This document shows positions 1-54,148 of a DNA stretch of 54,148 nucleotides, piece by piece. This stretch comes from Dehalococcoidia bacterium (GTDB lineage: Bacteria > Chloroflexota > Dehalococcoidia > Lucifugimonadales > Australimonadaceae): NCBI GenBank assembly GCA_022449765.1, contig JAKUPZ010000012.1:1-54148 (forward strand), in the 5' to 3' direction. The notes beneath the pieces are model-generated. The model had not been told where the DNA came from, did no database searches, and worked only from the letters and a program-made list of their open reading frames with translations. Position 1 is the stretch's first letter. Every line of letters begins with the position of its first letter. The translations under genes and the position numbers were made by a program.

Positions 1-213
1 GGGTTTGAAATCGTATATCTACCGCGTAATGAAGGGCCAGGGCCGTATAACTCTGGAGCTATAGCTGAGGCCGCCAATGTACCAAGTGCATCGGCTGTGG
101 CCAATGCCATTCAAGATGCTATCAAGCTTCCGGTCTGCCAATTACCTGTCACGGCAGAGCGTATTTACAGTATGACTCATCAAAATAACGTTGAGGAGGA
201 AGGAAATGAGTGA
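1..213 (+). CDS. Molybdenum hydroxylase large subunit (xanthine dehydrogenase family), C-terminal end only
   Basis: This is the last 70 codons of a protein that starts before the window. Frame 1 is open from base 1 to a TGA at 211-213. The segment G-A-I-A-E followed by A-A-N-V-P-S-A-S-A-V-A-N-A-I matches the C-terminus of the Mo-cofactor subunit of xanthine dehydrogenase and aldehyde or CO dehydrogenase-like enzymes. In that family the Glu of the G-x-G-E-type loop is the catalytic base, and the following helix is rich in A-N-A-I. The enzyme would hydroxylate an aromatic heterocycle or aldehyde in the cytoplasm. Its stop overlaps the start of the following SDR by 8 nt (206-213), so the two are translationally coupled. 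The substrate cannot be read from this fragment. Confidence 0.75.
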   Translation, partial: GFEIVYLPRNEGPGPYNSGAIAEAANVPSASAVANAIQDAIKLPVCQLPVTAERIYSMTHQNNVEEEGNE

Positions 214-1048
214 AGATCTGAATGGGAAAGTAGCCATAATAACTGGTGCAGGGTCGCCGATTGGTATGGGACGAGAAATGTCTTTCGCACTAGCTGGAGC
301 AGGAGCAAAAGTAGCAATGATGGACATCGATTCTGCTTCTTTGGACTCTGCTGTTAATGATGTCCGTGAGATGTGCGGCGATGATAGTGCATTCTCAATT
401 GTGGGCGATGTAACTAATTATGCTGATGCTGAGAGAATAATTAAGGCTACTATTGAACGGTTTGGCGGCCTTCATATTTTGGTTAACAACGCAGGTACTA
501 ACCAACGAAACATGGGGTTCAGCAATACAATCCTCGAGCCTTGGTGGGGGATCGATCCAGAAGCATGGGCCCGGGTGGTTAGTGTTAATTTCAACGGCCC
601 GTTTTTCATGGCACACGCTGCTATTTCGCATTTACTTGAGCAAAAATGGGGGCGAATCATTGGTGTTACAACAAGCTTGGATACTATGCTTCGCATAAAT
701 ATGGCTCCTTACGGACCTTCAAAGGCTGGGCATGAGGCTTTGGTTTCTACAATGGCAAAAGAACTTGAGGGCACTGGAGTAACAGCAAATGTGCTAGTTC
801 CAGGAGGGCCTGTAAATACTAATTTATTACCCCCAGACACGGATTTCGATAGGAATAAATTAATACAGCCCGATGTTATGAAAGCTCCTGTGGTGTGGCT
901 TGCCTCAGATGCTTCAAATGAAATCAATGGACAACGTTTTATTGCATACGACTGGGACGAATCACTTCCACTTCAAGAGCGGATAGCGAAGGCAGCTGCT
1001 CCTGCTGCATGGCCCCAGCTTGGTGGGCAGGCTGTGTACCCTGCCTAA
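206..1048 (+). CDS. Short-chain dehydrogenase/reductase (classical SDR)
   Basis: This is a 280-residue NAD(P)-dependent oxidoreductase. It has the Rossmann nucleotide-binding motif T-G-A-G-S-P-I-G-M-G near residue 14, the N-N-A-G motif near residue 100, and the catalytic pair Y-x-x-x-K in P-Y-G-P-S-K. The ATG at 206 is preceded by GAGGAGGAAGG (193-203). An in-frame TTG at 191 lies upstream of that ribosome site and is unlikely. The spacing after the first Gly of the cofactor loop is slightly unusual (A-G-S-P-I-G instead of A-x-x-G-I-G). It follows a molybdenum hydroxylase subunit with an 8-nt overlap, so both probably act on one substrate. It overlaps the convergent ABC ATPase gene by 4 nt. 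The substrate is unknown. Confidence 0.9.
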   Translation: MSEDLNGKVAIITGAGSPIGMGREMSFALAGAGAKVAMMDIDSASLDSAVNDVREMCGDDSAFSIVGDVTNYADAERIIKATIERFGGLHILVNNAGTNQRNMGFSNTILEPWWGIDPEAWARVVSVNFNGPFFMAHAAISHLLEQKWGRIIGVTTSLDTMLRINMAPYGPSKAGHEALVSTMAKELEGTGVTANVLVPGGPVNTNLLPPDTDFDRNKLIQPDVMKAPVVWLASDASNEINGQRFIAYDWDESLPLQERIAKAAAPAAWPQLGGQAVYPA

Positions 1049-2220
1049 CTAGCGCCTGCTGGTGGTTGAGTTGCAGCTACTGAGGCTTCACTTGGCACAA
1101 ATTCCTCTTCTACGAACTTCGCTTCGTACGGCAGGAGCTTGCAATCTGATGGCTCCGCAACGAGCCAGACATCGTCGCCTCGTTGCAGCCCTTGATTAGG
1201 GTGCACGAATGCGCGTATCAGCTCGCCTGCTGACTCTACGCGGCAGTCTATAGAGTCTCCAAGGAAAACCATAGTTTCTATTTTCCCTTGGATTGCATTA
1301 TCTTTCGCATTTTTTGTAGCCTTCACGATGATATTTGCAGGGCGAATAGCAAGCGAAACTTTGTCATTAACATTAAGCGAATCAACCGCAGTGCAGAGGA
1401 TCTCACCTTGTGGTGTGTTCACTTTTGCAACACCTCTGCTGCTACTTACTAAAGTGCCTTCGAGTAAATTTGTTGTACCGATAAACTCTGCTGTAAATCT
1501 TGAAACGGGAGTAGAGTATATTTCTTTAGGGCTACCAAGCTGAACGATTTCGCCATCACGCATCACAGCAATTTGATCTGAAAGAGTTAATGCTTCAAGC
1601 TGATCATGTGTGACAAAGATAGTCGTAATATTCAATCGTTCCGTCAAGGTTTTTAATTCAACTCGCATCTCATCACGAAGTTTTGCATCTAAATTGGATA
1701 AAGGCTCATCTAGTAACAGAGCCTTAGGCTGTCGAACAAGAGCGCGTGCTAAGGCGAGGCGTTGCTGCTGGCCTCCTGATAATTGAGGTGCAGGGCGATT
1801 CTCTAGTCCATCGAGGCGCACTAAACTGAGTGCCTCTAGGACACGCTCTCTCACTTGGGATTTAGGTAGTTTCCCTTTACCTCTCGATATAGGAAAGGCG
1901 ACATTATCGAATACATTCATATGAGGCCAAATTGCGTATGACTGAAACACCATTCCTATTGGACGCTGATGAGCAGGCACATAACCGTTACCGTCGGACG
2001 AAACGACAATCATGTCGTCTATGGCAATTTCGCCTCCATCGGCTTTTTCAAGACCTGCAATACAACGCAATGTTGTTGATTTTCCGCAGCCAGAAGGTCC
2101 TAATAAAGTGAAAAATTCGCCTTCCTCTACGTTAAATGAAACTTCTCTCACCGCATTTACAGCTCCTTCATCAGTGCTATAACGCTTGACTAAATTTGAT
2201 ACACGTACTGCAGTTGCCAT
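1045..2220 (-). CDS. ABC transporter ATP-binding protein (PotA/FbpC type)
   Basis: A 391-residue ATPase energises the importer encoded just upstream on the same strand. Walker A is G-P-S-G-C-G-K-S-T at residues 41-49. The signature is L-S-G-G-Q-Q-Q-R and Walker B is L-L-L-D-E-P. The D-loop S-N-L-D-A and the switch histidine in F-V-T-H-D follow. The C-terminal 130 residues match a TOBE-type regulatory domain, as in the iron, polyamine and sulfate/molybdate ATPases. The ATG at 2220 follows a GGGGGA site and lies 9 nt after the permease stop. It is the only ATPase of this class in the window, so it might also serve the orphan ferric-type permease at 47389-48948 (inference). Confidence 0.92.
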   Translation of the reverse strand: MATAVRVSNLVKRYSTDEGAVNAVREVSFNVEEGEFFTLLGPSGCGKSTTLRCIAGLEKADGGEIAIDDMIVVSSDGNGYVPAHQRPIGMVFQSYAIWPHMNVFDNVAFPISRGKGKLPKSQVRERVLEALSLVRLDGLENRPAPQLSGGQQQRLALARALVRQPKALLLDEPLSNLDAKLRDEMRVELKTLTERLNITTIFVTHDQLEALTLSDQIAVMRDGEIVQLGSPKEIYSTPVSRFTAEFIGTTNLLEGTLVSSSRGVAKVNTPQGEILCTAVDSLNVNDKVSLAIRPANIIVKATKNAKDNAIQGKIETMVFLGDSIDCRVESAGELIRAFVHPNQGLQRGDDVWLVAEPSDCKLLPYEAKFVEEEFVPSEASVAATQPPAGAS

Positions 2221-2229
2221 AGATTCCCC

Positions 2230-3978
2230 CTACCCTTGCTCTTTCGTTAGCCGTAAAGTAAGCAGCCTTGCTGTAACAACAATTGTGCTCATTATCATCA
2301 TAAGAATAATACCTAGTGCTGCAGCCTCATCAGAGCGGCCATTTTCCCAGGCTGCCCACGAAATTACTGACAATATTTGACTATCTCTGGTGCTAATCAG
2401 TAATGCCATTGATAGTTCTCTGCCACTATGTATTGCTACCCAAAGCCATCCGGCTACAAGTGAAGGCACAAGTAGTCGCAAAGTTATTTGCCGAAACACC
2501 GTAAACCAACCAACCCCGCTCACTGCACCAGCCTCTTCTAGCTCCTTATGAAGTTGAAACATAGCTCCATTTGTAGTTCGTGTTCCATATGCGAGGAATC
2601 GTGATACGTGAACGAGCATTATCAGCCAAATTGTTCCATAAAGCGGGATCCAGTCTATCCAAAGTGCCATGAGCAAAAAGGCTAGCCCAAAGACAATACT
2701 AGGAGCGGTAAATGGAACGAATGCAAGTGCATCTAATATTCCGCGCCCTCTGACACTAGAGCGCACAACAACCCAAGAAACCATTGCAGACAACAGTACT
2801 GTGGCTATTGGAACTACAGCAATTAATAGCAAAGAGTTCTTGAGACCTATCCAAAACGCACTTTGCTTGAATAAACCACGGTATGCATCAAGGCTCGCGC
2901 CTTCAAATGCTGCTATTGAAGGGGGGCGGAAATACGGCTGCGTGCTTGCGTACAAAAGTATTACTGTTGGCAGCAAAACCATTAATAAGAAGTAAGCAAT
3001 AATTGCAGTACCAGCCCATTTTCTCCAAGGACCAAGATCTATTCTTCGCGGCCTATAGCCCTTGCCTGTGATCGTAGCGAATCGCTGTTGGACTCGTGTC
3101 ACACGATGGTAATAATAGATACCAACGACTCCTATCAAAGCTGCAACAGTACCTAGGCTCGTTGCTAAACCATAATCACGGGGTACTTGGCTTGTAGCCA
3201 GATATATTCTTGTTGCAAAGACGTGAATACCTCCAGGCATTCCTAGAATTGCCGGAATCTCGAATATCCCAATCGTTGCAGTTCCAATAAATATAGTCAC
3301 TCCTAGTAATCCTGGAAGCATAACGGGCAGTGTCACTCTGCGCAGTGTGGTCAATGTATTTGCTCCCGAAGTAGCTGCCGCTTCTTCAAGAGATGGATCC
3401 ATGCTTCTAAAAAGCCCAACTACCATCAAGAAAATAGTAGGGGTTAAACGTAAGCCTTCGACAAATACTAGCGTTATGAGTGAGTAAGGTGTGAATATTC
3501 CTTTGTCCCAGTCAAGCCATTGCGTGAATGGAATGTTGAATACGCCAGTTCTTGGATTGAGGAGAAAAACCCACGTCATTGCGAATAAAATTGGAGGCAT
3601 GCCTGCAGTAATGATCGCCACAACGAAGGCAAAGTTCCTCATCGGCGCATTAGTACGTTCTACTACCCATGCCAAGCTGACGCCAAGGATTAGTCCAAAT
3701 ATTACAGAACCAATGCCAAATACTGCAGTGTTAAGCAGAAGGCTATATGTAGATTCATCGAGGAATGCTTTTCTGTAATGCTCTAAGGTAAAAGAGCCAG
3801 GCTCCATATCAGCGGGGCCTACGCTCCAAAGGCTGTAGAACAAAAGAATTGCTAAGGGCGCAATTACCAGAAAGGCTAGAATTAAACCAAGTCCCCCAAA
3901 CAGTATTAAGTATTGGGGTTCAAGACTACGAATCTTTTCTGGAATTAATTTCCTTGCAACAGCGACAACAGCAGCCAA
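2230..3978 (-). CDS. ABC transporter permease, fused two-domain (FbpB/SfuB type)
   Basis: An inner-membrane permease of 582 residues contains two consecutive six-helix binding-protein-dependent transport domains, each with its EAA-type loop (E-E-A-A-A-T-S-G-A-N in the first half, E-E-A-G-A-V-S-G-V-G in the second). This duplicated layout is typical of ferric-iron, thiamine and related anion importers. I chose the TTG at 3978 because GGGAGG lies 5 nt before it. A TTG at 3999 is in frame but sits upstream of that site. Protein order (binding protein, permease, ATPase) and strand make this a complete three-gene importer. A strong hairpin separates it from the binding-protein gene. The substrate is not determined by the permease sequence. 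Confidence 0.9.
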   Translation of the reverse strand: MAAVVAVARKLIPEKIRSLEPQYLILFGGLGLILAFLVIAPLAILLFYSLWSVGPADMEPGSFTLEHYRKAFLDESTYSLLLNTAVFGIGSVIFGLILGVSLAWVVERTNAPMRNFAFVVAIITAGMPPILFAMTWVFLLNPRTGVFNIPFTQWLDWDKGIFTPYSLITLVFVEGLRLTPTIFLMVVGLFRSMDPSLEEAAATSGANTLTTLRRVTLPVMLPGLLGVTIFIGTATIGIFEIPAILGMPGGIHVFATRIYLATSQVPRDYGLATSLGTVAALIGVVGIYYYHRVTRVQQRFATITGKGYRPRRIDLGPWRKWAGTAIIAYFLLMVLLPTVILLYASTQPYFRPPSIAAFEGASLDAYRGLFKQSAFWIGLKNSLLLIAVVPIATVLLSAMVSWVVVRSSVRGRGILDALAFVPFTAPSIVFGLAFLLMALWIDWIPLYGTIWLIMLVHVSRFLAYGTRTTNGAMFQLHKELEEAGAVSGVGWFTVFRQITLRLLVPSLVAGWLWVAIHSGRELSMALLISTRDSQILSVISWAAWENGRSDEAAALGIILMMIMSTIVVTARLLTLRLTKEQG

Positions 3979-4005
3979 TCGTGCCTCCCGGAGTATCAAG
4001 ATATT

Positions 4006-4037
4006 ATGAGGGGCTCTTTCAACGAAGAGCCCCTCAT
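4006..4037 (-). promoter_or_regulatory. Intra-operon hairpin between binding-protein and permease genes
   Basis: A perfect 13-bp inverted repeat (4006-4018 with 4025-4037) has a 6-nt loop. On the minus strand it lies between the stop of the binding-protein gene (4052) and the start of the permease (3978). No uridine run follows, so it more likely protects the 3' end of the binding-protein mRNA or partly attenuates transcription than terminates it fully. Similar hairpins sit at the equivalent junctions at 19129 and 47368. Confidence 0.65.
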
Positions 4038-4051
4038 ATGCCTATGCCATA

Positions 4052-5161
4052 TTAGCTAGTAGGTATACCAAGTACTTCTCGGTATGTCTTCTGGAGACGC
4101 TTAAAGTTATCAGCCATTTCTATGCCTGTGTAACCAATCTTAAGGTCCATCTTGGACATGCGTACACCCATCAAGTCACCTGAAGCTGGGTCCATGCTTG
4201 TACCTGGCTGGACTTTGACTCGAACTGGAATTCCTTGGTTAACATTATTCAGCCAGCGAAGGAACAGTTTTCCGCCTGGAGGGTTGGGTCCCTTGGCGAC
4301 AGCACCTATCAACCATTGCTCAATCGCGTTAGGTGTAACAGGAGCCATGTCTACAGGCGCTCCTTTTTGTATGGCGTTACCTATTGATGCGATATTTACA
4401 TCTGGGCTGATTGGGAATTCTCCGCTTGAAACAGCGTTACCCACTGTAGTGTTTCCGTGCATGATTGCCGGTTTCTGGGCCTTTAATTTGCCTAAATACT
4501 CTACAATTTCTGCTTCGGTCCAAAGGTTAGGGAATTTGCCGTTGTACTCAGGAAGATCGGTCAAGTAGATAAATCCTTTCAACCGGTCCTCTAGAACCAT
4601 TTGGCCTTTCCACTTTGGATCAAGCAAGTCCTCATAAGTTTGAGGAACTTCGTCCGCATTTATGACGTCAGTGTTGTACATAACACCGTGAGCCAGCGGA
4701 AGATATAGTGTTGCAGCTCCATCACCGTATCGAGCTAGTTTATCAACACCAATGTCGTCAAAAATATCTGTGCTGTCCGCAAAAATATTCTGATCTAATA
4801 GTCGACTGTCTCGACCGGGGTCGGCAACATCAGCAGTAATCTTACCTGCCTTGTTCTCTAGCAAGAGCCCTTCTGTTACCTCACTTGTGCTTTTAGTCGT
4901 AAGTTCGACTTTCAAGCCTGGGTACTGAGCCTCAAAAGCTTCAACTATTGGCTCTCCTTGCGCTGCTCGCGTAGGAAATACCCATGCAATTTTTCCGCTA
5001 TTAGTAGCGAGAGCATCCTTGTAAAGCTGCTCTTCCAATGATAATTGCGGAGCAGCTGTTGCCGTAGCCACTGGCTTTGGCGTTGGCGTTGGGTCAGAAC
5101 CGCATGCTGCCAAAATTGGTAGCGCAACGGCAATTAGGAACAATAAACCAATCTTTCTCAC
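4052..5161 (-). CDS. ABC transporter substrate-binding lipoprotein (extracellular solute-binding family 1)
   Basis: A 369-residue lipoprotein is anchored on the outer face of the membrane and delivers substrate to the permease. The signal peptide (V-R-K-I-G-L-L-F) ends in the lipobox L-A-A-C, followed by a Pro/Thr linker (P-T-P-T-P-K-P). The mature part resembles PotD/AfuA-type binding proteins of the two-lobe fold. The GTG at 5161 is chosen because GGGAGG lies just before it and a good promoter (-10 at 5222-5227) would lie inside or against a longer frame from 5221. Unlike the two ferric-type proteins at 44701 and 46166, it lacks the paired Tyr-Tyr iron-ligand motif, so iron is not its obvious ligand. 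A polyamine, thiamine-like compound or organic anion is equally possible. Confidence 0.88.
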   Translation of the reverse strand: MRKIGLLFLIAVALPILAACGSDPTPTPKPVATATAAPQLSLEEQLYKDALATNSGKIAWVFPTRAAQGEPIVEAFEAQYPGLKVELTTKSTSEVTEGLLLENKAGKITADVADPGRDSRLLDQNIFADSTDIFDDIGVDKLARYGDGAATLYLPLAHGVMYNTDVINADEVPQTYEDLLDPKWKGQMVLEDRLKGFIYLTDLPEYNGKFPNLWTEAEIVEYLGKLKAQKPAIMHGNTTVGNAVSSGEFPISPDVNIASIGNAIQKGAPVDMAPVTPNAIEQWLIGAVAKGPNPPGGKLFLRWLNNVNQGIPVRVKVQPGTSMDPASGDLMGVRMSKMDLKIGYTGIEMADNFKRLQKTYREVLGIPTS

Positions 5162-5221
5162 GACCAGCCTCCCTGGGGCGAGCCATTTATATGTATACAA
5201 AGGCTCCTGAAAGTGGCGCAA

Positions 5222-5250
5222 AAGTAACCTTAACTAGCAGATACGTCAAG
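5222..5250 (-). promoter_or_regulatory. Predicted sigma-70-type promoter of the ABC importer operon
   Basis: On the minus strand TTGACG (5245-5250) and TACTTT (5222-5227) are separated by 17 nt. Transcription would begin near 5215, giving a leader of about 54 nt before the GTG at 5161. It faces away from the amidohydrolase gene at 5332, so this gap is a divergent promoter region. Confidence 0.5.
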
Positions 5251-5331
5251 CCTTTAGAAGTAAAGTCCTCTTAAATATGCGAAAAACAGTTCAAAATCAT
5301 TTAAGATGAACGAAATATGATGGAGGCTGCT

Positions 5332-6411
5332 ATGGGGATCATCGATGCGGATGCACATGTAATAGAAATTGATCAGACCTGGGATTATATGGACCCCTCC
5401 GAGCGTCAATACAAACCCGGCACTGCCTTCCAAACTTTAGATTCGGGTGAAGTGCTGAAATTCTGGGTTGTTGGAGGTCGAGCAATACGAACTCCATGGC
5501 CAGGAGGCGGAACTGAAGGTGAAAAGGCATTTGGAGTATTTGTCGGTAACGTTCCTCTTACTATCGAATCTAAATACATGTTAGATGTACAGGCAAGAGT
5601 TAAACATATGGATGAAATGGGAACTGATATACAAGTTCTTTACCCATCTATGTGGACCGGGCCGATAACAAAAAACCCAGCAGAAGAAGTTGCAATATGT
5701 CGAAGCTATAACAGATGGATGGCTGATATTTATGCAGAAGGCAAAGGGCGCTTTCGCTGGACAGCTGTTGTACCAGTATTGAATATAGAGGAGGCAATTA
5801 AGCAACTAAAATATTCAAAGGAAAATGGTGCCGTTGCTGTAAATCTCAGAGGCGTTGAGATAGGGAATAGGCTTATTAATGATCCATATTTTTTCCCTTT
5901 GTATGAAGCGGCAGGGGACTTGGATATGCCGATTTGCCCTCATTCGGGCACCGGTAGTTTTGAGCTTGACAGCATATTCGGGGGAAGCACATTAACTGCT
6001 TATGAACGAAATAAATTTAGTGGTCTTTCAGCTTTTCATACTTTGATGATGACTTCTTTGCCCTCAAAATTCCCAAAAACAAAATGGGGGATTATTGAGT
6101 TTAGTGCCGACTGGATCCCGTACTTACTTAATGATTTGGAACGAAGGATTGTTAGGCGAGGTGATAAAATGAGCGCTGAGCCTTTAGTTGAAAATAATAT
6201 TTGGGTTACCATTCAACTCAATGATGACTTGCAGCATATTGATAAATATGTTGGGGATAATAGATTGGTTATCGGCACAGATTACGGGCATGCCGACTCA
6301 GCAACTGAGATTTATGCCTTAAAAACTTTCGAAAAAGACGATAGGCTTAACATAGCTAGTAGAGAACGTATATTGTGGGATAACCCTAAAGAACTTTATT
6401 CTATAAATTAA
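5332..6411 (+). CDS. Amidohydrolase-2 family protein (COG2159 type, DxH variant)
   Basis: A 359-residue TIM-barrel hydrolase or decarboxylase-like enzyme of the ACMSD-related superfamily, cytoplasmic. The first strand reads I-I-D-A-D-A-H, so the usual H-x-H metal pair is D-x-H. Other likely metal or catalytic positions are the His of P-I-C-P-H-S-G, the Glu of G-I-I-E-F-S-A-D-W and the Asp of G-T-D-Y-G-H. The start is the third in-frame ATG (5332), because GGAGG lies 5 nt before it. The first two ATGs (5317, 5320) are upstream of that site. It is 20 nt from the next paralogue, with which it forms a two-gene unit. The substrate is unknown. It is closest in layout to the proteins at 6432, 9573 and 28333. 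Confidence 0.88.
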   Translation: MGIIDADAHVIEIDQTWDYMDPSERQYKPGTAFQTLDSGEVLKFWVVGGRAIRTPWPGGGTEGEKAFGVFVGNVPLTIESKYMLDVQARVKHMDEMGTDIQVLYPSMWTGPITKNPAEEVAICRSYNRWMADIYAEGKGRFRWTAVVPVLNIEEAIKQLKYSKENGAVAVNLRGVEIGNRLINDPYFFPLYEAAGDLDMPICPHSGTGSFELDSIFGGSTLTAYERNKFSGLSAFHTLMMTSLPSKFPKTKWGIIEFSADWIPYLLNDLERRIVRRGDKMSAEPLVENNIWVTIQLNDDLQHIDKYVGDNRLVIGTDYGHADSATEIYALKTFEKDDRLNIASRERILWDNPKELYSIN

Positions 6412-6431
6412 ATGAAGGTGACAGGAGTGCT

Positions 6432-7478
6432 ATGCCAGTAATTGACGCTGATACACATGTGGATGAAACTGAAGCTACTTGGGATTATTTGTCGCAGCAA
6501 TCGCCCAAATACGTCCCCGCAACTATGGAGCCACCAGCTGAAGAAAAATCACGGTCTGGTTTGAGTGCTTCACGGAGCCGTTTTTGGCTTGTGGAAGGTC
6601 GGATACAGGTACGTGCTATTCGAGATGATATCCACCATCCTGCACGCCCACGACGCGAGCTTGAAGATCTTGAAGGCAGAATTGCAGATATGGACAAAAT
6701 GGGGGTAGACATCCAAGTTCTATTCCCTACTTTTTTTATCCGCTACGTTGCCCAGAATCCTCTACCTGAAGCTGAACTTGCAAAATCCTATAACAGATGG
6801 ATCGCTGAAAGATGCGCTAAGACAAATGGGAGAATGCGTTGGGCTGCTGTATTACCGTGGCTCGATGCTGATGCGGCTATTAAAGAGCTTGAATGGGCGA
6901 AAGCAAATGGGGCATGCGGCATTTTTAAACGCGGATATGACCTTAATTTGCCTGTGAGTGACTCTCATTTTCACCCAATCTACCAAGCTGCTAATGATCT
7001 TGATCTGCCTTTGTGTATTCACACCGGACATCCAGGAAGTGATTGGGACCGAGGCTTTCCAATAATAGCTTCGTTCCTCTCAGTACTTAGTGCGGGCCTG
7101 CCTGACAAATTCCCTACTCTTCGTTTTGGATTTATCGAAGCAGGCGCTTCATGGATACCGTATGCCATTTCTCAATTAGCGATGAGGGAAAGAAGCGAGC
7201 GTCATCATGAAGAAGTTTTGACGACAGAGCTCTCAAAAGATCTATTCAAAAAGAATCGGCTCTTTGTCACTGTTGACCCTGTTGATGACATAGAGCGATT
7301 GCTGGAGTTTGATACAGCAAGCAATTTGATGATTGGCACTGATTATAGCCACTCTGACGCATCTGCAAATCTTACTGCTCTTGGAGAAGTTAAGCGCTGG
7401 GAAGCGGCAGGGAAAATTGATGCTACTGTTGCTAGTGCGATTCTAGAGACTAATCCACAGAATTTTTATGGGCTGTAA
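6432..7478 (+). CDS. Amidohydrolase-2 family protein (DxH variant)
   Basis: A 348-residue paralogue of the preceding gene, 20 nt downstream and preceded by GGAG before the ATG. It begins M-P-V-I-D-A-D-T-H-V-D-E, again with Asp in place of the first metal His. It also has the His of L-C-I-H-T-G-H, the Glu of F-G-F-I-E-A-G-A-S-W, and G-T-D-Y-S-H near the C-terminus. Members of this superfamily hydrolyse C-N or C-C bonds or decarboxylate cyclic acids. Which of these applies here cannot be seen. The gene ends in a hairpin that overlaps its stop codon and faces the convergent amidohydrolase gene at 7498. Confidence 0.87.
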   Translation: MPVIDADTHVDETEATWDYLSQQSPKYVPATMEPPAEEKSRSGLSASRSRFWLVEGRIQVRAIRDDIHHPARPRRELEDLEGRIADMDKMGVDIQVLFPTFFIRYVAQNPLPEAELAKSYNRWIAERCAKTNGRMRWAAVLPWLDADAAIKELEWAKANGACGIFKRGYDLNLPVSDSHFHPIYQAANDLDLPLCIHTGHPGSDWDRGFPIIASFLSVLSAGLPDKFPTLRFGFIEAGASWIPYAISQLAMRERSERHHEEVLTTELSKDLFKKNRLFVTVDPVDDIERLLEFDTASNLMIGTDYSHSDASANLTALGEVKRWEAAGKIDATVASAILETNPQNFYGL

Positions 7479-7490
7479 ATAATACAGCCC
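7470..7490. terminator. Hairpin between convergent amidohydrolase genes
   Basis: An 8-bp perfect stem (GGGCTGTA at 7470-7477 with TACAGCCC at 7483-7490) has a 5-nt loop and A/T-rich flanks on both sides. It overlaps the stop codon of the plus-strand gene and lies just beyond the stop of the minus-strand gene, as expected for a shared bidirectional terminator. The uridine tract is weak on both strands. Confidence 0.5.
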
Positions 7491-7497
7491 GTAAAAA

Positions 7498-8595
7498 TTA
7501 AGCCTCTGCTATTTCAGCTACTTTGAAGCCATAGAAGCGTTGTGCATTTTTGTGCAGTATTTTTTCTTTTTCGGCAGCAGTCATATCAGTCTCTAGGACT
7601 TCTTCGATTTCATGCCTAACGCTTTCGCGATTCACTTCATGTGGGAAGTCTGATGAATATAAAAATGCTTCTGGTCCAGCAACTTTTACAGCGTAAGGTA
7701 ATGCGAATTCGCCTCCTTCACAGCCGACAAAAACTCTACCTTCCTGAGTCTGGCGAATAGCGTATTCGAAAATCGATTCACCATCGCGGAGGCGTATGTA
7801 TTTCGATTCAGGATCGAATGGAATATGCGTTGCCCAGGATTCAGCTAATCTTTCGAGACACAGCAGAAACCAGGACACCCCTCCTTCTAGGAATCCTATT
7901 TTTACGCCTGGGAACTTGTCGTATATCCCATTCATGAGGATACCGGCAAAGGAAATCATGATTCCGAAAGGATGGCCGAGGCCATGCACAGCGGGGTATA
8001 TGTTCATGTGATCTAAGCCCATCCCACTATGACATCCACCATGGACACCTAATGCACAGCCAAGACGTTCTGCCTCTTCGTAGATAGGCCAGTACTCAGG
8101 AGAGCCTAGATGGGACTTAAGGCCCGTCGATGGTAGCATCGCACCGGGCATTCCAAGCTCTTCAACTGCGTATCGCAACTCTTTAACTGCAGCAGCCGGA
8201 TCCTGCATTGGTATCAAGGCCATGCCTTTGAATCTCGGATCAACGCTCATATATGCGCTGTGGACCCATTCGTTATAAGCCCTGCATACTGCAATAGCCC
8301 AATCAATGGACGCTATTTTTCCGTACGCCAATGCAGAGGTTGGGTACAGTACAGTTGCACTAATACCTGCAGATGACATAAAGCTTTTCCAGCCTTCAGT
8401 CCCGCTTCGCTCGAAAGATCCTGGTGGAAGTTCAAAGAGCGACGCAGAGTGCAAATGATCCAGAGGTGGAAATAATTTTTGCTCCGCAAAGGGCCCACGT
8501 TCTTTGTAGCCTTTTGGCATATATTCACTAATGCCTTCAGCATCCTCAAAAAGATGTCCGTCCGCATCTATAATTGTTTCGAGATCTGTTGCCAT
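7498..8595 (-). CDS. Amidohydrolase-2 family protein (DGH subgroup)
   Basis: A 365-residue TIM-barrel protein, last gene of the long minus-strand block. Its N-terminal metal segment is I-I-D-A-D-G-H-L-F-E. Further conserved points are L-G-V-H-G-G-C-H, the Glu in G-F-L-E-G-G-V-S-W, and S-S-D-F-P-H-E. It belongs to a different subgroup from its neighbours at 6432 and 9573, being closest to the protein at 30446 (V-D-S-D-G-H). The ATG at 8595 follows GAGGGTGAT. It lies 57 nt beyond the EamA transporter gene, so transporter and enzyme may handle one compound. The reaction is unknown. Confidence 0.86.
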   Translation of the reverse strand: MATDLETIIDADGHLFEDAEGISEYMPKGYKERGPFAEQKLFPPLDHLHSASLFELPPGSFERSGTEGWKSFMSSAGISATVLYPTSALAYGKIASIDWAIAVCRAYNEWVHSAYMSVDPRFKGMALIPMQDPAAAVKELRYAVEELGMPGAMLPSTGLKSHLGSPEYWPIYEEAERLGCALGVHGGCHSGMGLDHMNIYPAVHGLGHPFGIMISFAGILMNGIYDKFPGVKIGFLEGGVSWFLLCLERLAESWATHIPFDPESKYIRLRDGESIFEYAIRQTQEGRVFVGCEGGEFALPYAVKVAGPEAFLYSSDFPHEVNRESVRHEIEEVLETDMTAAEKEKILHKNAQRFYGFKVAEIAEA

Positions 8596-8652
8596 ATCAC
8601 CCTCTCTTTCTCTTCTTGAGTATAGGCGAGAAATTCCTGTAATGCTAACTCA

Positions 8653-9564
8653 CTATAGTGTTAGTGAGATAAAGATAACACCTGAAACTACTGCAAGTGC
8701 TCCTAGCCAGATACGTTTATCAGCGACTTCAAACTGTCGCGCGATGAATTGAGAAAAACCAATGGCGATTAATGGGGCAAGCGCAACAATTGGTGATATT
8801 GCAGTGATAGGAGCACGGCTAGCAGCCCCATAAAATAAAAATATCCCAAGAGACATAGAGGTTCCGCCAAGCACTAATTTCCAGATTCGGTTGCGTGGAA
8901 TTAATTTAATTTCCATACGGAATTTAGGTACAGCCATAATCGATAAAATCAGCGCTCCAATACCAAAAACCAACGACGCAGCAACTAATGGAGTTGTAAC
9001 ATCTGTCACTATTTTTTTAATTAAAACACTAACCAAGCCGTACGTGAACATGGCACCAATAGCGGCAGAAATACCTTGGGAGGTCTGGCTGATATGAGCG
9101 TCTTCTGCAACCCCTGCCCCTGCTCCCTCGTTCGCGATTATTGCAATCCAGATAGCCCCACCTACGCATCCAACCATGCCTAAGAGTAAGCCTATGCTTA
9201 GACTTTCTCCAAGCCACAGAACTGCTACCGTAGCGGCTACCGCAGGATTTGCAGAGACAATAGTATTACCTTTTGATACCCCAATTCTGCGCATAGATTG
9301 GAAAAGGAGTAGTCTGCCAATTGGGTAGTTGATTGCCGCAGTGAATACAATAAAACCCCAACCGCTAAGGCTGATTCTTTCTATTTCGGTTGAGTAGCTC
9401 GGCGATGCAGCGATAATAAGAATAGCTGCTCCTACTACCATGGAAACTACAGTCCCTGTAACTACAGGAGTATTGACCAGCCCGAGCCGGGCCACTGCTG
9501 AACCAAAACCAAATGCAGTAGCGGTACCCAAGGCAAAAATTACTCCGATAAACTCAGGACTCAT
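8653..9564 (-). CDS. EamA/DMT-family transporter
   Basis: A 303-residue integral membrane protein with about ten predicted helices arranged as two EamA repeats. The first repeat begins F-I-G-V-I-F-A-L-G-T-A-T-A-F-G and the second G-I-S-A-A-I-G-A-M-F-T-Y-G. Proteins of this drug/metabolite family move small metabolites, often outward, using the ion gradient. The gene lies 8 nt after one amidohydrolase gene and 57 nt before another. In context it may export a product or take up a substrate of these enzymes. No specific substrate can be inferred. A short inverted repeat at about 8650-8667 overlaps its stop codon. Confidence 0.88.
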   Translation of the reverse strand: MSPEFIGVIFALGTATAFGFGSAVARLGLVNTPVVTGTVVSMVVGAAILIIAASPSYSTEIERISLSGWGFIVFTAAINYPIGRLLLFQSMRRIGVSKGNTIVSANPAVAATVAVLWLGESLSIGLLLGMVGCVGGAIWIAIIANEGAGAGVAEDAHISQTSQGISAAIGAMFTYGLVSVLIKKIVTDVTTPLVAASLVFGIGALILSIMAVPKFRMEIKLIPRNRIWKLVLGGTSMSLGIFLFYGAASRAPITAISPIVALAPLIAIGFSQFIARQFEVADKRIWLGALAVVSGVIFISLTL

Positions 9565-9572
9565 TCGCGCTC

Positions 9573-10640
9573 TTAGTGAATCCCATAAAACTCCGAAGGG
9601 TTGTCATTGATTATCTTGTTAGTGGTAGAAGCGCTCAGATCAGATCTTGCCTGGAGTATCGACAAAGCTTCTAGCTCTGCCGATTGGTCTGCATGAGAAT
9701 AATCAGACCCGATGATTAAGTGCTCGTCACCAGTGTAGTTCATGATGTACGGCAAATCTTCATGAGTTTCACAAGCGACATAGAATCTTCCTTTTTTAAC
9801 TAAATCTTTTGAGTAATCGAAATTACTCATCCATTGGACGCGAGCATGCAACGCCTCAAGTTCTGCTATCGCATATGGCACCCAGGAGGACAATGTTTCT
9901 ATGAAACCGACACGTAGTTTGGGGAATTTGTTAGGTATTTGATCTCGTATTAATGAAATAAATGCGTCAATAGGAGAGAGTCGAAAATTATACATGGTCA
10001 GGTGAGATGCAAGTGTATCTCCAATAGCAGGATCATGGGCTGCAGTGTGAATACATATCGGTAAATTTAAAAACTGAGCATGCTCATAGAGTGGGAAAAA
10101 ATACGGATCACTTGCTGATCTTCCGACTTCCACGCCCCGTTTGAACACGCCACATGCCCCGTTATTCTTTCCCCACTCTAGCTCCTCAATGCATCTATCC
10201 ATGCTTAACATGGGAGGAACTACAACCCAACGCAGTCTTCCGTCGCTTTCACGTGACTTTTCCCCCATCCATCTGTTGTACGATCTGCATAACGCGTACT
10301 CAATTTCTGCTTTTGTTGTGAAAGTAGTTAGGAATAAAGTCGGGTACATCACCTGAATATCAACATTGAGCTGATCCATTTGCTTTAGACGTGCAGCAAC
10401 GTCATGTAATTCTCTCGTCTGCTCCGTAGTTCCTGTTCTTACATCATCTCGTATTCGCCTAATACGAAGTGCTCCATCTATATTCCAATACCTAGTGTAG
10501 CCTGGAGGTGCGTTTACGCCCTCAAGGTTATTTTCTCCAGGAGAAACAGTAAGCGGCCTGTATTGTTCGTGCTCAGGTAACAAGAAAGACCAGGTCTCGT
10601 CGTTTTCATCAACATGTGTATCAGCGTCAATAATTGGCAT
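9573..10640 (-). CDS. Amidohydrolase-2 family protein (DTH subgroup)
   Basis: A 355-residue member of the same subgroup as the protein at 6432, with which it shares the start P-x-I-D-A-D-T-H-V-D-E. The metal segment is D-T-H. The later conserved points are I-C-I-H-T-A-A-H, V-G-F-I-E-T-L-S-S-W and G-S-D-Y-S-H-A-D. I prefer the ATG at 10640 by analogy with that paralogue. An ATG at 10646 is closer to the AGAGGTGA site, which overlaps the stop of hyuB1, so the start is uncertain by two codons. It lies between the hyuB cluster and the EamA gene in the minus-strand block and may act on the product of the HyuA/HyuB reaction (inference). Confidence 0.86.
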   Translation of the reverse strand: MPIIDADTHVDENDETWSFLLPEHEQYRPLTVSPGENNLEGVNAPPGYTRYWNIDGALRIRRIRDDVRTGTTEQTRELHDVAARLKQMDQLNVDIQVMYPTLFLTTFTTKAEIEYALCRSYNRWMGEKSRESDGRLRWVVVPPMLSMDRCIEELEWGKNNGACGVFKRGVEVGRSASDPYFFPLYEHAQFLNLPICIHTAAHDPAIGDTLASHLTMYNFRLSPIDAFISLIRDQIPNKFPKLRVGFIETLSSWVPYAIAELEALHARVQWMSNFDYSKDLVKKGRFYVACETHEDLPYIMNYTGDEHLIIGSDYSHADQSAELEALSILQARSDLSASTTNKIINDNPSEFYGIH

Positions 10641-10647
10641 AGCCATT

Positions 10648-12357
10648 TCACCTCTTGCCATCTATATTGGTAACTTCATTTGCGATTTTAGGATCCAACC
10701 CATACGTATTGATGGCAGCAGCATCCGTAATATACCCGTTCATTAAGTCATTGATTACTGCTTTTTGGGGACGTAATTTAGGGTCACCTACTCCTCCTGC
10801 ACCGCTTGTAAGCGCTTGAACAATATCACCTTCACGAACAAGGACATTCGATATCAAACCTGTATAGATTTCCTCTCTAGTAGTGCCAGGGTTAATGACA
10901 ACCCCCCCTGCGGTTCCACTGTGCCCACCAGATACACCTTGCGGAGGGAGTAAGTTTCTGGGGTTCCCTCCCGCGTAACGACTTTCTTCATGAACCCTGT
11001 ATTCACGTACCAGTCCATTACCACCACGATAAAGACCAGCTCCTCCTGAGTCTGGAATGATGCGGAATTTAGTTACTTCTATATTGAACTCTGATTCTAT
11101 GATTTCAATGCTCGTAAACTTAGACCCCCCACTTGCAGAATGGGCAGTACCAGTCCAGCCATCTCCACCTTCGTACGCACCATTTCCTGAGCGAAGTAAC
11201 TCATACTGAACATACTTGCGCCCTTTGTTTAGTGCAGTACTGCCGAAAACGACCATACTAGGCGGTGCGTTATGAGCGACAATAGGCTTACCTGCAAGCT
11301 GCGAAATTGCCTCAAACAACACGTCTTCAACCACTGGTATTGTCATTGAATAAAATCCTGTAGGTGCAGGGAATGTGGGGTTCACAATTGAGCCTTCACG
11401 AAAAACCCATTCAATTGAGTTTTCAACGCCGCTATTTCCGGGGATTGTAGGGTCAATCATTGCTATTAAAGCAAAATGGGCCATTCCATGAATGAATGGA
11501 GGACGTACATTTATGGGTCCTAAGCTTTGGTCATCTGATCCACTGAAATCAATTACAACACGGTCATTTTTCTTCTGAACTGCAACATGAATTCTTACAG
11601 GTCTATTCCTATTTACAATATCGTCAACGAAACCTTCTGCTTCAAATATTCCATCATGCCATTGACTTATAGCGCTTTTCACTCTTGTTTCCGTTCTGTT
11701 GGCTGTCTTCTCAAAAGCATCAAGGACTACAGCTTTTCCAAAAGTAGCCATTAATTCCTTGATTCGCTTAGCGCCTATCGAGTACATAGCCCCTGCTTGC
11801 GCATTAAGATCGCCGATTACAAGATCTGGCGTACGGCTATTAGCTATTAAAAATTGAGCTACTTCAGGTACAGGCTCTCGTTCTCGTTGAAATAATACAG
11901 GAGCAATGACTAATCCTTCGCCAAAAATATCTCTAGCCAAAGCATTTCGAGACCCTGGGGATTGACCTCCGATATCGCTCTTATGGCCCATAGAAGAGCA
12001 AAACGCTACGACTTCGTCTTCAAAGACGACCGGAGATACAACGACCATATCGTTCGGGTGAGGAGAACCAGAATAATATGGATGACTGGCTAAAAAGCAG
12101 TCCCCGTCACGCATTTCTTCAATCGAATAGAACTCTAAGATCCCTCGGACACAATCTGGGTAGGCTCCACGATGCTGCAGTAGAGCAGCGTGTTGCCCAA
12201 CGGTTGCACCTTTTTTATCGGTAATTCCAGCAGAAAAATCGTGAGATTCTCTTATAATTGTAGAAAACCCAGTGCGCATTACTGCAGCCTGCATCTCTCG
12301 CATTATTCCATCAATGCGAGCCCGTATAACTTCCTCAGTAATGACATCAGTGGTCAT
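10648..12357 (-). CDS. Hydantoinase B/oxoprolinase family protein (HyuB-like, copy 1)
   Basis: A 569-residue protein of the HyuB family, which works with HyuA-type ATPase subunits in N-methylhydantoinase, 5-oxoprolinase and acetone/acetophenone carboxylase systems. Visible family blocks are E-S-H-D-F-S-A-G-I near residue 38, the segment D-C-F-L-A-S-H-P-Y-Y-S-G, H-P-N-D-M-V-V-V-S-P, and M-G-H-K-S-D-I-G-G-Q-S-P-G-S. It is the last of three tandem copies. Its start overlaps the preceding copy by 4 nt. It is the most divergent of the three in the H-P-Y-Y-S-G block (S-P-H-P where the others have C-P-H-P). The only HyuA partner nearby is at 20477, in the same block. Confidence 0.9.
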   Translation of the reverse strand: MTTDVITEEVIRARIDGIMREMQAAVMRTGFSTIIRESHDFSAGITDKKGATVGQHAALLQHRGAYPDCVRGILEFYSIEEMRDGDCFLASHPYYSGSPHPNDMVVVSPVVFEDEVVAFCSSMGHKSDIGGQSPGSRNALARDIFGEGLVIAPVLFQREREPVPEVAQFLIANSRTPDLVIGDLNAQAGAMYSIGAKRIKELMATFGKAVVLDAFEKTANRTETRVKSAISQWHDGIFEAEGFVDDIVNRNRPVRIHVAVQKKNDRVVIDFSGSDDQSLGPINVRPPFIHGMAHFALIAMIDPTIPGNSGVENSIEWVFREGSIVNPTFPAPTGFYSMTIPVVEDVLFEAISQLAGKPIVAHNAPPSMVVFGSTALNKGRKYVQYELLRSGNGAYEGGDGWTGTAHSASGGSKFTSIEIIESEFNIEVTKFRIIPDSGGAGLYRGGNGLVREYRVHEESRYAGGNPRNLLPPQGVSGGHSGTAGGVVINPGTTREEIYTGLISNVLVREGDIVQALTSGAGGVGDPKLRPQKAVINDLMNGYITDAAAINTYGLDPKIANEVTNIDGKR

Positions 12358-14063
12358 ATCACCTCTGGCTTTGGCGATAAAGCCTGCGTAGCTTGTTCCT
12401 CACTAAGGCCGTATGTAGCCACTGCGCTTTGTGGGGATATATATCCATTGCGTAAATCATTCATTACTCTGAGCCTGTCTCTCTTCAGAGGATCACCAGC
12501 CCCTCCGGCACTTCCAGTTTCTACACGGACGACATCCCCTTCTTGGAGCATAACGTTAGAGATAATTCCAACGTATTTTTGTTCATCCGGAGATCCTGGG
12601 TTTATTGTCACTGCGCCAGCAATACCATCCAATCCGCCTCCTACACCCTGCGCTGGGGAGAGGTTTCTAGGGCTACCCCCGGCGTATCTACTTGGCTGCT
12701 GTATCACATATTCGCGACGTAAGGCCAAACCGCCACGGTATTCACCTGGCCCCCCAGAGTCCGAGACAAGACTAAAATTACGAAGCTCGACATCAAATTC
12801 AGATTCCAGGATTTCTACACTGGTCAGCTTGCTCCCTCCCCCCCAGGAATGTCCAGTACCAGTCCATCCATCGCCTCCGTCATAGGCTCCGTTGCCCGAC
12901 ATCATAAGCTCATATTGAACGTAGCGGCGTCCTCCTCCTACGGTGCCCATGACAACCATCCCGCTACTTGCGTTGTGCGCGACTAGTGGTTTCCCTGCGG
13001 CTTTGCTAATAGCTTCAAAAATAATGTCTTCTACTGTCGAGAGCGTCATTGAATAGAAGCCTACAGGTGTAGGGAACGTAGGGTTCAACACTGTGCCTTC
13101 ACCAAAAACGCAATCCACAGCGCGAGCTAATCCAAAGTTATTGGGTATGCCTGGGTCAATCATTGCTATGGCAGCGTAATATGCCATACCCCTTGTAAAT
13201 GGTGGACGTGCGTTAATAGGCCCTAAGCTTTGAGGATCAGTTTGTGAAAAATCTAATGTAAGCCTGTCGCCATTTACTATGGCTGAGACATGTAAACGGA
13301 GCTTTTTATTAGGATCAACAATATCGTCAGTGAACCCGGAAGCTTCGTAGACCCCGTCTTTCCATTGTGCAATAACTTGTCTTACGCGTGCTTCGGTCCG
13401 AAGCCCTATTTGTTCAAATGCATCCGTCACTGAATCCTGTCCATACTCATCCATTAGGTTTTTAAGCCTGTAGGCACCAATGCTCCATAAGGCTCCTGCC
13501 TGTGCTCCCAAATCGCCTATAACGAGCTCAGGTGTACGGCTATTTGATCTCAGTAGCTGATGGGTCTCTTTATGCGGAACCCTCTCGGAAAGGAATTTTA
13601 CTGGCATTATCTGAAGTCCTTCACCGAATACGTCGCGTGCTAAGGTATTTCTTGAGCCTGGTGACTGGCCTCCAATGTCGCTTTTATGCCCCATAGAGGC
13701 GCAAAATGCCACCACTTTACCTTGATGGAACACGGGAAGGACTACAACCATGTCATTAGGGTGAGGGCATCCTGAGTAATATGGGTGATTGATGAGGAAA
13801 CAATCACCATCACTCATTTGGTCATATGTGTAAAATTGGAGTACGCCTTTTACACATTCAGGGTAAGCACCTAAATGAGGAGGTAAAGGGGAAAATTGCC
13901 CTACAACATTCCCCTCTCTATCTGTTATACCAGCAGAAAAATCATGTGATTCACGTATGATTGTAGAGAAACCAGTGCGCAAAACTGCAGCCTGCATCTC
14001 ACGGACTATACCGTCTAATCGTGCCCTAATTACTTCTTGACTGATTACGTCGGTGGTAGCCAT
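12354..14063 (-). CDS. Hydantoinase B/oxoprolinase family protein (HyuB-like, copy 2)
   Basis: A 569-residue middle member of the tandem hyuB array. It has the same blocks as its neighbours: E-S-H-D-F-S-A-G-I-T-D, H-P-Y-Y-S-G-C-P-H-P-N-D, M-G-H-K-S-D-I-G-G-Q-S-P-G-S-R-N and the glycine-rich C-terminal half with D-S-G-G-P-G-E-Y-R-G-G. The ATG at 14063 lies 7 nt after the stop of copy 3, and its stop overlaps the start of copy 1 (ATGA). All three copies keep intact reading frames and family motifs, which argues for selected function and not decay. The substrate of this copy may differ from the others, but the sequence alone does not say how. Confidence 0.9.
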   Translation of the reverse strand: MATTDVISQEVIRARLDGIVREMQAAVLRTGFSTIIRESHDFSAGITDREGNVVGQFSPLPPHLGAYPECVKGVLQFYTYDQMSDGDCFLINHPYYSGCPHPNDMVVVLPVFHQGKVVAFCASMGHKSDIGGQSPGSRNTLARDVFGEGLQIMPVKFLSERVPHKETHQLLRSNSRTPELVIGDLGAQAGALWSIGAYRLKNLMDEYGQDSVTDAFEQIGLRTEARVRQVIAQWKDGVYEASGFTDDIVDPNKKLRLHVSAIVNGDRLTLDFSQTDPQSLGPINARPPFTRGMAYYAAIAMIDPGIPNNFGLARAVDCVFGEGTVLNPTFPTPVGFYSMTLSTVEDIIFEAISKAAGKPLVAHNASSGMVVMGTVGGGRRYVQYELMMSGNGAYDGGDGWTGTGHSWGGGSKLTSVEILESEFDVELRNFSLVSDSGGPGEYRGGLALRREYVIQQPSRYAGGSPRNLSPAQGVGGGLDGIAGAVTINPGSPDEQKYVGIISNVMLQEGDVVRVETGSAGGAGDPLKRDRLRVMNDLRNGYISPQSAVATYGLSEEQATQALSPKPEVI

Positions 14064-14070
14064 ATATCTC

Positions 14071-15768
14071 CTATTCGACCTTTAAAGCTTCGTCAATATC
14101 TTTCTGAGAAAAATTATAAATTTGTAATGCAGTAGATGGTGTTATGTAGCCATTTCTGAGATCTGAAGCAATTAAACTAGGGTCTCGAGATGCAGGTGCC
14201 CCAGCTCCTCCGGAACTACCTGTGTCTATACGGATAATGTCATTTTGTTCTAATTCCAAATTTGAAATTAACCCGCGATACTGCTTCTCGTTGCTTTGTC
14301 CCGGATTAACTGTAATGACCCCTTTAGCTCCCGGGTAGCCTCCATTAACACCATGCGCAGGGTCATTTTGCCTCGCTGTCCCTCCGGAATACTTGCTTTG
14401 CTTAAGCACTCGATACTGCCTTGTTAGACCTAAGCCTCCACGATAACTACCTGCCCCACCTGAGTCTGGAATTAAAGCGAACCGTTCTAATTCCACATCG
14501 AATTCGGATTCTAAGATTTCCACACTAGTGAATTTTGCACCCCCGGCCCATGAATGCCCAGTTCCAGTGTATCCATCTCCGCCTACAAAAGCGCCGTTAC
14601 CAGTGCGAAGTAATTCATATTGAACGTACCTTGCTCGACCTACACCTGAAGTGCCTAGTACAACCATTGAGGATGGTGCGTTATGTGCAACAGGTGGCTT
14701 TCCAGCTGCCTTACTGACAGCTTCAAATACAATATCTTCAATAGTCGCCATAGTGGTGGAGTAAAACCCTACAGGAGCAGGGAAGCTTGGAGAGACGATA
14801 GAGCCTTCACGGAATTTACATTCAATTGCCTTAGCAAGCCCTCCATTATTAGGAACGCTTGGATCCATCATTGCTATTGCAGCGAAATAGGCCATGCCGC
14901 GAATGAACGGAGGTCTTACGTTTATCGGGCCTTCGCTCTGGTCGTCAGATTTTGAAAAATCCAGAATCAGGCTGTCTTTTTCCTTGATAGCAGAGACATG
15001 CAGCTTGATAGTTTTCGTTGGATCCACAATGTCATCAATTAATGCCTCTGCCTCGAAAGCACCGTCTGTCCATTCCGAAATATGGCTTCGAACTCTAGCC
15101 TCAATACGTGCAATTATTTGCTCAATTGCCCCAAGCAGCACGCTAGCACCATATTCCTTAGCAAGAGCCTTTACGCGCAATGCCCCAATGCTCCTAAGTG
15201 CGCCTGCTTGTGCAGCTAGGTCACCAATAACTAATTCAGGAGTGCGACTGTTTGATCGTAAGAAGTGCTCCACCTCTTTGATAAATTGGCCGTCCCTTTG
15301 GAAAAGGACTGGCATAATCTGGAATCCATCCCCAAACACGTCTCTCGCTATCGTATTTCGTGAGCCAGGCGACTGCCCTCCAATATCGGCTTTGTGCCCC
15401 ATGCTTGCGCAGAACGCTATAACTTTTCCCTCTACAAATATAGGCAAAACAACAACCATATCGTTTGGGTGAGGGCATCCTGAGTAATAGGGGTGATTTG
15501 CGAGAAAACAATCTCCCTCCTGCATTTCTTCAATACTGTAAAAATCTAGTACCCCACGAACGCAGTCTGGATAAGCTCCCAGATGCGTGGGTAGAGGAGA
15601 GAATTGGCCAATTACGGCGCCATTTATATCTGTAATACCAGCAGAGAAATCGTGTGACTCGCGAATAATAGTAGAGAACCCAGTACGTAAAACTGCAGCC
15701 TGCATTTCACGAACAATGCCATCCAGTCTTGCCTGAACAACTGTTTGCGTAATTACATCGACGTCCAA
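14071..15768 (-). CDS. Hydantoinase B/oxoprolinase family protein (HyuB-like, copy 3)
   Basis: A 565-residue protein, first of the three tandem hyuB copies. It keeps E-S-H-D-F-S-A-G-I-T-D, H-P-Y-Y-S-G-C-P-H-P-N-D, M-G-H-K-A-D-I-G-G-Q-S-P-G-S and G-P-I-N-V-R-P-P-F. Translation most likely starts at TTG 15768, with GAAAGG about 8 nt before it. The start D-V-D-V-I-T-Q aligns with the starts of copies 1, 2 and 4. It follows livF after 22 nt, which links the transporter to the hydrolase genes. HyuB is thought to carry the hydrolytic or carboxylating half-reaction after HyuA phosphorylates the substrate with ATP. Confidence 0.9.
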   Translation of the reverse strand: MDVDVITQTVVQARLDGIVREMQAAVLRTGFSTIIRESHDFSAGITDINGAVIGQFSPLPTHLGAYPDCVRGVLDFYSIEEMQEGDCFLANHPYYSGCPHPNDMVVVLPIFVEGKVIAFCASMGHKADIGGQSPGSRNTIARDVFGDGFQIMPVLFQRDGQFIKEVEHFLRSNSRTPELVIGDLAAQAGALRSIGALRVKALAKEYGASVLLGAIEQIIARIEARVRSHISEWTDGAFEAEALIDDIVDPTKTIKLHVSAIKEKDSLILDFSKSDDQSEGPINVRPPFIRGMAYFAAIAMMDPSVPNNGGLAKAIECKFREGSIVSPSFPAPVGFYSTTMATIEDIVFEAVSKAAGKPPVAHNAPSSMVVLGTSGVGRARYVQYELLRTGNGAFVGGDGYTGTGHSWAGGAKFTSVEILESEFDVELERFALIPDSGGAGSYRGGLGLTRQYRVLKQSKYSGGTARQNDPAHGVNGGYPGAKGVITVNPGQSNEKQYRGLISNLELEQNDIIRIDTGSSGGAGAPASRDPSLIASDLRNGYITPSTALQIYNFSQKDIDEALKVE

Positions 15769-15790
15769 AATGACGGCCTTTCAGTTAGAG

Positions 15791-16501
15791 CTAACCCAGC
15801 CCAAGTAGTCGCCTACGTGACTCTGCATCGCCAAGCTCGTCTGGTGAGCCTGTAAATATTGCTTTCCCTGCCTCTAATACGTGCACCATATCGGCGGCTT
15901 GAATTCCAACGTCAACATTCTGTTCAATGAGAAGGACTCCTATACCTTTTTCATCAACAAGCCCTCGAATTGTACTCATTATCTGAGTGACTATTGGCCC
16001 GGCAAGAGCGCCGGAAGGCTCATCAAGTAGTAGCATTTTAGGATTAAGCATTAATGTCATGCCGATGGCTAGCATTTGGCGTTCTCCACCAGAAAGAGTG
16101 TCAGCGTCCGACTTGCGGCGCCTGTCCAAAATAGGGAACATCGTGTAGGCCTGTTGAAGTCGCTCAGGAATTAATTCTTTCTCCAATGCATATCCACCAA
16201 GTCGCAAATTATCTTCAACTGACAGATCAGCAAAAACTTGGCCACCTTGCGCCAAATAGCCAATACCATCTTTAATATTGTCAAATGGAGGATGATTGGT
16301 AATATTTTTTCCTTCGAACAACACGGTGCCACCAGTGACACGTGCGATGCCAAAGACGCCTTTAATCAGCGTGGACTTACCTGCGCCGTTATGCCCGATA
16401 ATGGTCGTTACTTTCCCGCCTTCAACCCCTAGCGATACTCCGTTAAGGATTTGCTTCGGTCCGTAAGATACTAAGAGCTCATTAGTTTCAAGTAGCGGCA
16501 T
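15791..16501 (-). CDS. livF: Branched-chain amino-acid-type ABC transporter ATPase, LivF
   Basis: A 236-residue ATPase. Walker A is G-H-N-G-A-G-K-S-T, the signature is L-S-G-G-E-R-Q-M, and Walker B is M-L-L-L-D-E-P-S. The long-helix insertions of other ATPases are absent, as is usual for LivF. The ATG at 16501 overlaps the end of livG by 14 nt. An in-frame TTG at 16510 is possible but less likely. With LivG it would power the LivH/LivM channel. Importers of this class also carry amides, urea, aromatic acids and short-chain diamides, so the substrate here need not be an amino acid. The company of hyuA and hyuB suggests a cyclic amide or related nitrogen compound (inference). Confidence 0.92.
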   Translation of the reverse strand: MPLLETNELLVSYGPKQILNGVSLGVEGGKVTTIIGHNGAGKSTLIKGVFGIARVTGGTVLFEGKNITNHPPFDNIKDGIGYLAQGGQVFADLSVEDNLRLGGYALEKELIPERLQQAYTMFPILDRRRKSDADTLSGGERQMLAIGMTLMLNPKMLLLDEPSGALAGPIVTQIMSTIRGLVDEKGIGVLLIEQNVDVGIQAADMVHVLEAGKAIFTGSPDELGDAESRRRLLGLG

Positions 16502-17261
16502 TTGATACAAATCCTAAAAATGCATTAGTAAGCCGTTCATCTTTTTCTATCTCTGAAGGCTTTCCTTCCACAACAACTTCCCCTCTAACAACTACAACAT
16601 GATCAGCAACGTCCATTACAACCTTAAGATTATGCTCTACCAGAATTACTGCTTTACCGTGGTCAGTTGCTGCAGCCCGAATCATTTTGGTGAGTCCTTC
16701 AATAAGATCTGGATGGATACCTGCCATAGGCTCATCTAGCAGGAAAACTTCAGCGCGAGAATTCAGCATTCTGGCAAATTCAAGGAGTTTTTGCTGCCCG
16801 TATGATAATGCCTGGGAAAGACTCTCAGCCTTTGATTCAATGTTAAGCTCTTTTAAATGCGCCATCGCTTCGATGCGGCGTTCTTTTTCTTCCTTTGCAA
16901 CCATTCGAGGACGTAATAAGGCGTTGTACTCCGCTTCGCCTCTCTGATTCGGAGATGAAACCACGACATTATCGAGGCCGTTCATGTAGAAAAGAACCTG
17001 TGCATCTTGAAAAGTTCGTGCTATGCCTGTTTTGTATGCTTTATAGGGAGGTTTCCCCGCTATATTTACCCCGTTCATCAAAATGCTGCCTGAGTCGGCT
17101 TTTAAAAAGCCTGATACGATATTCAGGAGAGTGGATTTCCCCGCGCCGTTAGGCCCGATTAATCCTGTAACTTTCCCAAGTTCGGCCTTCATGCTGACGT
17201 TATCCAGCACAAGGTTTCCCCCAAAGCTTTTATTTATATTTGATATTTCTAATACTGCCAT
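16488..17261 (-). CDS. livG: Branched-chain amino-acid-type ABC transporter ATPase, LivG
   Basis: A 257-residue ATPase. Walker A is G-P-N-G-A-G-K-S-T, the signature is L-S-Y-G-Q-Q-K-L and Walker B is V-F-L-L-D-E-P-M-A-G. The C-terminal segment L-T-N-A-F-L-G is the typical LivG tail. The ATG at 17261 follows GGAG with 5 nt spacing, 2 nt after the livM stop. It is the partner ATPase of LivF in one importer with LivH, LivM and the binding protein at 19171. Gene order H-M-G-F is the standard one for this family. Confidence 0.93.
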   Translation of the reverse strand: MAVLEISNINKSFGGNLVLDNVSMKAELGKVTGLIGPNGAGKSTLLNIVSGFLKADSGSILMNGVNIAGKPPYKAYKTGIARTFQDAQVLFYMNGLDNVVVSSPNQRGEAEYNALLRPRMVAKEEKERRIEAMAHLKELNIESKAESLSQALSYGQQKLLEFARMLNSRAEVFLLDEPMAGIHPDLIEGLTKMIRAAATDHGKAVILVEHNLKVVMDVADHVVVVRGEVVVEGKPSEIEKDERLTNAFLGFVSNAAT

Positions 17262-17263
17262 GG

Positions 17264-18163
17264 CTACTCCAGCTTATACCGGCCAATAAGGCCTTGAGGT
17301 CGGTACATCATCGCTAGGAATAATAACCCTGCAAAAAGCATAGTCCGTACGCCACCTACCATTGTTGGAGGAATGCCAGGTATAAAGCGTACTCCCTCGC
17401 TAATTAATATGTAGCCTAGCACGCCTAATATTGAGCCCATCCAACGACCTGAGCCACCGAGAACAACCATTACTAATATAAACGTACTGAACTCGACCAA
17501 AAATTGCGTATGTGCAGCTACCGTTACATACGAGCAGAACAATCCTCCCGCAATACCTGCCATGAATGCAGTTGTGGCAAATACTCGAAGTCTTACGAAC
17601 CCGACATTTTTACCTATGCTCTCAGCAACTGAAGGATTAGCTCTAATCGTAGTAAGGACGCGACCATAAGGAGATTGCACCAGCTGCCGAATTACTAGAA
17701 TGAGAAAAATTGCTACAGGCACACTGAATAGCAAGAATTCTTGAGGTGAACCAACGACGTGGCCGAGAAAAGAAGGTCTGGGCACATCACGAATTGCAAG
17801 TGAACCATTAGTCATCCATTTCCAGCTTAGTAGCACTTGTACCATCGTTAATTGAACCGTAACCGTAGCGAGTACGAAAAAATGACCACGAAGCCTCAAT
17901 ATAGGAGAGACAATAATTGCAGCAACAGCAGCAATAATTCCCGCCACTAGCAATGCTGGCCAATACGGCAAATTAAACATTTCTGCGCCAGGGGGAGGGT
18001 TCGTAGATTGGGTAGTCAAGATAGCAAATGTATAAGCACCAACTCCCATAAACCCAGCATGTGACAGGCTCATAAGCCCGGTATATCCGACGGACATATT
18101 AAGAGAGGTAGCCAAAATGGCAAATATACTCAATTTGACGGCAAGATCAGCAAAGTAATCCAT
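17264..18163 (-). CDS. livM: Branched-chain amino-acid-type ABC transporter permease, LivM
   Basis: A 299-residue membrane protein with about eight to nine helices. It carries the family pattern G-Y-T-G-L-M-S-L-S-H-A-G-F-M-G-V-G-A-Y near the N-terminus and A-G-I-A-G-G-L-F in the second half, followed by G-G-S-G-R-W-M-G-S. These are typical LivM blocks. The start ATG lies directly after the livH stop, with GAGGAG inside the end of livH, so translation is coupled. With LivH it forms the transmembrane channel. Confidence 0.92.
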   Translation of the reverse strand: MDYFADLAVKLSIFAILATSLNMSVGYTGLMSLSHAGFMGVGAYTFAILTTQSTNPPPGAEMFNLPYWPALLVAGIIAAVAAIIVSPILRLRGHFFVLATVTVQLTMVQVLLSWKWMTNGSLAIRDVPRPSFLGHVVGSPQEFLLFSVPVAIFLILVIRQLVQSPYGRVLTTIRANPSVAESIGKNVGFVRLRVFATTAFMAGIAGGLFCSYVTVAAHTQFLVEFSTFILVMVVLGGSGRWMGSILGVLGYILISEGVRFIPGIPPTMVGGVRTMLFAGLLFLAMMYRPQGLIGRYKLE

Positions 18164-18164
18164 A

Positions 18165-19094
18165 TTAAAGCAGTCTCCTCAATTCTCGGTGCTCCCGTGT
18201 TCCAAGCAGTCCGTAAGGTCTGAAAAGCACTACCAATAGCAACAGCACAAATCCTGCGGGCTCTGCCCAGTTGCCGCCAAAGAAATATGCGGCCAATGTT
18301 TGTGCTAGCCCAAGTGCGAGCCCTCCAACTACAGCGCCGGGAAGACTACCAATACCGCCAATAATCACGCCGCCAGCAGCCGTAATTGCGAGATGGATAC
18401 CTACTATTGGAGTGATTCCTGTTTCATAAGTTTGCACTACCCCGCCTATGCCAGCCAAAGTCGACCCAAGAATGAAAACTAATAAATACACATGCGAGGC
18501 GTTAATCCCGACCGCTACTGCTAAGTCCGGGTTGCTTGCTACAGCTCTGATCATTCTGCCCCATTGGGTGTATTTGAAAAACAACGTGACCGCAACTACT
18601 AAAAGTGCTACAAGCCAAATTGTATTTATCGTATGCCATGTGAAATACAAATCAAGGCCAAGTGCCTCATTTTGGATATTCACTGTTGGAAGTGGACCAC
18701 CAGGCCGTGCCATTCGGTGGGTGGTCTTTGCCACAGTAATTAGCATGCCTTCTACGAAAAATAACGCCGCAAGGGATCCAAGGAACGAAACAAGAAATCC
18801 AGCTCCTTTTTTGCGGAATTGCCGGTAAATAAACAATTCCATAACGATGCCTGATACGCCGGCTAATACGATACCAATTGCAGCAGAAACCCATATATTA
18901 AAACCTGGGGAATACCCGAATATTTCTCCTTTAGTGAACCAATACGTAGAGTAGCCAGCGACTAGGAAGGCTGCTCCATGCAAGACATGGAAAATCCGGA
19001 CCGTGTTGTAGATGACTGCAAATCCCAGAGAAAGCAGAGCGTATAAGGAGCCGAGAGCTAATGCGTTTATAGCGATTTGAATAAAGGTGTCCAA
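18165..19094 (-). CDS. livH: Branched-chain amino-acid-type ABC transporter permease, LivH
   Basis: A 309-residue inner-membrane permease with about eight helices. It contains the LivH patterns G-S-L-Y-A-L-L-S-L-G-F-A-V-I-Y, A-L-A-V-A-V-G-I-N-type E-A-A loop (written here A-V-A-V-G-I-N) and G-G-I-G-S-L-P-G-A-V-V-G-G. Translation most likely starts at TTG 19094. There is no clear ribosome site before it. Instead a 14-bp imperfect tandem duplication (19083-19110) repeats the start region out of frame. A hairpin lies between it and the binding-protein gene, so the permease may be made in smaller amounts. Confidence 0.9.
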   Translation of the reverse strand: MDTFIQIAINALALGSLYALLSLGFAVIYNTVRIFHVLHGAAFLVAGYSTYWFTKGEIFGYSPGFNIWVSAAIGIVLAGVSGIVMELFIYRQFRKKGAGFLVSFLGSLAALFFVEGMLITVAKTTHRMARPGGPLPTVNIQNEALGLDLYFTWHTINTIWLVALLVVAVTLFFKYTQWGRMIRAVASNPDLAVAVGINASHVYLLVFILGSTLAGIGGVVQTYETGITPIVGIHLAITAAGGVIIGGIGSLPGAVVGGLALGLAQTLAAYFFGGNWAEPAGFVLLLLVVLFRPYGLLGTREHRELRRLL

Positions 19095-19110
19095 TTAAAG
19101 GCGTCCAATT
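19083..19110. repeat. 14-bp imperfect tandem duplication at the livH start
   Basis: The sequence AAAGGTGTCCAATT (19083-19096) is followed directly by AAAGGCGTCCAATT (19097-19110), with one mismatch. The livH TTG start lies in the first copy. The equivalent TTG in the second copy is 14 nt away and so out of frame. This looks like a recent slippage duplication in the leader. Confidence 0.85.
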
Positions 19111-19128
19111 CAATATTTGTAGGTAACT

Positions 19129-19158
19129 AGTAGGGGGTCAGAAATATGACCCCCTACT
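19129..19158 (-). promoter_or_regulatory. Intra-operon hairpin between binding-protein gene and livH
   Basis: A perfect 12-bp stem (19129-19140 with 19147-19158) contains a run of five G:C pairs and a 6-nt loop. On the minus strand it follows the binding-protein stop (19171) and precedes livH. There is no strong uridine tail. The expected role is transcript stabilisation or partial attenuation so that binding protein exceeds permease. Confidence 0.65.
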
Positions 19159-19170
19159 AAAAGTAACTAG

Positions 19171-20397
19171 TTAATAAGGCTCGATTTGTGAAACGATCTT
19201 CACAAATTTACCATCCTGAACCTGTCCTATCGAAACCGGGGCCCAGGCATCACCATCGGAAGTGTAATCCCATCGTCCTGATACACCGTGTACTGACTTG
19301 ACCTTGGCCAAATGATCGCGGATATCAGCAGCACTTGAAACATCAGCGCCAGATTTCACAGCTTCAGCAATGAATAAAGTGCCGTCGTAGAAAGATGCAG
19401 CATAAGTATCAGGAGTGTCTCCACCCTGTGCCTTCGAGTAGCAGTCTACGAACCGTTGAGTCCGAGGGTCAGCGCCGGCCTCATAGGCAGGTGCTGAGTA
19501 AATAATACCGTTGGCGTTATCACCAGCAATACGGATCAAATCAACGTTACCCTCTGCTCCACCACCCGATAATCGGTAGTCAGGCTTGACGCCCTGTTGG
19601 GCCATGGCATTGAAAATTAAGCCAAGTTCCTGGCCCAAAGCCATCGTTTGTACAATTTTTGGCTCTAGTTTCTTGATCTTAGTAATGGGGGTGTCAAATT
19701 TAGTGTCACCCTTTTGGTAGTTCTCTACTGCAACAGTAAAGCCCATTTCCGCGGCCAGTTCCTTCAGTCGGTCAATCTGCAGGTCGAGGGAGTCATTTCC
19801 TTCTTCCTTGAAGACTGCCCATGTCTCACCTTTCAGGTCTTCTTTTGCTTCCTCGGTAATGTAACGAACCAAAGCATCAGCGTTCCAGGTGGTGTTCAAA
19901 GCATTACGGAACACCCAGTCGCTACCTTTAGCAAACTTAGGGTTCTGTATACCTGAGCTAACCAGCACAACCTCCAGCTCTTCAGCTACAGGTTTTTGTG
20001 CTAATCCGATGCCTGTGAAGATAGTCATGATCACAGGAGCACCATCAAGTGAAGCCAATTTCCTTAACCCTGTTACACCCTCAGCCTGGTCAGCTTTGGA
20101 GTCCTCGGGTAATAATTCCATTGTCACGTTCCCAAGCTCTCCAGAGTCGTGCAACTCATCTATTGCACACTGCATGCCTGAAGCTAGGCGTCCCCATTGG
20201 GCGTATGTGCCTGACATTGGGACAGTAAAACCTACCTTTAGGACCTGTGGTTCAGGTGCTGGTGCAGCAGCAGGAGCCGCAGCCGCAGGGGCTGGCGTAG
20301 GTGTAGGGTCGTCCCCTCCACACGCAACTACTGTCATAAGTGCAGCTACAGCTGCAAAAGCTAACAAACCATATCGAATACTTTTAATCCCCTGCAT
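19171..20397 (-). CDS. Branched-chain amino-acid-type ABC transporter substrate-binding lipoprotein
   Basis: A 408-residue lipoprotein. The signal peptide ends in V-V-A-C with Cys at residue 26, followed by an Ala/Pro/Thr linker to about residue 50. The mature domain begins L-K-V-G-F-T-V-P-M-S-G-T-Y-A-Q-W-G, typical of the LivJ/AmiC periplasmic-binding fold (type I). The ATG at 20397 has a strong AGGAGG site 5 nt before it. Its gene lies between hyuA and livH. The ligand is not certain. Members bind amino acids, amides, urea or aromatic acids, and the hyuA/hyuB context favours a small cyclic or linear amide (inference). There are 79 nt between it and hyuA with no further gene. Confidence 0.92.
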   Translation of the reverse strand: MQGIKSIRYGLLAFAAVAALMTVVACGGDDPTPTPAPAAAAPAAAPAPEPQVLKVGFTVPMSGTYAQWGRLASGMQCAIDELHDSGELGNVTMELLPEDSKADQAEGVTGLRKLASLDGAPVIMTIFTGIGLAQKPVAEELEVVLVSSGIQNPKFAKGSDWVFRNALNTTWNADALVRYITEEAKEDLKGETWAVFKEEGNDSLDLQIDRLKELAAEMGFTVAVENYQKGDTKFDTPITKIKKLEPKIVQTMALGQELGLIFNAMAQQGVKPDYRLSGGGAEGNVDLIRIAGDNANGIIYSAPAYEAGADPRTQRFVDCYSKAQGGDTPDTYAASFYDGTLFIAEAVKSGADVSSAADIRDHLAKVKSVHGVSGRWDYTSDGDAWAPVSIGQVQDGKFVKIVSQIEPY

Positions 20398-20476
20398 TTT
20401 TTCCTCCTATTGCATGGGTACTTGCAACGCGAAATCTCTATCAGTTACCAAATCTAATGTCAAGAAAAACTTGAGA

Positions 20477-22522
20477 TTAAGGAGTGATAATTAAATTGCT
20501 ATAGTCATCCACGATAGCGTTCTGTCCAGGATGAAGGACTGTAGTGCTATCTAATTGATCAATGATCGCTGGTCCATTAATTTCATGCCCAGGGCATAAA
20601 AGCGTTCTATCGTAGACTGGAGTTGAAACTAACCCTGATTTCCTATCAAAAAACACTTCTCTATCAGCGACTTTTGCTGAGTCAATTGAGCCAAGGTTCC
20701 TATCATCTTTTCGCATGGAGAATTTGGGCACTTTCACCGTGGAACGAACCCTGTAATTCACTGCCTCTACTGGTTCACCTTTTGCGCTATGCCCAAACAA
20801 TTGCTCGTGGGCTACATCGAAACGATCTCGCAGATCACTCATGCTCGCTTTAGTGACTTTCGGATCGTCACCTACGGAAACATTAAGCTCATAGCCCTGA
20901 CCTTGGTATCGCAAATCTATGGAAAACGAACAGCTAATGAGTTCACTTTCAAATCCATCTGAAATGAACTCATTCCTCGCTTGGTCCTCTAATTCACTAA
21001 AAACAGAAGCCAAATCAGCAGGCTCCAATGAATCTAATGGGCGTAATCGCGATCGAACGAAATCTCTTCGCGGGTCGGCCATAACTAAACCTAACGCAGA
21101 GCTAACACCTGGCATAGGAGGCACGACGACTTTATGCATACCTAAATCAGCAGCAAGCCTTGCAGCATGGACTGGTCCTGCTCCGCCAAATGCAACTAAG
21201 ACAAAGTTACGTAAATCGTAGCCGCGTTCAGTTGATACCTCGCGTATACCTTCTTCCATTTTCGCGTTGATGATCCTGATGATTCCCTCTGCAGTGCTCA
21301 TGGGATCAATGCCAAGTTGCGCACCCATTTCTGCAATCGCGTCATAAGCCTTTTGCTTATTAGTTTTGACTTTACCTCCAAGGAGATATTCTGGGTGCAG
21401 ATATCCAAGTACTACGTTGGCATCTGTTACTGTCGGCTGCGTACCGCCTTTGTCATAGGCCACAGGGCCTGGTGCAGCACCTGCGCTGTGAGGTCCGACC
21501 TGGAGAGCGCCCCCACCATCTATCCAGGCAATTGTTCCACCTCCTGCACCTATCGTATTTATCATCAGCATTGGTGTTGCAATTTCCCAGTCACCGACTA
21601 GTACTGAAGTTTGCTCTAAGACCTGCCCTCCTTCACCAAGGGCAATATCACTGCTGGTACCTCCCACGTCGAAGGAGACCATATTAGGGAACCCTGCAGA
21701 GTTAGCAATTTGCATACCTGCTTCCGATCCAGCACAAGGGCCAGACAGCAGTGTCGTAATTGGAACAACGCTTGTAATTTTCGCTACTCCGCCATTTGAT
21801 TGCATGATGTAGAGCTGCTCAGTTGAAACACCTAAGTCACGTAACCTTTGAGCTAATTTATTCAGATAGTCGGTCATTGCAGGAGCAAGCCGTGCATTTG
21901 CAACTGTCGTGCTTAGTCTTGGGAATTCTCTAATTTGAGGAAGAATCTCAGAAGAAAGGGACACAGATCCGTCTGGGAACTCTTCTTGAAGCATTTTGGA
22001 TAGCGCCTGTTCATGCGTGCTATTTAAAAATGAAAAAAGAAGTACTACAGCAATCGACTCTGCACCTTTCTTTTTTAAACGGATAATTGCATCTCTTGCT
22101 TGAGCTATGTCTAAAGGGATTTTCACATTACCTTCAAAATCAACTCGCTCGACCACTTCTTCTCGTAACCATGGCTCCACAGGTGGATTTTTCTCCACAT
22201 ATATGTCAGATAGATCACTCCCAAATCTTGGGATTTGCCAAACATCATTAACCCCGCTGAACCCGTCGGTTATTAGAAGTCCAACACGTGCACCTTTATC
22301 CTGGACCAAAATGTTTGTACCTACTGTCGTGCCGTGCGTGAAGGAAGCAACGTCTGTTGCATTCAATCCTCCTGCCAGTAATTCTGCTAATCCGTCAATA
22401 ATTGCCTGGCCAGGGTCATGTGGAGTAGAAGGAGTTTTGAGGACCTCTACTTCACCTGAGACATGGTCTAGTACGACCATGTCTGTAAATGTACCGCCAG
22501 TATCTACTGCAACCGTTTTCAT
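20477..22522 (-). CDS. Hydantoinase A/oxoprolinase family protein (HyuA-like ATPase subunit)
   Basis: A 681-residue ATP-dependent subunit with the actin-like fold. The N-terminal phosphate loop is V-D-T-G-G-T-F-T-D at residues 6-14. Later blocks are S-G-P-C-A-G-S-E-A-G, V-G-G-T-S-S-D-I-A, and V-A-F-G-G-A-G-P-V-H-A. In characterised relatives HyuA phosphorylates the substrate and HyuB completes ring opening or carboxylation. The start is placed at ATG 22522, because this gives the canonical N-terminus and the predicted -10 box (22553-22558) would otherwise lie inside the gene. It is the only HyuA in the window but has four HyuB partners. It heads the minus-strand block. Confidence 0.92.
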   Translation of the reverse strand: MKTVAVDTGGTFTDMVVLDHVSGEVEVLKTPSTPHDPGQAIIDGLAELLAGGLNATDVASFTHGTTVGTNILVQDKGARVGLLITDGFSGVNDVWQIPRFGSDLSDIYVEKNPPVEPWLREEVVERVDFEGNVKIPLDIAQARDAIIRLKKKGAESIAVVLLFSFLNSTHEQALSKMLQEEFPDGSVSLSSEILPQIREFPRLSTTVANARLAPAMTDYLNKLAQRLRDLGVSTEQLYIMQSNGGVAKITSVVPITTLLSGPCAGSEAGMQIANSAGFPNMVSFDVGGTSSDIALGEGGQVLEQTSVLVGDWEIATPMLMINTIGAGGGTIAWIDGGGALQVGPHSAGAAPGPVAYDKGGTQPTVTDANVVLGYLHPEYLLGGKVKTNKQKAYDAIAEMGAQLGIDPMSTAEGIIRIINAKMEEGIREVSTERGYDLRNFVLVAFGGAGPVHAARLAADLGMHKVVVPPMPGVSSALGLVMADPRRDFVRSRLRPLDSLEPADLASVFSELEDQARNEFISDGFESELISCSFSIDLRYQGQGYELNVSVGDDPKVTKASMSDLRDRFDVAHEQLFGHSAKGEPVEAVNYRVRSTVKVPKFSMRKDDRNLGSIDSAKVADREVFFDRKSGLVSTPVYDRTLLCPGHEINGPAIIDQLDSTTVLHPGQNAIVDDYSNLIITP

Positions 22523-22552
22523 AAGCTCAATGCCTCTAGTGGACTCGGCGGC

Positions 22553-22581
22553 ACTATACCTTGAGTCGATAATGATGGAAA
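22553..22581 (-). promoter_or_regulatory. Predicted promoter of the hyuA-liv-hyuB block
   Basis: On the minus strand TTTCCA (22576-22581) and TATAGT (22553-22558) are separated by 17 nt. The start of transcription would be near 22546, giving a leader of about 24 nt to the ATG at 22522. The -35 box is weak, which could allow activator control from the shared divergent region. Confidence 0.4.
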
Positions 22582-22602
22582 GGTCTATAAATTTTTTTGA
22601 GT

Positions 22603-22631
22603 TTGACATGAATGCCAGTCGGGAATAATTT
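22603..22631 (+). promoter_or_regulatory. Predicted sigma-70-type promoter of the hyuB4 operon
   Basis: TTGACA (22603-22608) and TAATTT (22626-22631) are 17 nt apart. Initiation near 22638 leaves about 22 nt before the TTG start at 22660. That leader is too short for the ATG at 22612 (inside the promoter) and almost too short for 22648, which supports the TTG start. Confidence 0.6.
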
Positions 22632-22659
22632 TAGGCGCACATGTTTGATGAGGAAAAAA

Positions 22660-24360
22660 TTGGCAACTAATGTAATTGATCAAGAAATAGTACGAGCCAG
22701 ACTTGATGGCATAGTACGCGAAATGCAGGCTGCGGTGCTTCGGACAGGCTATTCAACAATTATTCGAGAATCGCATGATTTCTCTGCTGGAATAACTGAC
22801 CATGAAGGCAATGTAGTAGGACAGCACTCTCCTTTGCCCACACATTTGGGCGCATACCCTGACTGTGTTAAAGGAGTACTCACCTACTACTCCCTGGATC
22901 AAATGAAAGAAGGAGATTGTTTTCTGACTAATCATCCTTATTTTTCAGGGTGCCCGCATCCCAATGACATGGTAGTTGTGATGCCGGTGTTCGCTGATAA
23001 TGAGGTCATAGCATTCTGCGCAAGCATGGGCCATAAAGTCGATATTGGCGGTCAATCACCTGGCTCTCGAAATGCTGGCGCCCGTGATCTTTTTGGAGAA
23101 GGCCTTTCCATCTTGCCCGTCAAATTCATGGATCAGCGCGTATTATTACCTGAAGTGGTCCAATTCCTTAAGTCCAACACACGAACACCTGAATTGGTTT
23201 TAGGTGACCTTGAGGCGCAGGCCGGTGCTCTTTGGAGTATAGGAATAAAGCGACTGGCGGACGTGGTCCGTACCTATGGTAAAGACGCGGTCCTTGATTC
23301 TTTCAAAGGATTGGGTGATCGAACTGAATCACGAGCGCGCCAGGTAATATCAACTTGGTTAGATGGTAGCGCGGAGGCTGAAGCGTTCATCGATGACATA
23401 GCTCGCCCTGGTGAGACCATCCGATTACATGTCAAAGCGATAAAAAAAGGTGACCAGTTAACCTTAGATTTTAGTGGATCAGGAGAGCAATCAGCTGGCC
23501 CTGTCAATGCAAGGCCGCCTTTTGTCAGAGGAATGGTTCATTACGCTGCGATCGCAATGATGGATTCTTCAATTCCCAACAATTATGGACTAGGGCGTGC
23601 TATAGAATCCAAATTTAAGGACGGCACTGTAATATGTCCAACTTTTCCGGCCCCTGTGGGGTTTTATTCAATGACTATGCCTGTAGTCGAAGACATTATT
23701 TTTGAGGCTCTTAGCAAAATTTCCGGGAAACCAGAAGTTGCACATAACAGTGTTTCAGGAATGCTTGTACTTGGAGCGACCGGTGCAGAAGCAAAGCGAT
23801 ATGTTCAGTACGAAATCATTGTTTCAGGAAACGGCGCGTATAACGGTGGAGATGGCTATACCGGAACTGGTCATTCATGGACAGGCGGTGCGAAATATAC
23901 AGGAGTGGAGATAATTGAATCTGAATTTCCAGTGGAGATGCAGCAATTCAACTTAGTCGTAGATTCAGGCGGTCCAGGCAAGTATAGAGGCGGACTAGCG
24001 CTTAGGCGCGAATACCGTGTCAAAACTAATGCCCAGTACTCTGGAGGAACACCAAGAACTCTTGTTCCTGCACATGGCGTTCTCGGCGGAGGCAATGGTA
24101 AGGCAGGTAAAGTACGGTTAAACCCTGGTACCGACAACGAGCGTTTATTTGAAGGCCTTGTATCTAACGTTGCCCTCTCCGCGGGCGATGTAGTATGCAT
24201 GGAGACAGCGTCAGCTGGCGGATCTGGAAGTCCAGAAGATAGAGACCAAGCGAAAATTGTTTCAGATCTACGTAATGGATACATAACTGCTATAACCGCT
24301 GAGCAGGTTTATGGCTTAAGTAAGTCGGATATAGATGCAGCTTTAGCGATTCCTGATTAG
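22660..24360 (+). CDS. Hydantoinase B/oxoprolinase family protein (HyuB-like, copy 4)
   Basis: A 566-residue fourth HyuB, divergent from hyuA. The N-terminus A-T-N-V-I-D-Q-E-I-V-R-A-R aligns with the starts of copies 1 to 3, so translation begins at TTG 22660 with GATGAGG about 6 nt before it. It keeps E-S-H-D-F-S-A-G-I-T-D, H-P-Y-F-S-G-C-P-H-P-N-D and M-G-H-K-V-D-I-G-G-Q-S-P-G-S. It lies in a different operon from the other three copies, followed after 7 nt by an NAD-dependent epimerase. The split arrangement means the four HyuB proteins could be expressed from both sides of one regulatory region. Confidence 0.9.
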   Translation: MATNVIDQEIVRARLDGIVREMQAAVLRTGYSTIIRESHDFSAGITDHEGNVVGQHSPLPTHLGAYPDCVKGVLTYYSLDQMKEGDCFLTNHPYFSGCPHPNDMVVVMPVFADNEVIAFCASMGHKVDIGGQSPGSRNAGARDLFGEGLSILPVKFMDQRVLLPEVVQFLKSNTRTPELVLGDLEAQAGALWSIGIKRLADVVRTYGKDAVLDSFKGLGDRTESRARQVISTWLDGSAEAEAFIDDIARPGETIRLHVKAIKKGDQLTLDFSGSGEQSAGPVNARPPFVRGMVHYAAIAMMDSSIPNNYGLGRAIESKFKDGTVICPTFPAPVGFYSMTMPVVEDIIFEALSKISGKPEVAHNSVSGMLVLGATGAEAKRYVQYEIIVSGNGAYNGGDGYTGTGHSWTGGAKYTGVEIIESEFPVEMQQFNLVVDSGGPGKYRGGLALRREYRVKTNAQYSGGTPRTLVPAHGVLGGGNGKAGKVRLNPGTDNERLFEGLVSNVALSAGDVVCMETASAGGSGSPEDRDQAKIVSDLRNGYITAITAEQVYGLSKSDIDAALAIPD

Positions 24361-24367
24361 GAGCAAT

Positions 24368-25360
24368 ATGAAAATACTTGTTACTGGAGGGCTAGGAGTA
24401 AATGGATGCTGGGTAACAAGAGATTTGCTTGCAATGGGTCATGAACCTGTCGTATTTGACGCACGTCCTGATTTCACTCTACTTCGCGATATCAGCAGCT
24501 CATTTCATTTTATCCAAGGGGACATTACATCTCTTGAAGAGCTTGAAATAGCATGCAAAGAAAACAAGATAGACAGAATTTGCCATTTAGCGGCTATATA
24601 CCCCGAAGCTGCTGACTCTAACCCTTTGGCTGGTTTCGAAATTAATGCGAAATCTACCGTAAATGTATTAGAAGCAGCACGGAGATCTGGCTGTGATCGG
24701 GTAATTTTCACCAGCTCTATTGGTGCACTTTCACCTATGACGGAACCGCATTTAGAGCCCGAGATGAAACCAGTGGATGAGTCCTTTGCTGCCTATCCGA
24801 CTAGCAGTGTCTACGGAGCTACAAAAGTTGCAGGGGAATTAATGGGGATCCAGTACAAACGCTTATTCGATTTGGATTTCGCTGCGCTTCGCTTTGCCGC
24901 GATTTACGGTATAGGGAAAGGCGTTGCTCGACACGGCTCTCATAACGTAATTTGGAATACTCTCATTGAAAATGCAATTGCCGGACGTAAAACAGTGATA
25001 CCTCAAGGAGGAGATCAAAGGCTGGATTTCACTTATTCAAGGGATGTGGCGAGAAGCGTAATTTTAGCCTGTTTAGCTGACACGTTCCATGGCCATATTT
25101 TTCATATTGGTAGTGGCAAAGAATATACAATGAACGATTTTGTTAAAGGCCTTAAATCCGCTATTCCTAGCGCAGAAATAGAAGTCGGTCCCGGCCTTGA
25201 TCCAAGAGGGTTTGGACCTTCCAGCTATTTCCGCATGGATACGCACCGTGCGTATGAGCAATTTGGATATGAGGCAATTTACGATCCTGAATCCGCAGTA
25301 AAAGATTGGCTGGAATGGTTTGAACGCCTGGAGTTACCACTAAATCAGAGGGAGGAATGA
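24368..25360 (+). CDS. NAD-dependent epimerase/dehydratase family protein (extended SDR)
   Basis: A 330-residue Rossmann-fold enzyme. The cofactor loop is V-T-G-G-L-G-V-N-G at the N-terminus. Ser-Ser-I-G-A and the Y-G-A-T-K catalytic pair follow near residues 115 and 155. Family members act on nucleotide sugars or on hydroxy acids and aldehydes, often as dehydrogenases or reductases. The context (hyuB, an MDR enzyme, amidohydrolases) points to catabolism and not to cell-wall sugar synthesis. ATG 24368 follows AGGAGC, 7 nt after the hyuB4 stop. The substrate is unknown. Confidence 0.88.
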   Translation: MKILVTGGLGVNGCWVTRDLLAMGHEPVVFDARPDFTLLRDISSSFHFIQGDITSLEELEIACKENKIDRICHLAAIYPEAADSNPLAGFEINAKSTVNVLEAARRSGCDRVIFTSSIGALSPMTEPHLEPEMKPVDESFAAYPTSSVYGATKVAGELMGIQYKRLFDLDFAALRFAAIYGIGKGVARHGSHNVIWNTLIENAIAGRKTVIPQGGDQRLDFTYSRDVARSVILACLADTFHGHIFHIGSGKEYTMNDFVKGLKSAIPSAEIEVGPGLDPRGFGPSSYFRMDTHRAYEQFGYEAIYDPESAVKDWLEWFERLELPLNQREE

Positions 25361-25362
25361 TT

Positions 25363-26460
25363 ATGGATAAGTGTATGGCAGCTGTGTTTACAGGGGCAGG
25401 AAGACCACTTGAGATACAAGAATTTCCAATATTACCAATAGAAAGAGGTGGGGCACTTGTACAAATGCAGATGGCTGCGATTTGTGGAACGGATGTCCAT
25501 GCGTCGCACTTGGATACAACTCCAGCTCCAACAATTTTCGGCCATGAAAACATAGGTATTTTAGCTGAAATTTCTCCTGAAATAAAAACTGATGTGCTAG
25601 GGCAGGATTTGAAAATAGGTGACCGTGTTATTTTTCGAGACGCACCATGTGGTCGTTGCTTCCAATGTTCTATGGGCGAGTCCTGCCAGCATTCGAAATC
25701 CTACGGTATGCTCAAATCTACCGAAGCTCCGCATTTACGTGGAGGATTCGGTCAATATTTACAGCTAGCAGCGACTCCATGGCTCTTAAGAGTTCCTGAT
25801 GATTTAAGTAATGAACGCGCTTTGCTCAGTGTCATTGGCAACCATACGTGCCTTAATGGTATTGAGCGTATTGGCGGAATCAACTCTGCAGATACAGTTG
25901 TTGTTCAGGGCTCAGGCCCAATTGGCCTTGGTGCTTTAAATCAATCATTGATAGGAGGAGCGGCGAACGTGATTGTAATTGGGGCTCCAGAGTCCAGATT
26001 AGAGCTTTCAACTAGGCTAGGTGCAACGCAAACGGTGAGCCTATCTGAATATCCTACTCCTGAAAGTCGTGTAGAGCGTATAAAAGAACTGACACAAGGA
26101 AGAGGCGCTGATCTTGTAATCGAAGCGTCGGGGGGCCTTACTGCTTTTCAAGAAGGACTGGAGATGGTGCGCTTTGGAGGGCGTTATTTAGTTATTGGCC
26201 AATGGACAGACTATGGATTACTATCTGCAAATCCTGCATTATTAACTAGAAAGGTTATTAGAGTGCAAGGAGTCTTTTCTGCTGGACCTCGGCATATCAT
26301 TAGGTCAATGCAGTCTATGAGATCGATAGTAAATCGTCCGGTGGAAGAGTTAATTACGCATCGTTACGAATTAAAAGGTGTAAATGAAGGCTTTGAAGCG
26401 CATGAAAAATTAGAAGCGATGGTTGCAGTGATTCTACCAAACGGAGAGCCTGCTAATTAA
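25363..26460 (+). CDS. Zinc-dependent alcohol dehydrogenase (MDR family)
   Basis: A 365-residue medium-chain dehydrogenase. Catalytic zinc ligands appear as Cys41 in C-G-T-D-V-H and His61-Glu62 in F-G-H-E-N. A structural zinc site is C-G-R-C-F-Q-C followed by another Cys. The nucleotide fold shows G-S-G-P-I-G-L-G. The start at ATG 25363 is favoured because GGAGG lies 7 nt before it. ATG 25357 sits right against that site, overlapping the epimerase stop. Related enzymes oxidise secondary alcohols or polyols. Here it may oxidise an intermediate of the same route as the epimerase (inference). Confidence 0.9.
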   Translation: MDKCMAAVFTGAGRPLEIQEFPILPIERGGALVQMQMAAICGTDVHASHLDTTPAPTIFGHENIGILAEISPEIKTDVLGQDLKIGDRVIFRDAPCGRCFQCSMGESCQHSKSYGMLKSTEAPHLRGGFGQYLQLAATPWLLRVPDDLSNERALLSVIGNHTCLNGIERIGGINSADTVVVQGSGPIGLGALNQSLIGGAANVIVIGAPESRLELSTRLGATQTVSLSEYPTPESRVERIKELTQGRGADLVIEASGGLTAFQEGLEMVRFGGRYLVIGQWTDYGLLSANPALLTRKVIRVQGVFSAGPRHIIRSMQSMRSIVNRPVEELITHRYELKGVNEGFEAHEKLEAMVAVILPNGEPAN

Positions 26461-26512
26461 ATCAGCATAGAAACACAAATCCATGGAGCCACGCTCATAT
26501 ACGGGAGGAAGC

Positions 26513-27667
26513 ATGAGTAAGAATGGTTATAAAGTTATAGACAGCGACATGCACATAATGGAGCCCGCTGACCTCTGGCAAAAATATGGTGAGGGTAAAT
26601 ATAAAGACTTAGGGCCTATTGGTATTACTTCTGCAAACGTACGCGATCTCCGGACTACCCACGCTGACGGCTCGCTTTGGGGCTCTACTTCAAAAGGTGT
26701 AGCCGGCAATCCTAACAAACCTGGTGGTCATAACTACGAAAAAAATCAATTGATCTACGCAGATCATGCCGCAAGAGGCTGGTCTTCGGAAGTTCAATTA
26801 GAGGCAATGGATATTGAAGGACTAGATATGGCGGTCCTCTTTCCCACACGTGGCTTACACACATTGGCTGAGCCTCATATGGATTCCGATATGGCTGCTG
26901 CACTGGCTAGGGCTTACAACAATTGGATGTATGATTTTTGTGAACCCAACCCTGACAGGCTTATCGGTGCGGCAATGATATCCCCCTTCAACATGGATGA
27001 CGCAGTGAAAGAAGTTCAGCGCGCTGTCAAAGAGCTTGGTTTCAAAGCAGTCTTCATGAGATCTAATCAAATGACCGACAAGCCATGGCATGATCCATTT
27101 TATGACCCTCTTTGGAGTGCACTTGAAGAGCATGACATTGCAATTGGATTTCATGAGTCATCTTCATCTGGAGCCCCGCAAGTAGGGCAGCATTTTGAGC
27201 CTAATTTCATGCTTAGGCGTGTATTCGCTCAGCCCGTTGAGCAAATGATGGCTCTGGGTAGTTTTTGTGGTGGTGGAGTTCTAGAAAGGCATCCTAATTT
27301 ACGAGTCGCGTTCTTGGAAGCAAATTGCGCATGGGCTCCATGGCTTTTGTGGAGGCTAGATGAAGCTTACGAGCGAGAATCCGATGTATTTGTTCCAGAG
27401 CTTACGATGTCCCCGACGGAATATTTCAAGAGGCAATGCTGGGTATCAGTTGAACCGGACGAAGAACCTGCCAAATATACCATTGACTGGGTCGGAAGTG
27501 ATCGGATGGTGTTTTCTACTGATTACCCTCACGGTGACTCTAAATACCCTGATGCTGTATCTAGTTTCTTCAACTTAGGAATTACAGATGAGGAAAAACG
27601 GAAAATACTGTGGGATAACTGCGCTAATTTGTACAAATTAGCTGAAGTGCCGGCAAAAGTATCTTAA
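26513..27667 (+). CDS. Amidohydrolase-2 family protein (DMH variant)
   Basis: A 384-residue TIM-barrel enzyme with the first-strand segment V-I-D-S-D-M-H-I-M-E-P-A-D-L-W, a pattern shared by a large uncharacterised subgroup of COG2159. Other points are the His of I-G-F-H-E-S-S, the Glu of V-A-F-L-E-A-N-C-A-W and the S-T-D-Y-P-H-G-D near the end. ATG 26513 has GGGAGG 4 nt before it. An in-frame ATG at 26483 is ignored. It is longer than the other paralogues because of an insertion between residues 45 and 80. It is the third gene of the hyuB4 operon. The reaction is unknown. Confidence 0.87.
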   Translation: MSKNGYKVIDSDMHIMEPADLWQKYGEGKYKDLGPIGITSANVRDLRTTHADGSLWGSTSKGVAGNPNKPGGHNYEKNQLIYADHAARGWSSEVQLEAMDIEGLDMAVLFPTRGLHTLAEPHMDSDMAAALARAYNNWMYDFCEPNPDRLIGAAMISPFNMDDAVKEVQRAVKELGFKAVFMRSNQMTDKPWHDPFYDPLWSALEEHDIAIGFHESSSSGAPQVGQHFEPNFMLRRVFAQPVEQMMALGSFCGGGVLERHPNLRVAFLEANCAWAPWLLWRLDEAYERESDVFVPELTMSPTEYFKRQCWVSVEPDEEPAKYTIDWVGSDRMVFSTDYPHGDSKYPDAVSSFFNLGITDEEKRKILWDNCANLYKLAEVPAKVS

Positions 27668-27676
27668 GGAGAATTC

Positions 27677-28309
27677 ATGACTACTACAGAAATTGAAACT
27701 GCGTTAGATCGATTCATTACTAGTACCAGAGATTTATTTTCACGTGAATCAGATGAAGAAACTCGATGGCTCAAATTGACTCCAATCTTAAATGATTTTC
27801 TATCCGACCCATCTGTCATTGAGGCTTCTGCACACTGGCCGGCGAATCAATTCACCGACAGAGCTGAAAATTTATTGTTCTACGAAGACCCTGACTATGG
27901 TTTCGTAGTAAATGGGTTGAAACGTGAAGTTAAATCTAAGCCGGCAGTTAATCCTGCTCATCCTACGTGGCGTGGAATACATGATCATGCCCACATTTAT
28001 ACTCTTTATGGAGTACTAGCAGGGCATGAGATGATTGAGCGTTATGCTCCTATTGAAGAGGCGGAAAGAACTGAAGCTTACGTAAAAATTCAACAAACAG
28101 GGAATTTTGAAGTAGCCCCAGGCACAGTCGATTTAGTACGTCCTTATGAAATACATGCAGAGCGCAGCTTAGGCGAACAGACTATTGCCATCATTATTCG
28201 GAGCGAGAAATCAGGCGGTTTCTTGCAAGGCAGATATGATGCTGAAACTGGAGAATATTGGCAGGGCTATGGGCCACGGCAACGAGAAGTTGCAATGTTT
28301 GGTGAATAA
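27677..28309 (+). CDS. Cupin-fold metal-dependent enzyme (COG5553-like)
   Basis: A 210-residue protein with a central cupin pattern: G-I-H-D-H-A-H-I-Y-T-L-Y-G-V, then V-R-P-Y-E-I-H-A-E-R-S. The three histidines of H-D-H-x-H and the later I-H could bind one metal, as in the cysteine dioxygenase-like double-stranded beta-helix proteins of COG5553. The N-terminal 70 residues look helical. It lies 9 nt after one amidohydrolase gene and 23 nt before another, so it probably acts on the same or a nearby intermediate. Specific function is not known. It could be a dioxygenase or an isomerase. Confidence 0.75.
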   Translation: MTTTEIETALDRFITSTRDLFSRESDEETRWLKLTPILNDFLSDPSVIEASAHWPANQFTDRAENLLFYEDPDYGFVVNGLKREVKSKPAVNPAHPTWRGIHDHAHIYTLYGVLAGHEMIERYAPIEEAERTEAYVKIQQTGNFEVAPGTVDLVRPYEIHAERSLGEQTIAIIIRSEKSGGFLQGRYDAETGEYWQGYGPRQREVAMFGE

Positions 28310-28332
28310 CTACGTACCCATTAGGAGCGGTA

Positions 28333-29382
28333 ATGGCAACAGCAGTAAGAACTTCAGTAATTGATGCAGATACTCACCTCATTGAAACAGAACGAACTTT
28401 TGAATTTCTTCGCGATGAAGATCAGCACCTCAAGCCACTTGTCTTAAGGTATGACTCTGGTGACCTTCATCACGAGTATTGGTACATGGAAGGCAGGGCA
28501 TGGCGTAAGGATTTTAACGTAGGCGCTGAGTTTCCCTCAGAAGCACGAGAAGCTGCCGACGTAGATGCTCGATTGCGGCACATGGATGAACTTGGAGTAG
28601 ATATGCATATCCTCTACCCCACTATGTTTCTGCGACCCCTTACAAAGCACTCAGATACTGATTATGCAATAAGCAGAGCCTACAATCGTTGGGCTGCTGA
28701 TATATGGGCTAAAGGAAAAGGCCGCCTTCGTTGGGCAGTAATACCGCCACTTATGTCAATGGACAAAGCAATTGAAGAGCTACATTTCGGAAAAGAAAAT
28801 GGTGCTTGCGCTGTATTTATGAGAGGAGTGGAAGGAGATATGTTACTCTCAGAACCTTACCTCTTCCCGTTGTATGAAGAGGCCTCTAAATTAAACATGC
28901 CAATAGCTGTACATGCAGCGGCTGGAAACTTTGGATCATTGGATCTTCTAGACAGAGGTAAAGGCTTAGCAACGTTTAAGTTCCCTACAATTGGCGCATT
29001 TTCAGATATCGTGCTTCATGCAATTCCCGAGAGATTCCCTGACCTTCGATGGACTTTTATAGAAGTCACATCACAATGGCTCCCATATGTAATGAATGAT
29101 ATTTTCCTACGAGGAAATCGCTTAGTTGGCCGAGGGTTTAAAGATGGTGCCGAGCTGATGAAAGAATATCAACTTTATGTAGGCTGCCAAACCATAGATG
29201 ATCTGGACTACGTCACAAGTAGAGTTGGCGATGAACATTTGATAATAGGTACCGACTATGGCCATGCTGATACCACTGCCGAAATTAATGCTCTTCGAAA
29301 ATTAAGAGACGACGGCAAAGTAGGGTCAAGTATTGCCGACAAGATTCTGAGTGATAATCCGAAAAGACTATACGCACTGTAA
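28333..29382 (+). CDS. Amidohydrolase-2 family protein (DTH subgroup)
   Basis: A 349-residue TIM-barrel protein with V-I-D-A-D-T-H-L-I-E near the N-terminus, I-A-V-H-A-A-A-G, the Glu of W-T-F-I-E-V-T-S-Q-W and G-T-D-Y-G-H-A-D. It belongs to the same subgroup as the proteins at 5332, 6432 and 9573. ATG 28333 follows AGGAGCGGTA. It is the last gene of the hyuB4 operon and is convergent with the epimerase gene at 29401, 18 nt away. There is no clear terminator hairpin in that gap. Function unknown; likely hydrolase, hydratase or decarboxylase. Confidence 0.87.
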   Translation: MATAVRTSVIDADTHLIETERTFEFLRDEDQHLKPLVLRYDSGDLHHEYWYMEGRAWRKDFNVGAEFPSEAREAADVDARLRHMDELGVDMHILYPTMFLRPLTKHSDTDYAISRAYNRWAADIWAKGKGRLRWAVIPPLMSMDKAIEELHFGKENGACAVFMRGVEGDMLLSEPYLFPLYEEASKLNMPIAVHAAAGNFGSLDLLDRGKGLATFKFPTIGAFSDIVLHAIPERFPDLRWTFIEVTSQWLPYVMNDIFLRGNRLVGRGFKDGAELMKEYQLYVGCQTIDDLDYVTSRVGDEHLIIGTDYGHADTTAEINALRKLRDDGKVGSSIADKILSDNPKRLYAL

Positions 29383-29400
29383 ATCAAGTTTCGAATAGTA

Positions 29401-30345
29401 CTACTGCATTTTAGCTCTTGCGGCAATTACATCAGATACATATTTTTTGAAGCCATCTATCATGGATACTGTTGGCTCCCACTCCAATATGCTTTTGGCT
29501 CGTGACAAATCCATCGGCTGCGCAAATGACTGCCGAAGCCCTGACTCAACCGAAACTTTCAGGTTGGGTAAAACTGCTTTGATTGACTCCAGAAGATCAT
29601 CAAAGGTAAGAATTGTTCCATTCCCTGCATTAAACGCGCCTACCACATCATTTACAACTGTGCGATGAATTATGCGCCCGAGGTCATCAGAATGTATGTA
29701 CTCGAACGATCTTGCCTGAGCAGCAGTTATTAATAATTCCTTTTCATCAAGGCCTGCTTCGACAATACTTTGAAGCATCCGCCCGCCTCCAGAACCGCCT
29801 CGAAAATGGCCAAATCCATATACATTGGCAGGACGAACAATCACTAGCTGCATGCCAAATTGTGCAGCATATGCCTCTGCAAGATGTTCATTTGCGATTT
29901 TAGACGCTGAATAAGGATTATCCGCACCTCTCGGAAAATCTTCTGCGAGGGGACTACTGCCTTCTAACCGACGGTCATACACTCCGAATGTGCTTATATG
30001 CACGAATTTTTGAACGCCACACAGCCGTGCTGCCTCCAGCACATTTATCGTTCCCTGGATATTTATTTGAAGGCCAGTGTATACGGGGTTCGAAACACTG
30101 CTTCCGATCAGTCCCGCAGTATGCACGACTACAGAGGGTTGAAATTTTTGCATCACGCTTATTAAGCTTGGCAAATCCCTTAAATCCCCTTGAACGTAGT
30201 CATCAGAGCTGACTGATCCGAGCCGCATCTTTAAGTAATCCGGGTCTGGGTTTGAGTCAAAGAATAGGCATTGATCGCCTAAAGCCATCGCTTCGATTGC
30301 ATATGAAGTACCAACCAGCCCTGCGCCAGTAATTAAAACTCTCAT
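29401..30345 (-). CDS. NAD-dependent epimerase/dehydratase family protein
   Basis: A 314-residue extended SDR. The cofactor motif is I-T-G-A-G-L-V-G-T at the N-terminus, with the acidic end of strand two in F-D-S-N. The catalytic Tyr and Lys are in Y-S-A-S-K near residue 150. It is only distantly similar to the protein at 24368. ATG 30345 is preceded by AGGAGG with 9 nt spacing. It stands alone on the minus strand between two plus-strand operons, and shares a 100-nt divergent gap with the amidohydrolase at 30446. Substrate unknown. Confidence 0.87.
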   Translation of the reverse strand: MRVLITGAGLVGTSYAIEAMALGDQCLFFDSNPDPDYLKMRLGSVSSDDYVQGDLRDLPSLISVMQKFQPSVVVHTAGLIGSSVSNPVYTGLQINIQGTINVLEAARLCGVQKFVHISTFGVYDRRLEGSSPLAEDFPRGADNPYSASKIANEHLAEAYAAQFGMQLVIVRPANVYGFGHFRGGSGGGRMLQSIVEAGLDEKELLITAAQARSFEYIHSDDLGRIIHRTVVNDVVGAFNAGNGTILTFDDLLESIKAVLPNLKVSVESGLRQSFAQPMDLSRAKSILEWEPTVSMIDGFKKYVSDVIAARAKMQ

Positions 30346-30445
30346 GATTCAATACCTCCTACCGATTTTCGACGCGCTGTCAACAAACTTGTACACTGCA
30401 GATCAAACAATGGCAATCTTTTGAATATCTATAAGGAATTAATCC

Positions 30446-31477
30446 ATGGAAATTGTTGGCGTTGACTCGGACGGGCATGTTTTGGACAACAGAGAGCTGG
30501 TATATAAACATTTGCCTGAATCCTTCAAGAAAAGAGAATGGTGGTGGACACCCCGAAACACTTGGGATACGACTATAGAAGGGCAATTTGGCCAGCCAAA
30601 TGTTAATAGTGCCGAGTGGCTAGATGCACTGGAAAAAGGAAACGTATCAAAAACCGTACTTTTTCCAACCAGACTACTAAATATCAATTTTGTTCAAGAA
30701 CCTGAGTTAGCAACTGCCCTATGTATTGCTTACAACACTTACCTTAAAGAAAATTACTTAGATGTGAGCTCAAAATTTAAAGGAATAGCTCTCATCCCGA
30801 TGCAAGACGTTGACCAGGCTGTCCGTGAATTGAACAGGGCAGTCTCTGAGCTTGGTATGGTCTCTGCAATGCTACCAACCCATGGTCCACCGGTGCGACC
30901 CATGCTTGGTGATTCGTATTATTACCCCATCTACGAGGAAGCTCAAAGATTAGGAGTACCTCTCTGCCTACACGCTACTGTAACAAACCCTTCCGGCCCA
31001 GAAGTCGACCCTTTCGAAAGAATGATCGATTCGCATACTTTGATACACCCTTTTGGTCAAATGAGACAGCTTACAAGCATGATTTTCCGCGGAGTGTTTG
31101 AAGATTTTCCTAACCTTAATATTGGCTCTATGGAAGCACGGGCGAGTTGGGTTCCCTTTTTCATGGAACGCCTTGATGAAGAATGGAATTGGAGAGGTGC
31201 AGCGGAAGCACCCAAAGTAACTTCATTGCCTAGTAATTATTTTCGCAATGGAAGAATTTATGTTTGCTGTGAGCCTGATGAAGCCTTACTTCCTACTGTA
31301 ATGGAATTTGTTGGTGAAGATTGGTTCATGTACGCAAGTGATTATCCGCATCCTGATAGTGAATTCCCGGAGTCTCTTGAATATTTACGCAATCGGGAAG
31401 ACATGGATGATATCAAGAAAAATAAAATCATTAGAGAAAACGCTATCCGTTTCTATGGACTGGATCAAAGTGCTTAA
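30446..31477 (+). CDS. Amidohydrolase-2 family protein (DGH subgroup)
   Basis: A 343-residue enzyme of the same subgroup as the protein at 7498. The first-strand segment is V-G-V-D-S-D-G-H-V-L-D, and later points are L-C-L-H-A-T-V-T, the Glu of G-S-M-E-A-R-A-S-W and A-S-D-Y-P-H-P-D. Near the middle F-K-G-I-A-L-I-P-M-Q-D is shared word for word in sense with the 7498 protein. It lies 19 nt before an MFS carrier, forming a transport-plus-enzyme pair, as 7498 does with the EamA carrier. The substrate is unknown. Confidence 0.86.
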   Translation: MEIVGVDSDGHVLDNRELVYKHLPESFKKREWWWTPRNTWDTTIEGQFGQPNVNSAEWLDALEKGNVSKTVLFPTRLLNINFVQEPELATALCIAYNTYLKENYLDVSSKFKGIALIPMQDVDQAVRELNRAVSELGMVSAMLPTHGPPVRPMLGDSYYYPIYEEAQRLGVPLCLHATVTNPSGPEVDPFERMIDSHTLIHPFGQMRQLTSMIFRGVFEDFPNLNIGSMEARASWVPFFMERLDEEWNWRGAAEAPKVTSLPSNYFRNGRIYVCCEPDEALLPTVMEFVGEDWFMYASDYPHPDSEFPESLEYLRNREDMDDIKKNKIIRENAIRFYGLDQSA

Positions 31478-31496
31478 GAGGGTTTTTATTTCTTAG

Positions 31497-32702
31497 ATGA
31501 CCACTCATCGGCTGTATCCATACGTAGTCATAGGCATAGCAGTACTCAGCCATGGGGGGTTTGCTCTTTCCGGGCAAGGATTCACTCCTTTTTACCCATT
31601 CATACAAGATGATTTTGATTTAAGCCGTACGCAAGTGGGCATTATCACAGGAACAATTTTTGGTGCAGCAACAATAACAAGCACAGGATTCGGATGGCTC
31701 ATTGATCATTTTGGAGCCCGTCTCATGTCAGGTTTGACTATGATTTTGAGTGGAGCTGCAGTCGCATCAATGTACTTTGCAAACAGCTTCACAACAGTAT
31801 TGATTGTAGCTGCAATCATGGGATCTTTAAGACCAGTTGGGCATCCAGCAGGTACAAAAGCAATTCTTGATTGGGTTTCACTTCGGCAAAGAGCGACGGC
31901 AATGAGTATTAAGCAAGCAGGTAATCCACTACTCGCCGCTGCTGCTGCTGCAATTATTCCTCCAATCGCCATCGCTTATGGCTGGCAAGTTGCAGCAATA
32001 GCATTGGGGGGATTCATTAGTGCGGGAGGGGTTTTAATTCTTGCCATATATCGCGATAAGGAAACTGCGATTGAAAGAAAAAAGTCTGGTAAGCCCTTTC
32101 TAGAAGGTATTAAATCCGTCGTTACGAGCAGGGACCTTTCGCTGGCTATGGCTTTTGGGTTTCCTCTCGTGGGAGTACAAGTTGCAACACTTACATACTT
32201 CATCCTATATCTGAATGATGATTTAGGAGTATCAGTGATTATAGGTGGAACTTTGCTTGCGATATTACAAATGAGCAGTATCGTGATGCGTATTACGTGG
32301 GGTGTATTAAGTGACACTCTTGGCAAGGGTCGAAGAAAGCCTGTATTACTAGTTGCGGGACTCTCAACCATAGCCGTTCTGACTATTGTTGCATTTTTAC
32401 CAGAAAACACTCCTTACTGGGGGTTGGTGCTTGTGGCAATTGGCCTCGGAGCAACGGCAACATCCTGGGTTAGCCTGCATTCCGTATTGCTATCTGAAAT
32501 AGCTAAGCCATCGGAAGTTGGAACTGCTATCGGGTATGCTTCCACGCTTTCGCGATCTGCGATCGTCATCACTCCCCCGTTTTTTGGATGGCTCTCTGAC
32601 ATAGCTGATTATCAAACGGCATGGTTGGCAATGGTTGCAGGTATAGTTATTGCATTGTTGTTCCTAGGTGCTGTAAAAGAAAGATCACAGCAAAATAACT
32701 AA
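31497..32702 (+). CDS. MFS transporter
   Basis: A 401-residue membrane carrier with twelve predicted helices. The conserved loop between helices 2 and 3 appears as G-W-L-I-D-H-F-G-A-R, and the corresponding second-half loop is G-V-L-S-D-T-L-G-K-G-R-R-K-P. It resembles the nitrate/organic-acid and hexuronate-type branch. It probably moves an organic acid or aromatic compound with a proton. Placed between an amidohydrolase gene (20 nt before) and a Rieske operon (58 nt after), it may import the substrate of either. The ribosome site is weak. Confidence 0.9.
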   Translation: MTTHRLYPYVVIGIAVLSHGGFALSGQGFTPFYPFIQDDFDLSRTQVGIITGTIFGAATITSTGFGWLIDHFGARLMSGLTMILSGAAVASMYFANSFTTVLIVAAIMGSLRPVGHPAGTKAILDWVSLRQRATAMSIKQAGNPLLAAAAAAIIPPIAIAYGWQVAAIALGGFISAGGVLILAIYRDKETAIERKKSGKPFLEGIKSVVTSRDLSLAMAFGFPLVGVQVATLTYFILYLNDDLGVSVIIGGTLLAILQMSSIVMRITWGVLSDTLGKGRRKPVLLVAGLSTIAVLTIVAFLPENTPYWGLVLVAIGLGATATSWVSLHSVLLSEIAKPSEVGTAIGYASTLSRSAIVITPPFFGWLSDIADYQTAWLAMVAGIVIALLFLGAVKERSQQNN

Positions 32703-32759
32703 ACATCCTTCGGCGTTTTTTGCTAAACTGCGCTCTGAAGTTCTATATGGAGAAAATAT

Positions 32760-34118
32760 ATGCTTACCGCTGAACAGAATGACAGGTTGACTAGAGTCGG
32801 GCCAGGCACACCTACCGGCGAATTAATGCGCCGCTACTGGCACCCTATCGCTGCTGTCTCTCAAATGAATGATCGATCCACAAAGCCAATTAAGCTACTT
32901 GGAGAGGAACTGATCCTTTACAAGGACAATTCAGGCACTTACGGCTTGGTTGATAATTATTGCCCTCACAGAAGAATGGGTATGGTCTATGGTATCCCTA
33001 CTGATGATGGGATTCGCTGCCCTTACCACGGATGGATGTTCAACGAAACAGGAGCATGTTTAGAACAGCCATATGAGGCTACGGAAGCTCCAGACAATAA
33101 ATACAAAGACAAAGTTAAAATCAAAGCCTACCCTCTCCAAGTGAAAGCAGGATTGATTTTTGCGTATATGGGACCAAGTCCTGCGCCATTACTTCCAAAT
33201 TGGGATGTTTTCGCAATTGATAATGTTGTCCGTGATATCGGATATACAGAACTTCCCTGCAACTGGCTTCAATGCCAGGAAAATTCATTGGATCCTGTCC
33301 ATTCAGAATGGCTTCATGGGGAATGGGGTAATTACATCGCAACTGTGATGGGCACTGGTAAAAACCTACGTCCTAGATACGAAAACGAGCGAATAGGTTT
33401 TGATAAATTCCAATATGGAATCATCAAGAGGCGGCTTGTCAAAGGTGGTGGCTACGAAGACCCTGAATGGGCTCAAGGTCATCCCATAGTATTCCCTTAT
33501 TTTCTTAGGCAAGGTGGCAGCGGCATTGCCATCGATACGTGGAAAAACCCCGATGACACTCCTGGAATCGCACGGGGTGTCGGCCCATCGTTTCAAATTC
33601 GTGTTCCTATAGACGATACTCACACAGGCCACTGGTGGGTAATGTGTCACCCTAAGGCAAATATTGGTGATCCTGACCAAAAACATGAGGATGTTCCGTT
33701 TTTTGAGCCTCCATTAATTAATCTAAAGAAAGATGGACGGGTTCATTTCGAAATTCTCGATTCAAACAGTGCTCAGGATGTTGCTGCGTGGGCGACACAA
33801 GGTCTAATAGCAGACCGAACACAGGAACACCTAGGGAGGTCAGATAAAGGCGTGATCATGTTCCGTAGGATGCTAGAAGAGCAAATACGTATTGTTGAAG
33901 ATGGCGGAGATCCTATAAACACATTCCGTGATCCGGATACTAATGCCTATCTTGGGATGGATACTGAGCATTGGTCAAAGAGAGCAGAGCTAGCAGGTGG
34001 TCAGGCATTTGCCTTTGAACGCCAAGGTATGGCAAGTAAATATAGCCCAATCATGAACGAACGCGGAGTTTCAGGTGGTGTTGATGCTAAGACTCGAACG
34101 CAGGAGGCATCGCGGTAA
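32760..34118 (+). CDS. Rieske [2Fe-2S] aromatic ring-hydroxylating oxygenase (phthalate/phenoxybenzoate dioxygenase type)
   Basis: A 452-residue oxygenase alpha subunit. The Rieske cluster ligands are Cys68, His70, Cys87 and His90 (C-P-H and C-P-Y-H). The mononuclear iron site is D-P-V-H-x-x-x-x-H with Asp178, His181 and His186. The N-terminus L-T-R-V-G-P-G-T-P resembles the phenoxybenzoate and phthalate dioxygenase group. It would hydroxylate or demethylate an aromatic acid using O2 and electrons from a reductase. No reductase or ferredoxin gene is present in the window. The ATG at 32760 follows GGAG. Its stop overlaps the next ATG by one base. Confidence 0.92.
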   Translation: MLTAEQNDRLTRVGPGTPTGELMRRYWHPIAAVSQMNDRSTKPIKLLGEELILYKDNSGTYGLVDNYCPHRRMGMVYGIPTDDGIRCPYHGWMFNETGACLEQPYEATEAPDNKYKDKVKIKAYPLQVKAGLIFAYMGPSPAPLLPNWDVFAIDNVVRDIGYTELPCNWLQCQENSLDPVHSEWLHGEWGNYIATVMGTGKNLRPRYENERIGFDKFQYGIIKRRLVKGGGYEDPEWAQGHPIVFPYFLRQGGSGIAIDTWKNPDDTPGIARGVGPSFQIRVPIDDTHTGHWWVMCHPKANIGDPDQKHEDVPFFEPPLINLKKDGRVHFEILDSNSAQDVAAWATQGLIADRTQEHLGRSDKGVIMFRRMLEEQIRIVEDGGDPINTFRDPDTNAYLGMDTEHWSKRAELAGGQAFAFERQGMASKYSPIMNERGVSGGVDAKTRTQEASR

Positions 34119-34336
34119 TGGGAGCAGAAGCGCTACAGCCTGGTAATAAAATCGAGCTTTCCGATGGTGCTACGGCAGAAGTAATTGGAACTCTCAACAC
34201 TAACGGAGAAGTTCCAGTACGTATTATTGATTCTCCATTTGGTCCCGACGCGCCTGGCGCTGAAAAAAATGTAGATAAGGATGACATTTACGGATTATTC
34301 ATCGACGAAGCGATGACAGAGGTACGATCACTTTAA
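34118..34336 (+). CDS. Small conserved-looking protein coupled to a Rieske oxygenase gene
   Basis: A 72-residue protein starts at the ATG whose A is the last base of the oxygenase stop, so translation is coupled. The sequence is acidic and has no helix long enough to cross a membrane. A short segment (G-N-K-I-E-L-S-D-G-A-T-A-E-V-I) looks like beta strands of a small barrel. I do not recognise the family. It is probably a partner or assembly factor of the oxygenase, since no ferredoxin motif (no Cys) is present. It is followed by a 10-bp hairpin at 34348. Confidence 0.6.
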   Translation: MGAEALQPGNKIELSDGATAEVIGTLNTNGEVPVRIIDSPFGPDAPGAEKNVDKDDIYGLFIDEAMTEVRSL

Positions 34337-34347
34337 ATTTAACCCAT

Positions 34348-34377
34348 TTCATGCTGCAAAATTACGTGCAGCATGAA
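34348..34377 (+). promoter_or_regulatory. Intra-operon hairpin before the bicupin gene
   Basis: A 10-bp perfect stem (TTCATGCTGC at 34348-34357 with GCAGCATGAA at 34368-34377) has a 10-nt loop. It lies 11 nt after the small gene and 24 nt before the bicupin start. No uridine tract follows. It may stabilise the upstream transcript or set expression ratios. Confidence 0.45.
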
Positions 34378-34400
34378 TCAAAGCAGGCATTGGAGGAAGA

Positions 34401-35519
34401 ATGGTCCGCAGTTATTTTACGCACGACAATTGGCTGGAAGAACAAGCATCCAAAGGAGTCCCTCTGTTATCCGATTGCTATGTAGAAGATCTTAGAACAT
34501 TGCAATTGGGTTATTGGGACATAAGGGACTGTAATACAGCGCTAATACGATTCACCGACATGGGTGGGGTAACTGAAGCCCGGGTGCAAGAAATTCCCTC
34601 AGGGGGATCTCTTAAACCATTCAAGCTTGGTGTTGAAGAAATGGTCTATGTCCTTGGTGGGAGAGGATTTGCCTCTGTCTGGGGGGAGATTAGTAATGCT
34701 AAACGAGATTTCGAGTTTTCTGACAGGTCTGTCTTTGTTATACCTCGAAATGCATGGGCTGAAATAAGAAATATGGGTAACACTCCTGTACGCCTCCTCT
34801 ATTTCAATTACCTTCCAATCGCCATGAGTACAATTCCTGATCCTGAATTCTTCATGAACAATGCTCATGTCAACAAAACAATTTTAGATAATGCTGATCA
34901 AGATTTTTTCTCAGAAGCAAAAGATATTGAGAAGAATTTCGGAAGCGCATGGGGCGCTGTCGGCGCTACCGTTTGGAGTGGCAACTTTTGGCCCGACCTT
35001 TTGGCGTGGGATAAGTTGACTGCAGCGGGAAGTCGTGGAGCTGGCGGATCGTCCATAGCGATGTACGTCCCCGATTCTGAAATATCCGCACACATGTCAG
35101 TATTTCCTCCAGGAACATACAAGAAAGCACATCGGCATGGGCCAGGAAGGCTTATTGTTATACCAGGAGGAGAAGGCTACTCCGTAATGTGGGGGGAAGG
35201 TGGAGAAAAGAAAATTTACCCCTGGCATGAAGGTAGTGCGGTAACACCGCCTGATCAGTATTTTCACCAACATTTCAATCTCGGTAACGCAGCAGCTCGG
35301 TATTTTGCTCTTCACCCTCCTGTTCAATTTCTAGGTAAAGATGAGGATGAAAAAGGTAATGCGGAAGGCGTAAATATTGAATATGTGGATGAAGATCCCT
35401 GGGTTAGGCAATATTTTGAAGAAGAATTAGCAAAACGAGGATTGGAATCAAGGATGCCTGATGAGGTATATACCAACCCAGATTTCACATTCAAAACTGC
35501 CTCTACTGCTTCCAAATAA
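34401..35519 (+). CDS. Bicupin protein, possible ring-cleaving or isomerising enzyme
   Basis: A 372-residue protein with two cupin domains. The C-terminal cupin has likely metal ligands in A-H-R-H-G-P-G-R and F-H-Q-H-F-N. The N-terminal cupin (about residues 60-150) keeps the fold pattern but no His pair (K-P-F-K-L-G-V-E-E). It therefore probably binds metal only in the second domain. Gentisate dioxygenase and related bicupins share this asymmetric layout, but I cannot assign a reaction. GGAGG lies 4 nt before the ATG. It lies between two Rieske oxygenase genes, so its substrate is probably the hydroxylated aromatic or a ring-opened product (inference). Confidence 0.75.
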   Translation: MVRSYFTHDNWLEEQASKGVPLLSDCYVEDLRTLQLGYWDIRDCNTALIRFTDMGGVTEARVQEIPSGGSLKPFKLGVEEMVYVLGGRGFASVWGEISNAKRDFEFSDRSVFVIPRNAWAEIRNMGNTPVRLLYFNYLPIAMSTIPDPEFFMNNAHVNKTILDNADQDFFSEAKDIEKNFGSAWGAVGATVWSGNFWPDLLAWDKLTAAGSRGAGGSSIAMYVPDSEISAHMSVFPPGTYKKAHRHGPGRLIVIPGGEGYSVMWGEGGEKKIYPWHEGSAVTPPDQYFHQHFNLGNAAARYFALHPPVQFLGKDEDEKGNAEGVNIEYVDEDPWVRQYFEEELAKRGLESRMPDEVYTNPDFTFKTASTASK

Positions 35520-35548
35520 GTCAAAATGGTCCTTAGTTAGGAGGTACT

Positions 35549-36886
35549 ATGCTTACACAAGAGCAGAATGAACGGCTAACAAAAGTAGGTCCTGGTACGC
35601 CAATGGGCGAATTAATGCGCCGATACTGGCACCCGATCGCGGGCAGTGCGCAGTTAAATTCTGATAACCCTACTAAAGAAGTACGTCTCCTTGGTGAAGA
35701 TCTTGTTCTTTACCGAGACACAAAAGGTACTGTTGGATGTATTGAGCCTTCGTGCGCCCATCGTAAAGCCAGCCTTGCCTATGGTATACCTGAAGAGAAC
35801 GGTATTCGCTGCGCCTATCACGGATGGATTTTCAACGAGCACGGAGCTTGTGTTGATCAACCATCTGAGCCTGAAGGCTCCAAATTCAAAGATAAGGTGC
35901 ACATCAAATCCTACCCTGTACAGGAACTCGGTGGCTTGGTATTTATCTATATGGGCCCCCTTCCCGTTCCAGCATTACCTAAGTGGGATGTTCTTTCTTG
36001 GGAAGGCCATAAAGATGCATGGTCAACATTATTGCCATGCAATTGGCTACAGTGCCAAGAGAATTCACTAGATCCATTACATTTTCTATGGCTCCACAGA
36101 TATTGGGGTGGGTGGCAATTCAATCGGATGAAATCCCCAGAGGAAAGAGATGGTTGGAACGCAGTCATGGGATTTCGTGGGGCTGATCATCGAAAAATTG
36201 GATTTGAGATCACTGATTACGGTGTTATTAAGCGCCGCCTGGTTGAAGGAGAAGATGAGACTGATGATCATTGGGCTATAGGTCATCCAATACTTTTTCC
36301 AAACATCCTTCGTGTAAGTCATGGGCTAGAAATACGAGTGCCGGTTGATGACACTCATACTTTGCACCTCATCACTAATTATCGCCAATACCAGCAAGGG
36401 GAAAGCCCTCAAGAAGAAATCCCTTTTGATGAACGGTCGCTTTATGACGAAAATGGCCTAATAGTCCGTGACTATGTAGCCTCGCAGGATCAAGTTGCGT
36501 GGGTTATACAAGGTCCTGTAACAGACAGAACTACTGAGAGGCTAGGAGCAACTGATGTCGGGATCATAATGTTCCGAAGAATGCTTAATGAGCAGATGGA
36601 TATTGTTGAAGACGGTGGTACTCCCATGAATGTCTATGACCAAGACCCTGGCACGATTGTACTGCCGTGTGAGTCGTATATGTATCCTGGTTACGATGAG
36701 ATCGGTGGTCCTTTTAAAGGCAATGTACCGAGAAAACCTGATGTCGAGCAAATTCTTTCAGGTAGCGGCGCGAGGTTGAAAGAATGGGATGGTATCGAGA
36801 AAAAGCAGGTAATAAGTGGTGTATCTGAAGATACAGGCGGAGCTCTTCGTGACGGCGCCTGGTTCTCAGACGGCCGAAAGCATTAA
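35549..36886 (+). CDS. Rieske [2Fe-2S] aromatic ring-hydroxylating oxygenase
   Basis: A 445-residue oxygenase alpha subunit, paralogue of the protein at 32760 and more alike to the truncated one at 53109. Rieske ligands are Cys69, His71, Cys88 and His91. The mononuclear iron site is L-D-P-L-H-F-L-W-L-H (Asp175, His178, His183). AGGAGG lies 4 nt before the ATG. The gene is the last of the plus-strand oxygenase operon and ends 74 nt before a convergent LigB gene. It would act on an aromatic acid or ether. The two copies differ in the region after residue 185, so they may take different substrates. Confidence 0.92.
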   Translation: MLTQEQNERLTKVGPGTPMGELMRRYWHPIAGSAQLNSDNPTKEVRLLGEDLVLYRDTKGTVGCIEPSCAHRKASLAYGIPEENGIRCAYHGWIFNEHGACVDQPSEPEGSKFKDKVHIKSYPVQELGGLVFIYMGPLPVPALPKWDVLSWEGHKDAWSTLLPCNWLQCQENSLDPLHFLWLHRYWGGWQFNRMKSPEERDGWNAVMGFRGADHRKIGFEITDYGVIKRRLVEGEDETDDHWAIGHPILFPNILRVSHGLEIRVPVDDTHTLHLITNYRQYQQGESPQEEIPFDERSLYDENGLIVRDYVASQDQVAWVIQGPVTDRTTERLGATDVGIIMFRRMLNEQMDIVEDGGTPMNVYDQDPGTIVLPCESYMYPGYDEIGGPFKGNVPRKPDVEQILSGSGARLKEWDGIEKKQVISGVSEDTGGALRDGAWFSDGRKH

Positions 36887-36905
36887 AATCAAACAGACGC
36901 AAAGT

Positions 36906-36936
36906 AAAGAGGGGCTTGATGATCAAGCCCCTCTTT
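36906..36936. terminator. Bidirectional intrinsic terminator between Rieske and LigB genes
   Basis: A perfect 14-bp stem (36906-36919 with 36923-36936) has a 3-nt loop. The arms begin with AAA and end with TTT on each strand, so it works from both sides. It sits between two convergent genes (35549 and 36961). Confidence 0.8.
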
Positions 36937-36960
36937 CGCATCAGTTTTTGAAATATCGGA

Positions 36961-38040
36961 CTATTGCCATCGACCGAACGCCCATCCGCCACCAGTACCT
37001 GCAGGGGTTCGGTAGACAGGGACATATTCAATTAACTCAAAGTTAAGGTCAGTCCCTTCCATTGCACCACCAACAGCGATCCAATTTTGAGTTTCAGACG
37101 CTGCTGAATATAACCTGTTTCGGGGTATCGACATTAAAGTTTCGGAATCTTTTGTCGCAAGGGCATCCAAAACTGTTTTGTCTAACCATTCATCAACTAC
37201 GAAATGGCTAAGCCCCCCAGATGCGATGATGGCAACTGTTTTTTCGCTGTCCCATGCGCGAATAGCGTCGGCAACTGCTCTACCAAATTCATATGAGCGT
37301 TTTGGTGTCGGTTGGTTTGGTGGGTAACACGTATTCTCAAATATTGGAAGAATTGTTCGTGGCTCATTATCAAACAATCGTTTTATTATAAAAGCAAATC
37401 CGTGAGGTAGCCCTTGGTCTCTTGGCTCAGTATCACGAACTGAACTCAACTCCCCTACTTCTTTAGGATAACGACGCGCTACGGTTCCGCCGTATTTTTC
37501 TTTGACATAAGTAAAATGAGAGACGTCAAAATCATGGTCGATCATATATTCAATGACATGACGACCTAGATCTGAAGCAACGGGAACATCCATTTCAACG
37601 TCACCGTAACCCTTTGCAATGGATTCCATAATGTCTGGTTCTCTAAACCCTGCAGCAAGAGTACGCGGCTTTATAGGAACAGATGGTCCCCAGAATACCG
37701 AAAAGGTAGGCATGTTATCTTCAAAAAACCATTCATCCTGATCGTCGGAAATTATCACCGTAATGTCTGGTTTGACTTCATTGAAAGTTTTTGCCAGTTC
37801 TGCGATACCACGCTGGCATGCATCAACCTGGGCCTGAAAAACTTCATCAGTCAAAGGTTTTTCTCGGATAGCAGTAGGGACTTTTTGTAATCCTTCGTCG
37901 TAAGGCATTGCAAAGCCTTCCGGAGGAAATACTAATTCTTGATGATTTAAATCACCTTGTGAGTAACGAGGCCATTGCTCTGCATTCAATGCAAGCATAG
38001 GACTATGTGAAGTCCCAGCCCCTAGAACGATCTTTGCCAT
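36961..38040 (-). CDS. LigB-family class III extradiol dioxygenase-like protein
   Basis: A 359-residue LigB-fold protein. His12 of T-S-H-S-P matches the first iron ligand of LigB. The active-site segment S-G-G-L-S-H near residue 275 matches the catalytic His of the family. The second iron-ligand position reads D-D-Q-D-E, where LigB has an N-D-H motif, so His is replaced by Gln. It may still bind metal with other residues, or it may be a diverged enzyme. No LigA-like domain is fused. ATG 38040 follows GGGGG. It is divergent from a LigJ-like hydratase gene, which suggests a gallate- or protocatechuate-type meta-cleavage route (inference). Confidence 0.82.
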   Translation of the reverse strand: MAKIVLGAGTSHSPMLALNAEQWPRYSQGDLNHQELVFPPEGFAMPYDEGLQKVPTAIREKPLTDEVFQAQVDACQRGIAELAKTFNEVKPDITVIISDDQDEWFFEDNMPTFSVFWGPSVPIKPRTLAAGFREPDIMESIAKGYGDVEMDVPVASDLGRHVIEYMIDHDFDVSHFTYVKEKYGGTVARRYPKEVGELSSVRDTEPRDQGLPHGFAFIIKRLFDNEPRTILPIFENTCYPPNQPTPKRSYEFGRAVADAIRAWDSEKTVAIIASGGLSHFVVDEWLDKTVLDALATKDSETLMSIPRNRLYSAASETQNWIAVGGAMEGTDLNFELIEYVPVYRTPAGTGGGWAFGRWQ

Positions 38041-38190
38041 ATATACCCCCTTGAGAGTAAGTATCTGGGAATTATTTAAATGTAAAGGCCAGATTGTATA
38101 TAAAAATTGATGGACTCAGTGTACACCTTAACATTTAAAATTGCCTGTATTAAGATAGCCTGTATTGACGGCATCAATTGAGCTTAAGGC

Positions 38191-38217
38191 TTGACATTGC
38201 AGGGTTTCACGTATATT
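38191..38217 (+). promoter_or_regulatory. Possible promoter before the LigJ-like gene
   Basis: TTGACA (38191-38196) is followed by TATATT (38212-38217). The 15-nt spacer is shorter than the ideal 17. With 17 nt the -10 would be TATTCA. The AGGAGG site of the gene lies at about 38230. The gap 38041-38239 also contains two copies of GCCTGTATT (from about 38143 and 38157). Confidence 0.35.
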
Positions 38218-38239
38218 CATTGTCTTAATAGGAGGAGAC

Positions 38240-39262
38240 ATGCTCAACGGACAGAGAATCATAGACATGCACGCGCATACGGTTGCGCCCCCAGAACTTT
38301 ACGCCTTCAAATCCACTCTCCTTTCAGGACGTGGATACCATGGAAAAGGCGCATGGAGTTGCTCAGACGAACGCATAGTTCAGTTTGCGCAACAGAATAT
38401 TGACATCATGGATAAGTTTGGAACTGATGTTCAGTTCCTTTCCCCACGTCCATTCCAATTAATGCACTCAGAAAAACCAGAATCAATAGTGCATTGGTTT
38501 GCGGAAGTAAACAATGATGTCATTGCACGACACGTAAAAGAATTTCCTGATCGTTTCCAGGGTATTGCAGGCTTGCCTCAGCTAAGTGAACAAAAAGATT
38601 CTTCACATGCGGTGCCAGAACTTGAAAGGTCAGTAAAAGAATTAGGGTTTATCGGATGCCTAATTAACCCAGACCCAGGTGAAGGTACTACCTACACTCC
38701 ACCAATGGATGATGAATACTGGTTCCCCCTTTACGAAGCAATGGTAAAGCTAGATGTACCAGGATTAATTCACTCTGCTGCCTGTAAGGACCCAAGGGAA
38801 TCCTACAGTGCTCACTTTATTACAACTGAATCGCAGGCAATTCTGAACATGATCCGCCCATCAAGCAAAGTATTTCAGACTTTCCCTAACCTCAAGATAA
38901 TCGTCGCCCACGGTGGAGGATCAGTGCCTTACCAGATTGGTCGATGGAGGGTTCGTCGTAACAACGACATGAAAGCAAATCCTAACCTTGAGGATTTTGA
39001 CACAAGTATTCGCCGGTTCTATTACGACACCAACCTTTACAACAAAGAAGCTCTAGACTACTGCTTCCAAATCTGTGGAACAGATCGTGTAATGTTTGGA
39101 ACAGAAAACCCCGGTAGTGGTACTTCTATTGACCCGAAGACCGGTAAGCAGACCGATGATTTAGCTCCAGTAATTGATGAAATTGCGTGGCTAACTCCAG
39201 AGGACAAGAAAAACATATTCGAAGATAACGCACGACGAGCGTTTACTCACGGTAAGTTTTAA
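38240..39262 (+). CDS. LigJ-like amidohydrolase (4-oxalomesaconate hydratase family)
   Basis: A 340-residue TIM-barrel protein. It differs from the other seven paralogues in having the canonical H-x-H (I-I-D-M-H-A-H), a His in G-L-I-H-S-A-A and a His in V-A-H-G-G-G. Instead of the usual C-terminal Asp it has Glu in G-T-E-N-P-G-S-G, followed by D-P-K-T-G-K and D-D-L-A-P. As I recall, this Glu and that segment are typical of LigJ-type 4-oxalomesaconate hydratases, which add water to the ring-cleavage product of gallate or protocatechuate. Its neighbour on the other strand is a LigB-family protein. AGGAGG lies before the ATG. Confidence 0.78.
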   Translation: MLNGQRIIDMHAHTVAPPELYAFKSTLLSGRGYHGKGAWSCSDERIVQFAQQNIDIMDKFGTDVQFLSPRPFQLMHSEKPESIVHWFAEVNNDVIARHVKEFPDRFQGIAGLPQLSEQKDSSHAVPELERSVKELGFIGCLINPDPGEGTTYTPPMDDEYWFPLYEAMVKLDVPGLIHSAACKDPRESYSAHFITTESQAILNMIRPSSKVFQTFPNLKIIVAHGGGSVPYQIGRWRVRRNNDMKANPNLEDFDTSIRRFYYDTNLYNKEALDYCFQICGTDRVMFGTENPGSGTSIDPKTGKQTDDLAPVIDEIAWLTPEDKKNIFEDNARRAFTHGKF

Positions 39263-39270
39263 TATGCTTT

Positions 39271-39303
39271 CCTTCTGCTGGCTGAAATTCAGCCAGCAGA
39301 AGG
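39271..39303 (+). terminator. Intrinsic terminator or attenuator after the LigJ-like gene
   Basis: The inverted repeat CCTTCTGCTGGCTGAA (39271-39286) pairs with TTCAGCCAGCAGAAGG (39288-39303), giving about 13 usable pairs around a small loop. Downstream bases are T-rich (ATTCTTGATTTTATTC). It lies 8 nt after the hydratase stop and before the small gene at 39340. Confidence 0.65.
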
Positions 39304-39339
39304 ATTCTTGATTTTATTCATCTAGTACGGGAGGACACT

Positions 39340-39549
39340 ATGGCAGACAGAGAATTAATCACCATTGTGGAAGGGCCAAAGGGTAAGGCTGAGGTCTATG
39401 AAGTATCAGACGATAGCTCAAGCACGTCCGCTACCTCAGGTGTTATGTCTTCTAGCTACGAAGTAGTAATGGGCAGCACGACGGAGACTGTTATGACTTT
39501 AGGGGAGGCTTCAATCGTCGCCCATGAGTTGTCTGGCGCCGATAATTAA
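39340..39549 (+). CDS. Small unknown protein
   Basis: A 69-residue acidic protein, rich in Ser and Thr in the middle (D-D-S-S-S-T-S-A-T-S-G). It has no signal peptide or membrane helix. GGGAGG lies 5 nt before ATG 39340, and a clear terminator follows the stop, so it is most likely a real gene. I do not recognise the family. It has no conserved Cys or His. It follows the LigJ-like gene after a hairpin and may be a cytoplasmic accessory protein. Confidence 0.6.
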   Translation: MADRELITIVEGPKGKAEVYEVSDDSSSTSATSGVMSSSYEVVMGSTTETVMTLGEASIVAHELSGADN

Positions 39550-39575
39550 TTTTTCATTTGCATTTAGTCACTCAG

Positions 39576-39605
39576 AGAGAGAGGCGTAGGCCTCTCTCTA
39601 TTTTT
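39576..39605 (+). terminator. Intrinsic terminator after the small gene
   Basis: A 9-bp perfect stem (AGAGAGAGG at 39576-39584 with CCTCTCTCT at 39591-39599) has a 6-nt loop and is followed by A-TTTTT. It is a classical rho-independent terminator. Confidence 0.8.
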
Positions 39606-39638
39606 GCGTCTATTTGATACTCTATGAGTAGGTAACTC

Positions 39639-40217
39639 ATGGAATCTTCAAATAAATCAAAACGTAATTTTCTTTTTTTCGTAATAAGCGTTTCTCCTTT
39701 CCTCGCATTAGTTGCTTTGCTGACGTGGGGTCAATTCCGAACCGATGACTCTTTAGGTATGGCTCAAAGTCATTCTCAATTCAATGATATGCCCAGTGAA
39801 TATAAATTAGCCCCTACTTTCGCAGGGAATGACATATATACAGGTAAAGCTATTGATTTCGATGAATCCCAAGCAAAGGCCACAATGGTTACTTTCTGGT
39901 CTTCCTGGTGCGTTTCTTGCAAGTCAGAAGCTGCACAAATTGCGAAGCTCTATAAGGACTACGAGGGGCAGCCAGTTGAATTCATTGGGATTTCAATTTG
40001 GGACGAATCCGGCAGTGCATACCGATATATAGAAAATTTTGCTATCCAGTACCCTAATATCCTGGATTCTCGTGGTCGCGCAGCGGTCGCGTTTGGAGTA
40101 AGAGGTGTACCAGAAAAATTTTTCATTGACTCCAATGGCCGTGTAGTACATCAGATCAACGGACCTACAACTCCTTCAAAAGTTCGTAATGTTATTGATT
40201 CGCTTCTTCAGTCATGA
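39639..40217 (+). CDS. Thioredoxin-fold, TlpA/ResA-like membrane-anchored protein
   Basis: A 192-residue protein with an N-terminal membrane anchor (about residues 10-31) and a thioredoxin domain outside the membrane. The active site is W-C-V-S-C with Cys91 and Cys94. The cis-Pro region is V-P-E-K-F-F-I-D. Proteins of this type reduce disulfides in cytochrome c or other extracytoplasmic proteins. AGGT lies 5 nt before the ATG. Its stop overlaps the mutY start by 4 nt. The pairing with mutY is probably one of transcript organisation and not of pathway. Confidence 0.87.
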   Translation: MESSNKSKRNFLFFVISVSPFLALVALLTWGQFRTDDSLGMAQSHSQFNDMPSEYKLAPTFAGNDIYTGKAIDFDESQAKATMVTFWSSWCVSCKSEAAQIAKLYKDYEGQPVEFIGISIWDESGSAYRYIENFAIQYPNILDSRGRAAVAFGVRGVPEKFFIDSNGRVVHQINGPTTPSKVRNVIDSLLQS

Positions 40218-41116
40218 AGGCTGAGAAGGCAAAACCGGAAATTACTATTCAAGAGGCTATTGAAACTTGGTATAAATCAAATGGAAGAGATCTCCCTTGG
40301 CGCCGAACTAAAGATCCTTACAAAATTTTAGTCTCAGAGATAATGCTGCAACAAACGCAAGTAAGCAGAGTGGTTCCAAAATATATGCAGTTTGTTAAGG
40401 AATTTCCGTCTTTTCCTTTGCTTGCAGAAGCTCCCGTAGCTGAAGTTATTCGCATATGGTCCGGAATGGGCTACAACAATCGAGCTGTGCGCCTGCACAA
40501 ACTTGCTGGAATAGTAGCTTATGAATTGAAAGGTGTCTTACCTAGCACAGTAGAGGAACTCAAAAAATTACCCGGGATCGGTGAATATACTGCGGCCGCA
40601 GTAGCATGCTTCGCATTTGGTTCAACTCATCCAATTCTCGATACTAATATTTACCGTGTCTTGAGTAGGATTTTCCATGGAACTAATCCTCCTTCAAAAC
40701 AAGTCCTTCATGTCCTTGCAGGGGAATTAACACCGAAAGCTGCTTCTGCATCCTCTTGGAGCCAAGCACTTATGGATATTGGTGCAACCATATGCAATAT
40801 TAGGCGCCCTCAATGCATTAGCTGCCCTGCTATGAAGTACTGCCACGCAGCACCTAAATTGCAGGACGGATCGAGTCAGATGTTAGCTGTCGACTCAGCT
40901 CCTCCTATCCCCAAGCAATCCAAATTCCACGGTTCTCCACGGTATTTTCGCGGGCGGATAATCGATATATTGATAAACGCTGGTGAAAATGGAGTTTCTG
41001 AGGAGGAGCTAATACGTTCGCTAGAAAACAATGATTTTGACATCAATGGTTTAATAACTGCCTTAGAATCGGATGGCTTGGTTAAGCGCGTGCCTGGGAG
41101 AATCACGCTCCCATGA
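40214..41116 (+). CDS. mutY: A/G-specific adenine DNA glycosylase MutY, winged-helix C-terminus
   Basis: A 300-residue base-excision enzyme that removes A mispaired with 8-oxoG. The catalytic Glu is in S-E-I-M-L-Q-Q-T-Q-V (Glu42). The helix-hairpin-helix is L-P-G-I-G-E-Y-T-A and the catalytic Asp is in I-L-D-T-N-I-Y-R-V. The [4Fe-4S] cluster is C-x6-C-x2-C-x5-C around residues 195-211. It lacks the MutT-like C-terminal domain of E. coli MutY. Instead the last 60 residues look like a winged-helix domain, as I recall for actinobacterial MutY. It overlaps the TlpA-like gene by 4 nt and the convergent Ham1-like gene by 14 nt. Confidence 0.93.
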   Translation: MKAEKAKPEITIQEAIETWYKSNGRDLPWRRTKDPYKILVSEIMLQQTQVSRVVPKYMQFVKEFPSFPLLAEAPVAEVIRIWSGMGYNNRAVRLHKLAGIVAYELKGVLPSTVEELKKLPGIGEYTAAAVACFAFGSTHPILDTNIYRVLSRIFHGTNPPSKQVLHVLAGELTPKAASASSWSQALMDIGATICNIRRPQCISCPAMKYCHAAPKLQDGSSQMLAVDSAPPIPKQSKFHGSPRYFRGRIIDILINAGENGVSEEELIRSLENNDFDINGLITALESDGLVKRVPGRITLP

Positions 41117-41726
41117 GTAATTGAAAAAATTGCCGCACTGCGGGTCGGAGTTTTTCCCAAGGGTCTATTTCGCTTTTTTGTATAGGATCCACTAATTGCC
41201 AAATAGGTATTCCTTCTTGTGAGGTCCACAACCCATCGAACCAAAACCCTTCGTCAGCATTTTCATTTGGCCTATATGTCTTCCCTACTAAGCCAGAGGC
41301 TCCTTGAGATTCCCAAGCATTGAGTAATATGCCGGATTTAGCTATTGCAATCGCTTCGGTCCAATAGCATTTACGTTCATCACCTTCGTACCTACTCATC
41401 AGCTTGATCAGCTCGTCGGCTCTTTGAAAACCTGAAAGTCCAGAATCGAAATGCCGCCTAGTGTGCAAGCTGCACCATGAGGGCTCCAGGGCCGGTATCT
41501 GCACTCCGCCATCAGTAGCTATCGTGATTTCATTATCTAATCTTGAGGCGCTTGCGGCTTTTGCAACTGCGATAGCCAAATGTGAGCCCTGTGTCTCTTT
41601 ATCATCTTCGTCGATGCTCAGGTCGAGTCGTTGCTCAGAAGAGATATTTATATCAAGCCCATTGAGCAGCCGTGCTATACGCTCTATCTTCGCACTGTTA
41701 GATGTCGCTATACGTAAGTTAATCAT
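41103..41726 (-). CDS. Diverged Ham1/RdgB-like NTP pyrophosphatase
   Basis: A 207-residue protein. The N-terminal segment I-A-T-S-N-S-A-K-I matches the T-x-N-x-x-K nucleotide loop of Ham1/RdgB, and A-T-D-G-G-V-Q-I corresponds to the A-D-D-S-G-L block. The later G-x-x-S-A-R-x-A-G block and the final H-R motif are not recognisable, so it is diverged. The family hydrolyses non-canonical dITP, XTP. ATG 41726 overlaps the mutL stop (ATGA), so translation is coupled. A longer frame from 41798 is not chosen. Its place beside mutL and mutY fits genome-protection roles, though activity is uncertain. Confidence 0.7.
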   Translation of the reverse strand: MINLRIATSNSAKIERIARLLNGLDINISSEQRLDLSIDEDDKETQGSHLAIAVAKAASASRLDNEITIATDGGVQIPALEPSWCSLHTRRHFDSGLSGFQRADELIKLMSRYEGDERKCYWTEAIAIAKSGILLNAWESQGASGLVGKTYRPNENADEGFWFDGLWTSQEGIPIWQLVDPIQKSEIDPWEKLRPAVRQFFQLLMGA

Positions 41727-43450
41727 TGTATGCGGCCAAATTCCTTCTCCAGGGATTGAAGGGAGATACGCAAAAGTGTAGGTCTTCCATGGGGGCAATG
41801 ATTAGGATTGCCCTCGTTCACCAAGGCGTTACCGAGCGCCTGTATCTCGCTAATGCTGAGTTTCTGCCCAGCGCGTATTGCACTGTGGCATGCTAAGGAA
41901 GCAGCAATATTAGCATGCGTATCTGTCAAATCTGTATTTCTTGCTAGTGACTGAAGTGTTTCGTTGATAAATTTTTTGATATCCATGCTCCGGCCAACCA
42001 AGGGTACGCTTCGTATCAGCAAAGAATCATTCCCAAATGCTTCGAAATTAAGCCCGTAGCGCTCAAAAGAATTTGAATATGACGAAATTACATCCATTTG
42101 CTCGGGAGTAAGATCTACCACTATCGGTTGGAGCATCGGTTGAATTTCTGGCGCTTTGAGCTCCCACTGACTTAACAATCGATAATACAAAAGAGATTCA
42201 TGAGCGGAGTGCTGGTCGATGAGGTACATCCCATCCCCACCATCAGCGACAAGAAACATATTTGCTATCTGTCCTACCATTTCTAGATGAGGGAAATTTG
42301 TACTTGATCCAACAATTGTGTCCGGGATTTGTTCAGCACGTTCAGGAAATCGAGATGCGTAGGTCCCATCGAGATTAGCAGGAAACCCAAATCCGGGCTG
42401 ATTACTTGCTTCAGGAACAGCAGTATATGAATTAATAGCGATGCCGTGAGCCTCAATGACTGGGTATTGCTTCAATATGGCTTCCCTGATTGCCCGATGG
42501 ACACTAGAGAAACCATCATTTTCATTTACTAGTCGTACTTCTCTTTTGTTGGGATGCACATTGACATCAACTTCAGTAGACGGAATCTCTAGGAATATAA
42601 CTGAAATTGGGTAATTGCCTTGCATCAGTAGGCCTCTGTATGCTTCTTCAATTGCAGCAGCGATGGATCTATTGGTAATCCATCTCCCATTGATGAAAAT
42701 ACTTATACCAGTCCTATTGCCCTTGTAGTGCTCAGGGGCCGAGGTGAGGCCCATTACCTGGTATCGCCCAGCATGTGAATTAACCTCTATCATTGAGTTT
42801 GCTTGGTTAACCCCACGCAATGCGCTAATAACATCTCTCAACTGCCCATTTCCCGATGTTACTAGTTTATTTTTGTTATCTGCAGTGTACGTAAATTTGA
42901 CATGCGAATTTGCTAAAGCCAAATGTTCTACTGTGTTCAGGATTCTCGATCCCTCAGCCTGGTATGACTTTATGAATTTTAGCCGTGCAGGAATGGTCGA
43001 AAATAGTGATTCAACAAGAATCGAAGTTCCAAGTGATGCGCCAACCTGCTGGGGTGGAGATATTTGCCCGTTCTCAATATTTGCCAAAAAAGCGCTATCT
43101 GAGCCGGTAGGTCGTGTAACAAGCGTCACTTTACTTGCGGCAGCAATGCTCGCTAGAGCTTCTCCCCGAAATCCAAATGTACTGATACTCGATAAATCTT
43201 CAACTGTTGCAAGCTTACTAGTGGCATGGCGATGAAACGCCAGATCTATCTCATCAGGTGAAATGCCACATCCATTATCAGTGACTCGAATCCAAGACAA
43301 GCCACCAAGCTCAACTTGGATTGAAATTTCAGTTGAACCAGCATCAATAGAGTTTTCTACAAGCTCTTTGATTACTGACGCAGGTCTTTCTATAACTTCC
43401 CCCGCAGCAATCCTGGCAGCAATTTCAGCTGGCAATACTTTAATACTCAT
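41723..43450 (-). CDS. mutL: DNA mismatch repair protein MutL
   Basis: A 575-residue GHKL-type ATPase. The N-terminal blocks are I-A-A-G-E-V-I-E-R-P, E-L-V-E-N-S-I-D-A-G, T-D-N-G-C-G-I and F-G-F-R-G-E-A-L. The C-terminal half has D-Q-H-S-A-H-E-S-L-L-Y-Y, A-C-H-S-A-I-R-A-G and C-P-H-G-R-P. These C-terminal motifs are those of nicking-type MutL, but the second Glu of D-Q-H-A-x2-E-x4-E is Tyr here. The ATG at 43450 follows AGGA. It lies 60 nt after the ArsC-like gene and is coupled to the Ham1-like gene. MutS is not in the window. Confidence 0.95.
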   Translation of the reverse strand: MSIKVLPAEIAARIAAGEVIERPASVIKELVENSIDAGSTEISIQVELGGLSWIRVTDNGCGISPDEIDLAFHRHATSKLATVEDLSSISTFGFRGEALASIAAASKVTLVTRPTGSDSAFLANIENGQISPPQQVGASLGTSILVESLFSTIPARLKFIKSYQAEGSRILNTVEHLALANSHVKFTYTADNKNKLVTSGNGQLRDVISALRGVNQANSMIEVNSHAGRYQVMGLTSAPEHYKGNRTGISIFINGRWITNRSIAAAIEEAYRGLLMQGNYPISVIFLEIPSTEVDVNVHPNKREVRLVNENDGFSSVHRAIREAILKQYPVIEAHGIAINSYTAVPEASNQPGFGFPANLDGTYASRFPERAEQIPDTIVGSSTNFPHLEMVGQIANMFLVADGGDGMYLIDQHSAHESLLYYRLLSQWELKAPEIQPMLQPIVVDLTPEQMDVISSYSNSFERYGLNFEAFGNDSLLIRSVPLVGRSMDIKKFINETLQSLARNTDLTDTHANIAASLACHSAIRAGQKLSISEIQALGNALVNEGNPNHCPHGRPTLLRISLQSLEKEFGRIQ

Positions 43451-43510
43451 TCAGTCCTTACTTTATCAACCAGTCTATAGACAAGTAAATAAGACCTAAC
43501 ATTACGCAAA

Positions 43511-43861
43511 TTATATATTGAGCAATTCTTTTATTTGCTTAACCGAAGCACCTGGGATAATGGTACCGTCTATAACTAAAAGTGGTCGCCTCCAGTAGCG
43601 CGGTTCTTCAAGTAAAAGCTCGAACATGGCTTCTTCAGTCAATGTCTCCGCCAATATTCCACTCTTTTTGAACGCAGCAGATTTAAAGTTGAAAATGGTG
43701 CTAGGCAACTGATCACCCAAAAGTTTTCTTAGTTCAGCATCTGAAAATTTTTCTTTAAAAAAATCTTTTTCCGTAAAATCCTGACCTGCCTGCAAAAGCA
43801 ACGCTTTTGCTGTTCGGCAGGTTCCTCATTTCGCCCAATGTGCTAAAAATACATCTTTCAC
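43511..43861 (-). CDS. ArsC-like (arsenate reductase/Spx family) protein with in-frame TGA, probable selenoprotein
   Basis: A protein of 116 residues if the TGA at 43826-43828 is read as selenocysteine (Sec12). It begins at GTG 43861, with GAGGTG at 43867-43872 and 5 nt spacing. The translated start M-K-D-V-F-L-A-H-W-A-K-U-G-T-C-R-T-A-K-A aligns with E. coli-plasmid ArsC, where Cys12 lies in N-P-A-C-G-T-S-R. The downstream part has W-R-R-P-L-L-V-I-D, like the arginine-binding segment of the family. Without read-through the remaining frame from a TTG at 43801 lacks the active site and has no ribosome site. A SECIS-like hairpin follows the TGA. It would reduce arsenate, or act as a Spx-like redox protein. 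A frameshift or decay is less likely because both flanks are in the same frame. No selA/selB/selC genes are in the window. Confidence 0.8.
43784..43822 (-). promoter_or_regulatory. Candidate bacterial SECIS element inside the ArsC-like gene
   Basis: On the minus strand a two-tier stem starts 3 nt after the TGA. ACCTGCC (43816-43822) pairs with GGCAGGT (43784-43790). After an internal loop (GAACA against A), GCAAAAGC (43803-43810) pairs with GCTTTTGC (43792-43799). The apical loop is GTT. The loop begins with G, 23 nt after the TGA, inside the range known for bacterial SECIS. All 15 pairs are perfect. Confidence 0.75.
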
Positions 43862-43879
43862 TATTTCACCTCAATTCGC

Positions 43880-43909
43880 ATTTTAGGCGCAAAGAATACC
43901 ATCGTCCAA
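43880..43909 (-). promoter_or_regulatory. Predicted promoter of the ArsC-like/mutL transcript
   Basis: On the minus strand TTGGAC (43904-43909) and TAAAAT (43880-43885) are 18 nt apart. Initiation near 43873 leaves only about 12 nt before the GTG start, just enough for the GAGGTG site. The arsC-like gene, mutL and the Ham1-like gene would form one transcript. Confidence 0.45.
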
Positions 43910-43934
43910 GTATCTGTAGTGCTATCATTCTGCT

Positions 43935-44402
43935 ATGACTGAATTTATTTTATTGCTAGTTAGATGGATTCACTCTGTTGCAGCACTAACATGGGTTGGT
44001 GGCGCTATTTTTTACTGGTTCATCATGAGGCCATCGATACAAACAGGAATATTACCGGATCCAATCATTCAGTTTGCCCGGAAAGAATTTGGACAAATCG
44101 TTATTCTCTCAATGTGGGCACTGCTAATTACTGGAGCTATTCTATTCTTTGAAAGAATTTCCTTACCATCAGCCACCCCTATCTATGTGATGGTACTTGC
44201 CATAAAAGTAGCGCTGTCTGCCTGGATGTTCTTCCTTACCGTAGGACCCAAAGGTCGAGCTGCTATTAAAGTCGCACGCCAGGGTAGATGGCGGAATATG
44301 GTTGATGCGTTAGGCCATATTAATATGACCGTTATTTTAGGCTTGGCAATATTTTTACTGTCAGACTACTTAAGGCAAATCATAGAAAATCACGTATCAT
44401 AG
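43935..44402 (+). CDS. CopD-like integral membrane protein
   Basis: A 155-residue membrane protein with four predicted helices. The first helix contains R-W-I-H-S-V-A-A-L-T-W-V-G-G-A, the pattern of CopD-type and related heme- or copper-associated proteins, with the His as possible ligand. A second conserved-looking His lies in D-A-L-G-H-I-N-M. It may take part in copper handling or heme binding. ATG 43935 has no clear ribosome site; a TATCAT box 7 nt upstream could produce a leaderless message. It lies 7 nt before a Trm112-like gene. Confidence 0.7.
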   Translation: MTEFILLLVRWIHSVAALTWVGGAIFYWFIMRPSIQTGILPDPIIQFARKEFGQIVILSMWALLITGAILFFERISLPSATPIYVMVLAIKVALSAWMFFLTVGPKGRAAIKVARQGRWRNMVDALGHINMTVILGLAIFLLSDYLRQIIENHVS

Positions 44403-44409
44403 ATGCATT

Positions 44410-44577
44410 ATGAAAAAAGATTTACTCGGAATATTAGCTTGCCCTGTAGACAAAAACTCCCTTGAACTAATCATTCAAGACGAGAACAATAATGAAATTA
44501 TTAACGGTAGCTTGGTTTGTAACTCCTGTAGTAGGACTTTCCCCATTGTTAATGCAATACCAAATTTCTTGATTTAA
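44410..44577 (+). CDS. Trm112-like small zinc-ribbon protein (UPF0434/YcaR type)
   Basis: A 55-residue protein, too short for most gene finders. The sequence K-D-L-L-G-I-L-A-C-P-V-D-K at the start and L-V-C-N-S-C-S-R-T-F-P-I at residues 35-46 are the characteristic Trm112 pattern. The cysteines at positions 11, 37 and 40 could bind zinc. Bacterial members of this family accompany methyltransferases and other enzymes. The ATG at 44410 lies 7 nt after the stop of the membrane-protein gene, so the two form an operon. It has no obvious own ribosome site. Confidence 0.85.
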   Translation: MKKDLLGILACPVDKNSLELIIQDENNNEIINGSLVCNSCSRTFPIVNAIPNFLI

Positions 44578-44645
44578 TTCACACATATACACTTTATAGA
44601 TATAGACATCCTAAATTAATATGGGTATATTAATTATATTATTAG

Positions 44646-44674
44646 TTCACACTAATAATATTACTTAGTAGTAT
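44646..44674 (+). promoter_or_regulatory. Predicted promoter of the first ferric-type binding-protein gene
   Basis: TTCACA (44646-44651) and TAGTAT (44669-44674) are 17 nt apart. Initiation would be near 44681, giving a short leader before the GGGAG site and the ATG at 44701. The palindrome TACTTAGTA (44662-44670) overlaps the -10 box. Confidence 0.45.
44662..44670. promoter_or_regulatory. Candidate operator TACTTAGTA (copy 1)
   Basis: The 9-bp palindrome TACT-T-AGTA overlaps the predicted -10 box of the first ferric-type gene. The same 9 bases occur at 46119-46127, close to the predicted transcription start of the second ferric-type gene. The rest of the two leaders differ, so it may be an iron- or metal-responsive site (inference). 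Confidence 0.4.
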
Positions 44675-44700
44675 TTTATCAAAATGGGATGGGAGAGCGT

Positions 44701-45882
44701 ATGAAGTTACTTGCATTAATTTCTGCATTGGTTCTTGCAATGGCAACCGTTGCCTGTAGCAGTGACCCTGAAATTGTAGAAAAAATCGTAGAAGTAGAAG
44801 TGGAAAAGATTGTCGAGAAGACAGTTGAAGTACCTGTAGAGAAGGTTGTAGAAAAAATTGTCGAGAAGGAAGTAGAAGTTACTGTCGAGAAAATCGTCGA
44901 AAAGCCCGTGGAAAAAATTGTAGAGAAAACCACTACAGTTGAGGTAGAGAAGGACCCAGGTTCGTTGGTAATCTATTCGGGTCGTAAAGAGAGCCTTGTC
45001 GGGCCTATCATCGAGCAATTCGCTGACGCTACTGGCATTAAAGTTGATGTCAAATACGGAAAATCAGCAGCAATGGCAGCAACCCTCAATGAAGAAGGTT
45101 CTAATAGCCCTGCAGATGTATTTTATGCGCAGGATCCAGGAGCCCTTGGTTCAGTAGAGGGCATGATGCAGGCATTACCTACTGCAACGTTGGAGAAAAT
45201 TCCAGCATGGGCACAGGATGATGACGGCAAATGGGTTGGTGTATCTGGCCGGGCTCGAGTGCTCGTCTACAGCCCTACCCGCGTAAAGGACAATGAGCTA
45301 CCTAACACCATTCTTGAGCTTACCCACCCAAGATACAAAGGGCGCTTAGGCTGGGCACCAACCAATGGTTCCTTGCTAACGATGATTACCGGAATGCGTG
45401 AGGTATGGGGCGAGGAAAAAACCTCAAACTGGATAAAAGGCTTACTAGCCAATGATATCAAGATATACCCCAAGAACACACCTCAGGTTCAGGCTGTTCA
45501 CGATGGTGAAATCGATTTTGGTCTAGTAAATCACTATTACCTCTATCGCTTCGTTACAGAAGCCGGTGAAGATTTCAAGGCACGTAACTACCACGTTCCA
45601 AGTGCAGGACCTGGTGCGCTAGTGATGGTTTCTGGTGCTTCTGTACTTAAAACAGCAAAAAACAAGGATAACGCTGAGCGATTTATCAATTTCATGATTT
45701 CAAAGGTCGCACAGCAGTACCTGGCAGGACAAATTTTTGAATACCCATTAGTTGATGGAGTGAAAACTAACCGTTTGCTTACTCCAATAGCTGATATCAA
45801 ACAACCAGATATTGCCCTCTCTGATCTATCAGACTTGGCAGGAACAACCGACCTATTGCGTTCATTGGGAGCTCTTCCATAA
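44701..45882 (+). CDS. Ferric-iron-type ABC transporter binding lipoprotein 1, long repeat linker
   Basis: A 393-residue lipoprotein. The signal peptide ends in A-T-V-A-C with Cys19. A Glu/Val/Lys-rich repeat (residues 24-84) follows, then the binding domain starting S-L-V-I-Y-S-G-R. The N-H-Y-Y-L-Y-R-F segment (Tyr279-Tyr280) is the paired Tyr of FbpA/FutA iron-binding proteins. ATG 44701 follows GGGAG; a start at 44689 is upstream of that site. It is a near-duplicate of the protein at 46166 with a much longer linker. It lies after a Trm112-like gene on the same strand with its own promoter, and before a structured RNA element. Confidence 0.88.
   Translation: MKLLALISALVLAMATVACSSDPEIVEKIVEVEVEKIVEKTVEVPVEKVVEKIVEKEVEVTVEKIVEKPVEKIVEKTTTVEVEKDPGSLVIYSGRKESLVGPIIEQFADATGIKVDVKYGKSAAMAATLNEEGSNSPADVFYAQDPGALGSVEGMMQALPTATLEKIPAWAQDDDGKWVGVSGRARVLVYSPTRVKDNELPNTILELTHPRYKGRLGWAPTNGSLLTMITGMREVWGEEKTSNWIKGLLANDIKIYPKNTPQVQAVHDGEIDFGLVNHYYLYRFVTEAGEDFKARNYHVPSAGPGALVMVSGASVLKTAKNKDNAERFINFMISKVAQQYLAGQIFEYPLVDGVKTNRLLTPIADIKQPDIALSDLSDLAGTTDLLRSLGALP
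44770..44952 (+). repeat. Degenerate EKIVEK-type repeat coding region
   Basis: These bases code for about 61 residues made of repeats of the form V-E-K-I-V-E-K with variants (V-E-V-E-K, V-E-K-P). The pattern has heptad-like spacing of Val and Ile, so it could form a coiled coil or a stiff stalk between lipid anchor and binding domain. The second gene (46166) has only about 20 such residues. Repeats of this kind change length easily by slippage. Confidence 0.8.
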
Positions 45883-45905
45883 CGCAATAGTTAACATATA
45901 GGTTT

Positions 45906-46066
45906 AACCCCAACAGAAACGGCACACACACACGATGATACGACTTTGGGGGACCTAAAATCGGCCATGTGCACCCATGGCTGGGCACGATGAAGAAACG
46001 CCTTTTGGTGTTCGTCGAGCAAAACCACTGTCCGTTGAAGGCGCCGGTATATCCGGCGCCTTTCTT
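45906..46066 (+). ncRNA. Structured RNA element, copy 1 (after ferric-type binding protein 1)
   Basis: Starting 23 nt after the stop, the transcript can form P1 (CCCCAA 45908-45913 with TTGGGG 45946-45951), P2 (GCCATG 45964-45969 with CATGGC 45976-45981, loop TGCACC), P3 (CGATGAA 45988-45994 with TTCGTCG 46011-46017) and a terminator hairpin (46038-46062). The P1 loop (A-G-A-A-A-C-G and CACACGATGATACGAC) is conserved in copy 2. The P2 stem keeps pairing although a U-A pair becomes G-U. It is probably a riboswitch-like attenuator or a 3'-end processed RNA. I know no matching family. Confidence 0.7.
46038..46066 (+). terminator. Intrinsic terminator of RNA element copy 1
   Basis: A 10-bp GC-rich stem (AAGGCGCCGG 46038-46047 with CCGGCGCCTT 46053-46062) has a 5-nt loop and is followed by TCTTATTA. 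It closes the RNA element and would end the first ferric-type transcript before the promoter at 46082. Confidence 0.8.
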
Positions 46067-46081
46067 ATTACTATGTTCGCA

Positions 46082-46110
46082 TTGACATCAATATAGAGTT
46101 TGTATATATT
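46082..46110 (+). promoter_or_regulatory. Strong sigma-70-type promoter of the second ferric-type gene
   Basis: TTGACA (46082-46087) and TATATT (46105-46110) are exactly 17 nt apart. Initiation would be near 46117, leaving about 49 nt to the ATG at 46166. It starts 16 nt after the terminator at 46066, so the second gene is transcribed independently. Confidence 0.7.
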
Positions 46111-46118
46111 AACTTTAA

Positions 46119-46127
46119 TACTTAGTA
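46119..46127. promoter_or_regulatory. Candidate operator TACTTAGTA (copy 2)
   Basis: The same 9-bp palindrome as at 44662, located next to the predicted transcription start of the second ferric-type gene. A repressor bound here would block initiation. Confidence 0.4.
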
Positions 46128-46165
46128 CGTACATAGTTCTAAGGTGATAACAAAGTGGAGCGTAT

Positions 46166-47215
46166 ATGAAGATATTCAGTTTAATTTCTGCAGTGGTCTT
46201 AGCGATGGCATTAGTTGCTTGTAGTAGTGACCCTGAAATTGTCGAAAAAGTTGTAGAAGTAGAAAAAATTGTTGAGGTCGAGAAAGACCCAGGTTCATTG
46301 GTGATCTACTCAGGTCGTAAAGAGAGCCTCGTTGGTCCTATCATAGAGCAGTTTTCAGACGCTACTGGCATCGAAGTTGAGGTCAAATACGGAAAATCTG
46401 CAGCAATGGCAGCAACCCTCAGTGAAGAAGGTTCAAACAGCCCTGCGGACGTATTTTATGCACAGGATCCAGGAGCGCTTGGTTCAGTAGAAGCCATGAT
46501 GCAGGCATTGCCGGCTGCAACATTGGAGAAAATTCCAGCATGGGCACAGGATAATGATGGCAAATGGGTCGGTGTATCTGGCCGAGCTCGTGTCCTTGTC
46601 TACAGTCCTGACCGTGTAAATGCTAATGATTTGCCAAAGGACATCAGTGAACTAACTGACTCGAAGTGGAAAGGGCGCCTTGGATGGGCACCAACAAACG
46701 GTTCCCTGCTAACAATGATTACCGGAATGCGTAAGGTATGGGGCGAGGAAAAAACCGCAGAGTGGATCAAAGGCTTGCTGGCAAACGATATAAAGATTTA
46801 CCCAAAGAACACTCCTCAAGTTCAGGCCGTTCACGATGGTGAAATCGACTTGGGTCTAGTAAATCACTATTATCTCTATCGATTCGTTACAGAAGCCGGT
46901 GAAGATTTCAAGGCACGTAACTACCACATTCCTAGTGCTGGCCCAGGTGCTTTAGTCATGGTTTCTGGTGCGTCAGTTCTTAAAACAGCAAAAAACAAAG
47001 ATAATGCTGAACGATTTATCAATTTCATGATTTCAAAGGTTGCACAGCAGTATCTTGCAGGGCAAATTTTCGAGTATCCTCTTGTAGAGGGAGTAAAGAC
47101 TAACCGTCTTCTTACACCTGTAGAGGATATCAATCAACCAGATATCGCCTTGTCTGACCTATCAGACTTGGCGGGCACAACAGAATTATTGCGTTCATTG
47201 GGGGCATTGCCTTAA
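46166..47215 (+). CDS. Ferric-iron-type ABC transporter binding lipoprotein 2, short linker
   Basis: A 349-residue near-duplicate of the protein at 44701, with the same lipobox (V-A-C, Cys19), the same binding domain S-L-V-I-Y-S-G-R, the same Tyr-Tyr motif (N-H-Y-Y-L-Y-R-F) and the same C-terminus L-R-S-L-G-A-L-P. The repeat linker is only about 20 residues long. Duplication of gene plus downstream RNA element is the simplest origin. GGAG lies 5 nt before the ATG. It should feed the permease at 47389. Two binding proteins with different stalk lengths may sample different distances from the membrane or different ligands (inference). Confidence 0.9.
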   Translation: MKIFSLISAVVLAMALVACSSDPEIVEKVVEVEKIVEVEKDPGSLVIYSGRKESLVGPIIEQFSDATGIEVEVKYGKSAAMAATLSEEGSNSPADVFYAQDPGALGSVEAMMQALPAATLEKIPAWAQDNDGKWVGVSGRARVLVYSPDRVNANDLPKDISELTDSKWKGRLGWAPTNGSLLTMITGMRKVWGEEKTAEWIKGLLANDIKIYPKNTPQVQAVHDGEIDLGLVNHYYLYRFVTEAGEDFKARNYHIPSAGPGALVMVSGASVLKTAKNKDNAERFINFMISKVAQQYLAGQIFEYPLVEGVKTNRLLTPVEDINQPDIALSDLSDLAGTTELLRSLGALP

Positions 47216-47236
47216 CGCAATACTAACTATGGAGGT

Positions 47237-47403
47237 ACCCCCAATAGAAACGACACGACACACGATGATACGACTTTGGGGACCCGATCATTCGGCCAGG
47301 TGCACCCTTGGCTGAGTGGCGCGATGAACAAACGCCTCCCGGGAGTTCATCGGGCAAACAACCTTTCGGAGGCACTAGGTCTAACCTGGTGCCTCCCCTT
47401 TTC
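47237..47403 (+). ncRNA. Structured RNA element, copy 2 (before the ferric-type permease)
   Basis: The same architecture as copy 1: P1 (CCCCAA 47239-47244 with TTGGGG 47276-47281), P2 (GCCAGG 47295-47300 with CTTGGC 47307-47312, loop TGCACC), P3 (CGATGAAC 47322-47329 with GTTCATCG 47345-47352) and a terminator hairpin (47368-47396). Distances between the parts are nearly the same as in copy 1 (P2 at +56, terminator at +129/130). A reading frame from TTG 47308 runs through part of it but has no ribosome site. It should control read-through into the permease gene. Confidence 0.7.
47368..47403 (+). terminator. Terminator hairpin overlapping the permease start region
   Basis: A stem of 13 pairs, one of them U-G (47368-47380 with 47384-47396), has a 3-nt loop and is followed by CCTTTTC. 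It includes a GGAGG sequence in its 5' arm and the proposed GTG start of the permease in its 3' arm. Forming it would stop transcription and hide the start. Confidence 0.7.
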
Positions 47404-48948
47404 ATATTAATTCCAGCATTGCTCATAGGGGTATTGATACTGATACCACCTTGTTACCTGCTTATCCGATCTGTTGGCTCTGGCAGCAGTGCAATGGACA
47501 TACTAACTTCGCAACGAACCTTAGAAATACTTTTGCGTACGCTTTTACTAATGCTAAGCGTCAGCTTTTTTTGCTGCATATTAGGAGTTTCGCTTGCTTG
47601 GCTTACAGTAAAGACCAATATGCCCTTACGCAAAGTTATTGGAATACTTACAAGCTTGCCATTAGTCATTCCAAGCTATGTATTTGGGCTCCTTGCGATA
47701 ACAGCCTTAGGTCCTTACGGAAAACTTCAACAATTCCTTGAACCCATTGGCGTAGAGAAAATTCCTTCATTCTACGGGTTCTGGGGTGCTACCTTTGTAT
47801 TGGTTTTCCTCTCGTATCCATATGTGATGCTTCCAGTACGAGCAGCATTCAAACGAATAGACCCAGCTTTTGAAGAAGCTGCCAGAGGGCTAGGTAAAAA
47901 CGCGACTCAAACGTTTTTTTCCATCACTCTGCCAATGCTGAGACCATCAATAGTTGCAGGGGCTTTACTCGTTGCACTTTATACATTAAGTGACTTTGGT
48001 GCGGTCTCACTTCTAAGGTATCAAACGTTTACATGGGCCATTTTTATACAATACGAGACAGCCTTTGATCGAAGTATTGCTGCAGCTCTCTCACTAGTCT
48101 TGGTTGGGGTAGCGCTAATATTGGTATTTGTAGAAAGCTTTAGCCAAGGGAAGAGTAGGTATTACCGTATCTCCCCCGGCAATCAACGCACGAATAAAAT
48201 AGTTGATCTTGGGTCATGGCGATGGGTTGCCCTAGCCTATTCCTCATTAGTGATTGGGCTATCGTTAGTTATGCCTGTCTCCATATTAGTCTATTGGGTG
48301 ATTCGCGGCATTTCAGTTGGTGAACGTTTTGACCTTCTCTGGGAACACACTTTCAATACTGTCTCGATTGCTTTTTTTGCAGCACTCGCCACAGCCGTAG
48401 CTGCAATTCCAATTGCGGTACTTAACGTTAGATACAAATCACGTATTTCTATTGCCATAGAGCGAATGACTTATGTGGGATTTGCATTACCAGGACTTGC
48501 AGTTGCGTTGGCCTTTGTATTTTTCGGAACTGCGGTACCAAACCCTCTGTATCAAACAACAACTATATTGGTAATTGCCTATCTAGTACTTTTTCTTTCA
48601 GCCAGCGTGGGAAGCACCCAGGCAGCTTTATTGCAAATCAGCCCACGGCTAGAAGAGGCTTCGCGTAGTTTAGGGAAATCTTCCTTGCAGTCTTTCCGCC
48701 TGATTACTCTACCTCTAGCATTGCGAGGTATATTCGCTGGTTCTGGCCTTGTTTTTCTATTAACTATGAAAGAACTACCGGCAACGTTGATTTTAAGCCC
48801 GCCTGGTTTCAGGACACTGGCTACATCTATTTGGAGTGCTGCATCTGAGGCATTCTTTGCACGAGCAGCTCTACCAGCGCTAGTATTAATCCTCATAGCA
48901 GGCGTTCCAATGGCTCTATTACTTATTAGGGAAAATAATAAAGATTAA
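47389..48948 (+). CDS. ABC transporter permease, fused two-domain (ferric-iron FbpB type)
   Basis: A permease of about 519 residues with about twelve helices in two homologous halves. EAA-type loops are E-E-A-A-R-G-L-G-K-N and E-E-A-S-R-S-L-G-K-S. It follows the ferric-type binding protein and should form its channel. The start is uncertain. GTG 47389 gives an N-terminus just before the first helix but lies in the terminator stem. TTG 47419 is an alternative, and the longest frame from TTG 47308 runs through the RNA element. No ATPase gene follows; the next gene is on the other strand and overlaps its stop by 4 nt. Confidence 0.85.
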   Translation: MPPLFILIPALLIGVLILIPPCYLLIRSVGSGSSAMDILTSQRTLEILLRTLLLMLSVSFFCCILGVSLAWLTVKTNMPLRKVIGILTSLPLVIPSYVFGLLAITALGPYGKLQQFLEPIGVEKIPSFYGFWGATFVLVFLSYPYVMLPVRAAFKRIDPAFEEAARGLGKNATQTFFSITLPMLRPSIVAGALLVALYTLSDFGAVSLLRYQTFTWAIFIQYETAFDRSIAAALSLVLVGVALILVFVESFSQGKSRYYRISPGNQRTNKIVDLGSWRWVALAYSSLVIGLSLVMPVSILVYWVIRGISVGERFDLLWEHTFNTVSIAFFAALATAVAAIPIAVLNVRYKSRISIAIERMTYVGFALPGLAVALAFVFFGTAVPNPLYQTTTILVIAYLVLFLSASVGSTQAALLQISPRLEEASRSLGKSSLQSFRLITLPLALRGIFAGSGLVFLLTMKELPATLILSPPGFRTLATSIWSAASEAFFARAALPALVLILIAGVPMALLLIRENNKD

Positions 48949-50084
48949 GCCACCGAGGTAATCTCTATACCTGCCTCACGAGCAGCGCGCTGAATTACCA
49001 ATGTCGTGGTTATAGCCAATATACCGTGTGCCCCTGCTTTCGCTAAAACATCAGTACTTACTGTTTTCAACGCCTCTGCCTGCTCCCCGGACACACCAAG
49101 CTCTGCCGCAACACCATCCATATCACGCACGAAGCGTTTTACTAGTTCGTCGTTTGTACGTAGGGCAAAAAGCGCTTTGTTAAGTGGGTAGGTTTCAGGT
49201 GTGGGATATTTGTAGAACTCGTATCCTTGGCCTTTAAATTCAAAGCCTCCATATTTAGGGATATCGCGCGGTTCTTGGCCTCGGCCCCCTCGATCAGGAA
49301 TAAAGCGCATGACTCCGTGGCCGTGATGAGAGGTTGGCTGATAACTGAGCAATTCGCCACGCTTGTTACCAATTGCGCCAAACATAATTAGCCATGGGAG
49401 CAATTCAGTATTCCCTACTTCATCGAGTTGTTCACCTGTAAGGTCCAGCAGTGATTCGGGGCGGCCCTCTTCTAATTCTTGAATAACCCAGTGATCAAAT
49501 TCATACTCTGGATAGAAATATTTCCAGGTTCCTGGGTAGTGAGATAGCCCTCCACTTGCAAGGATTGCTACTTTTTCTGGTCTTTGATCTATTACTTTCC
49601 GGATAGCTTCGCCCACTTGAATACAGCGCTGTGCGGTAGGTAGTGGGGGTAAATAAACATTCACAAACATCGGGATAATTGGAATTGAACGACCTTGGTG
49701 AATGTACTCCAAAGGAGTAGCAAATGCGTGCCCCAACAAAGCCTCGTGGGCGTAAGCCAAATCTATTCCCTCTTCTACTAGTCCATTAAGTAAATCGACG
49801 GCCAGCCCTTGGTGAATTGGGACTTCATAGTCATGCCCTGCAAATTCAGCAGTCGCAGTATCTCCTGTAACTATCGCAAATGCCGGGACTGAGCCTGGGA
49901 AAAAAGTCTCTACATGATCAATCCCAATCAGAATCAGCGCGTCAGGATTGGTAGCATCAAGCTCTGAGCCCAAAATTCCCATTGCATCAATCCCTGCTTG
50001 TAATTGAGCCTGATCTTCTTGAGGGGGCCTAGTAAGCAATTGGGGTGCATGCACCGATCCAGCCGCCCATACGATTTCTCCCAT
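48945..50084 (-). CDS. LigB-LigA fused extradiol dioxygenase (protocatechuate 4,5-dioxygenase-like)
   Basis: A 379-residue fusion. Residues 1-280 are LigB-like: first iron ligand His12 in G-S-V-H-A-P, second His in G-I-D-H-V-E, and the active-site segment S-G-G-L-S-H-Y. The last 90 residues (from Y-P-L-N-K-A-L-F-A-L) match LigA, the small alpha subunit. In protocatechuate 4,5-dioxygenase these are usually two genes. It should cleave a catechol-type ring with iron(II) and O2. ATG 50084 follows GGAG. It lies 12 nt after an SDR gene. Unlike the LigB protein at 36961 it keeps both expected iron histidines. Confidence 0.87.
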   Translation of the reverse strand: MGEIVWAAGSVHAPQLLTRPPQEDQAQLQAGIDAMGILGSELDATNPDALILIGIDHVETFFPGSVPAFAIVTGDTATAEFAGHDYEVPIHQGLAVDLLNGLVEEGIDLAYAHEALLGHAFATPLEYIHQGRSIPIIPMFVNVYLPPLPTAQRCIQVGEAIRKVIDQRPEKVAILASGGLSHYPGTWKYFYPEYEFDHWVIQELEEGRPESLLDLTGEQLDEVGNTELLPWLIMFGAIGNKRGELLSYQPTSHHGHGVMRFIPDRGGRGQEPRDIPKYGGFEFKGQGYEFYKYPTPETYPLNKALFALRTNDELVKRFVRDMDGVAAELGVSGEQAEALKTVSTDVLAKAGAHGILAITTTLVIQRAAREAGIEITSVA

Positions 50085-50096
50085 TTTTGTCTCCTA

Positions 50097-50852
50097 TTAA
50101 TTCAGTACTACGCCACCATCAACTATTAACGTCTGGCCGGTTATGAAATCACTCTCTTTAGAGATAAAGAAAATTCCTGCGCCTACAAGGTCTTCTGGGA
50201 CTTCTATCCTTTTGATCGACCGATCCGGTATTCTAGCCGCAAACTGTTCAATATCATGCTCTTCCGTTTCACTTGCAGTTAAGCCAGGTGCAATAGAGTT
50301 AACAGTGATATTCCAATCGCCAACTTCTCTAGATAGCACACGCGTTATGGCAATTACTCCGCCTTTGGAAGCGACATAATGCACCAAGTTTGCTCGGCCA
50401 TTGAAATAAGTGCCAGAGCTCATGTTAATTATTTTACCGTATTTTCGTTCTTTCATATGAGGCAGTACAGCCCGTGTCGACAGGAATACTCCCTTTAAGT
50501 TAACTGCTAGCATTCGATCGAATTCATCTACAGGAATTTCTTCAAGTGGAGCTCTAGTATGCTGAACCCTTATTGCTATAGCAGCATTATTTACCAATCC
50601 ATCGATTTTACCAAAATGCTTAATGGTTTCAGATGCCATAAATTCAGTTTGCATCTGATCCGATACGTCGACTTGTACTGCTAGGGCATTGCCACCCGCT
50701 TCATTAATTTCTATGGCCGACGCCTCCGCGGCCTCACCGTTTATGTCGGCTAATACAACGCTTGCGCCTTCACGAACATACCCATCAGCAAAAGCTCTAC
50801 CTATTCCAGCCGCGCCTCCGGTTATGATTATTACTCGGTCATCTAGTCGTCC
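50097..50852 (-). CDS. Short-chain dehydrogenase/reductase (classical SDR)
   Basis: A 251-residue enzyme. The cofactor motif is T-G-G-A-A-G-I-G near residue 12, N-N-A-A near residue 90 and Y-V-A-S-K near residue 155. The C-terminal G-Q-T-L-I-V-D-G-G is typical of classical SDRs. ATG 50852 follows AAGGAG with 5 nt spacing, and a longer frame from 50915 is not chosen. It lies between a LigB-LigA gene and an isochorismatase gene on the same strand, 12 and 13 nt away. It could oxidise the dihydrodiol or an aldehyde of the same route (inference). Confidence 0.9.
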   Translation of the reverse strand, partial: GRLDDRVIIITGGAAGIGRAFADGYVREGASVVLADINGEAAEASAIEINEAGGNALAVQVDVSDQMQTEFMASETIKHFGKIDGLVNNAAIAIRVQHTRAPLEEIPVDEFDRMLAVNLKGVFLSTRAVLPHMKERKYGKIINMSSGTYFNGRANLVHYVASKGGVIAITRVLSREVGDWNITVNSIAPGLTASETEEHDIEQFAARIPDRSIKRIEVPEDLVGAGIFFISKESDFITGQTLIVDGGVVLN

Positions 50853-50865
50853 CATATCTACTCCT

Positions 50866-51594
50866 TTAAACCCCAAATCCGTCTGGAGCCTGCCAACGGT
50901 GCATCCAATCAACAATAGAATCTAATGGCAAAACATCAGCATATTTACTATGCATGTCGAATAAATTAATTGCATGGGGTGCTTCATGCCTGTCAAAAAC
51001 GCACTCTTCTGCAACAACCATTCGATAGCGATTAGTGCACCCGTCGACTACTGAAGCTCTCACACAGCCGCTCGTGCTCTCTCCTGCCACTATTACCGTA
51101 TCGATACCAAGCGCTGTTAAATGTCCGGCTACAGGTGTTCCCCAAAATGCACTGGGGGAGGTTTTTTTCAATAGAACTTCCCCCTCTATCGGGGCAAGCT
51201 CGGGGATTATGTCGTACTTATCCTCGCGAGTTTTGTTTCCGTCTCCCATATAGCCTGCGCGCCCTTCACCAGTACTAGTGATTCCAGACCATCCAATTAC
51301 TCCAGATTCCCTCTCTGGAAGACCCGTCACATGTACCACTGGTATGCCTACTTCACGAGCAGTAGCTAGAAGTTTCTGAATATATGGCAGCGAATCCCAC
51401 GCTGCTAGGCCGCAGCTGCCTGGCCATTCATCCATTGCTTCAATAAGAGGTAACGGCTTATCTCCAAAAACCCATCGGTATAGATCAATCATCAATAGTG
51501 CGGGCCTTGCACCAAATCCTCTCAGCTTATGGCCACTTGCATTAATATGGGTCTTATCATGTTCACTCAGGTATTGATCCCAAACACGTTCCAT
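50866..51594 (-). CDS. Isochorismatase-like cysteine hydrolase
   Basis: A 242-residue hydrolase. The catalytic triad of the family is visible: Asp in L-L-M-I-D-L-Y, Lys in L-L-K-K-T-S-P-S-A-F, and Cys in G-E-S-T-S-G-C-V-R-A-S. This layout resembles N-carbamoylsarcosine amidohydrolase and nicotinamidase-like enzymes. It would hydrolyse an amide or carbamoyl group. ATG 51594 follows GGAGG with 7 nt spacing. It is the first gene of a three-gene minus-strand operon with an SDR and a ring-cleaving dioxygenase. The substrate is likely an amide or carbamoyl-bearing precursor. Confidence 0.87.
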   Translation of the reverse strand: MERVWDQYLSEHDKTHINASGHKLRGFGARPALLMIDLYRWVFGDKPLPLIEAMDEWPGSCGLAAWDSLPYIQKLLATAREVGIPVVHVTGLPERESGVIGWSGITSTGEGRAGYMGDGNKTREDKYDIIPELAPIEGEVLLKKTSPSAFWGTPVAGHLTALGIDTVIVAGESTSGCVRASVVDGCTNRYRMVVAEECVFDRHEAPHAINLFDMHSKYADVLPLDSIVDWMHRWQAPDGFGV

Positions 51595-51661
51595 ATGCAA
51601 ACCTCCAATCGGACGCTAACCGTATCATAGAAACCCGTGGTAAATTAATAGTGGAGTCATA

Positions 51662-51967
51662 ATGTACGCTAGCGTATTGCGGTTCGAATCGAATACCAAA
51701 GATTTAGAAGAGATAGAAGCTCTTTTCGAGAAGTCATTAATACCAGAAATGCGGCTTCAAAATGGGTATGAAGGCTGTTATTTCCTCCGTGCCTCTAAAA
51801 CGCAAGGTTTGGCCGTCACTTTGTGGGAGTCAAAAGACGCCCTTGAAGCGAACAATCAGAACGAGGCTTTCAGCACTATCCTTAGATCATTTGTAGAAGA
51901 CTTGGGTGCGGAAGTCAGAATGAAGCCTTATCAAGTCCGCTACGCAGACCATCAAATGCACCCTTAA
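51662..51967 (+). CDS. Small ABM-like (dimeric alpha/beta barrel) protein
   Basis: A 101-residue protein. The order of beta and alpha segments (Y-A-S-V-L-R-F, then an acidic helix, then G-C-Y-F-L-R-A-S, then A-V-T-L-W-E-S) fits antibiotic-biosynthesis-monooxygenase-like folds. Many members have no enzymatic role. GGAG lies 5 nt before the ATG. It is divergent from the isochorismatase gene and overlaps the convergent cupin gene by 4 nt. Function is not known. Confidence 0.65.
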   Translation: MYASVLRFESNTKDLEEIEALFEKSLIPEMRLQNGYEGCYFLRASKTQGLAVTLWESKDALEANNQNEAFSTILRSFVEDLGAEVRMKPYQVRYADHQMHP

Positions 51968-52323
51968 TCTTCTAGCTGCGTTGTCTGGGCACCCTTACGC
52001 GTTATCGTTATATGCGAAAACGTACTACCCGGAACTGCTCCGTGCCAGTGCTTTTCTCCAGCAGGTGCGAAAACAACCTCTCCAACAACAAGCTCAGATT
52101 CAACCGATTCCGTTACAACAATTCCTTTTCCCTCAGTAACGATGAGTATTTGGTCGCTTTCATGAACATGAAATTTATTCTTAACCCCTGTTCCAAAGTT
52201 GACAATACTGCAATTGAAATCATCACTAGAAGGTGCAAGTGGCTGCCTTGAAACGTCGTCACTTGTAAAAAGTGAACTTGCTGCAGATTCTTTATCAATC
52301 TCATTTATCTTCCGAATTTCCAT
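51964..52323 (-). CDS. Small cupin-domain protein
   Basis: A 119-residue single-domain cupin. The first motif is G-V-K-N-K-F-H-V-H-E-S-D-Q, with the usual Glu replaced by Gln, and the second is G-E-K-H-W-H-G-A. Together they could hold one metal. Small cupins of this type act as isomerases, dioxygenases or sensors. ATG 52323 is preceded by AAGGAG. It overlaps the end of the ABM-like gene. I cannot assign a reaction. Confidence 0.75.
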   Translation of the reverse strand: MEIRKINEIDKESAASSLFTSDDVSRQPLAPSSDDFNCSIVNFGTGVKNKFHVHESDQILIVTEGKGIVVTESVESELVVGEVVFAPAGEKHWHGAVPGSTFSHITITRKGAQTTQLED

Positions 52324-52376
52324 AATTACTCCTTACGTGTTGGACATGACTTTGAGCTAACACTTACTATTATGCA

Positions 52377-53072
52377 ATGTACATTCAGGATGAAGGACCT
52401 AAATCACCGCTTTATACTCGAATGTCGATAGAGCTACTGGGATATGAATACCTTGAGCAGGCTACTGACAATTCAGCCCAAAGGGTCACTCTAAATACCA
52501 CCAGAGGGCCTATAGAGGGTATATATCACGAACCAATGCATTCTGAAAGTTTTGCAGTGGTATGGGCTTCCGGAGCAAGAGGTGGATTTGACGGGCCCTC
52601 GAACGCAATTTATGCAGATCTAGCAGAATATTTTGCAGAATCCAATATTGCCTCCTTTCGCGTAAATTATCGCCATCCGGCAAATTTAGATGAATCAACA
52701 CTGGATATTCTTGTTTCTGTATGGCATATGGCAAATTTAGGGTTTTCAAAAGTTGCATTAGTTGGTCATTCTTTTGGTGGAGGCGTGGTCCTCTCTGTTT
52801 CCCGATACACAACTCATGTGCGTGCAGTTGCCGTTCTAGCAAGTCAGACAGATGGGGCCGAAGAGGCTGTTTTGCTTAATGGAAGACCGATTCTGGTAGT
52901 ACACGGCGAGGCGGATGCCGTATTGCCGGTGGCAAATGCCCAAACAATTTACGATTGGTCATCAAATCCCAAAGAGTTAGTTACGTTTCCACAAGGCGGG
53001 CATGGATTGCGGGAATGCCCAGAAGAGTTACGGACGCTGCTTAAAGACTGGGTTGTAAAGGTACTAATCTAA
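52377..53072 (+). CDS. Alpha/beta hydrolase
   Basis: A 231-residue hydrolase. The nucleophile elbow is G-H-S-F-G-G with Ser near residue 124, the acid is in H-G-E-A-D-A-V-L-P and the catalytic His is in Q-G-G-H-G-L. It resembles small dienelactone-hydrolase-like and esterase-like enzymes. The start ATG 52377 lacks a clear ribosome site, and ATG 52422 is an alternative. It lies 36 nt before a Rieske oxygenase gene, so hydrolysis of an ester or a ring-opened product is possible. Confidence 0.85.
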   Translation: MYIQDEGPKSPLYTRMSIELLGYEYLEQATDNSAQRVTLNTTRGPIEGIYHEPMHSESFAVVWASGARGGFDGPSNAIYADLAEYFAESNIASFRVNYRHPANLDESTLDILVSVWHMANLGFSKVALVGHSFGGGVVLSVSRYTTHVRAVAVLASQTDGAEEAVLLNGRPILVVHGEADAVLPVANAQTIYDWSSNPKELVTFPQGGHGLRECPEELRTLLKDWVVKVLI

Positions 53073-53108
53073 CCAAATCATATATAGTGTGCATGAATGG
53101 AGGGCATT

Positions 53109-54148
53109 ATGCTGTCTCAGGAATTAAATGATCGGCTAACTAGAGTTGGACCGGGTACTCCTATGGGCAACCTTATGCGTCGCTATTGGCATCCTATAGC
53201 AGCAAGTGTGCAGCTGGACGCAGAGAACCCCACAAAAGAAGTACGGCTCCTTGGTGAAGATTTAGTTCTCTATAGAGATTCCAGTGGTCAAATCGGCCTG
53301 ATTGAGCCAAGCTGTGCTCATCGCAAGGCGAATCTCGCGTATGGAATCCCTGAAAGCAACGGCATTAGATGCGCTTACCACGGTTGGATTTTCAATGAAA
53401 CTGGGGCATGCGTAGATCAGCCCTCAGAGCCAGAAGGCTCTAAATTTAAAGAAAAAGTACATATTAAAGCTTATAAAACTCAAGAACTCGCGGGGCTTAT
53501 ATTTGCATATTTAGGACCAGAACCTGCGCCTCTTTTGCCACGCTGGGATATCTTGGTTTGGCCTGGTGTTAAATATGCCTACGCGACTGTACTCCCTTCT
53601 AACTGGCTACAATGCCAGGAAAATTCATTAGACCCCTTACATTTTCAATGGCTGCATCGTTACTGGGGCGGCTGGAATATGAACCGCTCAAAACCTCAAG
53701 AAGAAAGAGATGAGTGGAATTTAAGAGTCTCCCATCGAGGAGCAGATCACAAGCGAATCGGTTTTGAACTCACTAACTACGGAGTAATAAAACGACGCAT
53801 CGTTGAGGGCGAGACAGAAAATGACAATCATTGGCGTATAGGCCACCCAGTATTATTTCCCAACATTTTACGAGTAACTAGCTGTCTGCAATTTCGCGTA
53901 CCTATTGATGACACGCATACCCTTCATATTCGGTTTGAATATAGGCAATTACGAGATGGAGAAGTCGATACAGGAATTACAACTTATGAAGATAGGCCTC
54001 TCTATTTCGAAAATGGAGGCATCAGAAACGACTATGTTATGGGTCAAGATATAACAGCATGGGTCATACAAGGACCTATAAGTGATCGTACTACCGAACA
54101 CCTGGGCGTGTCTGATATAGGAATTATCATGTATCGCCGTCTCCTCGA
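53109..54148 (+). CDS. Rieske [2Fe-2S] aromatic ring-hydroxylating oxygenase, truncated by the window end
   Basis: The first 346 codons of an oxygenase alpha subunit very similar to the one at 35549. Rieske ligands are Cys69, His71, Cys88 and His91. The mononuclear site is L-D-P-L-H-F-Q-W-L-H. The reading frame is open to the last base. GGAGG lies 5 nt before ATG 53109. The close likeness to the 35549 protein shows a duplication of oxygenase genes about 17 kb apart. The missing C-terminal 100 residues lie outside the window. Confidence 0.92.
   Translation, partial: MLSQELNDRLTRVGPGTPMGNLMRRYWHPIAASVQLDAENPTKEVRLLGEDLVLYRDSSGQIGLIEPSCAHRKANLAYGIPESNGIRCAYHGWIFNETGACVDQPSEPEGSKFKEKVHIKAYKTQELAGLIFAYLGPEPAPLLPRWDILVWPGVKYAYATVLPSNWLQCQENSLDPLHFQWLHRYWGGWNMNRSKPQEERDEWNLRVSHRGADHKRIGFELTNYGVIKRRIVEGETENDNHWRIGHPVLFPNILRVTSCLQFRVPIDDTHTLHIRFEYRQLRDGEVDTGITTYEDRPLYFENGGIRNDYVMGQDITAWVIQGPISDRTTEHLGVSDIGIIMYRRLL

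Follow-up and report, generated by a model that had tools for sequence, protein, structure and literature searches.

Does the short ArsC-like gene that is interrupted by a TGA codon in this stretch of DNA (the window, 54,148 nucleotides) encode a selenocysteine-containing protein, and is that protein an arsenate reductase? Here, we provide comparative sequence evidence that the locus very probably codes for a member of the ArsC/Spx family in which selenocysteine (Sec) is read from the in-frame TGA at the active-site position. Its function is less certain, and probably lies closer to that of Spx/YffB-type thiol-disulfide proteins than to arsenate reduction, as judged from motif and profile comparisons.

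Reading frame and genomic surroundings

The frame extends from a GTG start to a TAA stop and contains the TGA, at codon 12, as its sole internal stop (Table 1). The 116-aa read-through frame matches PF03960 (ArsC) with 39.2 bits (E = 8.8e-10) and thus exceeds the curated cut-off of 24 for superfamily membership. The initial annotation of the locus had described this singly interrupted frame, the position of the TGA on the catalytic cysteine of the family and a ribosome-binding site ahead of the GTG, all of which hold: residue 12 aligns with Cys12 of ArsC, and a Shine-Dalgarno-like motif is present. When the complete genome was searched at the DNA level with PF03960, the gene emerged as the only ArsC-family place, with one TGA inside. 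It was also the single result when the entire window was scanned mechanically for read-through TGA codons combined with a SECIS-type hairpin, large ordinary open reading frames excluded. The ordinary open reading frame list holds just a 96-aa piece of the gene that starts at 43801, downstream of the TGA. Standard gene calling would lose the active-site end in this way, and the protein is therefore probably mis-annotated across the lineage.

Table 1. Positions of the predicted selenoprotein gene, its sequence elements and its neighbours in the window
Feature	Position	Strand	Basis
Predicted selenoprotein gene, ArsC/Spx family (PF03960), 116 aa, GTG start (43861), TAA stop (43511-43513)	43511..43861	-	Sequence, translation, profile searches
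In-frame TGA, predicted Sec12, first residue of U-G-T-C motif	43826..43828	-	Translation and homologue comparison
TGC codon, Cys15, putative resolving partner of Sec12 in UxxC	43817..43819	-	Cys in 47/48 homologues
Shine-Dalgarno-like GAGGTG, 5 nt upstream of GTG start	43867..43872	-	Sequence
Putative bacterial SECIS, 8-bp stem GCAAAAGC / GCUUUUGC, GUU loop, within the coding frame	43792..43810	-	Folding and homologue comparison
Hairpin plus lower helix CCUGCC / GGCAGG, an extension in the window sequence that only some relatives have	43785..43821	-	Folding and comparison
mutL, directly downstream of the selenoprotein gene, same strand	41723..43450	-	Adjacent in each of the 13 homologues of the family and in one from a different family
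Small protein, no Pfam match, hydrophobic by sequence, divergent from the selenoprotein gene	43935..44402	+	Near the selenoprotein gene in the same 14 loci

The position between mutL and the divergent small gene is conserved in 13 of 13 homologues from the family of the host and in one homologue from another family. Elsewhere in the window (39639-40217, plus strand), a TlpA-like redoxin gene overlaps a MutY/endonuclease III-like gene (40214-41116, plus strand) by four bases, which is another case of a redox gene adjoining a DNA repair gene, comparable to the pairing with mutL. Two tandem paralogues on the plus strand (44689-45882 and 46166-47215) resemble ABC-type solute-binding lipoproteins and share 315 of 349 aligned residues; close to its start, the former contains a VEK-rich repeat tract that is longer than that of the latter.

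Decoding of the TGA codon

The genome (1.61 Mb in 35 contigs, 96.8% complete) encodes a tRNA-Sec with anticodon UCA as well as selA (537 bits), selB (351 bits) and selD (373 bits), the components for which the initial annotation had suggested a search and whose joint absence it regarded as evidence against its reading. The selD gene (G000 C3:77799-78722, locus L018) has an in-frame TGA of its own, in the motif CAGUAGK, with an 8-bp hairpin (GGA loop) behind it, and represents a second selenoprotein gene. As this hairpin has the same form, it serves as an internal control for the type of SECIS element used by the host. That the host has reassigned TGA, to Trp or Gly for instance, is the least credible of all explanations, because TGA is the stop codon of mutL, of three further neighbouring genes and of 6 among the window's 37 long open frames, and because relatives carry Cys rather than Trp or Gly at the TGA column. 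The ordinary TGA stops and the Cys residues led us to reject it.

The hairpin downstream of the TGA begins 15 nt past this codon, with a spacing of 23 nt between UGA and loop. In the fold GCAAAAGC-GUU-GCUUUUGC with the lower CCUGCC/GGCAGG helix, all eight stem pairs form and the free energy is -18.6 kcal/mol (z -3.2). Only about 0.3% of synonymous-codon shuffles of the window gene attain eight pairs. An Rfam search of the window and the gene region gave no match to an RNA family, which is to be expected because bacterial SECIS elements have little sequence in common. Published rules for these elements ask for a loop of 3-9 nt, a stem of 4-16 bp, a G in the first two loop positions, a distance of 16-37 nt from the UGA and a minimum free energy of -7.5 or lower (PMC13188914, Fig. 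2), and the hairpin agrees with all four rules quoted there.

The structure is also maintained among relatives that carry the TGA. At the same offset, 31 of the 40 Sec homologues compared form all eight pairs and a further seven form seven pairs (38/40 with seven or eight), and the loop starts with G in 39 of them. Both-sided, compensatory changes occurred at five of the eight stem pairs. Overall, 303 of 320 stem cells are paired across the Sec homologues, compared with a maximum of 281 when the 3' arms were dealt among the sequences and with 111-203 when the partner was slid. The eight Cys homologues, with a mean of 2.75 of 8 pairs at this position, are without the hairpin. Residue 24 is Gln in 33 of 40 Sec forms versus two of eight Cys forms, and the hairpin may thus also shape the protein sequence. 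The 8-bp stem is absent at this offset from two Sec forms (L059 and L069). One of them, the TGA homologue L059 (G027:C184), contains an insertion, its frame is disturbed, and it may be a gene in decay or the product of faulty assembly.

Exchange between TGA and Cys codons is apparent throughout the order. Homologues were found in 13 of the 16 genomes searched in the family, each with exactly one in-frame TGA, and in 145 of 197 genomes of the order, where the codon is TGA in 137 and TGC or TGT in eight; in a sample of the class, matches occurred in 62 of 393 genomes. The TGA column was identical in each of the 40 TGA-form sequences that were compared. None of the full-length homologues read had an unrelated codon at this column. 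The initial annotation had named such codons, or scattered further stops, as outcomes that would contradict it, and neither was encountered. Viral contigs were searched for relatives as well, and none were found. Two TGA-form copies apiece are present in the genomes G153 (L066, L067) and G520.

The co-occurrence of TGA with the Sec machinery is less strict. Three of the eight Cys-form genomes (G045, G055 and G056) are without selA above the cut-off, and the genus g8 contains both a genome with TGA and selA and a genome with TGC and no selA. The other five Cys-form genomes, all of one genus, retain selA, so that loss of the Sec machinery is not the sole route to Cys. Conversely, the link between TGA and selA is imperfect because ten TGA-form genomes have no full selA match; nine of these are MAGs of 55-88% completeness and the tenth has a partial match. 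The order-wide contrast in selA is accordingly modest (Fisher P 0.025), since most of the order has the Sec machinery. In the gene tree, the Cys forms appear in several places, corresponding to five changes, with weak deep forks.

A single base distinguishes TGA from TGC or TGT, and a nonsense mutation in a pseudogene or a miscalled Cys codon could in principle have produced the interruption. As 137 genomes from many families share the in-frame TGA, with a conserved hairpin downstream of it, either origin is exceedingly improbable, and both were rejected on these grounds. The selenocysteine reading put forward in the initial annotation is instead supported by the Sec machinery, by a SECIS-type hairpin with compensatory changes, by the order-wide TGA/Cys exchange and by the use of TGA as a normal stop. 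From the anatomy of the gene and the comparison with its relatives, we propose that SelB carrying Sec-tRNA-Sec(UCA) would bind the in-frame hairpin just past the UGA, which would then be decoded as Sec12. The product would be a thioredoxin-fold ArsC/Spx protein with its catalytic cysteine replaced by selenocysteine.

Family affiliation and predicted function

Whether the protein is closer to ArsC or to Spx was evaluated with profiles, active-site residues and structural models. A profile of 29 homologues matched Spx best among solved structures (2.7e-23) and reached about 1e-13 with E. coli ArsC. Each of the 29 homologues also matches Spx models. For the window protein itself, the closest profile is TIGR01617 (Spx/MgsR), with 46 bits against a cut-off of 75.05, while the ArsC model TIGR00014 scores 31.3 bits against a cut-off of 106.05; the protein is above the cut-off of no NCBIfam model. 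AlphaFold models were poor (pLDDT 51.7 from one sequence, mean 59.8 from two sequences). Spx ranks first with the two-sequence model, but this poor model reaches only E 1.3e-3 and a TM of about 0.34, and the fold assignment therefore rests on the sequence profiles.

Arg60, Arg94 and Arg107 form the arsenate-binding triad of ArsC. In the alignment to K-12 ArsC, Arg94 is invariant (R92 in the window protein), Arg60 is replaced by N, S or A, and Arg107 by A, T, F or G in the homologues. At position +3 from the catalytic residue, 47 of 48 sequences have Cys where ArsC has Ser. The Spx features UxxC (CxxC in Spx) and Arg92 are both present in the selenoprotein. The motif U-G-T-C-R had been read correctly in the initial annotation, and its Cys at +3, which differs from the Ser of ArsC, points to Spx. 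The label ArsC-like stands for the superfamily and calls for correction as to function, as the motif is Spx-like and two of the three arsenate-binding arginines are missing. At the level of sequence, the superfamily links the protein to ArsC, its motif and profile link it to Spx, and the curated cut-offs place it in neither.

A true arsenate reductase with Sec12 in place of the catalytic Cys of ArsC would agree with the PF03960 match, with the alignment of residue 12 to Cys12 and of R92 to Arg94, and with the name in literature use. However, this function is less likely because the arginine triad is incomplete, and the TIGR00014 score is far below its cut-off. Furthermore, mutL and the gene of a small protein that lacks a Pfam match flank the selenoprotein gene in place of ars genes, and neither an ArsB nor an ACR3 efflux pump was found in the 97% complete genome, which casts doubt on the label 'arsenate reductase'. 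We consider this function improbable.

Among the remaining possibilities, we slightly favour a general thiol-disulfide oxidoreductase. As expected from the chemistry of the family, the Sec12 selenolate would attack an oxidised substrate, Cys15 of the U-x-x-C motif would resolve the adduct as a Se-S bond, and a cellular thiol reductant would regenerate the enzyme. Our second choice, clearly less likely, is a redox-sensing regulator of the Spx type, i.e., a transcription factor that would bind the alpha-CTD of RNA polymerase and in which a Sec-Cys switch would replace the CxxC disulfide. The TIGR01617 and Spx model matches, the Spx structures as best hits, and the agreement in UxxC and R92 are in line with such a regulator, but the TIGR01617 score remains under the cut-off and the protein, at 116 aa, is shorter than Spx with 131-132. 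It is tempting to speculate, on slightly weaker odds still, that the Spx-type selenoprotein acts across the order as a selenium-dependent redox sensor or regulator and not as an arsenate reductase, and that, being mutL-adjacent in the family, it is possibly tied to a response to oxidative damage.

Comparison with known proteins

Selenoproteins with an ArsC-type domain have been recorded in marine metagenomes, as the initial annotation had mentioned and as the literature confirms (PMC1088965, PMC2398784). Under the name 'Arsenate reductase 2' (cd03032, UxxC), the Global Ocean Sampling (GOS) survey of 2008 recorded 42 metagenomic sequences (PMC2398784, Table 2). This selenoprotein shares with the window protein the ArsC-type domain and the UxxC motif, in which Sec takes the place of the first Cys of CxxC, and both presumably belong to the same subfamily (cd03032). 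The 'arsenate reductase' selenoprotein from the Sargasso Sea (COG1393, PMC1088965) is of the same superfamily and likewise has Sec at the catalytic Cys position, but has UxxS where the window protein has UxxC. The NCBIfam model NF041106 (ArsC_rel_Se_1) describes an ArsC family (seleno)protein with UxxC (PMC13188914, table), i.e., also an ArsC-related UxxC selenoprotein, and is matched by 26 of the 29 homologues (best E 1.6e-9). A search of the window genome with this model (cut-off 85 bits) yielded no match at E 0.001, and the window protein falls outside it. In the literature covered, which is incomplete, no description of such a selenoprotein was found for SAR202-type or Dehalococcoidia lineages.

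Among solved structures, Spx of Bacillus subtilis (1z3e, 6ghb) is the best profile match and has the CxxC motif and the conserved Arg92. It differs in having Cys instead of Sec and in its greater length, and RNA polymerase binding is a feature of Spx. E. coli ArsC (1i9d) shares the superfamily, the Cys12 position and the equivalent of Arg94, but has Arg60, Arg107 and Ser at +3, whereas the selenoprotein is without both arginines and has Cys at +3. ArsC/Spx-like UxxC selenoproteins have thus already been reported from ocean metagenomes, and the window gene is a well-supported further member, now with genome context. In this context, a selenoprotein of the type found in metagenome reads represents a stable, order-wide gene in which Sec predominates and Cys is exceptional (137 to 8).
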